From contig JAPNXP010000002.1 of assembly GCA_028753945.1 (NCBI GenBank), positions 1,178,001 to 1,242,000 on the forward strand: a DNA stretch of 64,000 bases. Direction: 5' to 3'. The notes beneath the pieces were generated by a model, which saw only the letters and a program-made list of their open reading frames with translations, ran no database searches and was not told where the DNA came from. Positions 1-64,000 of the stretch are shown piece by piece. Source of the stretch: Hexactinellida sp. DTS-2022 (lineage: Eukaryota; Porifera; Hexactinellida). The position numbers were made by a program, and so were the translations under genes. Each line of letters opens with the position of its first letter. The first letter of the stretch is position 1.

Positions 1-44
1 GTAAATTTAATAAACCTGATGGCAATTACAATTTTCTGGTAATA

Positions 45-713
45 CAGTACACCAGGGGTCGGCAATTATGTTTCACTATTACCCCATTTCAGTGCTCAGC
101 ACATCACTGTTACCCCGAATCCATAAACTAAATTGATAAACACAAAGAACAAGCTGTTTCATTTATAGACGAGACAACCTGAGTAAAACTACGGAATTTA
201 ATCCTGTTCATAGCATGTATAATGTCTAAAGTGGCACTTGCTACCCTTATAATATCATCAAACTGTGGCTGTATTTTGACAGTTGAAATCTTATATCGCT
301 TTCCGGAAGGTCTCGTTACCCCCAGAAAACCTGAAATTACCCCCAATGGGGTAATTTACCCCTAATTGCCGACCACTGCAGTACACCCTCGAAAATCCGA
401 ACAGAGGTGTTCCGATTTAAAAATTCTGTTCTGATTAGTGAATTCGTTTGGATTAGTGAAGTAATACGTTTTCTATAGGCCTCTATAAAATGAGACCCCA
501 ATAATCCGAACCATACTTGTCCAAACATTTTAAATCAAAACAAACATATACTAGTATACGTACTGCCTATTTGGATATTACAATGGAATTATATTTTTTT
601 AAATTCCATTGTATTATCCAAATATTTAAGAATTTCTTCCCAAATTTATATACGATAAATTGTTTTTGATCTCCTGTTCAGACTAGCGAGTTCGGATTAG
701 CGAGGGTGTACTG
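45..713. mobile_element. pogo/Tigger-like MITE, interrupted by a hAT MITE
   Basis: Terminal inverted repeats begin CAGTACACCCTCG on the left (split by an insertion) and end CGAGGGTGTACTG on the right, with TA on both sides (43-44 and 714-715). TA target sites and CAGT-type ends are known for pogo-like Tc1/mariner elements. There is no transposase. A second copy with the same ends lies at 26545-26860. Confidence 0.75.
53..378. mobile_element. hAT-like MITE inserted in the TIR of a pogo-like MITE
   Basis: The ends are CAGGGGTCGGCAATTA and TAATTGCCGACCACTG. The perfect 8-bp direct repeat CAGTACAC lies at 45-52 and 379-386, as expected of hAT insertion. The target is the first 8 bases of the surrounding pogo-like MITE. 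A 72-codon minus-strand open frame inside (346-128) is not recognised and may be chance. Confidence 0.8.
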
Positions 714-715
714 TA

Positions 716-3466
716 GTAATATTAAACTGAGTTATTATCTAACTGTGCCTACTAAGTTAGCAATTATTAAACGGACTTCTTAAATAACTGAACCTACTAT
801 ACTAAGTAAGCAATTATTAACTGACTTCTTATCTAACTGTTAGCAATTATTATCTGTGAAGGCTACCCTTGCTTGATTATATTATAGACACTTATGTATA
901 TTAATTTTTGAGCGTTCACTATCATCAATTCTAACTGAATGATAATAATTATATAATTAATTTACTGAAAATCTCGTTTTCATCTTGCTAATAATTGACA
1001 CTTCTTAAACACATATTGAACTAAGTATACCATAGGGATTTGGAAGAGCTAACAAGGTATGAAAGGATACTAAGCCCCTAACACACTACAATATAATAGC
1101 GGTAATGATGTGTATAATTGCAAAAATGAATAATTAAGGTACTTATCTGATTATCTCATCTTTATGACAAGTGAATTACAAAATGGAAAATGCTGTTAAT
1201 AATTAGTTACCATCGTTTCCTCTGCTATTATCATTAGTTTGTACAATACATTACAATTACTACAGTAATACAATCCCTATTAGAATGTCAATAATTCTTC
1301 TAGCTAATCAATTGTACAAATATTGATTTGCTTCATTAAATTTTATCATCACATTCACGTGCATTGAACAGTTTATACTTATGCAATTCTCAGTACTTCA
1401 TACTCTACAAACTTTTTCCATAGTAACTATTGAATCTACAGTCAGATTCTTTTATTATGAACATTCAAGGGACCGATAATTGTGTTCATAATAAATAAAC
1501 TTGATAATAAGCGAACCCAACTTAATACAAAGTATTACAAACCCTATGTAAGTTGTTAATTTGGAACCATAGCTCTTGATCATAATAAAAAGTTTTTCAT
1601 ATTAAGCAGACGAAAAATTGTTTACGATAAGATGACCTAACTGTATTCCATCTCACTCACTAAAACCTGCCAATGGCCTTGAGATTTCCATTTATAGTGT
1701 AGACCCCATATTTAGGGCTTCTCCACACATTAACCACATTTCCGCCCAAAGTAATATTATTACCAAGCCATTGGTGAGATTGTAACTTATAAAATTTCTG
1801 AATTCCTCCTGCAGTCTGCAAGAGAATAATACCACATACTTACTTTGATTCTTTTGACTGTTAGTTACCAGTCTAGAACAGTTCTAGTGATTTCTTCCTT
1901 TCTTTTCGTTTCGAACTATTTAACTCACTAATAGGAATAATTGGCGAATTCAGATGGTTTCTTAACCAAAGGTCTTCTTCAACTTATGTTAGTTTGCATT
2001 AGGAAGTCGCTAAATATTATGAACAATTCCGTTGGAATGAGATTGGTTGTATGTTCTATACGTGTCTCGTAACATACATCATCAGTGAGGTTAGTTTATG
2101 TTCATTTAATTATGTAAATCTTTAATAATGCAGTATTGGATTATTCAATGCGGTTTAATTCAAATTTGGCTTCCAGTGGAATAACTTGTACCGTTATGAG
2201 AAACTAGCTTTCCAAATCCACCATTGAATCGTCAAGAAGACCAATAACATTACTCATTACAATAAATTATAAAATTAATTAGATTGAGAAGAAAAGGATT
2301 GACTAATCAACACCAATTGTCAAAACAAATACATTTTATAGTTTAGCATCTCCTTACAGGTGCGAATCTGTTCAAATTTAGGAGAGGAACTATTCTTGTT
2401 TCAATCAAAATCCATATGGACTGAAAACACATGTCTGATGCATATTTTGAATCATTAAAGAGATCATGTTAAAAATAAATAACAATAAATCAACCATTAT
2501 AACATTTAGATTATATCCAAAAATATAGATTCATAAAAGTAACCAAAACATGAATAAAACGAGAGGAATTTTATCATTAGTATATTAGGAATAAGTATGG
2601 GGCTGAGCAAAATTGACGAACGAAAGACTAAGGCACGATTTTCAGTCGATATGGGTTTAAACTTTAAACCTATCCTTGCCTTTTATAATTATAATATTTC
2701 TCAAGTATGTGACTGAAAAGTGTGACTCCACATTAGATGTTCAATATCTTATATTGTAAACTTAAATATTATTGGAAATTGGAATACAGTGTTAATAACC
2801 AAAACCATCAAGAATTTTCCCGACATAATATTTATGTACACAATTATTAATATAGTATAAATATTTACTCTTTAAGCTAAAGTATCAGTATAATGCGCGT
2901 TTAATACATAAACCGAAATTAGAATCGATACGAGATAAAGTCATGCGATCAAAGCAAAACTTCATAGATGAAGCTAATATCCTAACCTTATCGATAGCAT
3001 AAAAGTGGTGAGTAGTTGATGATATTATCTTTTATGATATATTATTTAAGTTGCACTATGTTGTATTTATGTTAGTAACTTAGTATTGTATCAAACAAAC
3101 CATAAATATATGATAGTTGATATCGCCTTATTAGTAATTCTATTGGACACAGATAAGAACTGTTATTCTACACTCATAGCTATGAAGCAATGATGGAAAT
3201 TAGCCCCAAATGTTGAAAATGAGTGGGTTTGTAGGATATATGTATTGTGTTTTTGATTTACTCACACATAAATTAAACTATTGTTCTAAATACATGGTTG
3301 GGTCTGAAAACATGATCGAAGGCGAAATCCTTTTCAAGGTTATAATTCAAGCGCATAAAATCCTTCGAGCCTGAATGATATACGCCTAAAGATAAATAAT
3401 TATTTTTTTCCAATTTTCAGGCCTAGAATCAAGAGCCAAGGTTATGCGCCTCTAAGTGTATGGTGG
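716..3466. other. AT-rich intergenic DNA, nothing recognised
   Basis: There is no open frame of note, no RNA gene and no clear inverted repeat. Short AT-rich direct repeats occur at about 720-850. A distant 5' exon or enhancer of the homeobox gene cannot be excluded. Confidence 0.5.
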
Positions 3467-3819
3467 GCATACCTGCCAACCTATTTAAGACATATCCCTG
3501 TACGAGGCACCTATTTCCCCCTGTACAAAGGCCAAAATCCCTGTACACCCCCAAAATCTCTCTTGTAAAGATGAAAACATTAGTTTAGATAGACTGTACA
3601 GGGAATCACTGTATGCTCATATAGGAACAGATTATTTACACAAAACAAATGCTATATTTAAATGGTGTCGACATATTTAGGTATTAATAAACTCACAATA
3701 AATAATTATTCCCTAGCTAAAAATCCCTGTACGGTCCAGCCAAAATGGTCAAAATCCCTGTACTGTACAGGGAATCCCTGTACTGTACAGGGAATCCCTG
3801 TACGGTTGGAAGGTATGCC
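3467..3819. mobile_element. MITE-like element with TIR and GTACAGGG palindromes
   Basis: The ends GCATACCTGCCAACC and GGTTGGAAGGTATGC are inverted relatives. The interior repeats CCCTGTAC many times, with tandem copies of a CTGTACAG palindrome at 3757-3805. Related sequence occurs at about 31143-31583. No convincing TSD was read. The two small open frames at 3662-3933 come from this repeat and are not genes. Confidence 0.55.
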
Positions 3820-4424
3820 ACAGTGGGTGACACAATCCTTATTAAAGGCATTATCATTAATTTAGCATGCTATATTTATATCTCTAGTTTCTTAGTTACT
3901 TTTCTATCAAAATTATGTATTATAAATGTATGAATGATATCAATTATATTTCTGAAAAACTGCATAATACCTAGTGTCCTTGATTAGTATTGACGACTTA
4001 ATTTAATATTATACATTCTGATGACCTCAAATGATCTATATATTATAAACTAATAATAATTGACTAATTAATAAAGTTCATAGTATTTTGAAGTTATCCC
4101 AACAAGAATGGAACTAATATATTTAATTAAGAAATTTGATTATGGCGGACATAATATACAAAGTATATACTTGCTTACACAATGAATGGAAAATACAAAA
4201 GTTGATGATTTTCATTATGTAATTTAGACACGCAAAGTACGTGTACTAGAATATAGGAATGTTTCTGTACATATGTTTGGCATAAGATATCAGTTTACAC
4301 TTAAGTGGCTAACTCAATTATAACATTTAATAAATATCAGTTAGTAATTATCCCTTGCATAAATACGTACATGCTAATCGAAAGTTAGTTGATTGATCTT
4401 GATGATATACTTTATATATTAAAT
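3820..4424. other. AT-rich intergenic DNA, nothing recognised
   Basis: I see no gene, inverted repeat or tandem repeat in this stretch. Confidence 0.5.
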
Positions 4425-4694
4425 CAGGGTCGTAGGAGCAGGTGCGGCAGGTGCGGCCATGGCCGCACCAATAATTTTGGTGACCAGACAAATATTCGGG
4501 ACAATTTTAACTCACCGACAACTATAGGTGCGGCATAATGGTATTGGTAGACACAACTGATACAGGTGTGGCATAGGTGCTGCTGGTACCTCCAAACTGT
4601 TCGGTACCATTATAATATATAGTATTTGTAACCATTATATTATTTAGTGACGTCACTATGCCGCACCAATAAATGTTGGCGTGCTACGGGCCTG
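4425..4694. mobile_element. hAT-like MITE, uninterrupted copy of family A
   Basis: It starts CAGGGTCGTAGGAGC, ends GCTACGGGCCTG, and has GGTGCGGC-type repeats near the left end. A second copy at 22447-23803 is almost the same but carries a kilobase insertion, so this copy serves as its empty-site control. The TSD is unclear. Confidence 0.6.
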
Positions 4695-4839
4695 TATTAT
4701 AATTTAGAAGTTAGGTCTATCGCTCTACTATAAGAAAAAATAAAATAGAGATTTAGATAACAATTTGTATTGTTAAATCCCAGCTCCCTTACTACATTCA
4801 ATAAATTCATTTTCAGTTCACCTTGATATAAGATATATA

Positions 4840-5024
4840 CAGTCAATTCCGCTTAATAGAGCCACCGGTTAATCGGTTTCTTCGCTTAATTGGGTCAAAA
4901 TTTAACAGGATTTATAGGACAGAATTACAGTTTGGCTTACAATATTTTCGGTTAATCGGTTTCTCCGCTTAATAGGGTCAAAACAACCTGGTCCCGAGGT
5001 GCCTCTATTAAACGGAGTCGACTG
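4840..5024. mobile_element. pogo-like MITE, TA target site
   Basis: The ends are CAGTCAATTCCGCTTAATAG and CTATTAAACGGAGTCGACTG, each flanked by TA. The element is 185 bp with no coding capacity. Confidence 0.7.
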
Positions 5025-6242
5025 TAGATATTTTTGATTACCTGAGAATTTATTAACTTCTCGTATTTATTAATCTTTGAAATTTATTTTCAAATTTGCC
5101 CACTTTCAATTCTTTTAGGTGATGCGAAATTTCGATGAAAGTATCGCTCTCAAATTTGTGCTCATTTGATCCTATAAAAATGCAAATACAGTCAATTCTC
5201 TCTAATATTCCACCGGTGGACAAAGTCACTCAGTAAATTAATTCTAAATTTGACATAAATATAGAAATAATTTTCCACATAAGCAACATCAAAAGGAATT
5301 TATTGTTTTGTTTATTCGTACTTACATAGTACACTTGTATTAGAGAGTATTTAACTAGATGAAGTTAGTAAGATCTTTAATAGTCTGCCAGTAGTTAGAG
5401 TGTCCCAATGTGGGCGTTAATTTGAATAACATCGATGCTAAAAAGAAACAATTTCGCATATAAATATCTATAGTAACATCAAGGAAAATTATAGAAGTAG
5501 GCCATAACAGAAAGTACATTCGAGACTAAAGACTCTTCAAGAAACTAGAATATTTCAGAATGTAAATAGAGTTGAACAGCAAATTATGTTAGACAATTAG
5601 AGATGTGGTCATGTAGAATATTATACAAGTGGACTATTAGAGTGAACATACTGTAAAATATTATTATGAGATAATTCTTTCGAACCATAAATCTTCCAAT
5701 TGTGTTATTAATAAAACAAAAAAGTGGCTGTTTGATTGATAATGCTGGTTTATTATCAAGTATATGCTTGCCCCAGAGTCAGAAGTAGATACGTATAATT
5801 ACATTCACAGGTGTGTGCATGCGTGTTTTTTTGTCATTTTATAATGTTCCAAAAATTTCTACACAAACTATTATTAAGCCAAAACATTATAGCACTGCAG
5901 TAATTATTTATTATCAGAGTTATTGCACAACTAGCAGGTGTATGCCAATCTCCAACTAATCATGTTTTAGATATAGACTAAACATCGTTGATTAATATTT
6001 ATTACTTCATAGGGTGTAAGATAATATTGGAGTAAATATGATTAATTTTAATTTGTATTGATAGATCATCCTATCATGTTGCTCAGATATATGAAGATCT
6101 TGGGCTCAGTTATGTTAAATCTCTACCCTCATAAACTGTTCAATGTCGCCATCTAGTTTGGGATAATTAAATATTGTGCATACTAAATTTATATACAAGA
6201 TAGGAAATATTGGAAAAGAACATAGTACGCAATTACTCATTA
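5025..6242. other. AT-rich intergenic DNA with one orphan MITE end
   Basis: A single CAGTCAATTCTCTC end near 5190 resembles a pogo-like MITE terminus, but no partner was found. Nothing else is recognised. Confidence 0.45.
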
Positions 6243-6426
6243 CAGTGGAACCTCGTTAATACGAACACCAACGGACGGTAAAGATTCGTTCGCTTTATCC
6301 GGAGTTCGTATTAACCGGAGTAATACCTATTCAATAGGCATCGTAGGGACTTGATTTTGTGGAACTGTTTGTTCGCCTTATCCGGAAATTCGTATTAAAT
6401 GTGTTCGTACTAACGAGGTTCTACTG
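6243..6426. mobile_element. pogo-like MITE, TA target site
   Basis: The ends are CAGTGGAACCTCGTTAATAC and GTACTAACGAGGTTCTACTG, flanked by TA on both sides. Internal TTCGTATTAA motifs occur in both orientations. It is non-coding. Confidence 0.75.
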
Positions 6427-6837
6427 TATATAGAATCACTTAAAATTGCAAATTCACAACAAGATGCTGACTGTAGAGTAACATTGTATGTATAAGATAC
6501 ATAATGGACAAGAAATAGCTAATCTAGGTCTGGGTAATAATATATCCTTGAATAGTTAATTTCCTAAATATATCTCTACTCAGATCATGTGTACTCAAAG
6601 TTTCATTCATGACTGTGAGCGCCTGAGTTCCTGTCCTAAAAGTTATTTTAATGTCTCTGGGTTTGGGGAGTATTTCAGAAAGAATTAATAGCCAAATTAC
6701 GCATCACACATTGTTGAATCCTGGATGTAATATAGACTCCGGTACTTTAAACATTTAAACTTTTGATTTCAGCATGGTTATCACACCGGAGTTTGATTTT
6801 CAATAATTTACTATATTAATTGTTGTAAGCGTTAACG

Positions 6838-6961
6838 CAGCAATTCCCAACCTTTTTCAACCGTGGACACCCTATAGTCATTATGTGGACCCCTCCCATT
6901 GACCTAAAAAATCTTATTGACCCCCTACAGCCGTTCGTGGACCCCAGGTTGCGAACCACTG
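6838..6961. mobile_element. hAT-like MITE with perfect 8-bp TSD
   Basis: The ends CAGCAATTCCCAACC and GGTTGCGAACCACTG are flanked by CGTTAACG at 6830-6837 and 6962-6969. The internal AACCGTGGAC motif recurs in the longer element at 54076-55625 and in a fragment near 25110. The 66-codon open frame at 6883 is part of it and is not a gene. Confidence 0.85.
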
Positions 6962-6969
6962 CGTTAACG

Positions 6970-9900
6970 AAAGGTGAGCTTTTAATTGATAAATTCGAGA
7001 AAATTAGGACTCGCTATAACATCTTTATTCCCAATATAATATTGTTTTTGAGAGTTACGCTCATATCACATTATTTATTGTAGGGGTGAATCGAATATTC
7101 GAAATGTAACGAACGATCCTTTTTCTAAAGAAGAAGGCCTAATTTTTGTAAGTATTAATTCAAATTAAAGAATCAAAATACAGTGGAAATAGTTTTTTGT
7201 TAATGTTACAATAATTTAATTATAGTTACAAAAATGTATTATACACATTTAGTCAATAATCAACCAGTTTAGGTAGGAATTCATATCTACGATCTCTCCA
7301 TTCTATACAAAATAATGTTGTTGTCCAAAAATAGTAAATTATTTTTAGTTCAATTATTTTGAATGAATATTCGAATATTCGGTATATTCGTTTCCGTCCT
7401 AATTTATATACCCACTCAGTACACCTTGTTTCCCTACCCATAGTCTTGGTGCTACTTTATTTTTCAACTTGGCTTCAATTTGAAAGCTTGCATACAACGG
7501 AAAGATTTTGTGTTGACAAGAATAATAATTTATTAGAAATCATGCATTGTATTTGAGAATAGCTGACCCTGTAACTTCTATTTTCCTCAGAATGAGAAGT
7601 TTCCATAATTTAGAAATGTGATATAGAAACAGTACCATTGATTAAACAAATGTACATGTGTCATGATTCATCTTATGAGTGCAAACTCCGATGCTTCACT
7701 TGTGGTAATGGTGAACAAACAACTATATTAGACATTTTAAATAAACAACAGTGGTTATCAACAAGTGAGAAATTGCAAGTATCAAAGTAAGAACATTCAG
7801 AGAGTTTAATTCAAGAGTATATATCGATTTATTTGTATATACTATACATTCAAATTTATGAACACCTTCCAATTTCTTCCCCTTATTAGAATAAAGTCAC
7901 TTTGTTTTCACCGGAGGAGGTCATACAGTAATTACTGCAGGATGCTTAGAGTTCCAGTTTGGTCTCCATATAAACTATTGTTTGTATTCATTGTCCTATA
8001 CAGGTACTAACTAGCTTCGAAATGTAAGTTAATCGAATTTATTAAAATTTGAGTATATGTTTTTCAAACCATTTTTATAATGCCAACATAACTGTGTGGT
8101 TGTTAATAAATTTAATACCTTGAAGTAGATTGCTCCTAGAGTAAAGCCTTCTTTATATATTTGGTTAACAGTTTACAATGCGACTAACTTTGTTTGAAAA
8201 CCGAATAAGAGATGTATTAGGTTTTCTATTGAACTTCAAGACACATAGGGACTCTAGTACATAATCAACAGTAGGGGTATCAACTCACAATATTCGAGGC
8301 TAATCAGATCAAACGATTTGGGCACAATTGTCAAAATTCTATATTAATTTGATTGTTTCTCACTAACTACGTAACACCTAATCATTTTAAAATAGGAAAT
8401 TCAAGAAACATTAGTGCGCACGGTTGTACTGCAGGATTATAAGGTCTAATGCATTTCACAGGATTTGCCTCGAATCAAGATCGAATAAAATTATATTATA
8501 ATTTCTACTCATATGTCCACGAATCCCAAAAATTGAATAAAAATCGCACTTTCCTTGTCTGATATTGCTTCCTTTGTGAGCTATAAATTGTAATACATAT
8601 TGAATTTTAGCAATTTTCAAATTTAATAAATTTCCTTACTGATCTTGTAATAATCCAATTCAGAAAATATATATTTTACCATTATACAGCAGAACCCCAC
8701 TATTTTTAAAATAAAAATACTGCATTTTATACAATGCAAGTTACATTTGTTGAATGTAGCGAGATTACTTTTTGGTAGTGGAATTAGGATGTGTAAGGTG
8801 GAGGGCGCTCCAATTTGCTACAAACAATTTCTGAGAAATAATAATCATAAAAATAGATTTTGCTTACTTTTGCTCATAAGTTGTTGGATTTTGCTTGAAG
8901 CCATAAAATCAAAACAATTAGTCAATACATCATTATTTATCGTCCAATTGCCCATTTGTTATTTTCGGATTCAAAATGTACAATTCGGGATTTGATCAAA
9001 AATTATGTAAATATACAAACTGCTATCGTCAAAAAAATTAAGGGGCACTTAATTCTCTACAAGCCCAATTTTTAAGTCCAATTTATCGGAATTTAAAATT
9101 ATACTTGTATGTTTAATATATTTATACATTTACATCATGGAACTAATATTGTTGTTCTATTGTAACTATCCTCTTATTAAATTGCTATTCATGTCTCAAA
9201 TAGCTACCAACATGTGTATTTCTTATTGACTTCTCCGTGCCGTCCAACGCTCGTCATTTTCCCACATTTAATTATTTTAGAAGTTATTTAATCTAAAAAA
9301 ATTTCTCGTCCATCTTTTTGACTTAGAGAATAACATACAGTGGATTTCAGGATTTGCTTTCCCGATCAAAAGCATGGGGAATTCCATAAATCACGTTCCC
9401 CTATTTATTCCCTATTACCTAAAGGGTATATCACAAAGTATTTAAATACTTTAATTGAATTCCATATTGCACTAAAACCTCAGCAACTTATGTATATATA
9501 TATATAGTACGTCAGTTAATTTAATTAAACGTTTTATTATGGCTTCTCTATACTTATCACAGTTCTCTCTTGGTCTGTTTGCAGTTTACTCATCATTTTC
9601 TTTTTATATAAAATGAAGGGAAATTTACATGAAAGCTAATTTGGATGTTCTCTTAGTAACAACTATGGAGCTATTAATTGAGAGGTAGATTTAAAATATT
9701 TTGCAGACGCCAATAAGGATTCTAGGTGAGTAATATACTTGAGTGGGTAGCTTAAGTAATTTTCTTCGTATATAATCTCTTTCCTTGAATTTAAATATTT
9801 CTATCAGAAAAGAGAATAAATGTTGTTGCTGTTTTGTACCTTACACTGTTACACACGAAATTTTTCTATGTGGTTCAAAGTATATTTGTAAGTCAGTAAT

Positions 9901-10729
9901 TAATTGCCTAATTATTTTGTTAATAAATCAGTATAGTTTGTAGATTTTTTTAGCAAGGCAATCGGGTTGAGTAATGCATTCTTTGAAGTTTAATTTCACC
10001 AAAAATTACCTTTCAGAGTTCAGAAACTATGCCTGGTAAATGTTATGCTATTTGTTTTGTATTTCTGATTCTGAGATGCGATATTGGATGAACTGTACAC
10101 ACAGATCAGCTATTTTATACCTTCAATACGAAAGTAATATAGGTATAGCATTAGAGAGTCTATAAATAATCAGCAAACCATACTCTAGTTGTTTGACGCG
10201 AGACAAATTGATAGCAATTGAAATTTATAACTGGACGCACGTTGTTAAAGAGAATAATTAAATTAATCTTGTTCTCCAATTTGATAATAATATCTATCAC
10301 AAATCTAATCAAGAAAGTACTCAAAGAATCGGAAAATGCAATTCTCTCCTTATCCTTCATGGTAAAAAGATAATTAGTTAATTTTATTATATTTTAATAC
10401 AACGCAAAACTTTTAATTTTATTAGTAGAAATGTAATTTGAAAAAATTTATTCCATTTTCTCACTAAAATTAATAAATTAAATTGTGTATAATTGATTTG
10501 CTAGCGCGTTTATAGGTTAGTTGAATCATGTACACGAATTATATATAAAGCAATTAAATATCCTCAAAACATTGGATTTCTTATTTAATTAGGAAAAGTA
10601 AGATTATACGAATAGCAATTCAAATTGTGAATGGTAATTTTTTATATTTAAATTTATTGTATCTGGTCTTTTCTATTAATTTATATTGCATTCTCTTTTG
10701 CATTGTGTATTATTATATCATTTTTATAG
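6970..10729. other. Intergenic region upstream of the homeobox gene
   Basis: No gene is recognised. A weak palindromic TTCGAATATTCG-rich segment spans about 7090-7390. The first recognised coding exon begins at a splice acceptor (AG at 10728-10729), so an upstream exon and promoter probably lie here or beyond, but I cannot place them. Confidence 0.45.
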
Positions 10730-10736
10730 CTATTCC

Positions 10737-13700
10737 ATGCCCCAAGAATCACGTACACATCCAGGAAACACACCAAAAATGAATCAGCACCCAATTCCCT
10801 ACCAATCATCCGCCTCTATCCCCGCCTATCATAATCCAGCGCACTTTATCGTTAGCGCGCCAACGCATATTGTAGCTCATGGTCAGCCTCAGTCGGCAGT
10901 CATTCTCGGTGAGTTTAATTTACTTATATTATGTAATGCAGACTTCTCCATTCATTGTTAGTAATTTATTTTCCAGACTTCGTAAAAAGTAATATTTATA
11001 AACCGTCTGATTTCAATTTTGAAATTATTCTGAATTTAATGAATTGTATTGAATAACAATGAGATCGGACTCAATGATTTATTGTTCAGAATTATTACTT
11101 TAAATTCTACAAATAATCTAGTTTGTAATTTGATCTCAATAAGATTAATTGAAGATTTCATTTATGAATAGTATTCATTACAAAATTAAAATTTAACACC
11201 TCCAAACTAATACCAATTCCTTATCTCTACCCCCCAAAGAATATACTATTCAAAGGTTAACTGAATACTTAATAATCTCAATTTGCAATATTTATTTCAA
11301 ATATTTTGAAGTGGAGTAATACTATTTAGCTATGATCGCATCCATCTTCAAAGCGAAGAAATAATATACTATAATCTTTGAACTTTTATCTCAGAATTAA
11401 ACTATTTATCTCTATTTGTATGGATTTTACCTCAAGAATCTGCACCTTTCTTCAGTGTTTGTCAAAACTCCCGAATAATATTTTGAATAGAAATATCCCA
11501 ATTTGACATGTCTTAAATTCACCAAAAATACTGTAGATCAATTATAATTTAATTAACCTAAGTTTGCTTTGCAAGTCAATTTAATGTGCAAGCTATATTT
11601 GACCAGATCAAAGTTGAAATCGCAGAATTTTCCTCATAGTTCAATTAATCATCTAATGTAAATAAAAATTAAATTAATGGAAAATTATGAAATATTCCTT
11701 AAAATTTTGAAATGGCCTCTGGTTTAATAATTATGGTAAATACAAATTGTGATAAAAGTTAGCTAACTTCAATGTTACTTCGTGGAGAGTATATTTCTTC
11801 AATTAATGCAATACAAGATTAGATCCCATTAGAAACCTCTGTTCTCAATATCAGTAATGACATTATCCTATCATTATCTATTACTAATGCAATCAACTGC
11901 GAATAGAGATATTATTAGTAATCTTCCACTTCTTCACCATTGTAATATATGTGAGATCTTGATCTGTGAGTATTCTAATTTCACCACTGATAATCTTAGA
12001 GCTGCTTTCTTTTATCTCATGTTAGGTACTATAAAGCAAAAATGTGAATCCAGCCTTGTTAGTTAGAGTGATACATAGAAAATATTCTTAATGCGTTTTA
12101 ATTAATTTTAATTATAAAACTAATTCGAACAATAAGAATTCCATAACTTTGTTCCATATCTATTTCCCTTTCAAGTGACAGAATATTTACTGTTATTGCT
12201 TTTAACAAACAGAGAAGTACGAGTAGTTTTATGGCTTATTCATGCAATGATTTGAGAATTGTTAGTTTTCTATCAACTCACCAATGTAGTGAATATTGTT
12301 TCCAAGTTAAAATATTCCCTGAATAGTAACCAATCACACTTGAATTAATCTATGCACTTATCTACATTTCACCCTTTGTGCATCGTATACGTCAACAACT
12401 TTGATGAATAACTAGAATTATCACATACATCTAGTTTCATATTATCTGCATAATCCTAGAACTGAGTCTGCATGTTTACTTGGCTGCATTATTCGTTAAA
12501 ATTTGAATCCTCAATACGTTGTTAACTTGAAAGAAATAAAGAATTTGCAGGCTCATTGATAAAAATAGTTTAAGAAATATACTGCCATTTACAGCTAGTT
12601 ACCCATCATAATAATATTGCGAATGCAACAATTTAGCAGAGATATCAAGTTCAAATCTGATGTTTTGTTTATGATTGTTGCTCATCATGATCTAATTCAG
12701 GATTCATACATACTTGGAATATTAGAAATGTTCCAACATAGATAGAAATTTAGTTAATTATTGAAAACTGAGAAAACCTTTCTCATCCCAACTTACTTTT
12801 CATTAATTAATTAACGGCTACTCCATTTACTTTAGGATTATCTTATCGTATAATTAACAGTTAAATTAATACTGTCAGAAACAAAAGCAACGAGATTCTG
12901 AATTGAAATCTGAGCTGACCAATTAAATTAAAATCTTAAAAATAGGTAATTATAATTCAATTAAGCTCTCTTAATACCCTAGCTTATTCTGTAATGCATT
13001 ATTATTTAGAGTTGTGTACAAGAGATGAAACACATCGTTCCTATTGACTATAAATACAGTGTATATTTCTAGGCGATATATTTTAATTGAATTAGAGAAA
13101 AGTTATAAAAATAAATATTACAAGTTTATTTGCAGTTAAAAATAGTATGCAATAATTCTCAGCCGATATAATTCAAGCTTTTTTTGAATATTTTATTAAT
13201 TAACGTAAATCTGCAATTTACTCCAAATCTGTATTCTTTTTTATACGAGTTTTAAATTATGAATTTGAAAGGGTTTCTAAGGGTATATTTTAAGGTACAA
13301 GAAAAACTTAATTAGAGAATCGGGAAAAATTAATATTAGTTTAACGCCATTTCTGTCTAAATTATGATATAATTTATTAAAAAATTTATATGATTTACGT
13401 CCTGTTTTCTCATGAAAATTGGACAGGCCCCCTTTATTCATATCTTCACCTTATTTAGGCAGCCCAAATGCAAGCCTTTATCCCGGCGCAAGTTTTGATT
13501 CAATGCACTTACGTATTCCATACCAACGCGGCAAGCAGCGTAGGCATAGGACTAATTTCACTGCGCAGCAATTGGAAGAATTGGAGAGAGCGTTTGAAAA
13601 GACTCGATATCCCGATGTCTTCATGAGAGAAGAACTGGCCATGCGAATCGCTCTAACTGAAGCAAGAGTACAGGTATGGAAAATATATATTTTGGTGGTT

Positions 13701-16700
13701 TTATTTTCTACGATAGGCTGTGCTAGCTTAGGCTGGGAATTAATTTATCACCGAATTGTAGTGTATCTATTGGTCACTCCTTCACAGGGCCCCCCCTGGG
13801 GAACTTTGAATCCCCCTGAGAATTCTTACTGTCGAATTAAACACTATTATATGCCCAGGGTTTTCATAATATATGGAACTCATTCCCCCTGCGATTCGGA
13901 TAGCTCCACCCACAACACTTTCTGGCAACTGGTCTGCTTCCTCATATATATTCATATAATTAGAAAATACGGATTTGTTAATAAAATTCTTGTCGACTGT
14001 CCTATTCACAAACATACATTGTCCAATCTATCTATTCATTAGCTACCAAAATTCATCAATTAAAATACATTAGAAGCTTTCATCACTTTAACTGACCCCT
14101 AAACAATAGGAATACAATTTAATAATTGTTAAGACTCACAGTCGATTGCAATGATAATAATTAGATTATAATCGAATCTGTTTGCAAAGTGATAACTTAT
14201 GAAGTGGATCCTCGAACAAAGCTAAATTGATCTATCTCTTATAAATTATATTATAGATACATCTGGGGCGTAGCACAGCTTAGATAGTGGTAGATAACAT
14301 TTTGTTAAATACTACTACAAAGCCATTAGTGATTTCATCAAACGAATCAAATGACCTTTAATGTATTTCTCAATTGTTAATACGGGTACCGATGGATATT
14401 TAAGTATGCATTTTACTAACATGAATTAATAATGAATGCAAACTTTGGACAGTAATAGAAAGTTTGTCTATATCGGATTTGAATATAGGTATGGTTTCAG
14501 AACAGAAGAGCCAAATGGCGCAAAACTGAAAAAAAGGACACTCCGACACAATCGTCAAGTGATCAGAAATCCACTAGTACCTCTAACTCCCCAGGAGCTG
14601 TAGCTCCCAAGAGTCCCTCATCTGGAATGAATATAGATTTGAACAAGAGTCGAATGGTGATGCCTGCGAAGGAAGAAAAGTCCCAAGATCCAGAAACTCC
14701 GTCAGGTGCACATAACTACCCTGGCTACGTACTATCATCTCCTAACAGAGTAAGTTATATGAGATTTTACCATTGAGATACAACATGCATAGTCATTGTT
14801 ATTTAATTGAATATTTGGTTAGCTTAAATGTGTTCATTTGTAAGCAGCTAGTTTAGAAATAGTTTGTTGCTAAGAGATTTTGATGTCTCACTTCACATTG
14901 ATTGCATACACACATATTTCTCAATAAAATTTTTGAGACGAATTTCCAATAAGACTTAGCAATCTTGTTAAGATTAGCAACTACGCAAAAATTTGCAGGT
15001 AGAAGCTAGACGAGATAGTTTTGTTGTCGGGTTCCCCGATAATAAAATAGTGTAAAAAGTTAATTAATCACTCTGACAACGGGATAGTATTTCAATAAAC
15101 TGAACACAAATTATTACTCAAGTAAATCATAGACTATTTTTCCAATTAAAAAAGTTTGAAAGTATAGAACGGCTGCGTATATACTTAATGGTCTCATTAG
15201 TTATTACGGCTATTCAGAGTCGATCTAGAACTAACTGTGTCTTGTTCTAATAAAGAAAACTGTGATTTTTTAATTGGCTAATAAATCTACCATTGCAAGT
15301 TAGAACATTATCATGGCTGTGGACTTATATATTCACAATAGCATCAGGATGTTAGTTTGCCCTTTCTTGTATCGTTTATCTTATCAAAACTCCAATTTAT
15401 TGATTTCTTAATTTTGTCAAGTACATGACATAATTTTATTGACCTATTGAGTCTAAATAATTGCAGTTGAAGTTGGTTTGAATAAAAGCTCTTCGCTAAG
15501 ACTATTTTTGAATAAATAAATAAGCTTAATATGTGTAATTAATATAGCATGGGCGTGCAAACAATGCCAACTAAACACGCAAAAGGCTCATAACTTATAA
15601 ATTTAACACTACGTATATGTAAATGTTCATACGATTCAATATAAAATGATTCGCCGTCTTTAGTCCTTACTAAAATATCAAACGTGTTTCATCTTAATAA
15701 TAATAATTATTATCTAATTAATAACTCCCTGGCGATATAATATTTCTCTCCTGATACAGTACAAACATAATAGCTTATGATTAATAAGTTAATAACGTAA
15801 GAGCTACACAAGTAATTTGAATATATTTGAGTTGAGCAATTAATTAATTATAAATATTATGACTTAAATTAGTTTGTATCTTGATCAAGTTAATTGTTCT
15901 ATTAAGTTTCTTGATGCAATTTTAATGAGTTTAAAATTTTCTCAAAAATAGACTAGTTTCTCAATTCTCACAATACTATTAATTTACCTCAAGAATTAAA
16001 TTAGAAATGGAATTTGGTAATTTTTTTATCTTACTATATCAAATGATACATAAGCTCGTGCAAAAGATTATGATGAATCACTAATGAATGACTTAAACAT
16101 TATGAATGCTAATTTAAAACCAGGAATTTAAATAACAGAAATACTAAGAAATGATTAATTAGATGATATTTTATTTTATCTGCTTAGTTACTTAATTATT
16201 GCGCAAATAAACGCTAATCTGTATTGAATTGAATCAATGAAGACAGTGACATATTGTTATATAGTAGCGAAAGTTAACGGATATTGAATGATTATTCAAA
16301 TTACATCAATATGCGAAATACTTCCTAACCAAATTTGGGTAAATATCCTAAATTCGCAACAACAAAATAGCAAATCTGTTATATTATTTAACAATACTTA
16401 GAAATTCCACTCAGCACAAATACTTGCGTTGCTTAATATATCACTTCTTCAGTTGACACGTTGACTGATTAAATAGTAATTAATCTTCGCAGCAAAATTT
16501 CCCCGCAGATTACATTTCAATTTTAACCATATTGAGCTTTAACTGGAATCTAATTACTTTATTTATTGGTAATAAGTATAATAATGGAGACATGATACAA
16601 ATATGTTTTTACAAGTTGTATTTTTATAGGATTATTCCAGTTACCCTCCTATAACGACATTAACACCAACCAGTGGAGAACCACATTCCATACACCCATC

Positions 16701-16921
16701 ACCTCTCCTAGGTTCTCACTATGTTGGCCAACCATCACCGCCTGTAGCAACAACAAATGCTACAATAGGATACAATCTCCCACTCGCGGCACACCCTTTA
16801 TTCCCACAGGATTACAGTCAATCCAGTTTCCGGTAAGTTTAACAATATAGTAAATCCACTTCATTTAGTTCGTTGTCAATCGGTTTTCTTCTTCCATAGG
16901 TTTCCTCATAATCCCCAATGA
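10737..16921 (+). CDS. PRD-class (paired-like, Q50) homeobox transcription factor, five coding exons
   Basis: This is probably a nuclear DNA-binding developmental regulator. Coding exons are 10737-10908, 13459-13673, 14489-14749, 16630-16832 and 16900-16921. All joins are GT-AG, and the parts sum to 873 nt (290 aa plus stop) in one frame. The homeodomain is at about residues 84-143 and contains [10 protein letters not shown] and [10 protein letters not shown], with Q50 and N51. An intron splits homeodomain residues 46 and 47, the classic PRD-class site. The rest is rich in Ser, Pro and Thr, and I see no paired domain or OAR motif. The homeodomain resembles Drgx, Otp, Unc-4 and Shox about equally by eye, so no symbol is given. 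The first exon starts at an acceptor seven bases before the ATG, so a 5' exon, coding or untranslated, is missing. The last intron is only 67 bp. Confidence 0.88.
10909..13458 (+). other. Intron 1 of the homeobox gene
   Basis: AT-rich with donor GTGAGT. The acceptor AG at 13457-13458 follows a pyrimidine-rich stretch and is the only nearby one that keeps frame; the AG at 13427-13428 would lead straight into a stop. No transposon is recognised inside. Confidence 0.7.
13674..14488 (+). other. Intron 2 of the homeobox gene
   Basis: It lies between homeodomain residues 46 and 47, with donor GTATGG and acceptor TATAG. The open frame reading into it from the exon (to 14042) is read-through and not coding. 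Nothing else is recognised. Confidence 0.7.
14750..16629 (+). other. Intron 3 of the homeobox gene
   Basis: Donor GTAAGT and acceptor TTTTTATAG. AT-rich, with no recognised element. Confidence 0.7.
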
Positions 16922-17649
16922 GATGTCTGTCCACCAAATTCACTCTCTTTCCCGCTGATATCAACTCAACTCTTTTATCAGTAACAGCTTGGTAATGGAA
17001 TTTTATTTATGTAGTTATAGGTTATAATTTGCCAGCTCCATAATGGGACTCATTGCAGCTAAATGGAAACAACCGACAGCACCGGATAATTTTAATTAAT
17101 AATTGATTATTCACAAACAATCTGAATTGTGTAGATATTCTTGCATCATGTATTTGTTTTTATTTTGATTCAATTGTGGCATACTATTTGTATTGTAACT
17201 CCATTAATGCTGGATAATCTACATCTCATTAAAACTGTTCTTTACCTTGTTCCCAATTATAACAAACAGAGGAAAGTAGAACAATGGGCTATATACTAAC
17301 TTAATTAATATTATTATTACTCATCATTATAACAATAATACGGAGATGAATGAATGTATGTATGAACTGCATACTGATTTGTAATTTAATATTTGGTAGA
17401 TATTTTGGCTTATAACTATTCAAGGTCAATATTAAATAAAAGTCAAGTAGCAATGATTGTTCTGAATTTCAACCACTGGTTGTTCTTTAGTTCCAATTTG
17501 ATGCTCTTTTTGGTTAATTAATTTAAAGATTACAAATAATCCTGCCAAGACCTTTTCTAATGTTATTTTTCAGGCACTGGCAAGATAATTTCTCAATAAC
17601 AAAAAATCACATTTGTAAGCTGGATTTATATTGAAGATGTCTTACGTAG
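16922..17649. other. 3' flank of the homeobox gene
   Basis: Probable 3' UTR and flanking DNA. Several AATAAA-like signals occur, for example near 17435, but none can be assigned with certainty. Confidence 0.4.
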
Positions 17650-17659
17650 AAATAAAATA

Positions 17660-18945
17660 GGGAAAATTCCAAAAATACTCAAGTTTTTTAAAAATTTCCA
17701 AATATACTCAACTTTTTACTGATACTCAAATATAAAACTAGATCTTTCCGAATCTACTCAAGTTTTTCAAAATAATTCCAAATCTACTCAAGTTTTTCAG
17801 AATAATTCCAATTCTGCTCAAGTTTTTTCAATAAATTCCAAATCTACTCAACTTTTCAGTAAATTCACAGATCTACTCAAGTTTAGAAAGGCTATATTTA
17901 GTCTATCTTATATATTAAATCACAATGTTTTTGTGTTTGTTTGTTTGTGTGTTTGTTCAGAATTGATTGAGGAACTGGTAAAAGCTACAGACCTAAAATT
18001 TGGCAGTGGGGTGGGGAATACTAGTATTGTATGTACAAACAAGTTCAATATCTAAAAAGATATTCAAATCTTCCATCACAAAAGGTGTCAAAACCTTTAG
18101 CCAATTAAATTCGAGGGGTGTTCCAGTATGGATTAGCAGCTAGCATTTCAATTAGTATAATTGAATGCTTTAGTGTCTGTCAAATGTTAAGTATGCATTA
18201 TGGAATACTGAGAAAGTAATCTAATTGATCGAGAGGAAGTTCAGGCATTTAATCAGTTATTTGTGTTCTGTCTGTCTAGCCATACATTTATAACATTCCA
18301 TTGTGTTATTTGTTATCAAATTATTATCAATCAATACAATAACTTCTCCACATCCCAAAGTTAGGGGTCCACTGGTACAGTTTCTTAGTGATATTTAATT
18401 ATATATTTGGAATTGGTATATTATTATACATGGACAAGCTCATATATCTAGAAAATTATCTGTTCAAATTTGCATAAATATCCAAATTATTTAATCTGTC
18501 CTTATAGAAACCTGTAGCTAGGATGAACGGATATAAATAGACAGCTAGCGGCCACTCATCAAAACGACATTTAATTTGAAAAGGAGATGCTTTAAATACA
18601 AGCGAGGGCCGTAGGCCCGAGTACAAGTTGTAAGGACGCGCGTAGAGCAGACGAGCAGACTGTACTAATAAATATTTTATGTGGTTGGGATCTCCATACT
18701 AGTTTCAATAATCCAATAAAACTTGAGTATATTCGGAATAATCCAATAAAACTTGAGTATATTTGGAATAATCCAATAAAACTTGAGTATATTTGGAATA
18801 ATCCAATAAAACTTGAGTATATTTGGAATAATCCGGTAAAACTTGAGTATATTTGGAAAAACTTGATTATATTTACAAATTAGTTGAGTATTGTTGAGTA
18901 TATTTGGAAATTTTTAAAAAACTTGAGTATTTTTGGAATTTTCCC
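17660..18945. mobile_element. Non-autonomous MULE-like foldback element with iteron TIRs
   Basis: Ends GGGAAAATTCC and GGAATTTTCCC are flanked by the perfect 10-bp repeat AAATAAAATA (17650-17659 and 18946-18955), in the 9-10 bp range of Mutator-like insertions. Each arm is an array of an ACTCAAGTTTT-type unit of about 30 bp, inverted between arms (about 17665-17885 and 18705-18935). There is no transposase. The core (about 17909-18640) resembles the Helitron-like family of this window: a TATATTAAATCAC start, a TTTGTGTGTTTGTT-rich tract, and a GGGCCGTAGGCCC hairpin near the far end. Confidence 0.75.
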
Positions 18946-19212
18946 AAATAAAATATGTATCTCATTAATTTATTCGTTATTTGACGAAAAATTCTTATTG
19001 GAAGTCAAATTAATAGCAAAGCTTACGGAAATGGGTTTTCACATTAACTTTTGATACCTTAGCTATTAAGCAACTGGGTATTAAAGAATAATTATTTTGT
19101 GAATTCTAATTCTGTTATTTACTAAGGAGCTTACTGAGTTTTTAAAGAACAGCTTGGGCTCCGGAAAGGGGAAATTCTAACTTTCCTGAAAGGTAATTTA
19201 GATAATCTAGAT

Positions 19213-19888
19213 CAGGGGTCGGCAACCCTGATCCGTGAGGCTAAATTATCTGGTCCACGGATCTCTATAAACAAGCTCATCGTGACCTCTAATTGGGTCA
19301 TTCAATTGAAATCCCAATATTTAAATCTATATAATTAATTCTCGATTGTGTGTGTTGTGTGTGTGTGTTTGTCCGGATTGTATTAAAGTGATGGGGGAAT
19401 AGCAACCGCACTTAAAATTTAGATAAAGACTAACTTCCAAATGTTATTATAGGTAAACAAGTATGCTGATTACGAATTTTTCATTTATAAATTTCTAATA
19501 TGAATATTTTTTGTTGTTGTTTACAAAAATAGGTAAATAAATCAATGAAATTCAAATTCAACCTACAAGTTAGCTTTCAACGGGTATTATAGGTGAACAA
19601 ATTTAAGCTGTGCAAAATGTTAGAAAGGGATTTATATAACATCCTCCTTGGTGGAAAGGGTGAGAAGTAAGGCTGCATAGATGCCGGTAACTTGAGGTGC
19701 GAAGCACCGATCTGTCGCAAAGCTACCGAGACCGAAGGACTCGTAAATATTAACGTGATAAAATTATTTAAGATAAGTATTTACTCATAGTTAACAATCC
19801 TACAACCAAAGTACGGTAGATCGCTTGGCCCGAGTGATGCGGTAATGACTCGATCTGGCCCGCAGGCTTAAAAGGTTGCCGACACCTG
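19213..19888. mobile_element. hAT-like element with perfect 8-bp TSD, carrying a nested insertion
   Basis: The ends CAGGGGTCGGCAACC and GGTTGCCGACACCTG lie between copies of ATCTAGAT at 19205-19212 and 19889-19896. The inner part is occupied by a Helitron-like repeat. No transposase is present. Confidence 0.85.
19326..19743 (+). mobile_element. Helitron-like repeat nested in a hAT-like element
   Basis: It begins TCTATATAATTAATTCTCG, followed by a GT-rich tract and GTCCGGATTG. It ends with a GC-rich block containing GAGACCGAAGGACTCG. The orientation is opposite to the copies at 22.7, 28.5 and 37.1 kb. A 5' TC start, lack of a TSD and a 3' hairpin suggest a Helitron-like element, but the CTRR end is not clear. 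Confidence 0.5.
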
Positions 19889-19896
19889 ATCTAGAT

Positions 19897-22446
19897 CTTT
19901 GGGAGTATTTGTAAATATTTTAGAATACTTTTATAAAAAAAATTTGTTAAGTTACAAACTTCTGAAGCTACATATAGTAAGTTCGTTTAATGAATTGTAT
20001 TAGCAAAATCTTCTAGGTGCGACGCGAAAATCAAGTCCCATATACGTCGTAAAACAATTTGAATAATTTAAGCGCGTATGAGCTAGCTCAAACTTAATCT
20101 AGGCCGCAGAATTTTTTTGCCTGGATGAAAGCCTGCTTATAAGAATTACCTCACTATCAATAACATGATAATGTGCCTTGTTAAATCAAACCAACCTAAC
20201 CGTATAAACATACTAATACCAGGTGAAGAGCTGAAAACTCTATCCAGTCTCGTATGTTCTGCGGGGGCCAGTTGGTTTAAGTGGAAACCTGATTGAATTT
20301 AATTAATCAGCTGATTTTTTAAACACTAAAATCTTGTCTTTTTGCTATGGCATAGAAATACAGGATAAACACATCTGTGTTAATGTAATAGTTCAAGTCC
20401 ACACCAAATTGCTATATTGACTTTGGTGAGTTCTAACCTTTCTAAAATTTCACTAATGGTTAATAATTAATTTCTCAATGTGAATATTGTGTTTTTTTAA
20501 TTCAATAGTTTATAATCAATTGTGCAACATACCCAATGCATTGATATTGTGTGAGAATTGATTGTAGCGTCTAATGGTGGTTATTAAATATTTTCAGATA
20601 AATCTATTATCCAGAAACTTTATATTACTAAACATAATATCTAATTACTATTAATATAAATTTGACAAATATCCAAACGTTCGCTTCTCCTAACATAAAT
20701 GGTGCCCGAGAGATATCAGCTCTACCCTTTACCAATCAAACTTCACCTGTTAAGAAGTTTTGACACCCGGTATGTCGCCCAATTCATCCCCTAGAGCCGA
20801 TACAATCATTTAATCATCATTTTTATACGTTTTAGATCTTCTGGTATTGCTATCTTAAAATTAATTTATGGTAGAAACTGTAAAGTTGTTCTAATTTTTT
20901 GAAACTAATTGTATACAAGCAGTTACTTACAGTAATTATTATTTTCGGGCAATTAGAGTCTCACATTCTCTGATGCAACAATAGCTAGTCTGACCTCGAT
21001 TATATATTATGTCATTACATGAATTGATACGCAATGGTGTTATATGTGCTGGAGCAGTCCTTTTCAAATTTAGGTGAAAATACGCTCCAAATGAGGAGCG
21101 CTTAAATGCTCTGAGTATTTGTACTGGTTTACAAGCCTAACAGCTTATAGTTAAGTTGTTATTTTTTGTTTGAAATTATTGCGATAATGGATTCATACTG
21201 TACTCTATCTAGAACGTGGATTAACTCTCTTTGGCTGGTATTAATTTAACATCAAATAATATAATATTTTTAACAATAAATAAAGGAACCCTACTTAGCA
21301 AATTAGAGATTATTTGTTTATTAAAACTTTTAATGCAACTTTGTGCTGAATTCAATGTAATTTAACAGATCACTCACTGATCTTATAAAGTATTTGTCCA
21401 AGATTATTATTAAAAGAGGAAATATTCTCACATAATTAATCGTTGTTATGTCTGGCACATCGCCTTATCAAGGTACAGTGTTTATAAACTAGAATTCTCA
21501 GAATTGACAAGCACACACATCAGTTTTTCAACAACTTACAAAGTTAATCAAATAATCAATTATTTTGATTAGTTCAAATTAACCGTGCTTAATTGCTCAT
21601 TTATTAGTGATTGCATCTATCGATCAGTAATAACTGACACAAACACATTCCGTTTTCTAATTTATTCCAACAGCTTCATATTGATTTCATTGATTGGGTG
21701 ACTCTATACATCAACAATTATATTGTTTATTAATTATTTATCCGAATTGAGTAATTAATTACAAACAAATTAGACAAATTAAAAATATTAAATTCGCATC
21801 CTATATAGATGTAATATAACATATTTATAAAATTACTTGTAGTTATGAAATGTTCCATGAATATTCTGGTGTAAGTTTCAGGTTTATCACCACCTCATGC
21901 AGCCTATTATGAAGTATAGCATTAACTATTCAAGTAAATGTTTTATAATGTTAATCTAATTAGGCCACTATTTGTTGGAATCTTGTTTCAGCTCCACCGC
22001 CCGCGTCAGTTTCACTCCCGCACTAATATTGTCATTATTTCCATTATTACACCTACAATTCAAAATTTATGGTAGGACACACTCTAAAATAGCCATAATT
22101 AGCTAGTAACAAAATCAGAATCTATAACAAGCATTATTACCCAACGATTGCATATTTTTATCAATAAGCACTCACAAATTAGAATATTTTCCCAGATAAT
22201 TATTAACTTTGTCGTCATCAAATAATGAGATAATGATAATGAGATGCCGCCCGCCCGCATCCTCTGATTGACTTCAGGGGAGCTGAAACAATATTATCAT
22301 TAACACCGGCCTTAAAATACTGTCAGGTTTGCCTATTGTGAACAATTGTTCGTCTGCTTAATGTGAAACTTTATTTTGAGAACAAGACCTATAGACCCAA
22401 TTGAACAACTTATATCGGGTTTGTATCAAGTTGAGTTCGTTTATTA
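19897..22446. other. AT-rich intergenic DNA, nothing recognised
   Basis: There is no supported gene, RNA or transposon end in this stretch. Confidence 0.5.
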
Positions 22447-22670
22447 CAGGGCCGTAGGAGCAGGTGCGGCAGGTGCGGCCATGGCCGCACCAATAATTTT
22501 GTTGAACACACAAATATTCGAGAACACATTTGAGACATTGACAACTATAGGAGCAGCATTATGTTATTGGTAAACACAACTGCTACAGGTGTGGCATAGG
22601 TGCTACTGCCACCGCCAAACTGTTCGGTACCATTATAATATATCGTATTTGTAAACATTATATTATTTAG

Positions 22671-23752
22671 CAAGTAGCAACTCTTGCTACACTTCAATAA
22701 AGACAGTATAAAAATTAATAGAATTATGTAATTTTTTGCATTTCCCTTGTTGCGTAGCTTAAAACATAGAGTAAAAGGGCGTATAAAGTACAAAAAGTCA
22801 TATCTGTTTATAATAAACGAGCCCTTCGGTCTCGGTCGCTTTGCGACGGATCAGTGCTACGCACCTCAAGTTAACGGCCGTATGCGGCCTTACTCCTCAC
22901 CCTTTCTTCCATGGAAAATGGCAGAAAGGGACTTATATACATCCCTTTAGAAAATTTCCATAGTTTTAACTTGTTTTTCAATATTCTAAATTTCTAAATG
23001 CGAAATTCGTATTCAGCATACTTGTTTACCTATAATACCTGTTGAAAGCTAACTTCTAGGTTGATTCTTAATTTTAATCAATTTGTTTACCCTATTTTCT
23101 GTAAACAACAACAACAAATATTAATATTAGAAATTTATAAACGCGAAATTCGTGTTCAGCACACTTGTTTACCCATAATACCTGTTGAAAGCTAACTTCT
23201 TGTTTGATTTTGAATTTTCATTAATTTGTTTACCTATTTTGTGTAAACAACAACAATTATTAATATTAGAAATTTTTAAACGCGAAATTCGTGTTCGGCA
23301 TACTTGTTTACCTATAATACCCGTTGGAAGCTAACTTCTAGGTTGATTTTGAATTTTCATTAATTTGTTTACATATTTTGTGTAAACAACAACAACAAAT
23401 ATTCATATTATAAATTTGTAAATGCGAAATTCGTGTTCAGCATACTTGTTTACCTATAATACCCGTTGGAAGCAAACTTCTAGGTTGATTTTGAATTTTG
23501 ATTAATTGTTTACCTATTTTGTGTAAACAACAACAACAAATATTCATATTATAAATTTGTAAATGCGAAATTCGTGTTCAGCATACTTGTTTACCTATTA
23601 TAACATTTGTTACCAATTATAATATGTGACAGTTAGTTTATATCTCATATATTAATGCGGTTTCTATCCCCCCGTCACTTTAATACAATCCGGACAAACA
23701 CACACACAAACACACAAACACACACACAACAATCGAGATTTAATAATATAGA
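22671..23752 (-). mobile_element. Helitron-like repeat with expanded internal tandem array
   Basis: In minus orientation it begins TCTATATTATTAAATCTCG and a TTTGTGTG tract, passes a ~141-bp tandem array, then a GC-rich block with GGTCGC/GCGAC pairing, and ends at a GTAGCAA/TTGCTAC hairpin plus TTG. The empty site at 4655-4665 shows no target duplication, as in Helitrons. No Rep/helicase is present, so it would be non-autonomous. The terminus is CTTG rather than canonical CTRR. Confidence 0.5.
22965..23600. repeat. Tandem repeat, ~141-bp unit, about four and a half copies
   Basis: Each unit holds CGAAATTCGTGTTCAGC, ACTTGTTTACCTATAATACC and a GTAAACAACAACAA stretch. Unit starts recur near 23001, 23142, 23282, 23424 and 23566. 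Related Helitron-like copies at 19.4, 28.6 and 37.3 kb carry about one to two units, so copy number varies between elements. Confidence 0.8.
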
Positions 23753-23803
23753 TATGGTGACGTCACTGGCCGCACCAATAAATGTTGGCGTGCTACGGGC
23801 CTG

Positions 23804-24709
23804 TATTATGAAATCTCTCCATTATGAACACAATCTTTTGGTCCCTTGAATGTTCATAATATAATAACCTGACTGAGATTCAAACTAGCGAAAACAAATT
23901 GCTACCCTAATTGATAATTGATGGGTATTTCAGGGGCGGATCCAGGATTTCTTACAAGAGGTGGGTTGTCATTGCATAAAAGTAACACATCACCAGCTGG
24001 GGATCTGGGGGACGCTATAAGCTCCCCAGTGGGATCCAGAGGCTTTGCCACTGGAAGCCAGATACGATAGAGTGCTATTGGCCTAATACCCATTACTAAA
24101 CAAGTGCGAAAATTAGTAGATTACTCTGGACAATTCGAAAATTTACGAGACCACATGCCACACTGTACCCGAAGGAGTGGATATTGTTTCTTAGAATGGC
24201 CAAAGTTCCCAGCAGGGTTCTGGAGGGCGATGTAAGAACTCCCGATTTGGGTGGAGGAAGGATTTGTTAATTAATGGTAATATGGAAGCTTGAGATCAAA
24301 TAACTATAAAGATCCAAACTATATTATTAGCTGAGCAATTTATGTAGTAAAAATAATAATTGAATGATTAGTAATTTTGAAAATAATCACGTAATATATT
24401 AGAGTTTTGGGTCACTAATTGAGGTAATTATAGCATCTGCATCAACTGTACACTAATTAAGACAGAGTATAGTAAAAATCAAAGGTACTTTCACAAGGTC
24501 ATTTAAAATAAAATTGGGGTTAACAGGGTTTTATCTAGGTGCGCGCCATACGCCTAGAGGCGTATAAATTGGGATATGCGAAAACTGCCGAAAGTCCCCA
24601 TAGAGTAATAAAAAACTAACCTTTTAGGCGTACAAAATTCATACTATAGACTATAGTGCCATAGGAAAGTTAAGAGTGATCAATTCTACTCCTGTATAAT
24701 ACCCTGGCC
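23804..24709. other. Intergenic DNA, nothing firmly recognised
   Basis: A CAGGGTTTTATCTAGG stretch at about 24526 resembles a hAT-type end, but no partner could be assigned. No gene is seen. Confidence 0.4.
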
Positions 24710-24874
24710 CAGGGATCTATCTAGGATGTTAAATTTGGGGGGGAAGCTTTTGAAATCCTTAATACCAGTGAATAATATATTGCGATTAATAGTACATTTT
24801 ATGAGATTTTGGGGGGGAAGCTGAAGTGTTTTGGGGGGAAGCTTCCCCCCCCCCCCCAAGTAGATAGAACCCTG
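24710..24874. mobile_element. Short hAT-like MITE with G and C homopolymer runs
   Basis: The ends CAGGGATCTATCTA and TAGATAGAACCCTG are inverted relatives. The interior has GGGGGGGAAGC blocks and a run of about 13 C. No TSD was read. Confidence 0.5.
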
Positions 24875-26426
24875 CTGGGGTGTCACCCTTCAATCAAATA
24901 AAGCCCAAGACAGTTGGATGTGGTAGAATCTACTGGAACTACAAATTGATTAAATGGTGCAATCTAGTGGAATTTTACTGAATGGTTGAATTAAATTTGA
25001 CGCAAAAAATATTTAGCATTACACAATAAACAACGTTTCGTATTTCCCAAAATTAGAGCTCCGGCGTTGTTTTTTTTTAACCCAATATTTTACACAAATT
25101 TATTAGGCCGCGAATCCCAAACATTTTCAACCGTGGACCCCAGTTTTGGAAGACTATTATGCCAAACTTACCTAATAGCTTGTTCACAGAGATAGATACA
25201 AGATTGTTCTGATAATTTGAAAAACTGAGATTATACGTATATTCCATAATGACGACAAATTATGGTATATATGTTACAGAAGATGTTGGCGATTATACAT
25301 GCAAGGGCGGCACGTCCTTTCGAAAAGTGACACGACGGAGAAATTTACCTTATAATATTTGAATCTGGTCCGGCGACGCCGCACCAGTTAAAAGTGTTAC
25401 GGCGGGAATTTATACTTACAACCTGTCTGCAATGTGTACAGTTTATTGATATAAATTATCAATTAATTGTTTAATTTCGATCAGATAGAGGTGGTATAGT
25501 AAAGCTGGTAATGCTAAAAAGTGGTAAGGCGACGCCGGACCACCCTGAAAAGTAATACAGCGCTCACCGCACCAGCCGTACCGGATATACCGCCCATGTC
25601 ATGGCTTCTTTCAGCATAATTGCCATAATAAGGATTCTGTTACCTATTATTTATCATTTGATAATACAAAGCTTTTCTGGTTAATTTGTTAAATTTATCT
25701 ACTTGAGTGCAAAATCGATCATTTGAAGAATTTAGTTGCAAGAATTCCAGGTCATGTAACAAATTCAATGCTTACTGCACTTTTTTTGATAAATTAAATG
25801 AGGGGTATCCATTTAGACTTTTTGAGTGAATTTAATAATGGGTATGAAACTGGTAGAATAATTTATTATTGGGATTCAAGCGATTGCATGCAGGCAGGTA
25901 TGGTGGAAATGGTTCGAATGATACAAAATAGGAAATACTAGTTCGAGTTTTAGAGTGCTAGACCATGGATATGATAAAATCCGGCCTAAATCCATGGTCC
26001 AACAATACTAAAAGGAAAGTCGTACAACAACTGTTAAGTGTTTTGACATATTTGTTCGGAAGCAATTTGTCAAAAATTGTTCATTTAACAATTTAGTTCT
26101 GGGCTAAATTTAGAGTGCTAATCATTTCTATGGGGTTGTCTTTCAATAGCAAATTCGTTCCGGCTTAATTTATACCAGTAATTACACTTAGACGGTTTCC
26201 TTATGCAACACTCACGTAACACATATGTAATCATCACCCAAATTTACAGTTTTCCAGATACAACTGCCATCATAATCACATTTGATAACTTTGCTTAGGT
26301 CAGTTTATAAAAGCAATGTACCCTCAGCCTCTGGGAATACGTATTATCCTACGAGGCTACGACCCACATACTAACTGAATTAACCATAGAAATAGGGCTT
26401 ATAGTGTCAGGATTTCGGACTAGATG
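24875..26426. other. Intergenic DNA with degraded repeats
   Basis: A fragment with AACCGTGGACCCC at 25127-25141 matches the hAT-like family seen at 6838 and 54076. The segment 25303-25597 has GGGCGG and CCGCCC at its ends and GGTCCGGCGACGCC-like repeats, and may be a degraded MITE. No gene is seen. Confidence 0.4.
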
Positions 26427-28030
26427 CAGGGTTGCCAACTCTCCCGCTTTTTGCCTTTTTTATCCCATCCTACCGACCTCCTGCCAAACTTTACAAACTC
26501 TCGCTTTTTTGAAAATTGTTTCTTTATTTAGATTTTATGATATACAGTACACCCTCGCTAATCCGAACAGAGGTGTTCCGATTCAAAAATCTTCTGTTCC
26601 GATTAGTGAATTCGTTCGGATTAGTGAAGTAATGCATTTTTTATGGGCATCTATAAATGAGAATCTCGATAATCCGAACCACACTTGTACAAACCTTGTT
26701 AATACGCACTAAACATCTAGTGTACTCCTTAAAATACTTGCCTGATATTTATTTTTTATACCTCCATTGCAATTTACTATTTTCCCCCACATTTATTAGA
26801 AGAATATTTTCGTTTCTCCTGTTCGGATTAGCGAGGGTTCGGATTAGCGAGGGTGTACTGTATACTTAAGGAAAATAACTGGTTTTATTGCTAAAATTAG
26901 TCAAGATATGAGTACCAAGTTTGTTCTACTCATATACTCGTTGTTAGTTAAGATTCTTTAGCCCCCTTATTAATCACTGTACAATTATATTTTAATTCGA
27001 ATTTGGGAGAAATTCTTAAAATATCCCGGATTCCCTTGTGCTTACACCCTCCACAAAGATGTTATACTAGATACGATGTTGAATTTTTTTCTCGTTTAGT
27101 TTATATTTCGATCTATGCAACCACGGGTGGAATAAGCTTTACAATACATTTAAAATTTGATGGCCTAATCGTCATGATTTTCCTTGAAATCTCAAGAAAA
27201 TGTCCGTAAACTTTTGAAGATTTTAAGTCTGCTATATCTACGTACTATATCTAATAAAAACACATTTTATAGAAACTTTGAAAATATAATTCATTAGTCT
27301 AGCTATTTCGTTTTATCGTATTATTGCATACATTGGGTGAATACGAGATACGCGGGAAGAAATATAAATTTGATAGATGGAACTTGAAAAATACGCGTTT
27401 CCTAATTGTAGATATCCAAACATAAAAAATAAATCACATTATATCGTTTTATTCATGATAGATTCAAAGAAATAGCATATATTTTGAGTCTCCCGCTTTT
27501 TCATTTTCGACCACCCGCTTTTTGGTAAAACTCCCGCCAAAATGGCAAAAACCTCCCGGTTTTTGGTTTCCAGTGGTTGGCATCCCTACTTTTAGTTTTA
27601 CCCCAGGGCAACGAAAGTTAAATCGTCATGAAATTCCTTGAAATCTCAAGAAAATTGTTCGCAAATTACGAAAACCTTTGAAGATATTTATCTCTGCTAT
27701 CTATGTACTATATCTAATAAAAAAACTTACTTGTAGAAACATTGAAAATTATATTCCATTAATAATCTATCTACACGTATTTCATTTTTGTTGTTTTATT
27801 GCATACATTGGGTCAATGCAGACACGCGGGAAGAAATTTGAAGGATATAACTTTAAAAATTTGCGTTTCCTTATTGTAGATATCCAAACAAACTAAATAA
27901 TTATATTCTATCGTTCTATTCATGATGATTTTAAAATATAGCTATATTTTGAGTCTCCCGATTTTTTGGTAAACTCCCGCCAAAATGGCAAAACCTCCCG
28001 CATTTTGGTTTCGAGAGGTTGGAATCCCTG
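26427..28030. mobile_element. hAT-like element, 1.6 kb, internally duplicated
   Basis: The ends CAGGGTTGCCAAC and GTTGGAATCCCTG lie between copies of CTAGATG (26420-26426 and 28031-28037). The direct repeat is 8 bp if the shared C is counted. The interior contains a second near-complete right end at about 27500-27590 and a repeated CTCAAGAAAAT block, so part of the element is duplicated. The small open frames inside (102, 70, 68 and 72 aa) have no recognisable domain. Confidence 0.7.
26545..26860. mobile_element. pogo-like MITE nested in a hAT-like element
   Basis: The ends CAGTACACCCTCGCTAATCC and CGAGGGTGTACTG are flanked by TA. It is the same family as the element at 45-713. The distal TIR motif GGTTCGGATTAGCGAG is duplicated near the right end. 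Confidence 0.8.
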
Positions 28031-28037
28031 CTAGATG

Positions 28038-28458
28038 CTATCTATTCTCGTGATTATTAATACAAGGTATGTATCAAGGCCGGCGGAAGCAGATATAACG
28101 GTCATATATATGTATATGTACGTATTATGTAATCGCCAACTTCTTCCGCGGAAGATGTTCACCATCTTCCAATAGCCAACATCTTCCGTAACGTATATAC
28201 TTGCACAATTAATTAAATTAATTTACTGTAAGTATTTAATTTTAGTTTGTATTTCAAACAGATGAGACCACGTAAATAAATTACTTGTTTGCCATCCCCG
28301 CCCGTCCCAATTTCTATCTTCCGTCCGGACATTATATATTATTTCATTATGCAACATAATGTTTAAATAAACAATTCAATTTTCATGAATTATTAAATTC
28401 TTCGCGTTCCCTCATCCTTCCTTAAAATGTCAACTTTTACTAATACGTATATAATATA
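28038..28458. other. Intergenic DNA with ATCTTCC palindromic repeats
   Basis: A CATCTTCC/GGAAGATG motif recurs in both orientations at about 28140-28190. No gene or clear transposon boundary is seen. Confidence 0.35.
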
Positions 28459-28941
28459 CAAGGCCCTTCGGTCTCGGTCGCTTTGCGACCGATCGGTACT
28501 ACGCACCTCAATTTAACAGCCGCTCTGCGGCCTTACTCTTCACCATTTCTATCATAGAAAATGGTAGAAAGGGACGTTATATACATCCCTTTATGCCATT
28601 TCCATAGTTTTAACTTGTTTTACATATTATAAATTTATGAGTGCGAAATTCGTGTTCAGCATACTTGTTTACCTATAATACCCGTTGAAACTTGAAACCT
28701 AACTTGTAGGTTAACTTTGAATTTTCATTAATTTGTTTACCTATTTTTGTAAACAACAACAATAATTGACATTAGAAATTGTAAATGCGAAATTCGAATC
28801 AGTATACTTGTTTACCTATTGTAAGATTTGAAACTTAGTGTATACTGTATATCTCATTTATAAATGTGATTTATATTCCCCCATCACTTTAATACAATCC
28901 GGACAAACACACACACAACAATCGAGATTTAATAATATAGA
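28459..28941 (-). mobile_element. Helitron-like repeat, compact copy
   Basis: In minus orientation it starts TCTATATTATTAAATCTCG after a host A. It passes GTCCGGATTG and about one and a half units of the 141-bp repeat. It ends in a GC-rich block with GGTCGCAAAGCGACC and GAAGGGCCTTG, followed by a host T. The A and T flanks without duplication fit a Helitron-like insertion. It is non-coding. Confidence 0.55.
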
Positions 28942-30790
28942 TTTACTTGATTACTAATAACTTTGTGTATAGATAATATAATACAAATACCACGTCTATT
29001 TCTTGTAAGTGAATGAACTATTTAATATTAGTAAATATTTAATAAATAATAATAAAATGACGCCTCCCGTCCCAATTTTCTCAAAAATGATAGATGATAA
29101 ACAAGTAATTTAGATTAAGTAGCCTAAATACTCTTTTATCAGTTTATAGGACATTGGGATCGCAGAATTTAAATATTTTGCCAAATTTATTTTAGATTAT
29201 AGCAGATAGTGAATTAGAATGGCATTTTCAAATACAGTGGAACCCCACTTAACGGTCACCCCGGAATAGCGACACTCCGATAATCTGAGACTTTTAAAGT
29301 ATCTTTTGATTTCATAAGTAGATATAGTAATAAACATTTATTTATTTAAAATCAAGGCCAGCCCTAATTACGGCCATTTTATCGATCGCAAGGGTTACCG
29401 TAATTCCGGGATTGCAATGTACTTATAAATATATCAGGCTACACAAAAATATGTTACATACATTTAAATTACATTCCGGCCAAGATGAGAAAATATCGAA
29501 AACTACAGTTGTGCAGGCAGAAATTTTGCACTTTAACTTCTAAATATGCATTAATTAGATGTAAATCTAAAATAGAAGTATTAAAAAGTACTCAGCGAGT
29601 ACTTATTATATATTTTCTCTTTTTCTATTGTATTTTCTAGTTATTTCTAAAAGCAATTTAGGATATTATATTTGTGTTTTCGTTTGGGCCTAGCTTTATG
29701 TGTCCCCTGGGCTTTAAACCACTAGCGATATGGGGACGGGGGCACTAAACGCTGGGTCCCCAAAGCGCGCTTACACTGGAGTCATAGTTGAAAAAGAAAA
29801 TTGTATTCCCTAGAGGGGAACAACATTCCTAGGAAATATTGTTTGGGGGAACAATTTTCACGGGGGAACAGGATCTCCTCTGACACCGGTTATAAGAACA
29901 CAGTTGGGAACTGGATATAATGTTATTATATCCTGCATACATTATAAATAGGGATATATAATTTATGCCAACCCTTTTCCAGTAGAATGTTCTTATATTC
30001 GGCATGTTCCTATAACCGGTGTTCTTATATCCGACATCTACTGTATGCTGATCTCTTTTAGAGGTATTCAAAAGTACATACAACATGTAATATATATACA
30101 TACAAACATCTATACACTCCAATCTTATTCGGGCACTGTGGTCCGGAGGGTGCACGTAACTCGGAATTTGCCCGGATCTGAGAAATACAATTGCTGGTAC
30201 ACATGGATTCCAAAGATTTATCATATTTCTAAATTAATTAAAAATTTATAACTGATGTTTTTAACGCGTTGATGATAGTTTAAGAAATTAATCTGGTATA
30301 TAATTTTGTCATTAAACTCCATTATTGATTAAATGGATACACATTTAGTTTGTCTTTACACCAAAAGGGTTGCCTGGATCTGAGAGGTCGGATGTTGGAG
30401 GTTTGAGTGTATATTAAAAGTACAATTATTGTGTGTTTGTTTGTTTGTGTGTTTGTCCAGAATTAATAGGAACTACCACAAGCTCTAGAATTTTTAAAAT
30501 TTGCTTGCAGGGGTAATTTTACACGCTGACAACGATCTTTTGGTTTTCTAAACCAAATAACGGGATTATGACGTGATAAAAGCACATATCTGGGAATAAC
30601 TCTTTCAGTTTGATCCGATTCGCCCACAATTTTAGATGACAAGACAACATGAAATGAGACACACGTATACTGATTTATGAGTTTATGACGTCATGTGGGA
30701 ACGAATTGGGATGTCACATTCTAAAATAGATTATATTGCTGTTTCTTTAAATTCACTGCACACATTGAGGTTTGGTGATTACCTGCTGCT
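28942..30790. other. Intergenic DNA with orphan MITE fragments
   Basis: A lone pogo-like end CAGTGGAACCCCACTTAACG lies at 29235. A probable MITE with GGTTATAAGAACAC and GGTGTTCTTATATCC inverted motifs spans about 29880-30040. A Helitron-like 5' end (TATATTAAAAG and GT-rich tract) lies near 30410. The overlapping 131- and 68-codon open frames at 29829-30251 are on opposite strands and unrecognised. Confidence 0.4.
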
Positions 30791-31706
30791 CAGGGACGTT
30801 GCCAGGATTTTTCACATAGGGAGGCAAACATTATATTGGTGTTAGATCTAGCAGTTGACGTTATCAAAAACTAGGCGATAAAGATGAAGCTTTCTAGTTT
30901 AATGTCCTGCAAAGTATGAAAAGTAGCCTACCAAAATCAATACATTAACATTAATTTTTGCAACCCCAGCAAATACTACAGCTTAACTACTAGCTATAAT
31001 GACAGTAAAGTCAATTTTGACAGGTAACAGGTCTAAAGTAAAAGGTATATTGAGTTTGTAAACAGTTGATTAGAAGTTAGAACAAAAGTTGCCAAAATAA
31101 CTAGGAATATCATACAAGGCGCATCTAGATTACTAACAGTCCATTCCTGTCAACCGTACAGGGATTTCAACCATTTAAGATGTTCTGTCCAGGCTTACAG
31201 GGATTACTAGTTTGGATAAATTATTGATTGTTTGTAGAATAATACATAAAAAATGCCTAACCCTAAAATGTAGCATTTGTTTTGTGTAAATTAATACCCT
31301 ATTCAAGCGTGCAGAGATTCTCTGTACAAACTATATATTTCAATATTATCTGCGTTCCTAAGTGATTATTTTGATTTATGTCAAACTTAATAAGAATAAA
31401 TAACATGTTCGTATGTATATCTTGACACACATAATAAAATGCTTTGGTTAGTGTAATTCGTTTCAATATAAGTGTAGATTTACATTTTATACGGGCGAGC
31501 GAAGCGAGCGAGAAAAAACTTTGAGGAAATGTACAGGGGAAAATTGGAGCCTCGTACAGGGATATGACTCAAATGGATTGGAAAGTGTGAATTCATTAAA
31601 TTGAATTCAATAGCATCAATGAATCAGAGGAATAAAATAGTTCAATATATTTACCAGGGGGGGGGGGGCATTGCCCCCCTATGCCCCCCCCGTGGCGACG
31701 TCCCTG
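30791..31706. mobile_element. hAT-like element with imperfect TSD
   Basis: The ends CAGGGACGTTGCCAGG and CGTGGCGACGTCCCTG are inverted relatives. The flanks are CTGCTGCT (30783-30790) and CTGCCGCC (31707-31714), six of eight matching. The interior contains CCCTGTAC-type repeats related to 3467-3819 (about 31143-31583) and a GAGCGAAGCGAGCGAG stretch near 31496. Confidence 0.6.
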
Positions 31707-31918
31707 CTGCCGCCTGCATGATTTCAGTTTAGTTAGTTCTATTAGTGATTTATTAAAAGCATACAGAAATGAATAAATTTAGATATTTAGATATGCATAA
31801 GTGTTCATAGAAATTCCTATTTGAACTAGACAAATCTTTTCTCTATTCTGTTTTCCACCTCACGGTGGATAAAGCTATAAAGCGACCGTTAATTGTATTA
31901 CGTAGTGTCTACCACAAA

Positions 31919-32612
31919 CATGGGTGGATTACCGGACGGGCCTATGGGGCCTGTGCCCAGGGGCCTCTGACCACAGGGGCCTCGTTGGCCTTTGGTTACC
32001 TTAGCAATCCTATAGCGCATACTTTATCACATCTCAAAAATGTGACTAGATAGTGTCCCTCTTTGCGATTATCTATTTCAAAATTATCTAATTGTATGCT
32101 ACTTATTACTATATTTTTAAATATTTTGAATTTCAACTTTGTATAGACCTTATTTTACTAATACAGTTCAAACCGGTTTTTTCTAACCATTTCTTTTCAG
32201 ATAAAAATAGTAAGAAAAAACCGATAGTTAGAAAAAACCGATGAAAAATACAGTATAGTTGGAATTTCTTACAATAGATTGCATTACTAATTGTTAGAAT
32301 AAACCGATAAGTTAGAATAAACCGAGTTAGAATAAACCGGTTTCGACTGTATATCATAAAATCTAAATATAGAAACTATTTCTAAAAAATCGGGAGTCAG
32401 AAAAGTTTGGCGGGAGGTCGGGAGGATGGGAGAAAAAAGGCAAAAAATCGGGAGGGTTGGCAACCCTGATGCTATATCTACAGGAATTTCTATTGTAACG
32501 ATTATGCTCTTACAACACGGAGAACGAGGTGTGCGTGCGTCCGTCCAACACGGGGAGGGGCCTCTAAGTACGCTGGTGCCCAGGGGCATCCATTCCCCAT
32601 AATCCGTCCCTG
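31919..32612. mobile_element. hAT-like element with perfect 8-bp TSD
   Basis: The ends CATGGGTGGATTACCGG and ATAATCCGTCCCTG are inverted relatives, flanked by ACCACAAA at 31911-31918 and 32613-32620. GGGGCCTC and GTGCCCAGGGGC motifs occur near both ends. It carries a pogo-like MITE and, ending near 32469, one end of the CAGGGTTGCCAAC family. Confidence 0.8.
32164..32349. mobile_element. pogo-like MITE, TA target site
   Basis: The ends CAGTTCAAACCGG and CCGGTTTCGACTG are flanked by TA. The interior is rich in AAACCGAT and GTTAGAA motifs. It is non-coding. Confidence 0.75.
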
Positions 32613-32620
32613 ACCACAAA

Positions 32621-33158
32621 CGAACAAAGGTCGCGAAGCGACCTTTGTGAGAGAGTGATCCGTCACGAAGCGACCGAGACCGAAGGGCTCGTAATATTAG
32701 AACTTGATTGTTGTTTGCTTGTATGTTTGTCCGGATTGTAATTAGGCTAGGACAGAATATACCCGGGGTATATTCTGTCCTAGGCCAGATTATCCCCGGG
32801 TATAACTGGTGGGGGTTATTCTGAGCCGCTACACCGGTAATGCATATTTTCAATGGGACATTAAAATATTAGATTGAATTCGTAGTCAGCATAAAGTTTA
32901 ATAGTTCATTAATAATTCGTTATATTCTAGAATTATTCAACTTAGAGATGGGACATACGTTTATTTGTTTATATACAAAGAAAATTAGATAGTAGAACAA
33001 AGTTGCATTGTATATTTGGAATGTTGCATACAAATTTGTTTTTTCGATATTTCATGCAAATTGTTCAGTGTTCGACATTCATGCAAAATTGTTGCAACTT
33101 GTATGTAACAATGTTGCATACAACAATCGTGATGATGGGATTTATGTATACATGTATG
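32621..33158. repeat. Repeat fragments, including a self-complementary CCCGGG segment
   Basis: 32625-32730 is a fragment of the Helitron-like family (hairpin AAGGTCGCGAAGCGACCTTT, GAGACCGAAGGGCTCG, then its GT-rich start). At 32748-32805, TAGGACAGAATATACCC pairs with GGGTATATTCTGTCCTA, followed by a second CCCCGGG half. A related segment lies at 43140-43250. No gene is seen. Confidence 0.5.
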
Positions 33159-33311
33159 CATGGCCTACTATAATACGGCTATACGTGCTGCCGAATCATA
33201 GTAGGAAATAAGAGTCCATTGATAAATTATATTTATCTCCATAACTAGTAATGATAGACGTCATAAATGCACTATAACTATATAGGAACTTGGTATCAAG
33301 GTATACATAGC

Positions 33312-34494
33312 CAGGGACTTCTTTAATATAGGGGCTGTAAACTTCGTTTTACGGTAAAATTAGCGTAGGCCTAAAACAGTATTGTTACTTATTGATATCC
33401 CATAATCCGCTAATGCTAGACACAGGAAATGTATTATTGTCGTATAGGAAGTCATATTTTGGGAGTCCAACGGTCATATTGGTTTATCGAAAATATTTGT
33501 GGAATGTAAGTTATTCGATTCTCACACCTTTCCATATATGGTAATATTGTTAAAATCTCGAGATTAGTTAGTTTTATACACATGAAATTTATTATTGGCG
33601 AATGGGAAATGGGAATTCATATTTAGGGACTCAGTAGATCACATTGATTTACCTAAGGCGTTCCCCTTAGCCTATATTATTATTTGGCACTCTCCACAGG
33701 AGGATTGCCCCGACCCTGTTTTGTAGTTTAGCTAATTCTTACCTATCAGATATCTGTCATTATGTTGTTTATTAAAAAATCTTGATAAGTTTCTTTCAAA
33801 TCTATATTTAAATCAATGTTGTCCAATAAAATTTATTTAGTGGTGATGAGAAATGGATTTAGGACTACATATTCTAATAAAATTCAAAAAAATTTAATAC
33901 TTTATACATTAATTTCCCAATAACTCTGTTGTTATTCAACAGACCGGCTAACTGGTTACTAAAATCTCTAGCCGTTAACCGATGTCAGCAACGGTTAACC
34001 GGTTAACCGAATCCAGCCTTGTTATTTTTTAATAAACAACATAATGATAGATATCTAATAGGTAAGAATTAGCTAAACTACAAAACAGGGTCGGGGCAAT
34101 CCTCCTGTGGAGAGTGCCAAAATAATAATATAGGCTAAGGGGAACGCCTTAGGTAAATCAATGTGATCTACTGAGTCCCTAAATATGAATTTCCCATTTT
34201 CCATTCGCCAATAATAAATTTCATATGTATAAAACTAACTAATCTCGAGATTTTAACAATATTACCATATATGGAAAGGTGTGAGAATCGAATAACTTAC
34301 ATTCCACAAATATTTTCGATAAACCAATATGACCGTTGGACTCCCAAAATATGACTTCCTATACGACAATAATACATTCCTTGTGTCTAGCATTAGCGGA
34401 TTACGGGATATCAATAAGTAACAATACTGTTTTAGGCCTACGCTAATTTTACCGTAAAACGAAGTTTACAGCCCCTATATTAAAGAAGTCCCTG
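33312..34494. mobile_element. Foldback element with ~465-bp arms and 7-bp TSD
   Basis: The ends are CAGGGACTTCTTTAATATAG and its complement. The arms (33312 to about 33778, and about 34028 to 34494) are nearly perfect complements around a loop of about 250 bp that contains a GGTTAACCGGTTAACCG repeat. The flanks are ACATAGC at 33305-33311 and 34495-34501. The related copy at 54239-55014 preserves an unoccupied equivalent site. No coding frame is present. Confidence 0.85.
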
Positions 34495-34690
34495 ACATAG
34501 CATCCTTCAGAATTGTGCTATGTCATCATATGATGACGTAATCGATATTTTGGGTGCGAAATATCGTGTTTTTATAACCTACTTTTACCATAGTTAAACT
34601 CGTTATAAATGTTCAAGATTGGAACATGATGATGCCCATAACTAGCTGAATAAAATATATCGAAATTATAAATGGAATGTTGACACATTC

Positions 34691-35073
34691 GGGGTGTATG
34701 CATTAGTTCGAATCTGTATGTAGGCGTTAGTTCGAATCCTGTATGTAGGCGTTAGTTCGAATAGAATTTGACTATGTAGGCGTTAGTTCGAATCGAATTT
34801 GACTATGTAGGCGTTAGTTCGAATAGAATTTGACAATGTAGGCATTAGTTCGAATAGAATTTGACTATGTAGGCGTTAGTTCGAATAGAATTTGACTATG
34901 TAGGCGTTAGTTCGAATAGAATTTGACTATGTAGGCGTTAGTTCGAATAGAATTTGACAATGTAGGCATTAGTTCGAATAGAATTTGACTATGTAGGCGT
35001 TAGTTCGAATAGAATTTGACTATGTAGGCGTTAGTTCGAATAGAATTTGACTATGTAGGCGTTAGTTCGAATC
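34691..35073. repeat. Left iteron array of the RING MULE, 31-bp unit
   Basis: About eleven tandem units contain TAGGCGTTAGTTCGAAT, with small changes such as GGCATTAG. The first two are shorter, with CTGTATG spacing. There are no spacers, so this is a tandem repeat and not CRISPR. It forms the TIR with 38110-38565. Confidence 0.9.
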
Positions 35074-36258
35074 GAAATCAGATATTATTTAAATTGTTAT
35101 TGATTTTCAATGATACATTGAAGTGTTGTTTAATTCCACAAATACGACACAATTGTTGTTATTTACATGACACATTTTGTTTCAAAAATCGAATACATAT
35201 CAATTTAGAAATTTTCACATATAAAAAGGAGAAACTTGTAGAAACAATAAACTTCAGTTTATGCAATGGAATACACTATTGACGAATATAGACGCAGCAA
35301 CGGTAAGATATTTTCTTCTTCGGATGGATTTAAATATTTTACTTGCAAAGTTATTGGGAATCAAGCTTATCTCAGATGCACTCTATTCAAAGACAAATGC
35401 AAAGGAACAGCCAAACTAGATCAAGAACGAAATTTGATATTTCCAAAAGGTCCACATAATCATCCTGTAGAAGATTATCGATCAAATATTTTCACATTGA
35501 AGACCAAATGTAAGAGAATAGCTCAAACCTCAGCAAGCAACCTCAGGGAAATATTTGACTCAACTACAAGGTCAGATCCTTCAGCATCTGCAATTTCATT
35601 TAAAGAGTGCGAATCCGCAATGTTCCGATCAAGGAGGAAGCTGCAGCCTAAGATTCCTCGTACAGCTTCTGAATTGTGTGAAATGTTGCCAACTACTGGG
35701 TTTGCAAAAAATTTGAAAGCTGTTGTAACCCAGAATAATGGTATAGGAGTTATTTTCTTCTCAGATGAGGTTGAAAGGATTGGATCAGACGTCAGTGAGA
35801 TTCAGTTCGATGGGACATTTCATACTGTACCCGATCAATTTTATCAGCTTTGGACCATTTTTTTCTCCGTAGGTTGACACACTCTTCCAGCTATCCATTG
35901 CCTTCTTACAAACAAAAAAGAAGAACTTTATAGTGCTGTCCTACATAAGATCAAACTTATAATTCCTCAATTCCAACCAACTCATGCAATGTCGGATTGG
36001 GAGCAGGCTGCCAGAAACGCATTCAAACAAGTATGTCCTGGCAGCAAAATGAATGGATGCTGGTTCCATTATACTCAAGCTGTTTGGCGAAGGACGCAAA
36101 AAGCTGGACTTGTGCAGAGTTTTCGAGAAAATCCTCAAGTCGCTTCGTTTTTGAGAAATATAATGGCCATACCTTTCCTTCCTCCAGATCTCATCCATCC
36201 GACATTTTCACAATTGCAGATTCCAACTCTAACTAATGATGATCGTCCTAAACTAGAA

Positions 36259-36668
36259 CAGGGCCGTGCCACTAATACAAACTGACCAGGTCAAACCTGG
36301 GTAGAATCTTTCCAGACCAGGTTCTGACCAGGTTGACCTGGTCATATGACCAGGTCAACTTCGTCATTTAACCAGGTTATGAATATTAATTAAATAAATA
36401 AAATTCGTGTAATGCACTGAAAAAAGTGGACTCCATCTAGAATCTAGATATTAGGTCTTTTTACTAAATACATGTAATTAAATTGATTATACTATATCGC
36501 TTTGTTAGTTATAAAGCTATTTAACATTTGGTGTGAAATATATATTTCAGATCATTTATCAAAATTACTGTGCGTTAAAAAAAGAAGAATTCTTTACCAT
36601 GGGTAGCAATGATGCTTACTCTAGTTAGGTTTGACCTGGGCAGGTATCAATAGGCTCGCACGGCCCTG
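36259..36668. mobile_element. 410-bp MITE inside the RING MULE transposase
   Basis: The ends CAGGGCCGTGC and GCACGGCCCTG are perfect inverted repeats. The 9-bp flanks AAACTAGAA (36250-36258) and AGACTAGAA (36669-36677) differ at one base. The interior near the left end repeats GACCAGGT and ACCTGGTC. Removing the element and one flank restores the transposase frame exactly. Confidence 0.85.
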
Positions 36669-36998
36669 AGACTAGAACAAACAATCAAATATTTCAAGAA
36701 ACAATGGCTAACTAGAATTGCTCCAGAAGAATTATCCATATTTGATGTTACAAAAGGGACAAATAACGGTGCGGAGAGTTATCACCGACAACTAAAGTCA
36801 AGAATTAAATGTGGTCACCAGAGAATTTGGAATTTCCTAAAAGTGTTAGATGAAATAATATCAGACACTGACAATGAATTCGCGAGATTACGACAAGGCA
36901 TGGAAACTACAAGACCAAGGAAGAAAAAGGATATAGCAAATGATGAGCGCCGTGTATTGTGTAAACAAAAGTTGACATCTGGAGATTACACTCCTTTG

Positions 36999-37706
36999 CA
37001 TGGCCGAATCATGGGTCTCTGGGATCATAGGCTGGGTAAAATTAGGGGCCCCCTCCCCCCTTCAATCAAAATATGGATCACAAAATAACTAGTATATTTA
37101 ATTGTATGATCACGATCCCTTCGGTCTCAAGTTAACTGGCGCTACGCGGCCTTACTCCTGATCAAACAATAAATTACATAGTTTGTTAATAATTGTCTTA
37201 GTCATATACATCCCATCCCTTCAAGCATTTTGCATACTCACAATATGTTACGTAAAACCCAATGAAAGCCTACTTCTGGGTCGATTTTGAATTTTAATTA
37301 ATTTGTTCACCTATTTGTGTAAACAACAACAACACTAACAACAACAACAACAACAACAATTATTGAAATTAGAAATTTGTAACTGCGAAATTTGAAATCA
37401 GCATACTTGTTTACCAATTATAAAATTTTGAAGTTAGTGTCTATCTCAATAATAAATGCGGTTTCGATTCCCCCATCACTTTAATACACCCGGCAAACAC
37501 AAACACACACAAACAAAGAAACAATCGTGCTTTTAATATATAGATTGTAATTTAATTACTTATTAGTAGGCCAATAATTACGTTTTGATAGATCAACAAT
37601 GTATTAATTAATGTAAAAACTTACGACGAGCAGATTATATCGGGCCCCCAGAATCGACGGGCCCCTAGGCTGCAGCCTACTTAGCCTATTGGGTGATCCG
37701 GCCCTG
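36999..37706. mobile_element. hAT-like element inside the RING MULE transposase
   Basis: The ends CATGGCCGAATCATGGG and TGATCCGGCCCTG are inverted relatives, flanked by perfect CTCCTTTG (36991-36998 and 37707-37714). It contains a Helitron-like repeat. Precise removal joins two halves of the transposase frame just upstream of the RING finger. Confidence 0.85.
37108..37544 (-). mobile_element. Helitron-like repeat, third nesting level
   Basis: This copy matches the family at 22.7 and 28.5 kb: TCTATATATTAAAAGC start in minus orientation, GT-rich tract, about one 141-bp unit with an expanded AACAAC stretch, and a CCCTTCGGTCTC GC-rich end. It has no coding content. Confidence 0.5.
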
Positions 37707-38109
37707 CTCCTTTGCAATTTCTCAAGTCAATAAGTCATACCTTGGGACATGTTACGGAAGAGAAAGAAGATGACATCTCAGACATTTCTGATTGTCCCGG
37801 TTCTGATCACGAGATTGAGACAAATAACTCTAATCTAGTATGCGTAGTTTGTATGCAAAGAAGACAAACTACTTGGATCTTTCTCCCTTGTCGGCATGCC
37901 AATTGCTGTGGAGAATGTAGCAGCATGATAGAACAATTAGATCAGCAATGTCCAACATGCCGCACTCCAATTGCAAGTAGACTACAAATATTTCTTGAAT
38001 AATTAATTGTTTTTTCTTTGATTTAATAATACTATCTTAAATAATTAAATGGACATGTGGAATCATGTTTGCAATAGCCACTGTCGGTCTAATTAAATTA
38101 TTTTATTCG

Positions 38110-38565
38110 AACTAAAATAGTCAAATACAATTCGAACTAACGCCTACATAGTCAAATTCTATTCGAACTAACGCCTACATAGTCAAATTCTATTCGAACT
38201 AACGCCTACATAGTCAAATTCTATTCGAACTAACGCCTACATAGTCAAATACGATTCGAACTAACGCCTACATTGTCAAATTCTATTCGAACTAACGCCT
38301 ACATAGTCAAATACGATTCGAACTAACGCCTACATAGTCAAATTCTATTCGAACTAACGCCTACATAGTCAAATTCTATTCGAACTAATGCCTACATTGT
38401 CAAATTCTATTCGAACTAACGCCTACATAGTCAAATTCTATTCGAACTAATGCCTACATTGTCAAATTCTATTCGAACTAACGCCTACATAGTCAAATTC
38501 TATTCGAACTAACGCCTACATACAGGATTCGAACTAACGCCTACATACAGATTCGAACTAATGCA
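38110..38565. repeat. Right iteron array of the RING MULE, 31-bp unit
   Basis: About fourteen units contain ATTCGAACTAACGCCTAC, inverted relative to the left array. The last two, with CATACAG, mirror the first two of the left arm. TTCGAA is palindromic in every unit. Confidence 0.9.
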
Positions 38566-38820
38566 GCGCCCCCACACATTCCTCGTTTGCCAGGGAAATG
38601 TATATTTCCTAAAATGAGCCATAACTCAAAAACTATCGATTTTATGTAAACTGGGGTAGTTCTGATCTATCCGGAATAGGTAACTTCCTATTCATTGATA
38701 ATACATAAATTATACTTAACTTCATTAACTTTTGAGATAATGAGATAATTATCAAATAATTTTTCTAAGCTAATTATCTCATTATCTCAAAAGTTAATGA
38801 AGTTAAGCATAATTTATGTA

Positions 38821-39006
38821 CAGTGGAGTCTCTGAATAACGGACACGTTGGGGGCATGGATTTTGTCCGTTGTAGAGAGATGTCCGCTTCTCGGAGTCTG
38901 GTCCTTAACTATTAAATGCATAAAAAATTATTTCCGTTCCACGAGGTCTGTCCGTTGTAGAGGGGTTGTCCGCTTCTCGGAGTGTCCGTTTTGGGAGACT
39001 CTACTG
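38821..39006. mobile_element. pogo-like MITE nested in the outer foldback element
   Basis: The ends CAGTGGAGTCTCTGAATAAC and GGAGACTCTACTG have TA on both sides (38819-38820 and 39007-39008). GTCCGTTGTAGAG motifs occur in the interior. The surrounding foldback reads continuously across the site when it is removed. Confidence 0.8.
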
Positions 39007-39375
39007 TATTATCAATGAATAGGAAATTACCTATTCCGGATAGATCAGAACTAGCCCAGTTTACATAAAATCGATAGTTTTTGAGTTATGGCTCATTTTA
39101 GGAAATATACATTTCCCTGGCAACCGAGGAATGTGTCAACATTCCATTTATAATTTCGATATATTTTATTCAACTAGTTATGGGTATCATCATATTCCAT
39201 TCTGAAGGATGCTATGTATACCTTGATACCAAGTTCCTATATAGTTATAGTGCATTTATGACGTCTATCATTACTAGTTATGGAGATAAATATAATTTAT
39301 CAATGGACTCTTATTTCCTACTATGATTCGGCAGCAGGTATAGCCGTATTATAGTAGGCCATGATGGAATACAGA

Positions 39376-39560
39376 CTTTTCGTGACAAGACTTTTCGTGA
39401 CGAGACATTTCGTGACGGACTTTTCGTGACACGACTTTTCGTGACAGGGACTTTTCGTGACAAGACTTTTCGTGACAGGGACTTTTCGTGACAAGACTTT
39501 TCGTGACAAGACTTTTCGTGACAGGGACTTTTCGTGACAAGACTTTTCGTGACAAGATGG
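39376..39560. repeat. Left iteron array of the intact MULE, 15-17 bp unit
   Basis: Units of ACTTTTCGTGAC are followed by AAG, AGGG, ACG or GG. Several overlapping open frames on the minus strand translate to repeated SRKV/CHEKS; they are artefacts of the array. Confidence 0.9.
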
Positions 39561-39708
39561 GTACTCTTTACACATGGATACATGTAATAATTTTATAATC
39601 GTGGGGTTACTGAATCAAGCTTACAATTTTCTATAAGTAGGGAGTTCAAATATTTATGGTGTATATCGTTAAATATATTATTTATTCGTTAACGTAAGAG
39701 TATTCGTT

Positions 39709-41415
39709 ATGAGTTATACTAAATGCCCGCCTACTGGTAACAATTCGCCAGAGAACGACCCTGTACATTACAATCCAATGCACTCAACATTAACAGACTA
39801 TGGTTCTAGTGACACATATGATTTACCTCCAGGTCCATTGTCAGTGTTTTCAGTTTCCCCTGAAGATGACGAAATCGTCAATTTATCGGATCCATTTTCG
39901 CCAGATCACTCTACACCTACTGTTTCACTTTCATGCGAATCTGTGGACGACGAAGATTACGATGAGTTAGATAGTTACATAGGTAATCCTACTCTTACTG
40001 AACTAGCGTTCTGTGAAACATCTAAGGGTGGATTGATGATGTTAGAAGGCGATTTTTCTTATTCTAAACACTGTGTTACCGGAGATGTTACACAATGGCA
40101 GTGTGTTCAGAGAGATTACTGCAAAGCAAGGTTGCACACAAGGGGAAATGAAGTAATAGCCAGAAAGAATATACATTCTCATGAGTGTAATCCTCATATA
40201 TTTTTCAACAGTCAGGCTAAAGCTGGAATGAAACGCAAAGCTTCTGAAAGTCAGGAAGCAACGCATTCAATCATGACAGCTTCTATTAGCGAATTGAATG
40301 ATCAATCTGCTGTTCATCTACCCAAAATCAATAGCCTGAAGAGAACTATAGTGAGAAGCAGAAGAAAAGCCGAGAATGTTCCGCCTGAACCATTATCACT
40401 ACATCATCTCTCTATACCACAAAGCTATACTAAAACAAAAAAGGACCAACAATTTTTGCTCTACGATTCTGGTGCGGAAAGTGGAAATCAGAGGATTGTA
40501 ATCTTCGGAACTCAGGCTAATGTGGAGTTACTCTCATCTGCAACTGTTTGGCTAGCTGATGGCACCTTTAAAACAGTGCCTAGCTTGTTTTATCAACTCT
40601 ACGTGATACATGCTTTGAAAGGAGGTCCTGATTTGATTTTCACCGGTCATATTTTTCCAAGTTTATACATATTGCTACCGAACAAGACCCAGCAAACATA
40701 TTCAAACATGTGGAATAAAGTACTTGATTTATGTCCAACCGCTTGCCCGACACATCTAATTGTGGATTTTGAAATTGCCTCGATTAATGCATTTTCACAA
40801 TACTTCCCAACTACGAAGGTTCAGGGCTGTTTTTTTCACCTATGCCAAAATGTCTGGCGTAAAGTTCAACATTTTGGACTAGCAGCAAGATATAAGCAAG
40901 ATGTCGAATTTGCAATAAAAGTGCGAATGCTACCTGCACTCGCGTTTGCAACTCCTACTGACATACCCGAACTTTTCAACAACCTTTTCTTGCAACTACC
41001 TGTGGAAGCTTACGATCTGGCACTATACTTTGAAGCGACTTATATTGGTAGACATATCGCTAATTCCCCCCTTTTGTCATCACCATTATTTCCAATGGAA
41101 ATGTGGAACAACCACTTCATGGTTCAGCATGGGTTACCAAGGACAAATAATGCAGTTGAGGCATGGCACCGCTCATTTGCTTGTCACATGTCTTGTCACC
41201 ATCCTTCTGTATGGCGTTTTCTAACCATACTTAAGAGAGAACAGGGGTTGGTTGAAGTAAAACAGGCGTTTTATATAAGTGGGCGCAATCCATCGAAACG
41301 CAGAAATTTTGAAGATAGAGAAAAAGCGTTAGAAAATTTAGTTGAGAGCTATTTACTGCGGCCAAAGTTTGAGTTCTTAAGGGGAGTTTCCTATCATTTT
41401 ACTTTTCATGATTGA
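39709..41415 (+). CDS. MULE transposase (568 aa, DDE, FLYWCH-like N-terminus), apparently intact
   Basis: It is predicted to excise and insert its element in the nucleus. The single uninterrupted frame starts at the first ATG past the left arm. Residues 1-95 are acidic and Ser/Pro-rich. Residues about 100-165 form a FLYWCH-like zinc finger (WQCVQRDYCKARLHTRG, then HSHEC). The catalytic core shows WLADGTFKTVP (D284), LIVDFEIAS (D353), GCFFHLCQNVWRK and RTNNAVEAWHRSF (E484), matching the Mutator DDE pattern with its C-x-H between the second D and the E. It lacks the RING finger of the neighbouring MULE and ends FTFHD. It lies on the plus strand between inverted iteron arms. No intron is needed. 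Confidence 0.9.
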   Translation: MSYTKCPPTGNNSPENDPVHYNPMHSTLTDYGSSDTYDLPPGPLSVFSVSPEDDEIVNLSDPFSPDHSTPTVSLSCESVDDEDYDELDSYIGNPTLTELAFCETSKGGLMMLEGDFSYSKHCVTGDVTQWQCVQRDYCKARLHTRGNEVIARKNIHSHECNPHIFFNSQAKAGMKRKASESQEATHSIMTASISELNDQSAVHLPKINSLKRTIVRSRRKAENVPPEPLSLHHLSIPQSYTKTKKDQQFLLYDSGAESGNQRIVIFGTQANVELLSSATVWLADGTFKTVPSLFYQLYVIHALKGGPDLIFTGHIFPSLYILLPNKTQQTYSNMWNKVLDLCPTACPTHLIVDFEIASINAFSQYFPTTKVQGCFFHLCQNVWRKVQHFGLAARYKQDVEFAIKVRMLPALAFATPTDIPELFNNLFLQLPVEAYDLALYFEATYIGRHIANSPLLSSPLFPMEMWNNHFMVQHGLPRTNNAVEAWHRSFACHMSCHHPSVWRFLTILKREQGLVEVKQAFYISGRNPSKRRNFEDREKALENLVESYLLRPKFEFLRGVSYHFTFHD

Positions 41416-41579
41416 AGAGTTCCTTACGTAGGGATAATTATTTATATTTCTTTTAGCAAGGGTTAGAAATATTTACAAATAATATCACTTATATTTTATG
41501 TTCACAATAAAATCATCATGACTTTGTCTTACATCTCTTGTTATATAAGCTTGATTCATTAACCACAACAATTATAGAA

Positions 41580-41713
41580 CAGGGCCGTAGCAAGAGATCT
41601 GCGGTCCGGAAATTGCCGGAACAGTTATATATTAAACAATGTTAATTATATTGTTGAAGGGCAGCTATACTGATGATGGCCGGAAGTGTTTTCATGAACT
41701 TGATACGGCCATG
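41580..41713. mobile_element. Short hAT-like MITE downstream of the intact transposase
   Basis: The ends CAGGGCCGTAGCA and TGATACGGCCATG are inverted relatives. TAGAA occurs on both sides. The flank match is short, so the boundaries are tentative. Confidence 0.45.
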
Positions 41714-41735
41714 TAGAATATTAAATTATTACATG

Positions 41736-42261
41736 GATATGTTGCAGTCCAAGTGCGTTTCAACGCCAAACGCGTTTGGCGCATTTTAATTCAGCCAAAC
41801 GCGTTTGGCGTGTTTATATACGCCATTCGCGTTTCTAACATTATTTCTTTATATTTGGTGTTATTTCATTCAAATTTTGTTCAACAATACAATAATTTTG
41901 AATTATTCGGAATTATATTTCCCTCTAAGGCGAGGGACATATTGTTCAATTACTTAGTTTTGAACGTGAAATGTTTTTAATTCACAATGGTTTTAAATAT
42001 TTAGTATAAGTCGCAATGGTATTATTTTAGTACAGAGATTAAAATTAACAGTAAATATTGTAGAACAGATATTTGAATATTAATTAGATACATACTCTGT
42101 TTGTGAATAATCTAATTAGCATTATTAATTAAATGACACCAAATATAAAGAAATAATGTTAGAAACGCGAATGGCGTATATAAACACGCCAAACGCGTTT
42201 GGCTGAATTAAAATGCGCCAAACGCGTTTGGCGTTGAAACGCACTTGGACTGCAACATATC
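41736..42261. mobile_element. Foldback MITE in the right arm of the intact MULE
   Basis: The arms carry GATATGTTGCAGTCCAAGTG and its complement, then repeated CCAAACGCGTTTGG palindromes and GTTTATATACGCCATTCGCG, continuing to about 41865 and from about 42130. It separates the iteron array from the body of the MULE on the right side only; the left arm lacks it. CATG occurs at both junctions. No coding frame is present. Confidence 0.75.
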
Positions 42262-42287
42262 CATGTGTAAAGAGTACCCATCTTGTC

Positions 42288-42463
42288 ACGAAAATTCTTG
42301 TCACGAAAAGTCCCTGTCACGAAAAGTCTTGTCACGAAAAGTCCCTGTCACGAAAAGTCTTGTCACGAAAAGTCCCTGTAACGAAAAGTCGTGTCACGAA
42401 AAGTCGTGTCACGAAAAGTCCGTCACGAAATGTCTCGTCACGAAAAGTCTTGTCACGAAAAGT
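42288..42463. repeat. Right iteron array of the intact MULE
   Basis: Inverted copies of the left-arm unit (GTCACGAAAAGT) with one GTAACGAAAAG variant. The unit order mirrors 39376-39560, with one local rearrangement. Confidence 0.9.
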
Positions 42464-42482
42464 CTGTATCCCGGCCATGATG

Positions 42483-42816
42483 TATGTTATGTCGATTTTA
42501 TCAAATAGTCGATTTTGTAAAATCAACATGCAAACTTAAGTTTAATCTGTAAAATAGTTGATTTTATAAAACCGACATTTTTAATTAGTTGATTTTGTAA
42601 AATCACCCTGGTATATTTTTCATTCTAGTAAAAATTTCATTTTGGTAAAAAAATCTTCATACAAGTCGGTATATACTTGGATAAAGCGAATTCTGAACAA
42701 AATGCAATAAAACCTAGGCTTATCCGAATAATATAGCCAAAGTCGAACACTTGTTTAGTTCCGTTCATTCATGTTGATTTTGTAAAATCAACATTTGCCA
42801 AAATCGACATAACATA
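42483..42816. mobile_element. MITE with TATGTTATGTCGATTTT inverted ends
   Basis: TATGTTATGTCGATTTT at the left mirrors AAAATCGACATAACATA at the right. Internal GATTTTGTAAAATCAAC hairpins recur. The left end overlaps the ATGTATG flank of the outer foldback element, so insertion order is unclear. Confidence 0.55.
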
Positions 42817-42902
42817 TAATACATAGCATAGGCGTAGCACGCGGCCCGGCTGATCCTGCCATGGCCGGACCAGTTTTAATTTGCTGTGACTATATTATAT
42901 AC

Positions 42903-43081
42903 CAGGGGCGTCGCACGGCTCTGAAAAGTCTCCGGTCCAACAGTTAAAGTGGTCCGGCCAAAGCCGGACCTGCCGGACCGCGTGCTACGCCTGTGTATAC
43001 GTAAGAGGGTCCAGCTTTGGCCGGACCACTTTGAACTGTTTCGTCGGAGACATCCAGATCCGTGCTACGCCTACGCCCCTG
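42903..43081. mobile_element. Short hAT-like MITE
   Basis: The ends CAGGGGCGTCGCACG and CGTGCTACGCCTACGCCCCTG-type sequence are inverted relatives. The interior repeats GGTCCGGCC in both orientations. A related GGCGTAGCACGCGGCC stretch lies just outside at 42831. No TSD was read. Confidence 0.5.
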
Positions 43082-44700
43082 CATAGATTACACCAGACGC
43101 CCCACATTTTTGCACATAACACAATATACGGTAGGCAGGGAGTATAATCTGTCCTAGCATAGGAAATACCCCCGGGTATAATCTAGGCTAGATTATACCC
43201 CGGTATATTTGAGCAGAGATGTATAATCTGGGCTGTTACACCGAGTTATTAAGCTAATCAGTTACCCGGGTATCAAATAGCAATCAAAATTTAGGAACCG
43301 GTTATTAGCCGAGTGTGAGAACCGGTTTCACCACTATTGTTAAGTATATACTTTTAAATTGTTTGGCAGCCAGCTAAAGCCACTCAAATTATAATTTGGT
43401 GGATATTAACCAACTTTTTAACTTTTTATCATAAAATTAAAGTATTTCAAATAAATTATTTCAATTCATCTACTACTTTACAAGTTGTATGTACTTTTAT
43501 AATTCATGTTGTACGTATTTATATTACATGTTGTACGTACTTTTTAATATGTATGCTCATAGGCGCAAACTTTTGACCTGTAGCCAAAAGTTCCAGTGGT
43601 GCACCTCAATACAAAGTACATGTGGACCTAGCACCACCAGCACTTCTATCGCTGAGTATCGGTGGTGCACTTGCACCACCTGTACCACCATGGGCGCCGA
43701 AACTCTCCAACACTAGGGGGTGTGACGTAATATTCAAATGTAAAAGTTCAAAAAACTATACTTATGGGGAATTGAATCAATGTTGGACGGGTATAATTGT
43801 ATAGATATATACATCATCCACTGATATTTATACAAACTCACTATGGAAGCATTAATTTCCTATTTTTCTTCCCGGACTGCTCCTCGACCAGGGGGGATGA
43901 CAGCTTCCCTGACCCCCCCCCCCCCTTCGGCACATATGTGTACCACCGTACTTTTTGCGCCTTGTGTATGCTATTTAAAAAATACTTTTATTGTTACACT
44001 CAAAATAGAACAACACTTAAACACAACACGATAATTCATTATTTACAGTCGTTACAGAAATAATATTCAGGCAATGCGCCCTTCGTCTTGATGCCAACGC
44101 AGCTCCAATTATATGAATCTTCACACTGATGACAAGATTGGAAACTGATCCACGCATACTTCCTCCTGCTAGGAATTGGACATTCGGCGGGGAGAACATC
44201 TGATGCTGAGCCGAATATATCAGAAGCATAAATCGCTTTGTCCCTGCTCTTTCTGGGAGATTCGGCTAATTTCGTTGGGAAACAAGCTGCCGCCTTAGAC
44301 GTTTTTGAGTTTCACGTACCCTACGAATTCTGGGTTGGTTCCTGAGTCAACCCAAGATCATTCATGAGCGCGGAGGAGAGCTGCGATCTTGCATTGAAAG
44401 ACAATACTGCTCGAGCCGTACTTGCAACGAGTTACTTATGTCCATCTCTCTTGGATTTTATACCTACAGTTATAACTAATTCATAGGTTTATCAATCGGG
44501 GTGCTCAGGGTGCTCGAGCTCCCCCCTAAGCTTAGCTTAGTAAATAATGTCAGTTATGAACAATTAATCAATATAAAGTATCTCATACTTTCCAACCTAT
44601 AGCAAGTCTTTGGCGGGACGGAGGATGAATTTTGGCGGGACATAAGGAAGTTTGGCGGGACAAAGAACATTAGTACATAAATAAGGTGAAGTAGTATTTA
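43082..44700. other. Intergenic DNA with a CCCGGG palindromic segment
   Basis: 43140-43250 repeats TATAATCTGTCCTAG, CCCCCGGGTATAATC and GATTATACCCC, related to 32748-32830. TGGTGCAC motifs occur at 43600-43690, a run of C with GGGGGGATGACAG at 43890-43925, and GGCGGGAC repeats at 44614-44660. The small open frames in 43489-44229 overlap on both strands and show no domain. Confidence 0.4.
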
Positions 44701-44727
44701 CTATTACTAGTTAATAAAATCCAAAAT

Positions 44728-44852
44728 CGCAGCCTGTGCCGACGCATGTTCCTTTGGTCACAAGTTTGGTGGAACTATATATTTTGTTGGTGGTTTATTG
44801 ATAGTGCCTCCAATGGAACATGCTGTCGGCACAGGCTGCAATTTTGGATTTT
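44728..44852. repeat. Hairpin repeat with GTGCCGACGCATGTTCC arms
   Basis: CCTGTGCCGACGCATGTTCC pairs with GGAACATGCTGTCGGCACAGG around a loop of about 60 bp. A second copy with the same arms lies at 46203-46317, at the head of the duplicated block. Confidence 0.7.
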
Positions 44853-46160
44853 TTCGCCAAGTCATCATCACTATAAAGGTGTTAAATTATTTCAGAAAGG
44901 TGTTTCAGAAGGCAACGAACCTTAGAGTGGTGGAAGTTTCCATTGACCTCACTTCATTTGAGAGATATTCAAGTTTCAGTAGAATATAATGTGCTGAGTC
45001 AGCATTTTTTAGGTGCGTGTTGGGTATTCACCCAACTCCAACCAACCCATGCGAATTATTTAATTCACAAAATTGTAAAATACATTTTTTTGACGATGTC
45101 ATCATCACCTCAAGGTGTCAAGACTCACTTGTATAGGTGGTACCTGGCATAAGGACCAATTGATAAATTGAAAGTTTATTTCTATCTTGTATCATCTCTG
45201 AGATTAATGAAATTTAGCTAATTAGTATAAATATATAATTAATTTATTAATTATTTAACACCATTATTATATACAGCAAAATAAATTAAGTTCAATTATT
45301 TGCAATTATTATTAATTTAAATTGAATTTCACTATAATATTTGAATTCCACGCACTCGATAACCCCAATAATCTAATTGGAAGCGTCTCTATAAGTTAAA
45401 CACAGAATTAATCAATTATAATTAATTACGTCAGTATATTAACACTACAATAATATTCTCGCAGAAGTAAATATAATCACATAATCTGTCGTTGTTATGG
45501 AACAGAGTTGGAATCGGGTCCACTTTTCAGAACCCGACCCGACCCGAACCCGACGAGCTTCAACCCGAACCCGACCCGAACCCGATTCTAAATCCGAATC
45601 TTAACCCGAACCCGAAGTGTATATAAGTGTAGATATTAACTGATCAACTTCGAACCCGAACCCGACCCGAACCCGATTCTAAATCCAAATCTTAACCCGA
45701 ACCCGACCCGAACCCGACCCGAACCCGACCCGACCCGAGAAACCCGAACCCGATTCCAACTCTGTTATGGAATGTAAAATCTCGGTTTAAAATAGGAAAA
45801 TAGAAGCCTACTCGATCTCACAAGTTGAATCAATATAATAATCACCAGTTGAAACAATAGAATTAAATTTAACACTTTCAAATGATCTGAAGTGTTAGTA
45901 ATTAAAGGAAATTAGCAACTCAATTGTGGCACAAACGAAGCGCAATTTGAAAATCCTTGCACTGTGACAAGGTGTAGAATAAAATTATCTATGGAATGCA
46001 TATAAATTGAATATTCGCGCACTATTTATTGTTCCTTTTCAAACATAAAACAGGTGTAAAAATGTGTCAAAAAAAAATGTTATAAAAAATCGTGATCCCA
46101 GGTGCACATCTGTAACCTATGAGACACCTGTCCTGAAAATTTCAGTTCTTAGTTAATAAA
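44850..46160. repeat. Directly duplicated ~1.04-kb block, copy 1, with a hAT MITE insertion
   Basis: From GTCATCATCACTATAAAGG to TCAGTTCTTAGTTAAT the sequence repeats at 46320-48160 in the same orientation. Without its 270-bp insertion (262-bp element plus one TSD copy) the length is about 1.04 kb. Local open frames are short and not conserved between copies, so it is not coding. Confidence 0.75.
45503..45764. mobile_element. hAT-like MITE made of CCCGAA hexamer repeats, perfect 8-bp TSD
   Basis: The ends CAGAGTTGGAATCGGGT and ACCCGATTCCAACTCTG lie between perfect TTATGGAA copies (45495-45502 and 45765-45772). The interior is an ACCCGA/ACCCGACCCGA array with a short unique centre. Copy 2 of the host block retains an empty site near 46965. 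Confidence 0.9.
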
Positions 46161-46202
46161 ACTCCGTTCTGTGGAGAATCTACGGACCAATAATAATAAA
46201 AA

Positions 46203-46317
46203 ATCCAAAATTGCAGCTGTGCCGACGCATGTTCCTTTGGTGGCACGATATTAAGGTGGTGGTTTATTGATAGTGCCTCCAAAGGAACATGCAGTCGGCA
46301 CAGCTGCAATTTTGGAT
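46203..46317. repeat. Hairpin repeat, second copy
   Basis: TCCAAAATTGCAGCTGTGCC pairs with GGCACAGCTGCAATTTTGGA. The arms match 44728-44852, while the loop differs. Confidence 0.7.
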
Positions 46318-46319
46318 TT

Positions 46320-48160
46320 TTTTTCCGCCATGTCATCATCACTATGAAGGTGTTAAATTATTTCAGAAAGGTGTTTCAAAAGGCAACGACCCTTAGTGAG
46401 TTGGAAGTTTCGTTTTAGCTCACTTCATTTCAAAGATATTCAAGTTTCAGTAGAATATAATAAGTGATGAGTCAGCATTTTTTATGTGCGTGTTGGGTGA
46501 TCACCCAACACCAACCAACCCACTCGAAATATAGAATTCACAAAATTGTAAAAACCCATTTTTTACGATGTCATCATCACCTCAAGGTGTCAAGACCCAT
46601 TTGTAGAGGTGTTATGTGGCATAAGGATCAGTTGATAAATTTGAAATTTCTTTCTATCTTCTATAATCTCGGAGTTTTATGATACTTAATTAATTAGTAT
46701 AAATAATTATTGATAATATTTATAATTTAACACCAATTTCAATGTCAACTTACATTTAAAAAGTTAAATTATTTTGTCATAAATAATTAATTAATTAATT
46801 TGGCTATCAAATTTCCATTCCGCATGCTCGATAACCCCTAATACACAAATTGGAAGCATCTATTTAAGTCCTAGTATATCACTGAATTAATTTTAATTAA
46901 TTACGTCAGTATATTTATAGGGCAGCAGTATTCCTGCAGTAAATATAATCACATAATCTGTCGTTGTTAAGGAATATATAATCTTAATTGTCAATTAGAA
47001 AATAGAAGCCTACTCGATCTCACAAGTTGAATCAATATTATAATAACGAGTTGAAACATGGCCTACTTAATATACGGCTAGATATGTCACCGAGAAGGCC
47101 ATAAAACGAGAAGGCCAGTTTCTAATTTTCATTTTAGGATAAACTATGCCTCCTATTGTTGTTATTTGGGTTGTATATGGGGTAATCAACCATTGCGAGT
47201 CCATTAGAACCACTTTTGAGAATATCAGATTTGTGGTTAAGCTGTTTAGGCGCAATTTAATGATGACGGTAACAATTTATGGTAAATGAAAAAAAATTCA
47301 AATATCATAAATTTCAGGTTCTTCCTATTTTCTAATAATTTTATAATAGGAATACTAATATAGGGATATATTTCATACCCCAAAGACCACTAAATGACAA
47401 AATAGCGACATTCTAAATTTTTTGAAAAATTATAAAGCAACCACATGCTAAAATACAAGTAGTATCCGAATTAAAACTTACTATTTTCGTACATAAAAGT
47501 ATATAATTGCTGGTTTATATATATTCATTATAATTATATATTCGGAAAATGTATTCTAAGTATATTAGCAAATTATTTTCATTTTCTCGCAGTTCTTTAG
47601 ACTCGAATTTTATGTTTTTGTATATTTGTGGTGTCATCATTAAATGGCGCCTAAATAGCTTAACCACAAATCTTAGATTCTCAAAAGTGGTTCCATTGGA
47701 CTCGCAATGGTTGATTACCCCATATACAACCCAAATAACAACAATAGGAGGCATAGTTTATCCTAAAATGAAAATTAGAAACTGGCCTTCTCGTTTTATG
47801 GCCTTCTCGGTGACATATCTAGCCGTATATTAAGTAGGCCATGGTTGAAACAATAGAGTTTGAATTGACACTTTCAATTGAAATGAAGTGTTAGTAAACA
47901 AAGGAAACTTGCAGCTCAATTGTGGCACAAACGAAACCCAATTTAAAAATTCGTGCACTGTGAAAAGGTGTAGAATTTAATTCTCTATCGAATGCATATA
48001 AATTTAATTTTCGGGTACTACTATTTATTGTTCCTGTTGTAACATTAAACAGGTGTAAAAATGTGTCCAAAAAAATGTGATAAAAAATCGTGACCCCAGG
48101 TGCACATTTGTAACCCATCAGACACCTGTCCTGAAAATTTCAGTTCTTAGTTAATCAACC
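46320..48160. repeat. Directly duplicated ~1.04-kb block, copy 2, with a foldback insertion
   Basis: Same order as copy 1, including GTGTTAAATTATTTCAGAAAG, TCGATCTCACAAGTTGAATC and GACACCTGTCCTGAAAATTT. The uninterrupted copy 1 shows the empty site AGTTGAAACAATAG for the insertion at 47057-47843. Confidence 0.75.
47057..47843. mobile_element. Foldback element with CATGGCC ends and 7-bp TSD
   Basis: CATGGCCTACTTAATATACG and its complement form the ends. The arms reach about 47270 and start again near 47630, with TTGTTGTTATTTGGGTTG among the shared motifs. The perfect GTTGAAA lies at 47050-47056 and 47844-47850. The ends resemble those of the outer element at 33159. The open frames on both strands inside mirror each other because of the palindrome. 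Confidence 0.85.
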
Positions 48161-48309
48161 ACAGCAAAAAATTATGGTCTCAGCATATCCATTGTTTCAC
48201 TGTAGAACACTTATACATACATGATGATAACATCGTCTCGTGAATTTCGATTTTACAAATATTTTTGAGATATTTGATTTTTTAGATTTCGCTAATGTTA
48301 AATACCCAA

Positions 48310-48646
48310 GTTGCGCCAACATTCCCACAGAAGTGTAAATACAAGATAACAAGTTGAATTTTATTCTATCGTATAGTTCATGAATAGATCTGTGATTTGT
48401 CGGGTTGTATAAGCTCTAACAAAGTTAGAAGTATTTTTTTTTATGTTTAAAAAAAAATCGGTCAAAAAAGCCCTCTTTTCTTCGATTTTCATGAAATTTC
48501 GTCACGATTAGGTCATAAAATGTGAAGAATGCATCGAAAAGCTTATACAACCCGACAAATCACAGAACTACTCATAAACTATACGAGAGAAAAGGATTTA
48601 ACATGATATCTGGTATATAAACCTCTGGGCGAATGTTGGCGCAAAC
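48310..48646. repeat. Foldback repeat
   Basis: TTGCGCCAACATTC near the left is matched by GAATGTTGGCGCAA near the right. Inner arms GATTTGTCGGGTTGTATAAGC and complement are also present (48398-48418 and 48540-48560). No TSD or gene was identified. Adjacent DNA (48161-48309 and 48647-49095) holds only G or C homopolymers and a second fragment of the ACTCTGTTCTGTGGAG motif. Confidence 0.55.
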
Positions 48647-49095
48647 TCAGTTTGTCCGTTTTGGTCATTTTTTGAAAAATTTGTCATAACTAGGGGTTAA
48701 TATTAATAAAAAAAGCAAAAATACCAAAAATTCTAGTTCTAGACCGATTTTCGAGATTTTTTTGTGGATCTATATACTACATATATAGAAGTAGTGTTTA
48801 ATAAAACTCTGTTCTGTGGAGGACCTACGGACCAAAAACTAACCAAGGCAGTAAGATTAGAACTGGGCCACTATACTATAAGTACATAGGCGCCAAGTTT
48901 GGGGTTTGGGGGGGGCCAGCCCCCCCCCAAATTGCTGATTGCCCCCCCATATTGCTTATTGGGGGGGTGCTGGGAGCAACACCCGGACCTGTCGGTCGAT
49001 TTTATTTTTATATGAAAGTGGTCCTTTTGATCGACCAAGGGATGATAGAAGGTGAGAATCACGTTTGTTACCCAATATATCCTGATTTTGTTTCT

Positions 49096-49625
49096 AAAGA
49101 AACAAATCTGGAAATATTTAGTAAAGATCCCAGTGCCCCCCCCCCAGAACCCCCCCAAGTGGCCCGCCCCAGACCCCCCAAGTGCCCCCCCCCATCTTTG
49201 ATTATATTTTCCAAAACTTGACGCCTATGCTATAGTATAGTCGGCACAGTAAAAATAATAATAAAGGCAGTGATTCCAATACTGGGCCACTATACTAAAG
49301 TATAGTCGGCACAGTAAAAAACCCCTCACAGACGGGATGGGAGTGTGCTCCTTCTGATTGCACTTCCCGATTTAAGAAACAAATCTGGAAATATTTAGTA
49401 AAGATCCCAGTGCCCCCCCCCCAGAACCCCCCCAAGTGGCTCGCCCCATCTTTGATTATATTTTCCAAAACTTGACGCCTATGCTATAGTATAGTCGGCA
49501 CAGTAAAAATAATAATAAAGGCAGTGATTCCAATACTGGGCCACTATACTAAAGTATAGTCGGCACAGTAAAAAACCCCTCACAGACGGGATGGGAGTGT
49601 GCTCCTTCTGATTGCACTTCCCGAT
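49096..49625. repeat. Tandem duplication (~280-bp unit, two copies) just upstream of EXTL3
   Basis: AAGAAACAAATCTGG begins the unit at 49096 and again at 49374. Both copies run through a C-rich tract, CCAAAACTTGACGCCTATGC, two ACTATACTAAAGTATAGTC-like palindromes and CACTTCCCGATTTAA. The copies are almost identical except for a C-rich indel. The second copy ends about 145 bp before the EXTL3 start codon, so it may overlap the promoter. Confidence 0.85.
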
Positions 49626-49769
49626 TTAACTAGAATTTCAATATTCAAATTACATTTCATTTAGTGTAATATAATTTAACCTTTTTGTAACCCATTATCT
49701 CACGATTAGTGAATTTCCTGGTTGAGAGACCTGCGTCTGTGCTTTAGATTACATTTGCATTAGAGCAGA

Positions 49770-52700
49770 ATGATACGCTACAACCTCCCCCTGATAGCCT
49801 GTGTCTCTGCGGCGTCCCTGCTGCTGCTGCTCTGCTGCTACCGACTGGCGGCTCGCACGCAGTCAGCTGTTGTCCAGCTGTATCCCCACGGAGCCCTGTC
49901 GGACAGGGAGCGGGAGCGGACCCAGATCCAGCAGCTGGAGAGCGTTAAGCTGTCCGTGCGCAACGAGCTGCGACTGCTGGAGAAGGAGCGACTGGAGGTG
50001 GCTAATGAGATCGTGTCAAAGAAATCTCACCTCATGAGGCTGGCTCAAGAGGTGAAGTCCACGCAGAAACAGCTGATTATTGACAGGGAGAACCTCAGAG
50101 TTATATCAATCAGTCGCCAGCAGGTGTCCGGCCTGGGGTCTGACACAGGGTCTCCGAGGGAGGGGTACGAGTCCGGAGCCAGTTCCCCCATCTACATCCT
50201 CGGGACTGCTTTGGAGGGGACAGCGGACAGGGGCAGGGAGGCCAGGACCGACTGTACTATGTCTGAGTGCTTCGACGCGAGTGCGTGCTCTGTGCTGTAC
50301 GAGCCAGCTGTGTATCTGTTGCGGGACCAGGTAACAATGGCAATCCTAACTGAGTCCTATATTAGGCAATGAGATAAAGTAGTTTTAGGCGCAATATCTA
50401 ACAAGGGCCGGATTAGTTATGGCTATTACAAATCCCCTTTTGAAATTAAATACGGTATAATTAGTAGACAGATCAGTTATATAAGGCTTGACAGGCCTAC
50501 ATATTTACTCCTACTGGTTTGAATAGAAAGCTAATAAACACGGTATGTATTATCTGTAGTCTGACAGTTTGTTGTCTCGAGTGGCAGATGCATTTACTCT
50601 GCACTCAGCTTACCAGGTGCTGGAGGAACCTGTCTCTGCCTGCTTCGTGATCTCGCTAACTCTCTCACAAGACATAGACTCGGTTGTTTCTTACCTCAAG
50701 ACTACTCATATATGGACAAACACGTCACATTCCATTCTCCTGGTTCAGTTGCTAACTACTGATACAGTGCAGCAGTCTTCCCTCCCAGCCTCTCTCCCCG
50801 CCCGAGTGCTGTTAGCGTCTCCTCTGGGGCAAGCCAGGCCCGGGTATGACGTCACCGTCCCGCCCGTCCTCTCCCAGGAGGACCTGCCGGACACCTGGAG
50901 CGAGCTGCCCTTGCTGATGCCGCTGCAGAGAAAGTTCCTACTCTACTTCTCAGGTGGGTACACTCTGATGCAGTACCGTGATAATAGCAGTCGCATTTTG
51001 CCGATATCTGCTTGCTATTAGGCAGACTTGCTATTAGAGGAACAGGATTAACATTAATCAAATGCTCACTTGTGGCCTGAAAATAACTTGCTATGGAACA
51101 ATATTCAAATATATATTGCTATTAGAGCAATTGCGATTTTACGAACACCGCTGTATTATTGACTGCAGGTTCCTACGAGGGCGGCACCCCTCCCTCTCTC
51201 CTGCTGCTGCTGGAACAGCTGGCCGCCAATCTGAAAGCGTCTGTCTCTATCCACCTCTCGTGCGTCTCTCCTGCCAGCACACGCCCTCTCAACAGCTCCT
51301 GGAGTCTGTGCGGAGACAGCCAGACCCGACTGAATAGGAACCGAGAGAGCGTATTCTCTCTCATTCCCTCGCAGGGAGAGAACTCCCCTCTGTCCCTGGT
51401 CCGGCTAGTGGAGGCGCTCTACGCCGGAGCGGTGCCCGTGCTCTGCGGCGATCAGCTGACTCTCCCCTACAGCGAGGCGCTGGACTGGGACAGAGCAGTG
51501 CTGACCGTGCCTAGCAGTCGGCTGCACGAGCTGCACTACCTCATCAGGTGTGACGTCATATGATAGCTAGTGTGTAGTTTACATTTCTCTGTCTGCAGAC
51601 AGGTTACAGACGATCAGCTGTTCTCGTACAAGCAGCAGGGCAGATTCATATGGCTGAGCTACTTCTCTTCGCCCTACCTCACCCTCCTGACCTCAGTCAC
51701 GCTCCTGTTTAGCCGTCTCTCTCTGCCCCCTCCCGCCGCGCCCTCCTACTCCCCCGAGCTGCTCCACCCCCTGCAGGAGCCGCCGCCCCCGCACGAGACG
51801 CCCTGGAAGTGGTACCCGCTGCTCTCTCAGCGCTCTCCTCTCTGGGACCATCCGCCCGGTAACTTGTTAGCAACAGCACTGTATGTAGACTTATTAGTAC
51901 TAATTTAATGCCACAAAAGCTTTTTTTCTCGTTGAAATGTGTGCTTGTTGAAGTTTTTGGGACATTGATTTTGGAGATGAACCCAGATTAGTTTGTATCT
52001 TTTCGATTAACGAATTTGAAGCATATCACAACAAATGCTCCTTAACAATCTACTCCTAGGTTCATACTTCTCTGTTAATCCCACTCCTTGGCAACACAAA
52101 CTGACAACAAGTATGCAGTACCAACAAGGGTTCCCTCCCTCCCTCTCGCCTCTCCCCCCACACGTGTCTCTGGCCTCTGGCATCACAGGGCCCGTGTTCG
52201 AGGACTTCCTCCTCGGCAACACTCCCGTGGAGCTATTCACTGTGCTGGTGCTCACGTACAGGAGACGGCAGCTGCTGCTGGAGCTATTGGAGGGACTGAG
52301 AGGAGTGCCGTTCCTGCACAAAGTTGTTGTCGTGTGGAATGATCCCGATGAGCTCGGAGACCTTACCGTGCCCGATATACTAGTGCCTATAGTGGTGAGC
52401 TACCGAGTATACATGTGTGTGTCTATATTTAGTATTTGGGAAGCACATTTATATCATAGAATTATGCACGTTAATTTATTGAGGTTGCGACGGAACATAT
52501 CAATGGTATAGTCAACTCATTTTCTTAGTTTTTTTGTGATACAGTCGAAATCGGGTTTTTTTGCCCCCCAAAATGCACGACAAAAGGAGGCAAAAAACCC
52601 AATAAGCAAAAAAACCCGATGGAAAACACATTAAGATATCACATTTTTGCACGACAAAAGGAGGCAAAAAAACCCAATAAGCAAAAAAACCCGTGGCAAA

Positions 52701-53717
52701 AAAACCCGATTTCGACTGTATTATAATCAGGTTGCTTATTTGAGTAAAATTATCAGTAACTAACCATTTGAAGAGGATTAATGTTTGAACTATTCCTGTA
52801 CAATACAAGTAGGTTACTATGAAGAACCACAAACCATTCGTTCTCACTTTATTCATACTTGTTTTTTTCCTATTATAATATTTTGGAAGTTAGTCTCAAT
52901 CTGTATAATAAATGGTGTTTCTACTCCTCTCTAACATTAATACAATTGGACAAACAAACAAACAAACAAACAAACAAACAAACAAACAAACACATAAACA
53001 AACACACAAACAAACACACAAACAAACACACAAACAAACAAACAAATAAACAAACAAACAAACAAACAATCAATCAATCAACAAACGAGTTTACATTTGC
53101 CTCCACAGATAGTGCGAGGTAATGGCAACAGCTTGAACAACAGATTTCTTCCGTTTGACCAGATTGAGACAGAGGCGGTGCTCTCTCTCGATGACGACAT
53201 GGCCCTGGGACAGGACGAGATACAATTTGCGTTTCGTGTTTGGAGAGAAAACAGAGATCGGTTGGTGGGGTTTCCCGGCCGCTTCCACATCTGGGACATA
53301 CACAACAACCTGTGGCTGTACAACTCTAACTATTCTTGCGAGCTATCCATGGTCCTGACCGGCGCTGCATTCCTGCACAAGTACTATCTGCACTTGTACT
53401 CGAGCTGGCTGCCCGCTAGCATCAGACGGACTGTGGACGAGTTCATGAACTGTGAGGACATTGCAATGAACTTTCTAATAGCTCACATCACAAGGAAGCC
53501 GCCCATCAAGGTTACGTCACGCTGGACATTTCGCTGCGAGCAGTGCACCTCTCTGTGGAACGACGAGAGTCACTTCTCAGAGAGACACAAGTGCATGAAC
53601 AAGTTTGTACACGAGTTCGGATATATGCCTCTCGTGTACACGCAGTACAGAGCTGACTCGGTTCTGTTTAAGAACAGACTGCCTTCTCGGCTACGCAAGT
53701 GCTACCAGAATATCTGA
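49770..53717 (+). CDS. EXTL3: Exostosin-like 3 (EXTL3) glycosyltransferase, six exons
   Basis: EXTL3 starts heparan sulfate chains on proteoglycan linkers in the Golgi. Exons are 49770-50330, 50560-50953, 51169-51547, 51599-51858, 52060-52394 and 53109-53717. All joins are GT-AG, and the parts sum to 2538 nt (845 aa plus stop) in one frame. A type II membrane anchor lies at residues about 7-25 and a coiled-coil stem at about 45-110. The middle is the exostosin (GT47) region, including [16 protein letters not shown]. The GT64 domain begins near residue 591 ([14 protein letters not shown]), with VVVWNDP, the DDD motif at 671-673 (LSLDDDMAL) and [16 protein letters not shown] near the end. It is somewhat shorter than human EXTL3. 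Intron 3 is only 51 bp. Coding sequence is much more GC-rich than its surroundings. A different EXT-family member is less likely given the coiled-coil stem. Confidence 0.93.
52542..52718. mobile_element. pogo-like MITE in EXTL3 intron 5
   Basis: The ends CAGTCGAAATCGGG and CCCGATTTCGACTG are flanked by TA. GGCAAAAAAACCC repeats occur inside. The 114-codon minus-strand frame here is a repeat artefact. Confidence 0.8.
52951..53090 (+). repeat. (ACAA)n microsatellite next to the EXTL3 exon 6 acceptor
   Basis: A long run of CAAA units with CACA variants ends about 20 bp before the acceptor (ag at 53107-53108). It may vary in length between individuals. The polypeptide rich in N, K, Q and T predicted from it is not real. 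Confidence 0.85.
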
Positions 53718-54075
53718 GGTGAGACAATATATATTGCAGCCCCTGCGCTTTCATTTAATGCATATTGATGTACATACTTGTTCAACTGGGAGAGGTGTTG
53801 TTTGAATCGAACTGTATATTTCCTTATTCACTTCATTGTTTCTATATGTCGCTTGTAAATATTTCAAAACACAGACTTATACTTATTAACATACGTTTGT
53901 ATTCAGAGCTAGATTTAAACGACAATCTGCACATAGACAGTTTGTACATGACAAACTATAGATTACAATTTACAGTAAACGGTATTCTTATTCATATAAA
54001 CACCAGGGAGTTTAAATTTGTTCGTATTTACCGGAATACGAAATTATTTGAGTCATTTGCATGTATTTCTTATTA
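53718..54075. other. 3' flank of EXTL3
   Basis: Probable 3' UTR. No certain polyadenylation signal was identified. The open frame at 53765-54076 has no domain. Confidence 0.4.
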
Positions 54076-54238
54076 GCGATTCCCAAACTTTTCAACCGTG
54101 GACCCCATATTACCATATAGCAAATTCCAAACATTATGTGGACCTGTCACGAAAAAATTGGTCCGGGCCAAAACTGGTCCGGCCGGACCAATTTTGGCCT
54201 GCCATAAATGGTCCTAGCTTGCTAAAATAGGTCCGGCC

Positions 54239-55014
54239 GTGACCTTCGTTATTTAAGGCCTTACTACTACTCCGAACCATTGATTACTTAAAGTCCATTG
54301 ATTATTAGGTTATTTATATTTATCTCCATAACTAGTAATGATAGACGTCATAAATGTACTATAACTATATTGGAACTTGGTATCAAGGTATACATAGCAT
54401 CTTTCAGAATTGTGCTATTTTACCATATGATGACGTAATCGCTATTTTGGGTGCCAAATATCGTGTTTTAATAACCTGCTTTTACCATAGTTAAACGCGT
54501 TACAAATGTTCAAGATTGGAACATGATGATACCCAGGACTAGTTAAAAGAAATATATTGAAATTATAAATGGAATGTTGACACATTCCTCGTTTGCCAGG
54601 GAAATGTATATTTCCTAAAATGAACCATAACTCAAAGACTATCAATTTTATGTCAACTGGTCGAGTTCTGATCTATCCGGAATAAGTAACTTCCTATTCA
54701 TTGATAATACATCATTTATGCTTAACTTCATTAACCTTTGAGATAATGAGATAATTAGCAAATACGATATTTGGCACCCAAAATAGCGATTACGTCATCA
54801 TATGGTGAAATAGCACAATTCTGAAAGATGCTATGTATACCTTGATACCAAGTTCCTATATAGTTATAGTACATTTATGACGTATATCATTACTAGTTAT
54901 GGAGATAAATATAAATAACCTAATAATCAATGGACTTTAAGTAATCCATGGTCCAGCAAATTCTACTCAGTAGTATAGTATGTCCTTATATAACGAAGGT
55001 CACGGTTCGGCCTA
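54239..55014. mobile_element. Foldback element related to the outer element of the 33-42 kb stack
   Basis: GCCGTGACCTTCGTTATTTAAGG and the complement CTTATATAACGAAGGTCACGG mark the ends. The arms include AAAGTCCATTGATTATTAGG, CCATAACTAGTAATGATAGACG and TTCAGAATTGTGCTATTT. The arm core matches 33210-33311, 34502-34690 and 38582-39310, providing an uninterrupted reference for those insertions. It is non-coding. Confidence 0.75.
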
Positions 55015-55350
55015 AACTTTTTGTTAGATCGCATTGCTAGATAGCACTAAAGTTGCTATAACAGACCTCCCACTAGTGCGAAATTGTATAGGACAATCAA
55101 TTATTAAATTGAAAATGTATCTTTTTCTAATTGTCTACTATGGTTCAGGGGAAAAAGGAGTCCCTTATAAGTTATAAGTATGAAGGCATGAATAATAGTG
55201 AAAATAATTGGTTTTGTAATTGTGATATATGGAGTTACGGTGTAAAGAATCAACTTTGTAATTGTTTATTGACTATTGTGAAAACATTTGCATCTCTATG
55301 TATTCTTGTGTTGATGAATGATAAAAAGCTCTATAATTATTGTCTTGGAA
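55015..55350. other. Short unrecognised stretch inside the 54-55.6 kb element
   Basis: AT-rich, with an open frame at 55131-55433 that runs into the adjacent repeat array. No domain was recognised and the region is probably not coding. Confidence 0.35.
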
Positions 55351-55731
55351 TGGCTGCCAAAACTTGTCCGGCGGGGACCACCTTTGGCGACCAAAACTGG
55401 TCCGGCCGGACCATTTATGGCGACCAAAACTAGTCCGACCGGACCATTTTTGGCGACCAAAACTAGTCCGACCGGACCATTTATGGCCAGCCAAAATTGG
55501 TCCCGGACCATTTTTGACCCGGACCAATTTTGGCGTGACAGACCCCCCCCCATTTTTGACATTAATACAAAATTTGAGATCTTGTGACCCTGCTGCGGTC
55601 TGTGGAACCCAGTTTGGGAACCACTGGACTAAAGGAATTAAACATTGTTCGTCTTTAGTCTTAATACAAACATTATTAATTTGTTATACTGAACTTTACA
55701 TTGGTACATTCTATTATAAGAAATTACTTAT

Positions 55732-55888
55732 ATAGAGCTGAGCTTTGTAGAGTTCAGTTTTTCACTATGTGTATTCATGCACTGAGAAAGGTCAGTTTTT
55801 TTCCAGAGTTTGAAATTGACCTTTAGAAAGTAAGCCTGGGCTTTTAGTATGGGAAAAAAATCTGAACTCTACAAAGCTCTATATAAGG
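55732..55888. repeat. Hairpin repeat with GCTTTGTAGAGTTCAG arms
   Basis: ATATAGAGCTGAGCTTTGTAG pairs with CTACAAAGCTCTATAT across about 110 bp. This may be a small MITE; the TSD is uncertain. The sequence from 55889 to 56048 shows nothing else. Confidence 0.5.
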
Positions 55889-56056
55889 ATTCCCCTATTA
55901 TAATTAGTATGAACACACGGAAATATAAAATACAATACCTAGTGTTTGAACCCCTTCAAATTATTTTTAATTCTAAGTGACACTTGTTAAATAATTTCGC
56001 ATCAGACAAACTCACTTTGACAGGCCCCTGGTGTTCTTATTAACGAGTATCTACTG

Positions 56057-56408
56057 CAGTGTTCCCTCTAATTTTCGGGGGACAGGACTTATGATGGGGG
56101 GGGGGGGGGGTCAGCATACTTGTTATTCCTAATTTACATTTGGAAGCTTTTCTCTTTTTCTATTGTAAATGCGGTTTCTATTCCCCTATCACTTTTAATT
56201 CGATCCGGACAAACAAACAAACACAGACATGACACACACAACAATATAACTTTATAATATAGATTTTGAGTAGAAGAGTAAGTCTATCAAATTAGTGGCC
56301 TTAATACACTCTAATTTTCGGGGATCCTTGATAAAACACGATTTCTTTTCGGGGCGTACGGAAAAAATATGATTTATCCACCCGAAAAAATCCTTAGAAG
56401 GAACACTG
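56057..56408. mobile_element. hAT-like MITE directly upstream of HAUS1
   Basis: The ends CAGTGTTCCCTCTAATTTTC and TTAGAAGGAACACTG are flanked by ATCTACTG (56049-56056) and GTCTACTG (56409-56416), seven of eight bases matching. It includes a run of G near 56098 and a fragment of the Helitron-like family at about 56115-56266. Its right end lies only 33 bases from the HAUS1 start codon. Confidence 0.75.
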
Positions 56409-56440
56409 GTCTACTGTATATGATTTATTATATAAGTTCT

Positions 56441-57256
56441 ATGGAGGAGTACATTGTGAATCACTGGCTGAGAGATGTGTACGGAGGAGATCTTCCTCCA
56501 TTCGAAGTGAATGAAGATACAATTTTAATTCTGAAACAAATATTCGATAAGAACAGGTCTAGCGAGGCTGGTTTGTCAATCGTGTTGGAAGAAATCAGAG
56601 AGAAGAGTGCTGAGTATCAGACTGAGACAGACCGACTCCGCCAGATACTTAACTCGTTGTACTTCTCTCCAGACAAACTCCCCGCTAGGCTCAATGAGCT
56701 CGTCGCGGCGCTCGCTAGCCTGGCTGTCATCCTGCGGTCTCGGGATCCGAGACTGCCCAGCCTGTCTCTGCTGCTGAGCCAGCACATGATCTCTGTTAAG
56801 GACGCAGGCCTGAGCGACGCCTTCCCTTCCGACCGCATCAACCTCTCGGTGCTGGATAGGACAGCTGCCGTGGACAGGGAGATTAGCGAGCTGAGAATTA
56901 AGACGGAGTCTGTGAGGGAGAGCTCGGCGCGAGAGAAGGAGACTCAGCCGAGGAAGCAGTCGGAAATGATATTCCTACAGAAGAAGAGACAGGAGTATGT
57001 GGACTCGAGAACGGAGCTGGAGCAGGAGCTAGCAGCGTCAGGATTCCGGGAAGAAGTCTCCCATTGTAACGTGTCTTCTTTCCGCAAAGAGATAAGCAAT
57101 ATGAACAGCCTTCTCTCGGAGCTACAGAAGAGAAAGCATCACTACAATGCCCTCCCTCTCAACACAACTCTAGCTAGGGTTAAACTGGAGGAAGCTAAGC
57201 TGGAACTGGAGAGACTCAACCAAGAAATAATGACTAAGCTAAACTTAGCTCATTGA
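56441..57256 (+). CDS. HAUS1: HAUS augmin-like complex subunit 1, single exon
   Basis: HAUS1 is a coiled-coil subunit of augmin, which recruits gamma-tubulin to spindle microtubules for branching nucleation. The frame opens at 56369, but its first 24 codons overlap a MITE end, so I take MEEYIVNHWLRDVYG at 56441 as the start. This gives 271 aa, close to the size of human HAUS1. Family features seen are the N-terminal VNHWLRDVYGGDLPPFEVN segment, EIREKSAEYQTETDRL, and the C-terminal LNTTLARVKLEEAKLELERL. Most of the protein is predicted coiled coil. There are no introns. The GC-rich codon use is like the neighbouring EXTL3 and myosin genes. It ends 483 bp before the myosin start codon on the same strand, leaving no sign of overlap or an operon. 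A 5' untranslated exon cannot be excluded. Confidence 0.88.
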   Translation: MEEYIVNHWLRDVYGGDLPPFEVNEDTILILKQIFDKNRSSEAGLSIVLEEIREKSAEYQTETDRLRQILNSLYFSPDKLPARLNELVAALASLAVILRSRDPRLPSLSLLLSQHMISVKDAGLSDAFPSDRINLSVLDRTAAVDREISELRIKTESVRESSAREKETQPRKQSEMIFLQKKRQEYVDSRTELEQELAASGFREEVSHCNVSSFRKEISNMNSLLSELQKRKHHYNALPLNTTLARVKLEEAKLELERLNQEIMTKLNLAH

Positions 57257-57739
57257 TAATCAGGTAATTATGATTTACTACTTATATCACCATCATTTCA
57301 TCCAGTTTGTACTTCCTGCTCATCTCATTTCCAAGCAATCTAGTTGAATGTAATGTCTCTTTAGCTAAAGTGATTAACTCGGTTAACTCTGCTAGCTATC
57401 ATCTGGAATTGAGTAAGTAGAAATTTGATTATTTACCGACAAATGTAGGTTTATACAAATCTAATTCTTTTAATGCTGTGTTATATCCCGTTCATAGACC
57501 GCTTACAGTAGTATTACAACTTAGTGTGTTATTGGGTACATTGGTAATCTCGTTAATGCTTACATCTGTAACCTGAAACTTACACAAATATTATCTCCCA
57601 GCTTTACCTAATAGTTATAAGTAAGAGCAGGTTCAACTGAATGGCTATCTTACTCAGTATACTGAAATTCGTTATCTGATTATTTAAACAAAAATCTAAA
57701 TCTAAATTGTAAATTTAATTCTTCAACATCTAATTCCAA
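57257..57739. other. Intergenic spacer between HAUS1 and MYO16
   Basis: AT-rich with no repeat or gene recognised. It should hold the HAUS1 3' end and possibly the myosin promoter or 5' UTR. Confidence 0.45.
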
Positions 57740-60700
57740 ATGTCACATAACCAAGATAATGATCGCGATTCCCCTGACGCTTGTGAGACAGACTCTCTGC
57801 CCTACGAAGATCGCATCAAGTACGTCAAGCGACAGAAGCAGCATCAAATTACTCACTACCTGGAGTGGGAGCAGGAGGAGAACAAGAAACCCTCTGCTAA
57901 GAGCAAATCTAAATCTCGTAACATTAAACTAGACGACTCTCATGTCATATTTGACGCTATAAGTTCATTCGACGAGGCTCTGGTTAAGCAGCTGCTGCTG
58001 GAGCATGGCGTTAACGTAAACACACAGAAACTGGGGACCGGCACTACACTGCTGCACCAGTGCTGTATCGATGATAACACGCCGAGTACGAGGTTTCTGC
58101 TAGAGCAATTCGCCAACCCGAATATACAAGATAGCGACTTGTGGAGTCCTCTGCACGTGGCCAGCTTCCTGGACCGGCCCGAGCTGATTGAGCTGTTAAT
58201 TCAGTTCGACGCAGATCCCACCTTGTTGGACGTGGATGGGAACCTGGCCATCGACCACGCGCACGGGAGTTTGCGGGAGATGCTGGAGCTTTTCATGACG
58301 AATAAAGGCATTGACGAAGGCAAGCTGAAGGAGATACGCAAGAGCGCCCGGAAGCAGATGCTGTCGGATGTACAGGGCATGGTACAGCAGGGACAGGACC
58401 TGGACAAGTACAACTCTAGGGGCGTGTCCCTCCTGCACGTGGCCTCTGCTAACGGGTACTATGACAGTGCCAAGCTCCTGGTGAGAAACAACGCCAGCGT
58501 TGACATACAGGATGACAAGGGTAACACCCCACTGCACTGTGCCTCCAAGTACAACGAGTTTAAGGTGGTGAAGCTGCTGCTTAACAACAATGCCAATCCC
58601 CTCATCCGTAACTACGACAACGACACGGCCACTGACTTGGCTGAGGACGACGGGTTGAGAGAGCTGCTACAAGACGCGGGTCTGGCTTTCTCCGTGTCCG
58701 CCAGTGGGGTCGTTAAGCCCATTAAGTCCCACCTGTCCTCCTCGGAGCACAGCGACGCCGAGCAGCAGGCGGAGCAGGGCAACCCGCACCACGTGAGCAA
58801 GATGGTGATAGGCCAGAAGATGAGCTACAGCAAGCAAGAGGAGCTGTTTGAGTACGAAACCCTGTCCGACAAAGACAACTATCTGATGAATGAGAGCGAG
58901 AGCGACAGGTCTCAGTCTGCCTGCGACAGACTCGCTGCTAACAAGTCCATCGTGCGAGCCGTCCGGCAGAAGCCCCAGCTGCCCGAGCAGTGCGGCTCTG
59001 ACGACCTCGCGACCCTCTCCAACATGTCCGAGGACATAGTGCTGGAGGAGCTGCGGCAGCGCTACTCCAAGGACCAGATATACACCTACGTGGGGGACAT
59101 TCTGATAGCCATCAATCCCTTCAAGCTGCTGCCGTACTACTCGCCTAAGGTGAGCAGGGAGTACTTCATGATACAGAGCAGACAGTCCATGCCGCCTCAC
59201 ATATACGCCGTGGCCGATATCGTGTTCCAGGACATGAAGAGCATGAAGCACCCGCAGTGCTGCGTTATCTCGGGCGAGTCGGGCGCCGGTAAGACGGAGA
59301 CCAGCAAGTTCCTGGTGCAGCACCTGCTGGCCAACACGCCCTGTCTCGAGCCCTCTCTCAACGTGAAGATACAGCAGGCCTCTCCGCTGCTGGAAGCATT
59401 CGGGAACGCTGTGACTGTGATGAATGACAACAGCAGCAGGTTCGGGAAGTACTTTGAGATTATCTTCAACGGACAGGGCTCCGTCACGGGCGCCTTCTTC
59501 CAGGAGTATTTGCTGGAGAAGTCTAGGATCGTGTACCAGCCCAGGCTGGAGCGGAACTTCCATATCTTCTACATGATGTACGCCGGTCTGTCGGTCGAGG
59601 AGAAAGCTAAGTTCCGACTGAGCAAGCCCTCGCAGCACCGCTGTCTCACGGCTAACGGCATGAGTCTGGAGGGAGTGTTTGACGAGAATAAGCGGGCAGA
59701 GTTCCAGGAGATCCGGGACTGTCTGCAGGCGATTGGGTTCTCAAAGGAGGACGAGAGTTCCCTGCTTAACGCGCTGGCAGCCGTCCTGCACCTCTGCGAC
59801 ATTAGCTTCATTCCTGAGGGGACCAATAAGGCGGCTAAGGTTAGGAACCCCGACGTGCTGGAGACCGCGTGCCAGCTGCTGGGGGTGGAGCCCTACGACC
59901 TGGGCAGCTCGCTGATAGAGGACACGCACGTGATACACGGAGAGCAGACCGTGCGGCAGCGCAACGTGCTGCAGGCTGAAGACTGTAGAGACGCTCTAGC
60001 CAAGGCTCTCTACCAGAGAATGTTTGGGTGGATAGTTAATTCCATTAACCATCTGCTGTCCCCCATCCAACAGCTGGACAACAATCCTATGAAGATTGGC
60101 ATTCTCGATATTTTCGGGTTTGAGAACTTTGAGAAAAACGGATTTGAGCAGATGTGTATTAACCTCGCGAATGAGCAGCTGCAGTACTACTTCAACGAGC
60201 ACGTGTTCGAGTACGAGAAGAACGAGTGTCAGAAGGAGGGCGTGTCCACAGCGGCCATTAGGTACACCAGCAATAGACCCATTCTGGACCTGTTCCTGGA
60301 GAAGCACAAGGGCATTCTCGCGCAGATCGACGAGGAGTCCAAGTTCAATACTTCCACGGACAAGTCCCTCGCCCTGTCTCTGCACCAGGGACACGGCAAG
60401 AACACCAGGGACCTGTACATAGTGCCCAGGGACCAGGGGCCCACCTTTAGCGTGGTGCACTACGCCGGTATAGTTAAGTACGACACTAACGGGTTCCTGG
60501 AGAAGAACAGAGACACGCTGGCCCAGGCGCTGCAGATGACCATGCGTACCAGCTCCTGCGTGCTGCTGAGGGAGATGTTCGGGGCTAAGCTCTCCCGCAC
60601 GGGTTCCGTGCAGCCCTCTCTCAGACAGAAGAGCGTGCGGAAGGAACAGTCCCCTTTCGCGTTCTTCAAGCGGAGACTCTCCAAAGAGATTAGCGTCAGC

Positions 60701-63700
60701 AAACGTCAGAAGAGGACCAAGGCCTCCGACACGCGAACTCGCGGCCCTAACACGGTTGCCTTCCACTTCAGGAATTCTCTGCAGGAGCTGATGGAGAAGA
60801 TGTCGCAGGGCACCCCGCACTTCGTCCGCTGCATCAAACCTAACGTGAGGAAGGAGCCGGACGCGTTTAACCCGGACTACATCCTGCAGCAGCTGAGGTA
60901 CACGGGCGTTATGGAGACCACGAGGATACGCAGACAGGGGTACGCTACTCGTCTTACTTTCACAGAGTTCATCAAGCGATACCCGGGCCTGAGGGCCACG
61001 TACCTCCCCACCAAGAGCGGGGCTCCTCACTCAGGAGAGGCCCGGACCATTCTGACTAAGCTTGAAATTAAAGACTGGGAGGTAGGCAAGACCAAACTGT
61101 TCCTCAAGTACTACCACACCGAGCAGCTGGCTGTGCATGAGGAAGTCGTTATGAAGAAGTTCGTCATGTGCCAGAAAATTATAAGGGGGCACTTAGCTAG
61201 AGCCAAGTACGCCCGACTCTGCGACCAGAGGGTGAGGCAGATGGTTGTAGCCAAGGTATTCTTAGAAACTATTCCCAAACAGTTGAGTGATGTGAGATCG
61301 TATGTTGAGAATCTGCATGAGATAGACCTGGATAGAGAGGCCCAGCGGCTGGAGGAGGAGAGAAGAAAGGTACGGGAAGAGGAAGAGAGAGTGAGATTGG
61401 AAGAAGAAGAGAAACTGAGGATAGAGGAGGAAGAGAGAATAAGAGCAGAAGAGGAAGAGAAAGAGAGATTAGAAGAAGAAAAGAAGGCAGAGGAAGAGGC
61501 GGAGCGTTTTAAACGGGAAGAAGAGGAGACTCGTTTGAGAGAGGAACAGAAGACACAACAGGAATCTGATAAACATGCGAATGTAGACAACGTATCTGAC
61601 AATGAGGCCAAGGCAGAGGAAAATGAGAATAGAAGGGGATCTGTCGTGACTAGAAAGCTGTCATCAGCTGAGAGTGAAGTTATTCAGAACTTGCAACAGA
61701 AGATTCTCTCACAGCAGAAGATGCTACAGCAGCTGCTCGAACAGACAGACTCTGCAGAAAGCGCCAATGCTCTGCCGGGAGACACTGAGTCCACAGATGT
61801 CCAACTGTTGGAGATAGAGAGCAAGATCGAGGAGCTGAGTGTGGACAAGCAGCTAGAACAGAACAGTAGCCTAGCTGAGGAGGCCACAGACTCGCCAGGA
61901 CAGCAGCAGGAGCTGACAGAGACTGACAGAATGCTGTTGGATATTGAACAGAAGCTCAGAGAACTGGACCAGACTCCCCTCCCCCCTCCTCCCGAGGAAC
62001 CCTCCACATCAGACCCCATGCTGGAGTCTCTCCCCAGCCCTCCTGCCTGTCCCCAAGCCGATGACCTCACAGAGCAGCTGAGAAACCTGGAGTGTCAGGA
62101 GGCACTCGCCACTGGCTCCTCCCTCCCGGAGGTTACAGACTCGTATCTGCTCGACCCGCCGCCTCTCCCCGTGAGGACCACGCCCCCGCTGGATATCCAG
62201 TCCCACTCCTTCGCGAGAGCAGACTCCCGCCTGAAGGCTCTGGGCCAGAAGTTGACCCTGTTGCAGGACAAAGAAGATCAGCTGACACAGCTGGACCAAC
62301 AGGACCTCGGGCCCCAGGGGGCGGGGCAGGACATGACGCAGGCTAAGATCAAACGTACGCAGCAGAGCATAAAGATAAAGAGGGGGCTTAAGGAGGTGAG
62401 AGAGGAGCAGCAGAGGTCCCTGCTGGAGAAGCAGTACCAGGAGGTTAAGGCGGAGCAGGCTATGAGGAACAAGCGCATTAAGGAGCAGCAGAATGCCATT
62501 AGTGAGGATCAGAACGCTATTCAGCAGAGGAGTAGAATAGCTAGCGACATGGAGCTGGCTAAGGAGGCTAACTTCCTGAAGAAGAAGGGAGAGCTGATTG
62601 AGAAGAGACGCGAGATCAGCAGGAAGCAGGAGGCAGGCGAGGACACGGGACACCTGGTGACTATACTCAACCAGAAGGACACTGTCCTAACCCAGCTCCT
62701 CGCCCAGCTGCAGCAGGACAAACAGAAGCGAGCGCTACAGGAACAGATGGAGATGAATCGGATCAACAATGAGAAGGAATTCCTGGAAGAGGCGATGCGC
62801 GAGGAACAGCTGATGCGTCTGCAGGAGGAGAAGCTCCTGGATAAAATAGATCGCATGAAGCAGCTGGAGGAGGAGGAGAGAAGGGTGAGACTGAGTGAGG
62901 AGCAGAATCTCATGAAACAGCTGGCTATCCCCAGCGCAACAGTGGTAGCTGCCTATCCCACTGACAACATGGAGTCTTCTGACCTGGAGCAACAGCTGCT
63001 GGCGCTGGAACAGCAAGAGCAGATACTGATAGAGACAGCGCCCTCTGTGCTCAAGGAGAAAAAGGAGCAGATGGAGTCTGTCGAGCAGCGGATAGTTCTG
63101 CTGGAGAGGAAGGAGAGAGACCTCATCAAGCAGCTGGAAGAGAAGGCCGCTAGTGAGAACGAGGAAGCGAAACGAGTTCTGGAGAAAGAGAAGTTGCTAC
63201 AGCAACATGAGCAGTTGCTAAAGAAGAAAGTGGTTGAGAATGAGATCCAAGCCCAGCGCTCTGACATGCTGAGCCAACAGGAAGCTCTGAAGAAACAGGC
63301 CGAGGAGATGGAGGATATGCAGCGGAAGCTGGCTGCTATGGAGTCAGAGGTTAGGGACAGACGGGAGGAGGCGGTGCAGCGGGACATCGAGAGCAAGCAG
63401 AAGGAGCAGAATGTCCTGCAGAGGGAGGAAGCCATCCTCGCTAAGGAGGAGGAGATACAGCGGGTAGAGGAGCAGTCCAAGCGGAAAGAGGTGGAAGTGA
63501 GGGAGCAGGAGGAGACTGCCCAGAGAGAGAAGGAAGAGGAAGAGAGACAGAGAGAAGAGGAGACCCGGAGGCGAGAGCTGGAGGAGAGAGAGTCCAGCTT
63601 GAGAGCAATGCAGGAGAGGTTAGAGCAGCAGGAGTTAGAAATACAATCTAAAATATCAGAACTGACAGATAGATCCTCTACCCTCCCCCACACAGACTCC

Positions 63701-64000
63701 ATAAGTCTCCCCTACCAGCCTCAGACCAGCACACTCCCCGCTCGCTACACACAGGCCGCGTCAAACAATCGCCGCTCTATAAATTTACCCGACGAAATGG
63801 TACAGCCCCCTCCCCCTTCTAGGAACTCCCACCTCCCTCCCGCTCTGGACTCTGTACCCATCGCTCCCACACTCACATTCCCCGCCCCGCCCCCTCCTGC
63901 CTCCAAGGACCCCCCAGCCCCCCCTCCCTCCAGCTACTCGGTGGCTCCTCCCCCTCCCGCCTCTTTCCAGCCCATGGCCCCGCCCGTCTCGAGCTCTCCC
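57740..64000 (+). CDS. MYO16: Myosin XVI-like protein: ankyrin repeats, myosin motor, IQ motif, long coiled-coil tail; partial at window edge
   Basis: This is an actin-based motor of the ankyrin-repeat class. The frame runs from ATG at 57740 through 2087 codons without stop or intron and leaves the window. The N-terminal ETDSLPYEDRIKYVKRQKQ resembles MYO16, followed by ankyrin repeats (about residues 75-330). The motor shows GESGAGKT (P-loop, 512-519), NDNSSRFGK (switch I, 562-570), DIFGFE (switch II, 790-795), a basic insert (about 945-995) and HFVRCIKPN. One IQ-like helix (CQKIIRGHLARAKY) lies at about 1144. The tail is Glu/Lys/Gln-rich coiled coil from about 1190, then a Pro-rich segment from about residue 2010 to the edge. 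The nucleotide-binding motifs look canonical, so the motor is probably active. The vertebrate KVxF-type PP1 site before the ankyrin repeats is not evident. It is longer than expected for class XVI because of the coiled-coil tail. The minus-strand open frames within it are shadows. Confidence 0.9.
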   Translation, partial: MSHNQDNDRDSPDACETDSLPYEDRIKYVKRQKQHQITHYLEWEQEENKKPSAKSKSKSRNIKLDDSHVIFDAISSFDEALVKQLLLEHGVNVNTQKLGTGTTLLHQCCIDDNTPSTRFLLEQFANPNIQDSDLWSPLHVASFLDRPELIELLIQFDADPTLLDVDGNLAIDHAHGSLREMLELFMTNKGIDEGKLKEIRKSARKQMLSDVQGMVQQGQDLDKYNSRGVSLLHVASANGYYDSAKLLVRNNASVDIQDDKGNTPLHCASKYNEFKVVKLLLNNNANPLIRNYDNDTATDLAEDDGLRELLQDAGLAFSVSASGVVKPIKSHLSSSEHSDAEQQAEQGNPHHVSKMVIGQKMSYSKQEELFEYETLSDKDNYLMNESESDRSQSACDRLAANKSIVRAVRQKPQLPEQCGSDDLATLSNMSEDIVLEELRQRYSKDQIYTYVGDILIAINPFKLLPYYSPKVSREYFMIQSRQSMPPHIYAVADIVFQDMKSMKHPQCCVISGESGAGKTETSKFLVQHLLANTPCLEPSLNVKIQQASPLLEAFGNAVTVMNDNSSRFGKYFEIIFNGQGSVTGAFFQEYLLEKSRIVYQPRLERNFHIFYMMYAGLSVEEKAKFRLSKPSQHRCLTANGMSLEGVFDENKRAEFQEIRDCLQAIGFSKEDESSLLNALAAVLHLCDISFIPEGTNKAAKVRNPDVLETACQLLGVEPYDLGSSLIEDTHVIHGEQTVRQRNVLQAEDCRDALAKALYQRMFGWIVNSINHLLSPIQQLDNNPMKIGILDIFGFENFEKNGFEQMCINLANEQLQYYFNEHVFEYEKNECQKEGVSTAAIRYTSNRPILDLFLEKHKGILAQIDEESKFNTSTDKSLALSLHQGHGKNTRDLYIVPRDQGPTFSVVHYAGIVKYDTNGFLEKNRDTLAQALQMTMRTSSCVLLREMFGAKLSRTGSVQPSLRQKSVRKEQSPFAFFKRRLSKEISVSKRQKRTKASDTRTRGPNTVAFHFRNSLQELMEKMSQGTPHFVRCIKPNVRKEPDAFNPDYILQQLRYTGVMETTRIRRQGYATRLTFTEFIKRYPGLRATYLPTKSGAPHSGEARTILTKLEIKDWEVGKTKLFLKYYHTEQLAVHEEVVMKKFVMCQKIIRGHLARAKYARLCDQRVRQMVVAKVFLETIPKQLSDVRSYVENLHEIDLDREAQRLEEERRKVREEEERVRLEEEEKLRIEEEERIRAEEEEKERLEEEKKAEEEAERFKREEEETRLREEQKTQQESDKHANVDNVSDNEAKAEENENRRGSVVTRKLSSAESEVIQNLQQKILSQQKMLQQLLEQTDSAESANALPGDTESTDVQLLEIESKIEELSVDKQLEQNSSLAEEATDSPGQQQELTETDRMLLDIEQKLRELDQTPLPPPPEEPSTSDPMLESLPSPPACPQADDLTEQLRNLECQEALATGSSLPEVTDSYLLDPPPLPVRTTPPLDIQSHSFARADSRLKALGQKLTLLQDKEDQLTQLDQQDLGPQGAGQDMTQAKIKRTQQSIKIKRGLKEVREEQQRSLLEKQYQEVKAEQAMRNKRIKEQQNAISEDQNAIQQRSRIASDMELAKEANFLKKKGELIEKRREISRKQEAGEDTGHLVTILNQKDTVLTQLLAQLQQDKQKRALQEQMEMNRINNEKEFLEEAMREEQLMRLQEEKLLDKIDRMKQLEEEERRVRLSEEQNLMKQLAIPSATVVAAYPTDNMESSDLEQQLLALEQQEQILIETAPSVLKEKKEQMESVEQRIVLLERKERDLIKQLEEKAASENEEAKRVLEKEKLLQQHEQLLKKKVVENEIQAQRSDMLSQQEALKKQAEEMEDMQRKLAAMESEVRDRREEAVQRDIESKQKEQNVLQREEAILAKEEEIQRVEEQSKRKEVEVREQEETAQREKEEEERQREEETRRRELEERESSLRAMQERLEQQELEIQSKISELTDRSSTLPHTDSISLPYQPQTSTLPARYTQAASNNRRSINLPDEMVQPPPPSRNSHLPPALDSVPIAPTLTFPAPPPPASKDPPAPPPSSYSVAPPPPASFQPMAPPVSSSP

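Follow-up and report, generated by a model that had tools for sequence, protein, structure and literature searches.

The window analysed here, a 64,000-nucleotide stretch (C11:1178001-1242000) of a 112-Mb genome in 18 contigs, contains one copy of a Mutator-like element (MULE) at 34691-38573. The element, hereafter RING-MULE, is composed of the following features, in which percentages are identities to L031, an intact relative from the same genome.

34683..34690, no strand: left target-site duplication ACACATTC, an 8-bp word that recurs at 38574-38581
34691..35076, + strand: left iteron terminal inverted repeat (TIR), with 31-bp units (10.8 copies in 34742-35076)
34695-34762: outer array of 25-bp units of the left TIR
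35266..35877, + strand: transposase piece 1, comprising the FLYWCH-like finger and the start of the DDE core with the first catalytic D, ended by an in-frame TGA; 65% to L031 residues 1-203
35878..36260, + strand: transposase piece 2, DDE core with the second D; 66% to L031 206-333
36261..36670, no strand: insertion 1, flanks ACTAGAACA; ends GGGCCGTGC...GCACGGCCC, then CTGAG
36671..37000, + strand: transposase piece 3, the closing part of the DDE core (NNGAE) followed by C-terminal sequence; 63% to L031 330-439
37001..37706, no strand: insertion 2, flanks CTCCTTTGCA
37707..38002, + strand: piece 4, the final residues of the old C-terminus followed by an acidic linker, the C3HC4 RING, the tail SRLQIFLE and the stop; 57% to L031 437-532
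38117..38573, - strand: right iteron TIR, with 31-bp units (13.1 copies in 38117-38522)
38574..38581, no strand: right target-site duplication ACACATTC, paired with the left copy at 34683-34690

The left and right TIR arms were 96% complementary over 378 nt. RING-MULE had inserted into an older host palindrome at 34616-39203, one arm of which is formed by 34616-34690 and 38574-38705 and the other, unbroken, by about 39005-39203. When the flanks were joined with a single ACACATTC, they aligned to the unbroken arm straight through the junction, and this arm thus preserves the empty site from which the outer ends (34691 and 38573) and the 8-bp target duplication were determined. An earlier sequence-only reading had placed the feature at 35266..38002; this corresponds to the coding span, and the actual element is the larger 34691-38573 with its ACACATTC duplication.

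Four open pieces lay between the TIRs on the + strand (35251-35877, 35878-36285, 36654-37088 and 37697-38002). Searched against Pfam one by one and never joined, they matched, in order, FLYWCH, MULE, nothing and zf-C3HC4_3. The FLYWCH match (PF04500) in piece 1 had an E value of 2.9e-4 and 21.4 bits, below the Pfam cut-off of 23.6; the MULE DDE domain (PF10551) in piece 2 had an E value of 1.4e-8 and 35.5 bits against a cut-off of 27.6, and the C3HC4 RING (PF13920) in piece 4 an E value of 1e-12. The FLYWCH-DDE-RING order between iteron TIRs that had been read by eye was therefore recovered by profile over 35251-38002 on the + strand, with FLYWCH below the cut-off. The frame had been described as running without a break apart from two removable insertions. 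Both insertions were real, each being bordered by a 9-10-bp duplication (ACTAGAACA and CTCCTTTGCA), and the frame is additionally broken by the TGA at 35875-35877. Because of this in-frame TGA and the two insertions, the window copy is dead. The insertions (36261-36670 and 37001-37706) are small elements whose inverted ends are short (GGGCCGTGC; roughly GGCCGxATCA as judged by eye).

All four pieces were collinear on the single intact 533-aa ORF of L031, located on contig C6, with 57-66% identity. Since many other copies show the same domain order, a chance arrangement is excluded, and the FLYWCH-DDE-RING architecture is real though the window copy is dead. Among full-length relatives, PF10551 was detected in 15/15 and FLYWCH, at E<=0.01, in 7/15; the predicted model of L031 matched the FLYWCH domain 2rpr (Foldseek E 6.3e-3). 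The window element has the PF10551 domain, long TIRs and an 8-bp duplication, the last within the 8-10-bp range given for target duplications of MULEs (PMC5225508).

The genome was searched for relatives, 150 of the 493-592 candidates of each search being scored. Queried with the RING piece, the genome yielded 592 candidates at first look; all 150 that were scored had E values below 1e-16, and 14 of them lay within an open frame at least 500 aa long. The union of the listed matches amounts to at least 221 RING places, counting from one of the searches just 46 of its 150 rows, those that appeared new. Intact relatives encoded the same FLYWCH-DDE-RING order in a single ORF of ~530 aa, and the RING of relatives was contained in single stop-to-stop frames of 527-609 codons; the same-genome search that the sequence-only reading had proposed thus returned copies with the same order and iteron TIRs. 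In 29 of 30 RING loci, the window's own included, the 1.5 kb retrieved upstream contained transposase sequence in the same orientation (the exception was L006), which argues against a separate exon or host gene, an outcome named beforehand as one that would overturn the fusion. Conversely, of the first 100 MULE matches (150 were scored), 67 were followed on the same strand by a RING match no more than 3 kb downstream, and in 61 cases the distance was 250-450 bp. The other 33 had no listed RING within 3 kb. The downstream DNA of three of the 33 was read and contained an intact in-frame RING, a frameshift-broken RING, and neither a RING nor the transposase end, respectively; among these three stretches decay was seen, and no clean RING-less copy inside the RING clade was found.

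A RING of strict pattern occurred in 21 among the 34 loci with a usable ORF and the neighbouring window element. Of 24 RING-lineage loci, 22 had an inverted pair separated by more than 1.2 kb; L042 and L044 had none. Tandem units were mostly 31-32 bp in the window's branch and mostly 24, 29 and 53 bp in the other RING branch, with 62-64 bp in L044 and L067. Identical or near-identical copies (L033/L034, L050/L062 and L048/L049) indicate that the RING lineage was active recently. L033 and L034 (C13:4112034 and C13:4116757) encode identical proteins in opposite orientation, with their RINGs about 4.4 kb apart. Pattern matches in IMG/VR (95) and in GTDB genomes (84) yielded no confirmed relatives.

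The eight zinc-ligand columns of the RING were invariant across 15 aligned proteins (C3HC4). The Pro of CPxC, which we take to be an E2-contacting residue, was kept in 33/33 RING sequences, of which L007, L013 and L030 contain a stop letter and L016 has a shifted tail. The linchpin Arg following the last zinc Cys was also present in 33/33; it acts in ubiquitin transfer according to PMC6349121, which is likewise the source for the role of the tail aromatic and for the dimerisation of IAP-type RINGs via RING, tail and preceding helix. The tail aromatic at +10 was observed in 30 of 31 RINGs (one row was re-registered by eye, and L030 has a stop in its tail), a spacing exactly that of cIAP1. Piece 4 of the window had its best PDB sequence match in the RING of cIAP2 (BIRC3; E 5.9e-7). 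The VIA-align fold list, obtained from structures predicted as monomers only, was topped by cIAP2/cIAP1 tied with other RINGs, which is consistent with an IAP type and not decisive. RING-MULE is a MULE by its three features (domain, TIRs and duplication) and its RING is of IAP type by residues; the IAP type proposed by the sequence-only reading is supported by the tail and linchpin spacing.

Of the two profiles suggested earlier, that of the RING gave a strong match and that of the BIR domain of IAPs none, either in the 15 full-length relatives or in the window pieces. Being without a BIR domain by Pfam, the family protein is not an IAP. Between the transposase and the RING lies a linker about 25 residues long, with many acidic residues and generally also Ser (SDSExSDEE-like). 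We consider it very probable that the transposase-fused RING functions as a dimeric E3 domain, and its E3 activity likely. In the search for a possible donor of the RING, seven BIR matches were found elsewhere in the genome; inspection by eye of the ORFs of at least 120 aa in these seven loci, each about 3.2 kb long, revealed no RING. Five of the BIR domains, L071-L075, are clustered in about 11 kb (C5:4489675-4500492) with no RING by eye, and most of their ORFs have long low-complexity or repeated stretches.

A maximum-likelihood tree of the transposase parts (36 rows, midpoint root) placed the 21 RING proteins in one clade with support 100/100, together with the window DDE piece and L039, L040, L059 and L068, whose ends are decayed or truncated. 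The 10 RING-less MULE rows, two with long branches, fell outside this clade; RING-less MULEs, another outcome that could have counted against the fusion, do exist, but as other lineages. The tree lacks six of 40 loci (L032, L051, L052, L053, L063 and L065), which had an ORF of <420 aa or no filter motif; by eye, a RING was present in L032 only and absent from the other five, of which L051 was scanned with Pfam. By parsimony, we infer a gain rather than a loss of the RING. Four RING-less FLYWCH-MULE proteins (L054-L056 and L060) terminate in a motif like LEFLRxISxNLSF, and the YLxxISxTIG just before the RING linker resembles it by eye; the RING therefore looks like an extension of the old transposase C-terminus.

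RING and transposase distances were correlated across 15 proteins (Mantel r 0.857; none of 9999 permutations reached this value), giving no sign of RING swapping. For the pair L042/L043, the dN/dS of the transposase was 0.178 and that of the RING 0.070, in a run from which three of the 21 RING rows, identical or near-identical, were dropped; for L018 versus L021, L026 and L027, the RING gave 0.12-0.14. These four pairs are regarded as the reliable ones. Saturated dS was found in 250 of 378 RING pairs; the 79 pairs with dS of 0.2-2 ranged from 0.09 to 0.86 (median 0.32), and the high-ratio pairs shown (e.g. L022/L057) are distant ones, with dN above 0.5 and unreliable silent sites. The RING looks to be under purifying selection, with dN/dS of 0.07-0.14 in four selected pairs and mostly saturated values in the others. 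That the fusion is ancestral, as first supposed, is borne out by the intact same-order ORFs, the shared iteron TIRs and the single clade of RING bearers; it looks old, single, ancestral to the family and maintained by selection.

Among DDE transposases, a RING is known mainly from Chapaev and RAG1. In these, as in RING-MULE, a DDE transposase or recombinase and a RING are combined in one protein (PMC4411706, PMC13107022). The transposase superfamily is, however, a different one, and the RING of RAG1 is N-terminal; RING-MULE, with a PF10551 core and a C-terminal RING, does not belong to Chapaev/RAG1. A 2015 paper stated that RING and Chapa domains occurred in no known transposable elements besides Chapaev and RAG1 (PMC4411706). 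By published features, RING-MULE resembles the Phantom/Muta animal MULEs (e.g. Muta1 of Aedes aegypti), which have an N-terminal FLYWCH, a DDE core, long TIRs and 8-10-bp duplications (PMC5225508, PMC6446971), the N-terminal finger of the window copy being FLYWCH-like with a match below the cut-off; the published table row for Phantom lists none, FLYWCH or SWIM, and no RING (PMC6446971), whereas a C-terminal RING is a family feature of RING-MULE. A 2019 survey of 1631 autonomous MULEs gives two entries with a RING, which are set beside RING-MULE by description and not by sequence (PMC6446971). One is a Ghost MULE of Myzus cerasi, whose RING lies in its own 420-bp ORF, with no TIRs found and a truncated transposase ORF; the other is 37_Pi of Phytophthora, a single table entry with a C3HC4 ring in a SWIM-bearing group. 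With these two printed exceptions, the suspicion that the architecture is not a standard one for MULEs holds. Among the titles and abstract openings listed, with subscription papers, preprints and Repbase outside the scope, none described a MULE lineage whose transposase ends in a fused RING of IAP type.

The RINGs of cIAP1, cIAP2 and XIAP (and IDOL) share with that of RING-MULE the linchpin Arg and, going by the predicted monomers, a RING fold with a preceding helix, and cIAP1 also the tail aromatic spacing; RING-MULE differs from the three IAPs in its fusion to a transposase and in having no BIR domain. Domains of the ubiquitin/SUMO pathway are known in other transposons: the transposase of Ginger1 has a C-terminal OTU or Ulp1 domain, for which a role in repair has been suggested, and some Mutator elements encode a Ulp1 domain (PMC2836005). 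These are proteases that remove a tag, whereas the domain of RING-MULE is of the ligase type and would add one. RING-MULE would represent a second, different transposase superfamily with a ligase-type RING, at the opposite end of the protein and kept through deep divergence, which suggests that ubiquitin tagging is useful to transposition itself.

Based on these results, our working interpretation, in which we have about even confidence, is that the window holds a decayed copy of a MULE whose lineage gained a dimeric IAP-type RING once, long ago, and that this RING acts mainly in cis. The RING would have been acquired just after the ancestral C-terminus, via the flexible acidic linker. FLYWCH would bind the iteron TIRs and the DDE core carry out cutting and joining; the RING, presumably dimeric, would bring a charged E2 to the transposase complex and ubiquitylate, mainly in cis, the transposase itself together with proteins and chromatin in the vicinity of the complex. 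Such ubiquitylation would remove the complex once strand transfer is done and keep the transposase level in check, and the RING dimer may also help to pair two transposase subunits. The preference for substrates in its own complex is assumed because the RAG1 RING is taken as the model, by analogy: that RING has E3 ligase activity towards both RAG1 and histone H3 (PMC4411706, PMC13107022).

The RING could instead serve in trans as an anti-apoptotic tool of IAP type, aimed at a host protein of restriction, repair or cell death; once this factor is tagged, cells carrying breaks made by the transposon would survive, or would mend them to the element's advantage. Its likeness to IAP RINGs in sequence, tail spacing and fold is in keeping with this, as are the ubiquitin/SUMO proteases of other transposons with their proposed role in host repair (PMC2836005), but no BIR domain accompanies the RING in 15 members by Pfam and the ~25-residue tether to the transposase favours nearby substrates; we regard action in trans as unlikely. 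In a host-directed scenario, which seems doubtful to us, a transposon lineage would carry a ubiquitin ligase of the cell-death type and employ it on its host whenever the element inserts or excises: the transposase dimer would tag repair, chromatin or cell-death proteins at the break, the germ cell would survive and the element spread, and a RAG1-like solution would have been reached independently in the Mutator superfamily.

A purely architectural role, in which the RING brings together the transposase subunits at the two ends without acting as a ligase, would agree with the way IAP-type RINGs dimerise (PMC6349121) and with the term ring zinc finger dimerisation domain for the RING region of RAG1 (PMC7204232). 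It appears rather improbable to us, since the linchpin Arg, active in ubiquitin transfer (PMC6349121), and the Pro of CPxC are both kept in every RING sequence. MULEs tend to pick up fragments of host genes (PMC6446971), and the RING might be a captured exon or a neighbouring host gene downstream of one copy. This is highly improbable given the downstream position of the RING in 67 of 100 MULE matches (61 at the same short spacing), its location inside the TIRs in the window and its inclusion in single frames in relatives; a captured exon, a neighbouring gene and a one-copy artefact were all rejected on the shared position, the single clade and the co-divergence.

A second MULE, without a RING, adjoins RING-MULE at window positions 39366-42473. 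It has an intact 568-aa ORF at 39709-41415 (FLYWCH E 5.6e-7, MULE E 4.8e-12), TIRs of 15-bp iterons (AGACTTTTCGTGACA) and, further in, a hairpin whose arms (41731-41870/42127-42266) match at 99%. Matches of equal score elsewhere point to recent copies. In addition, ORFs read by eye hint that the host is an animal, among them one at window positions 13419-14042 with a homeodomain-like stretch.
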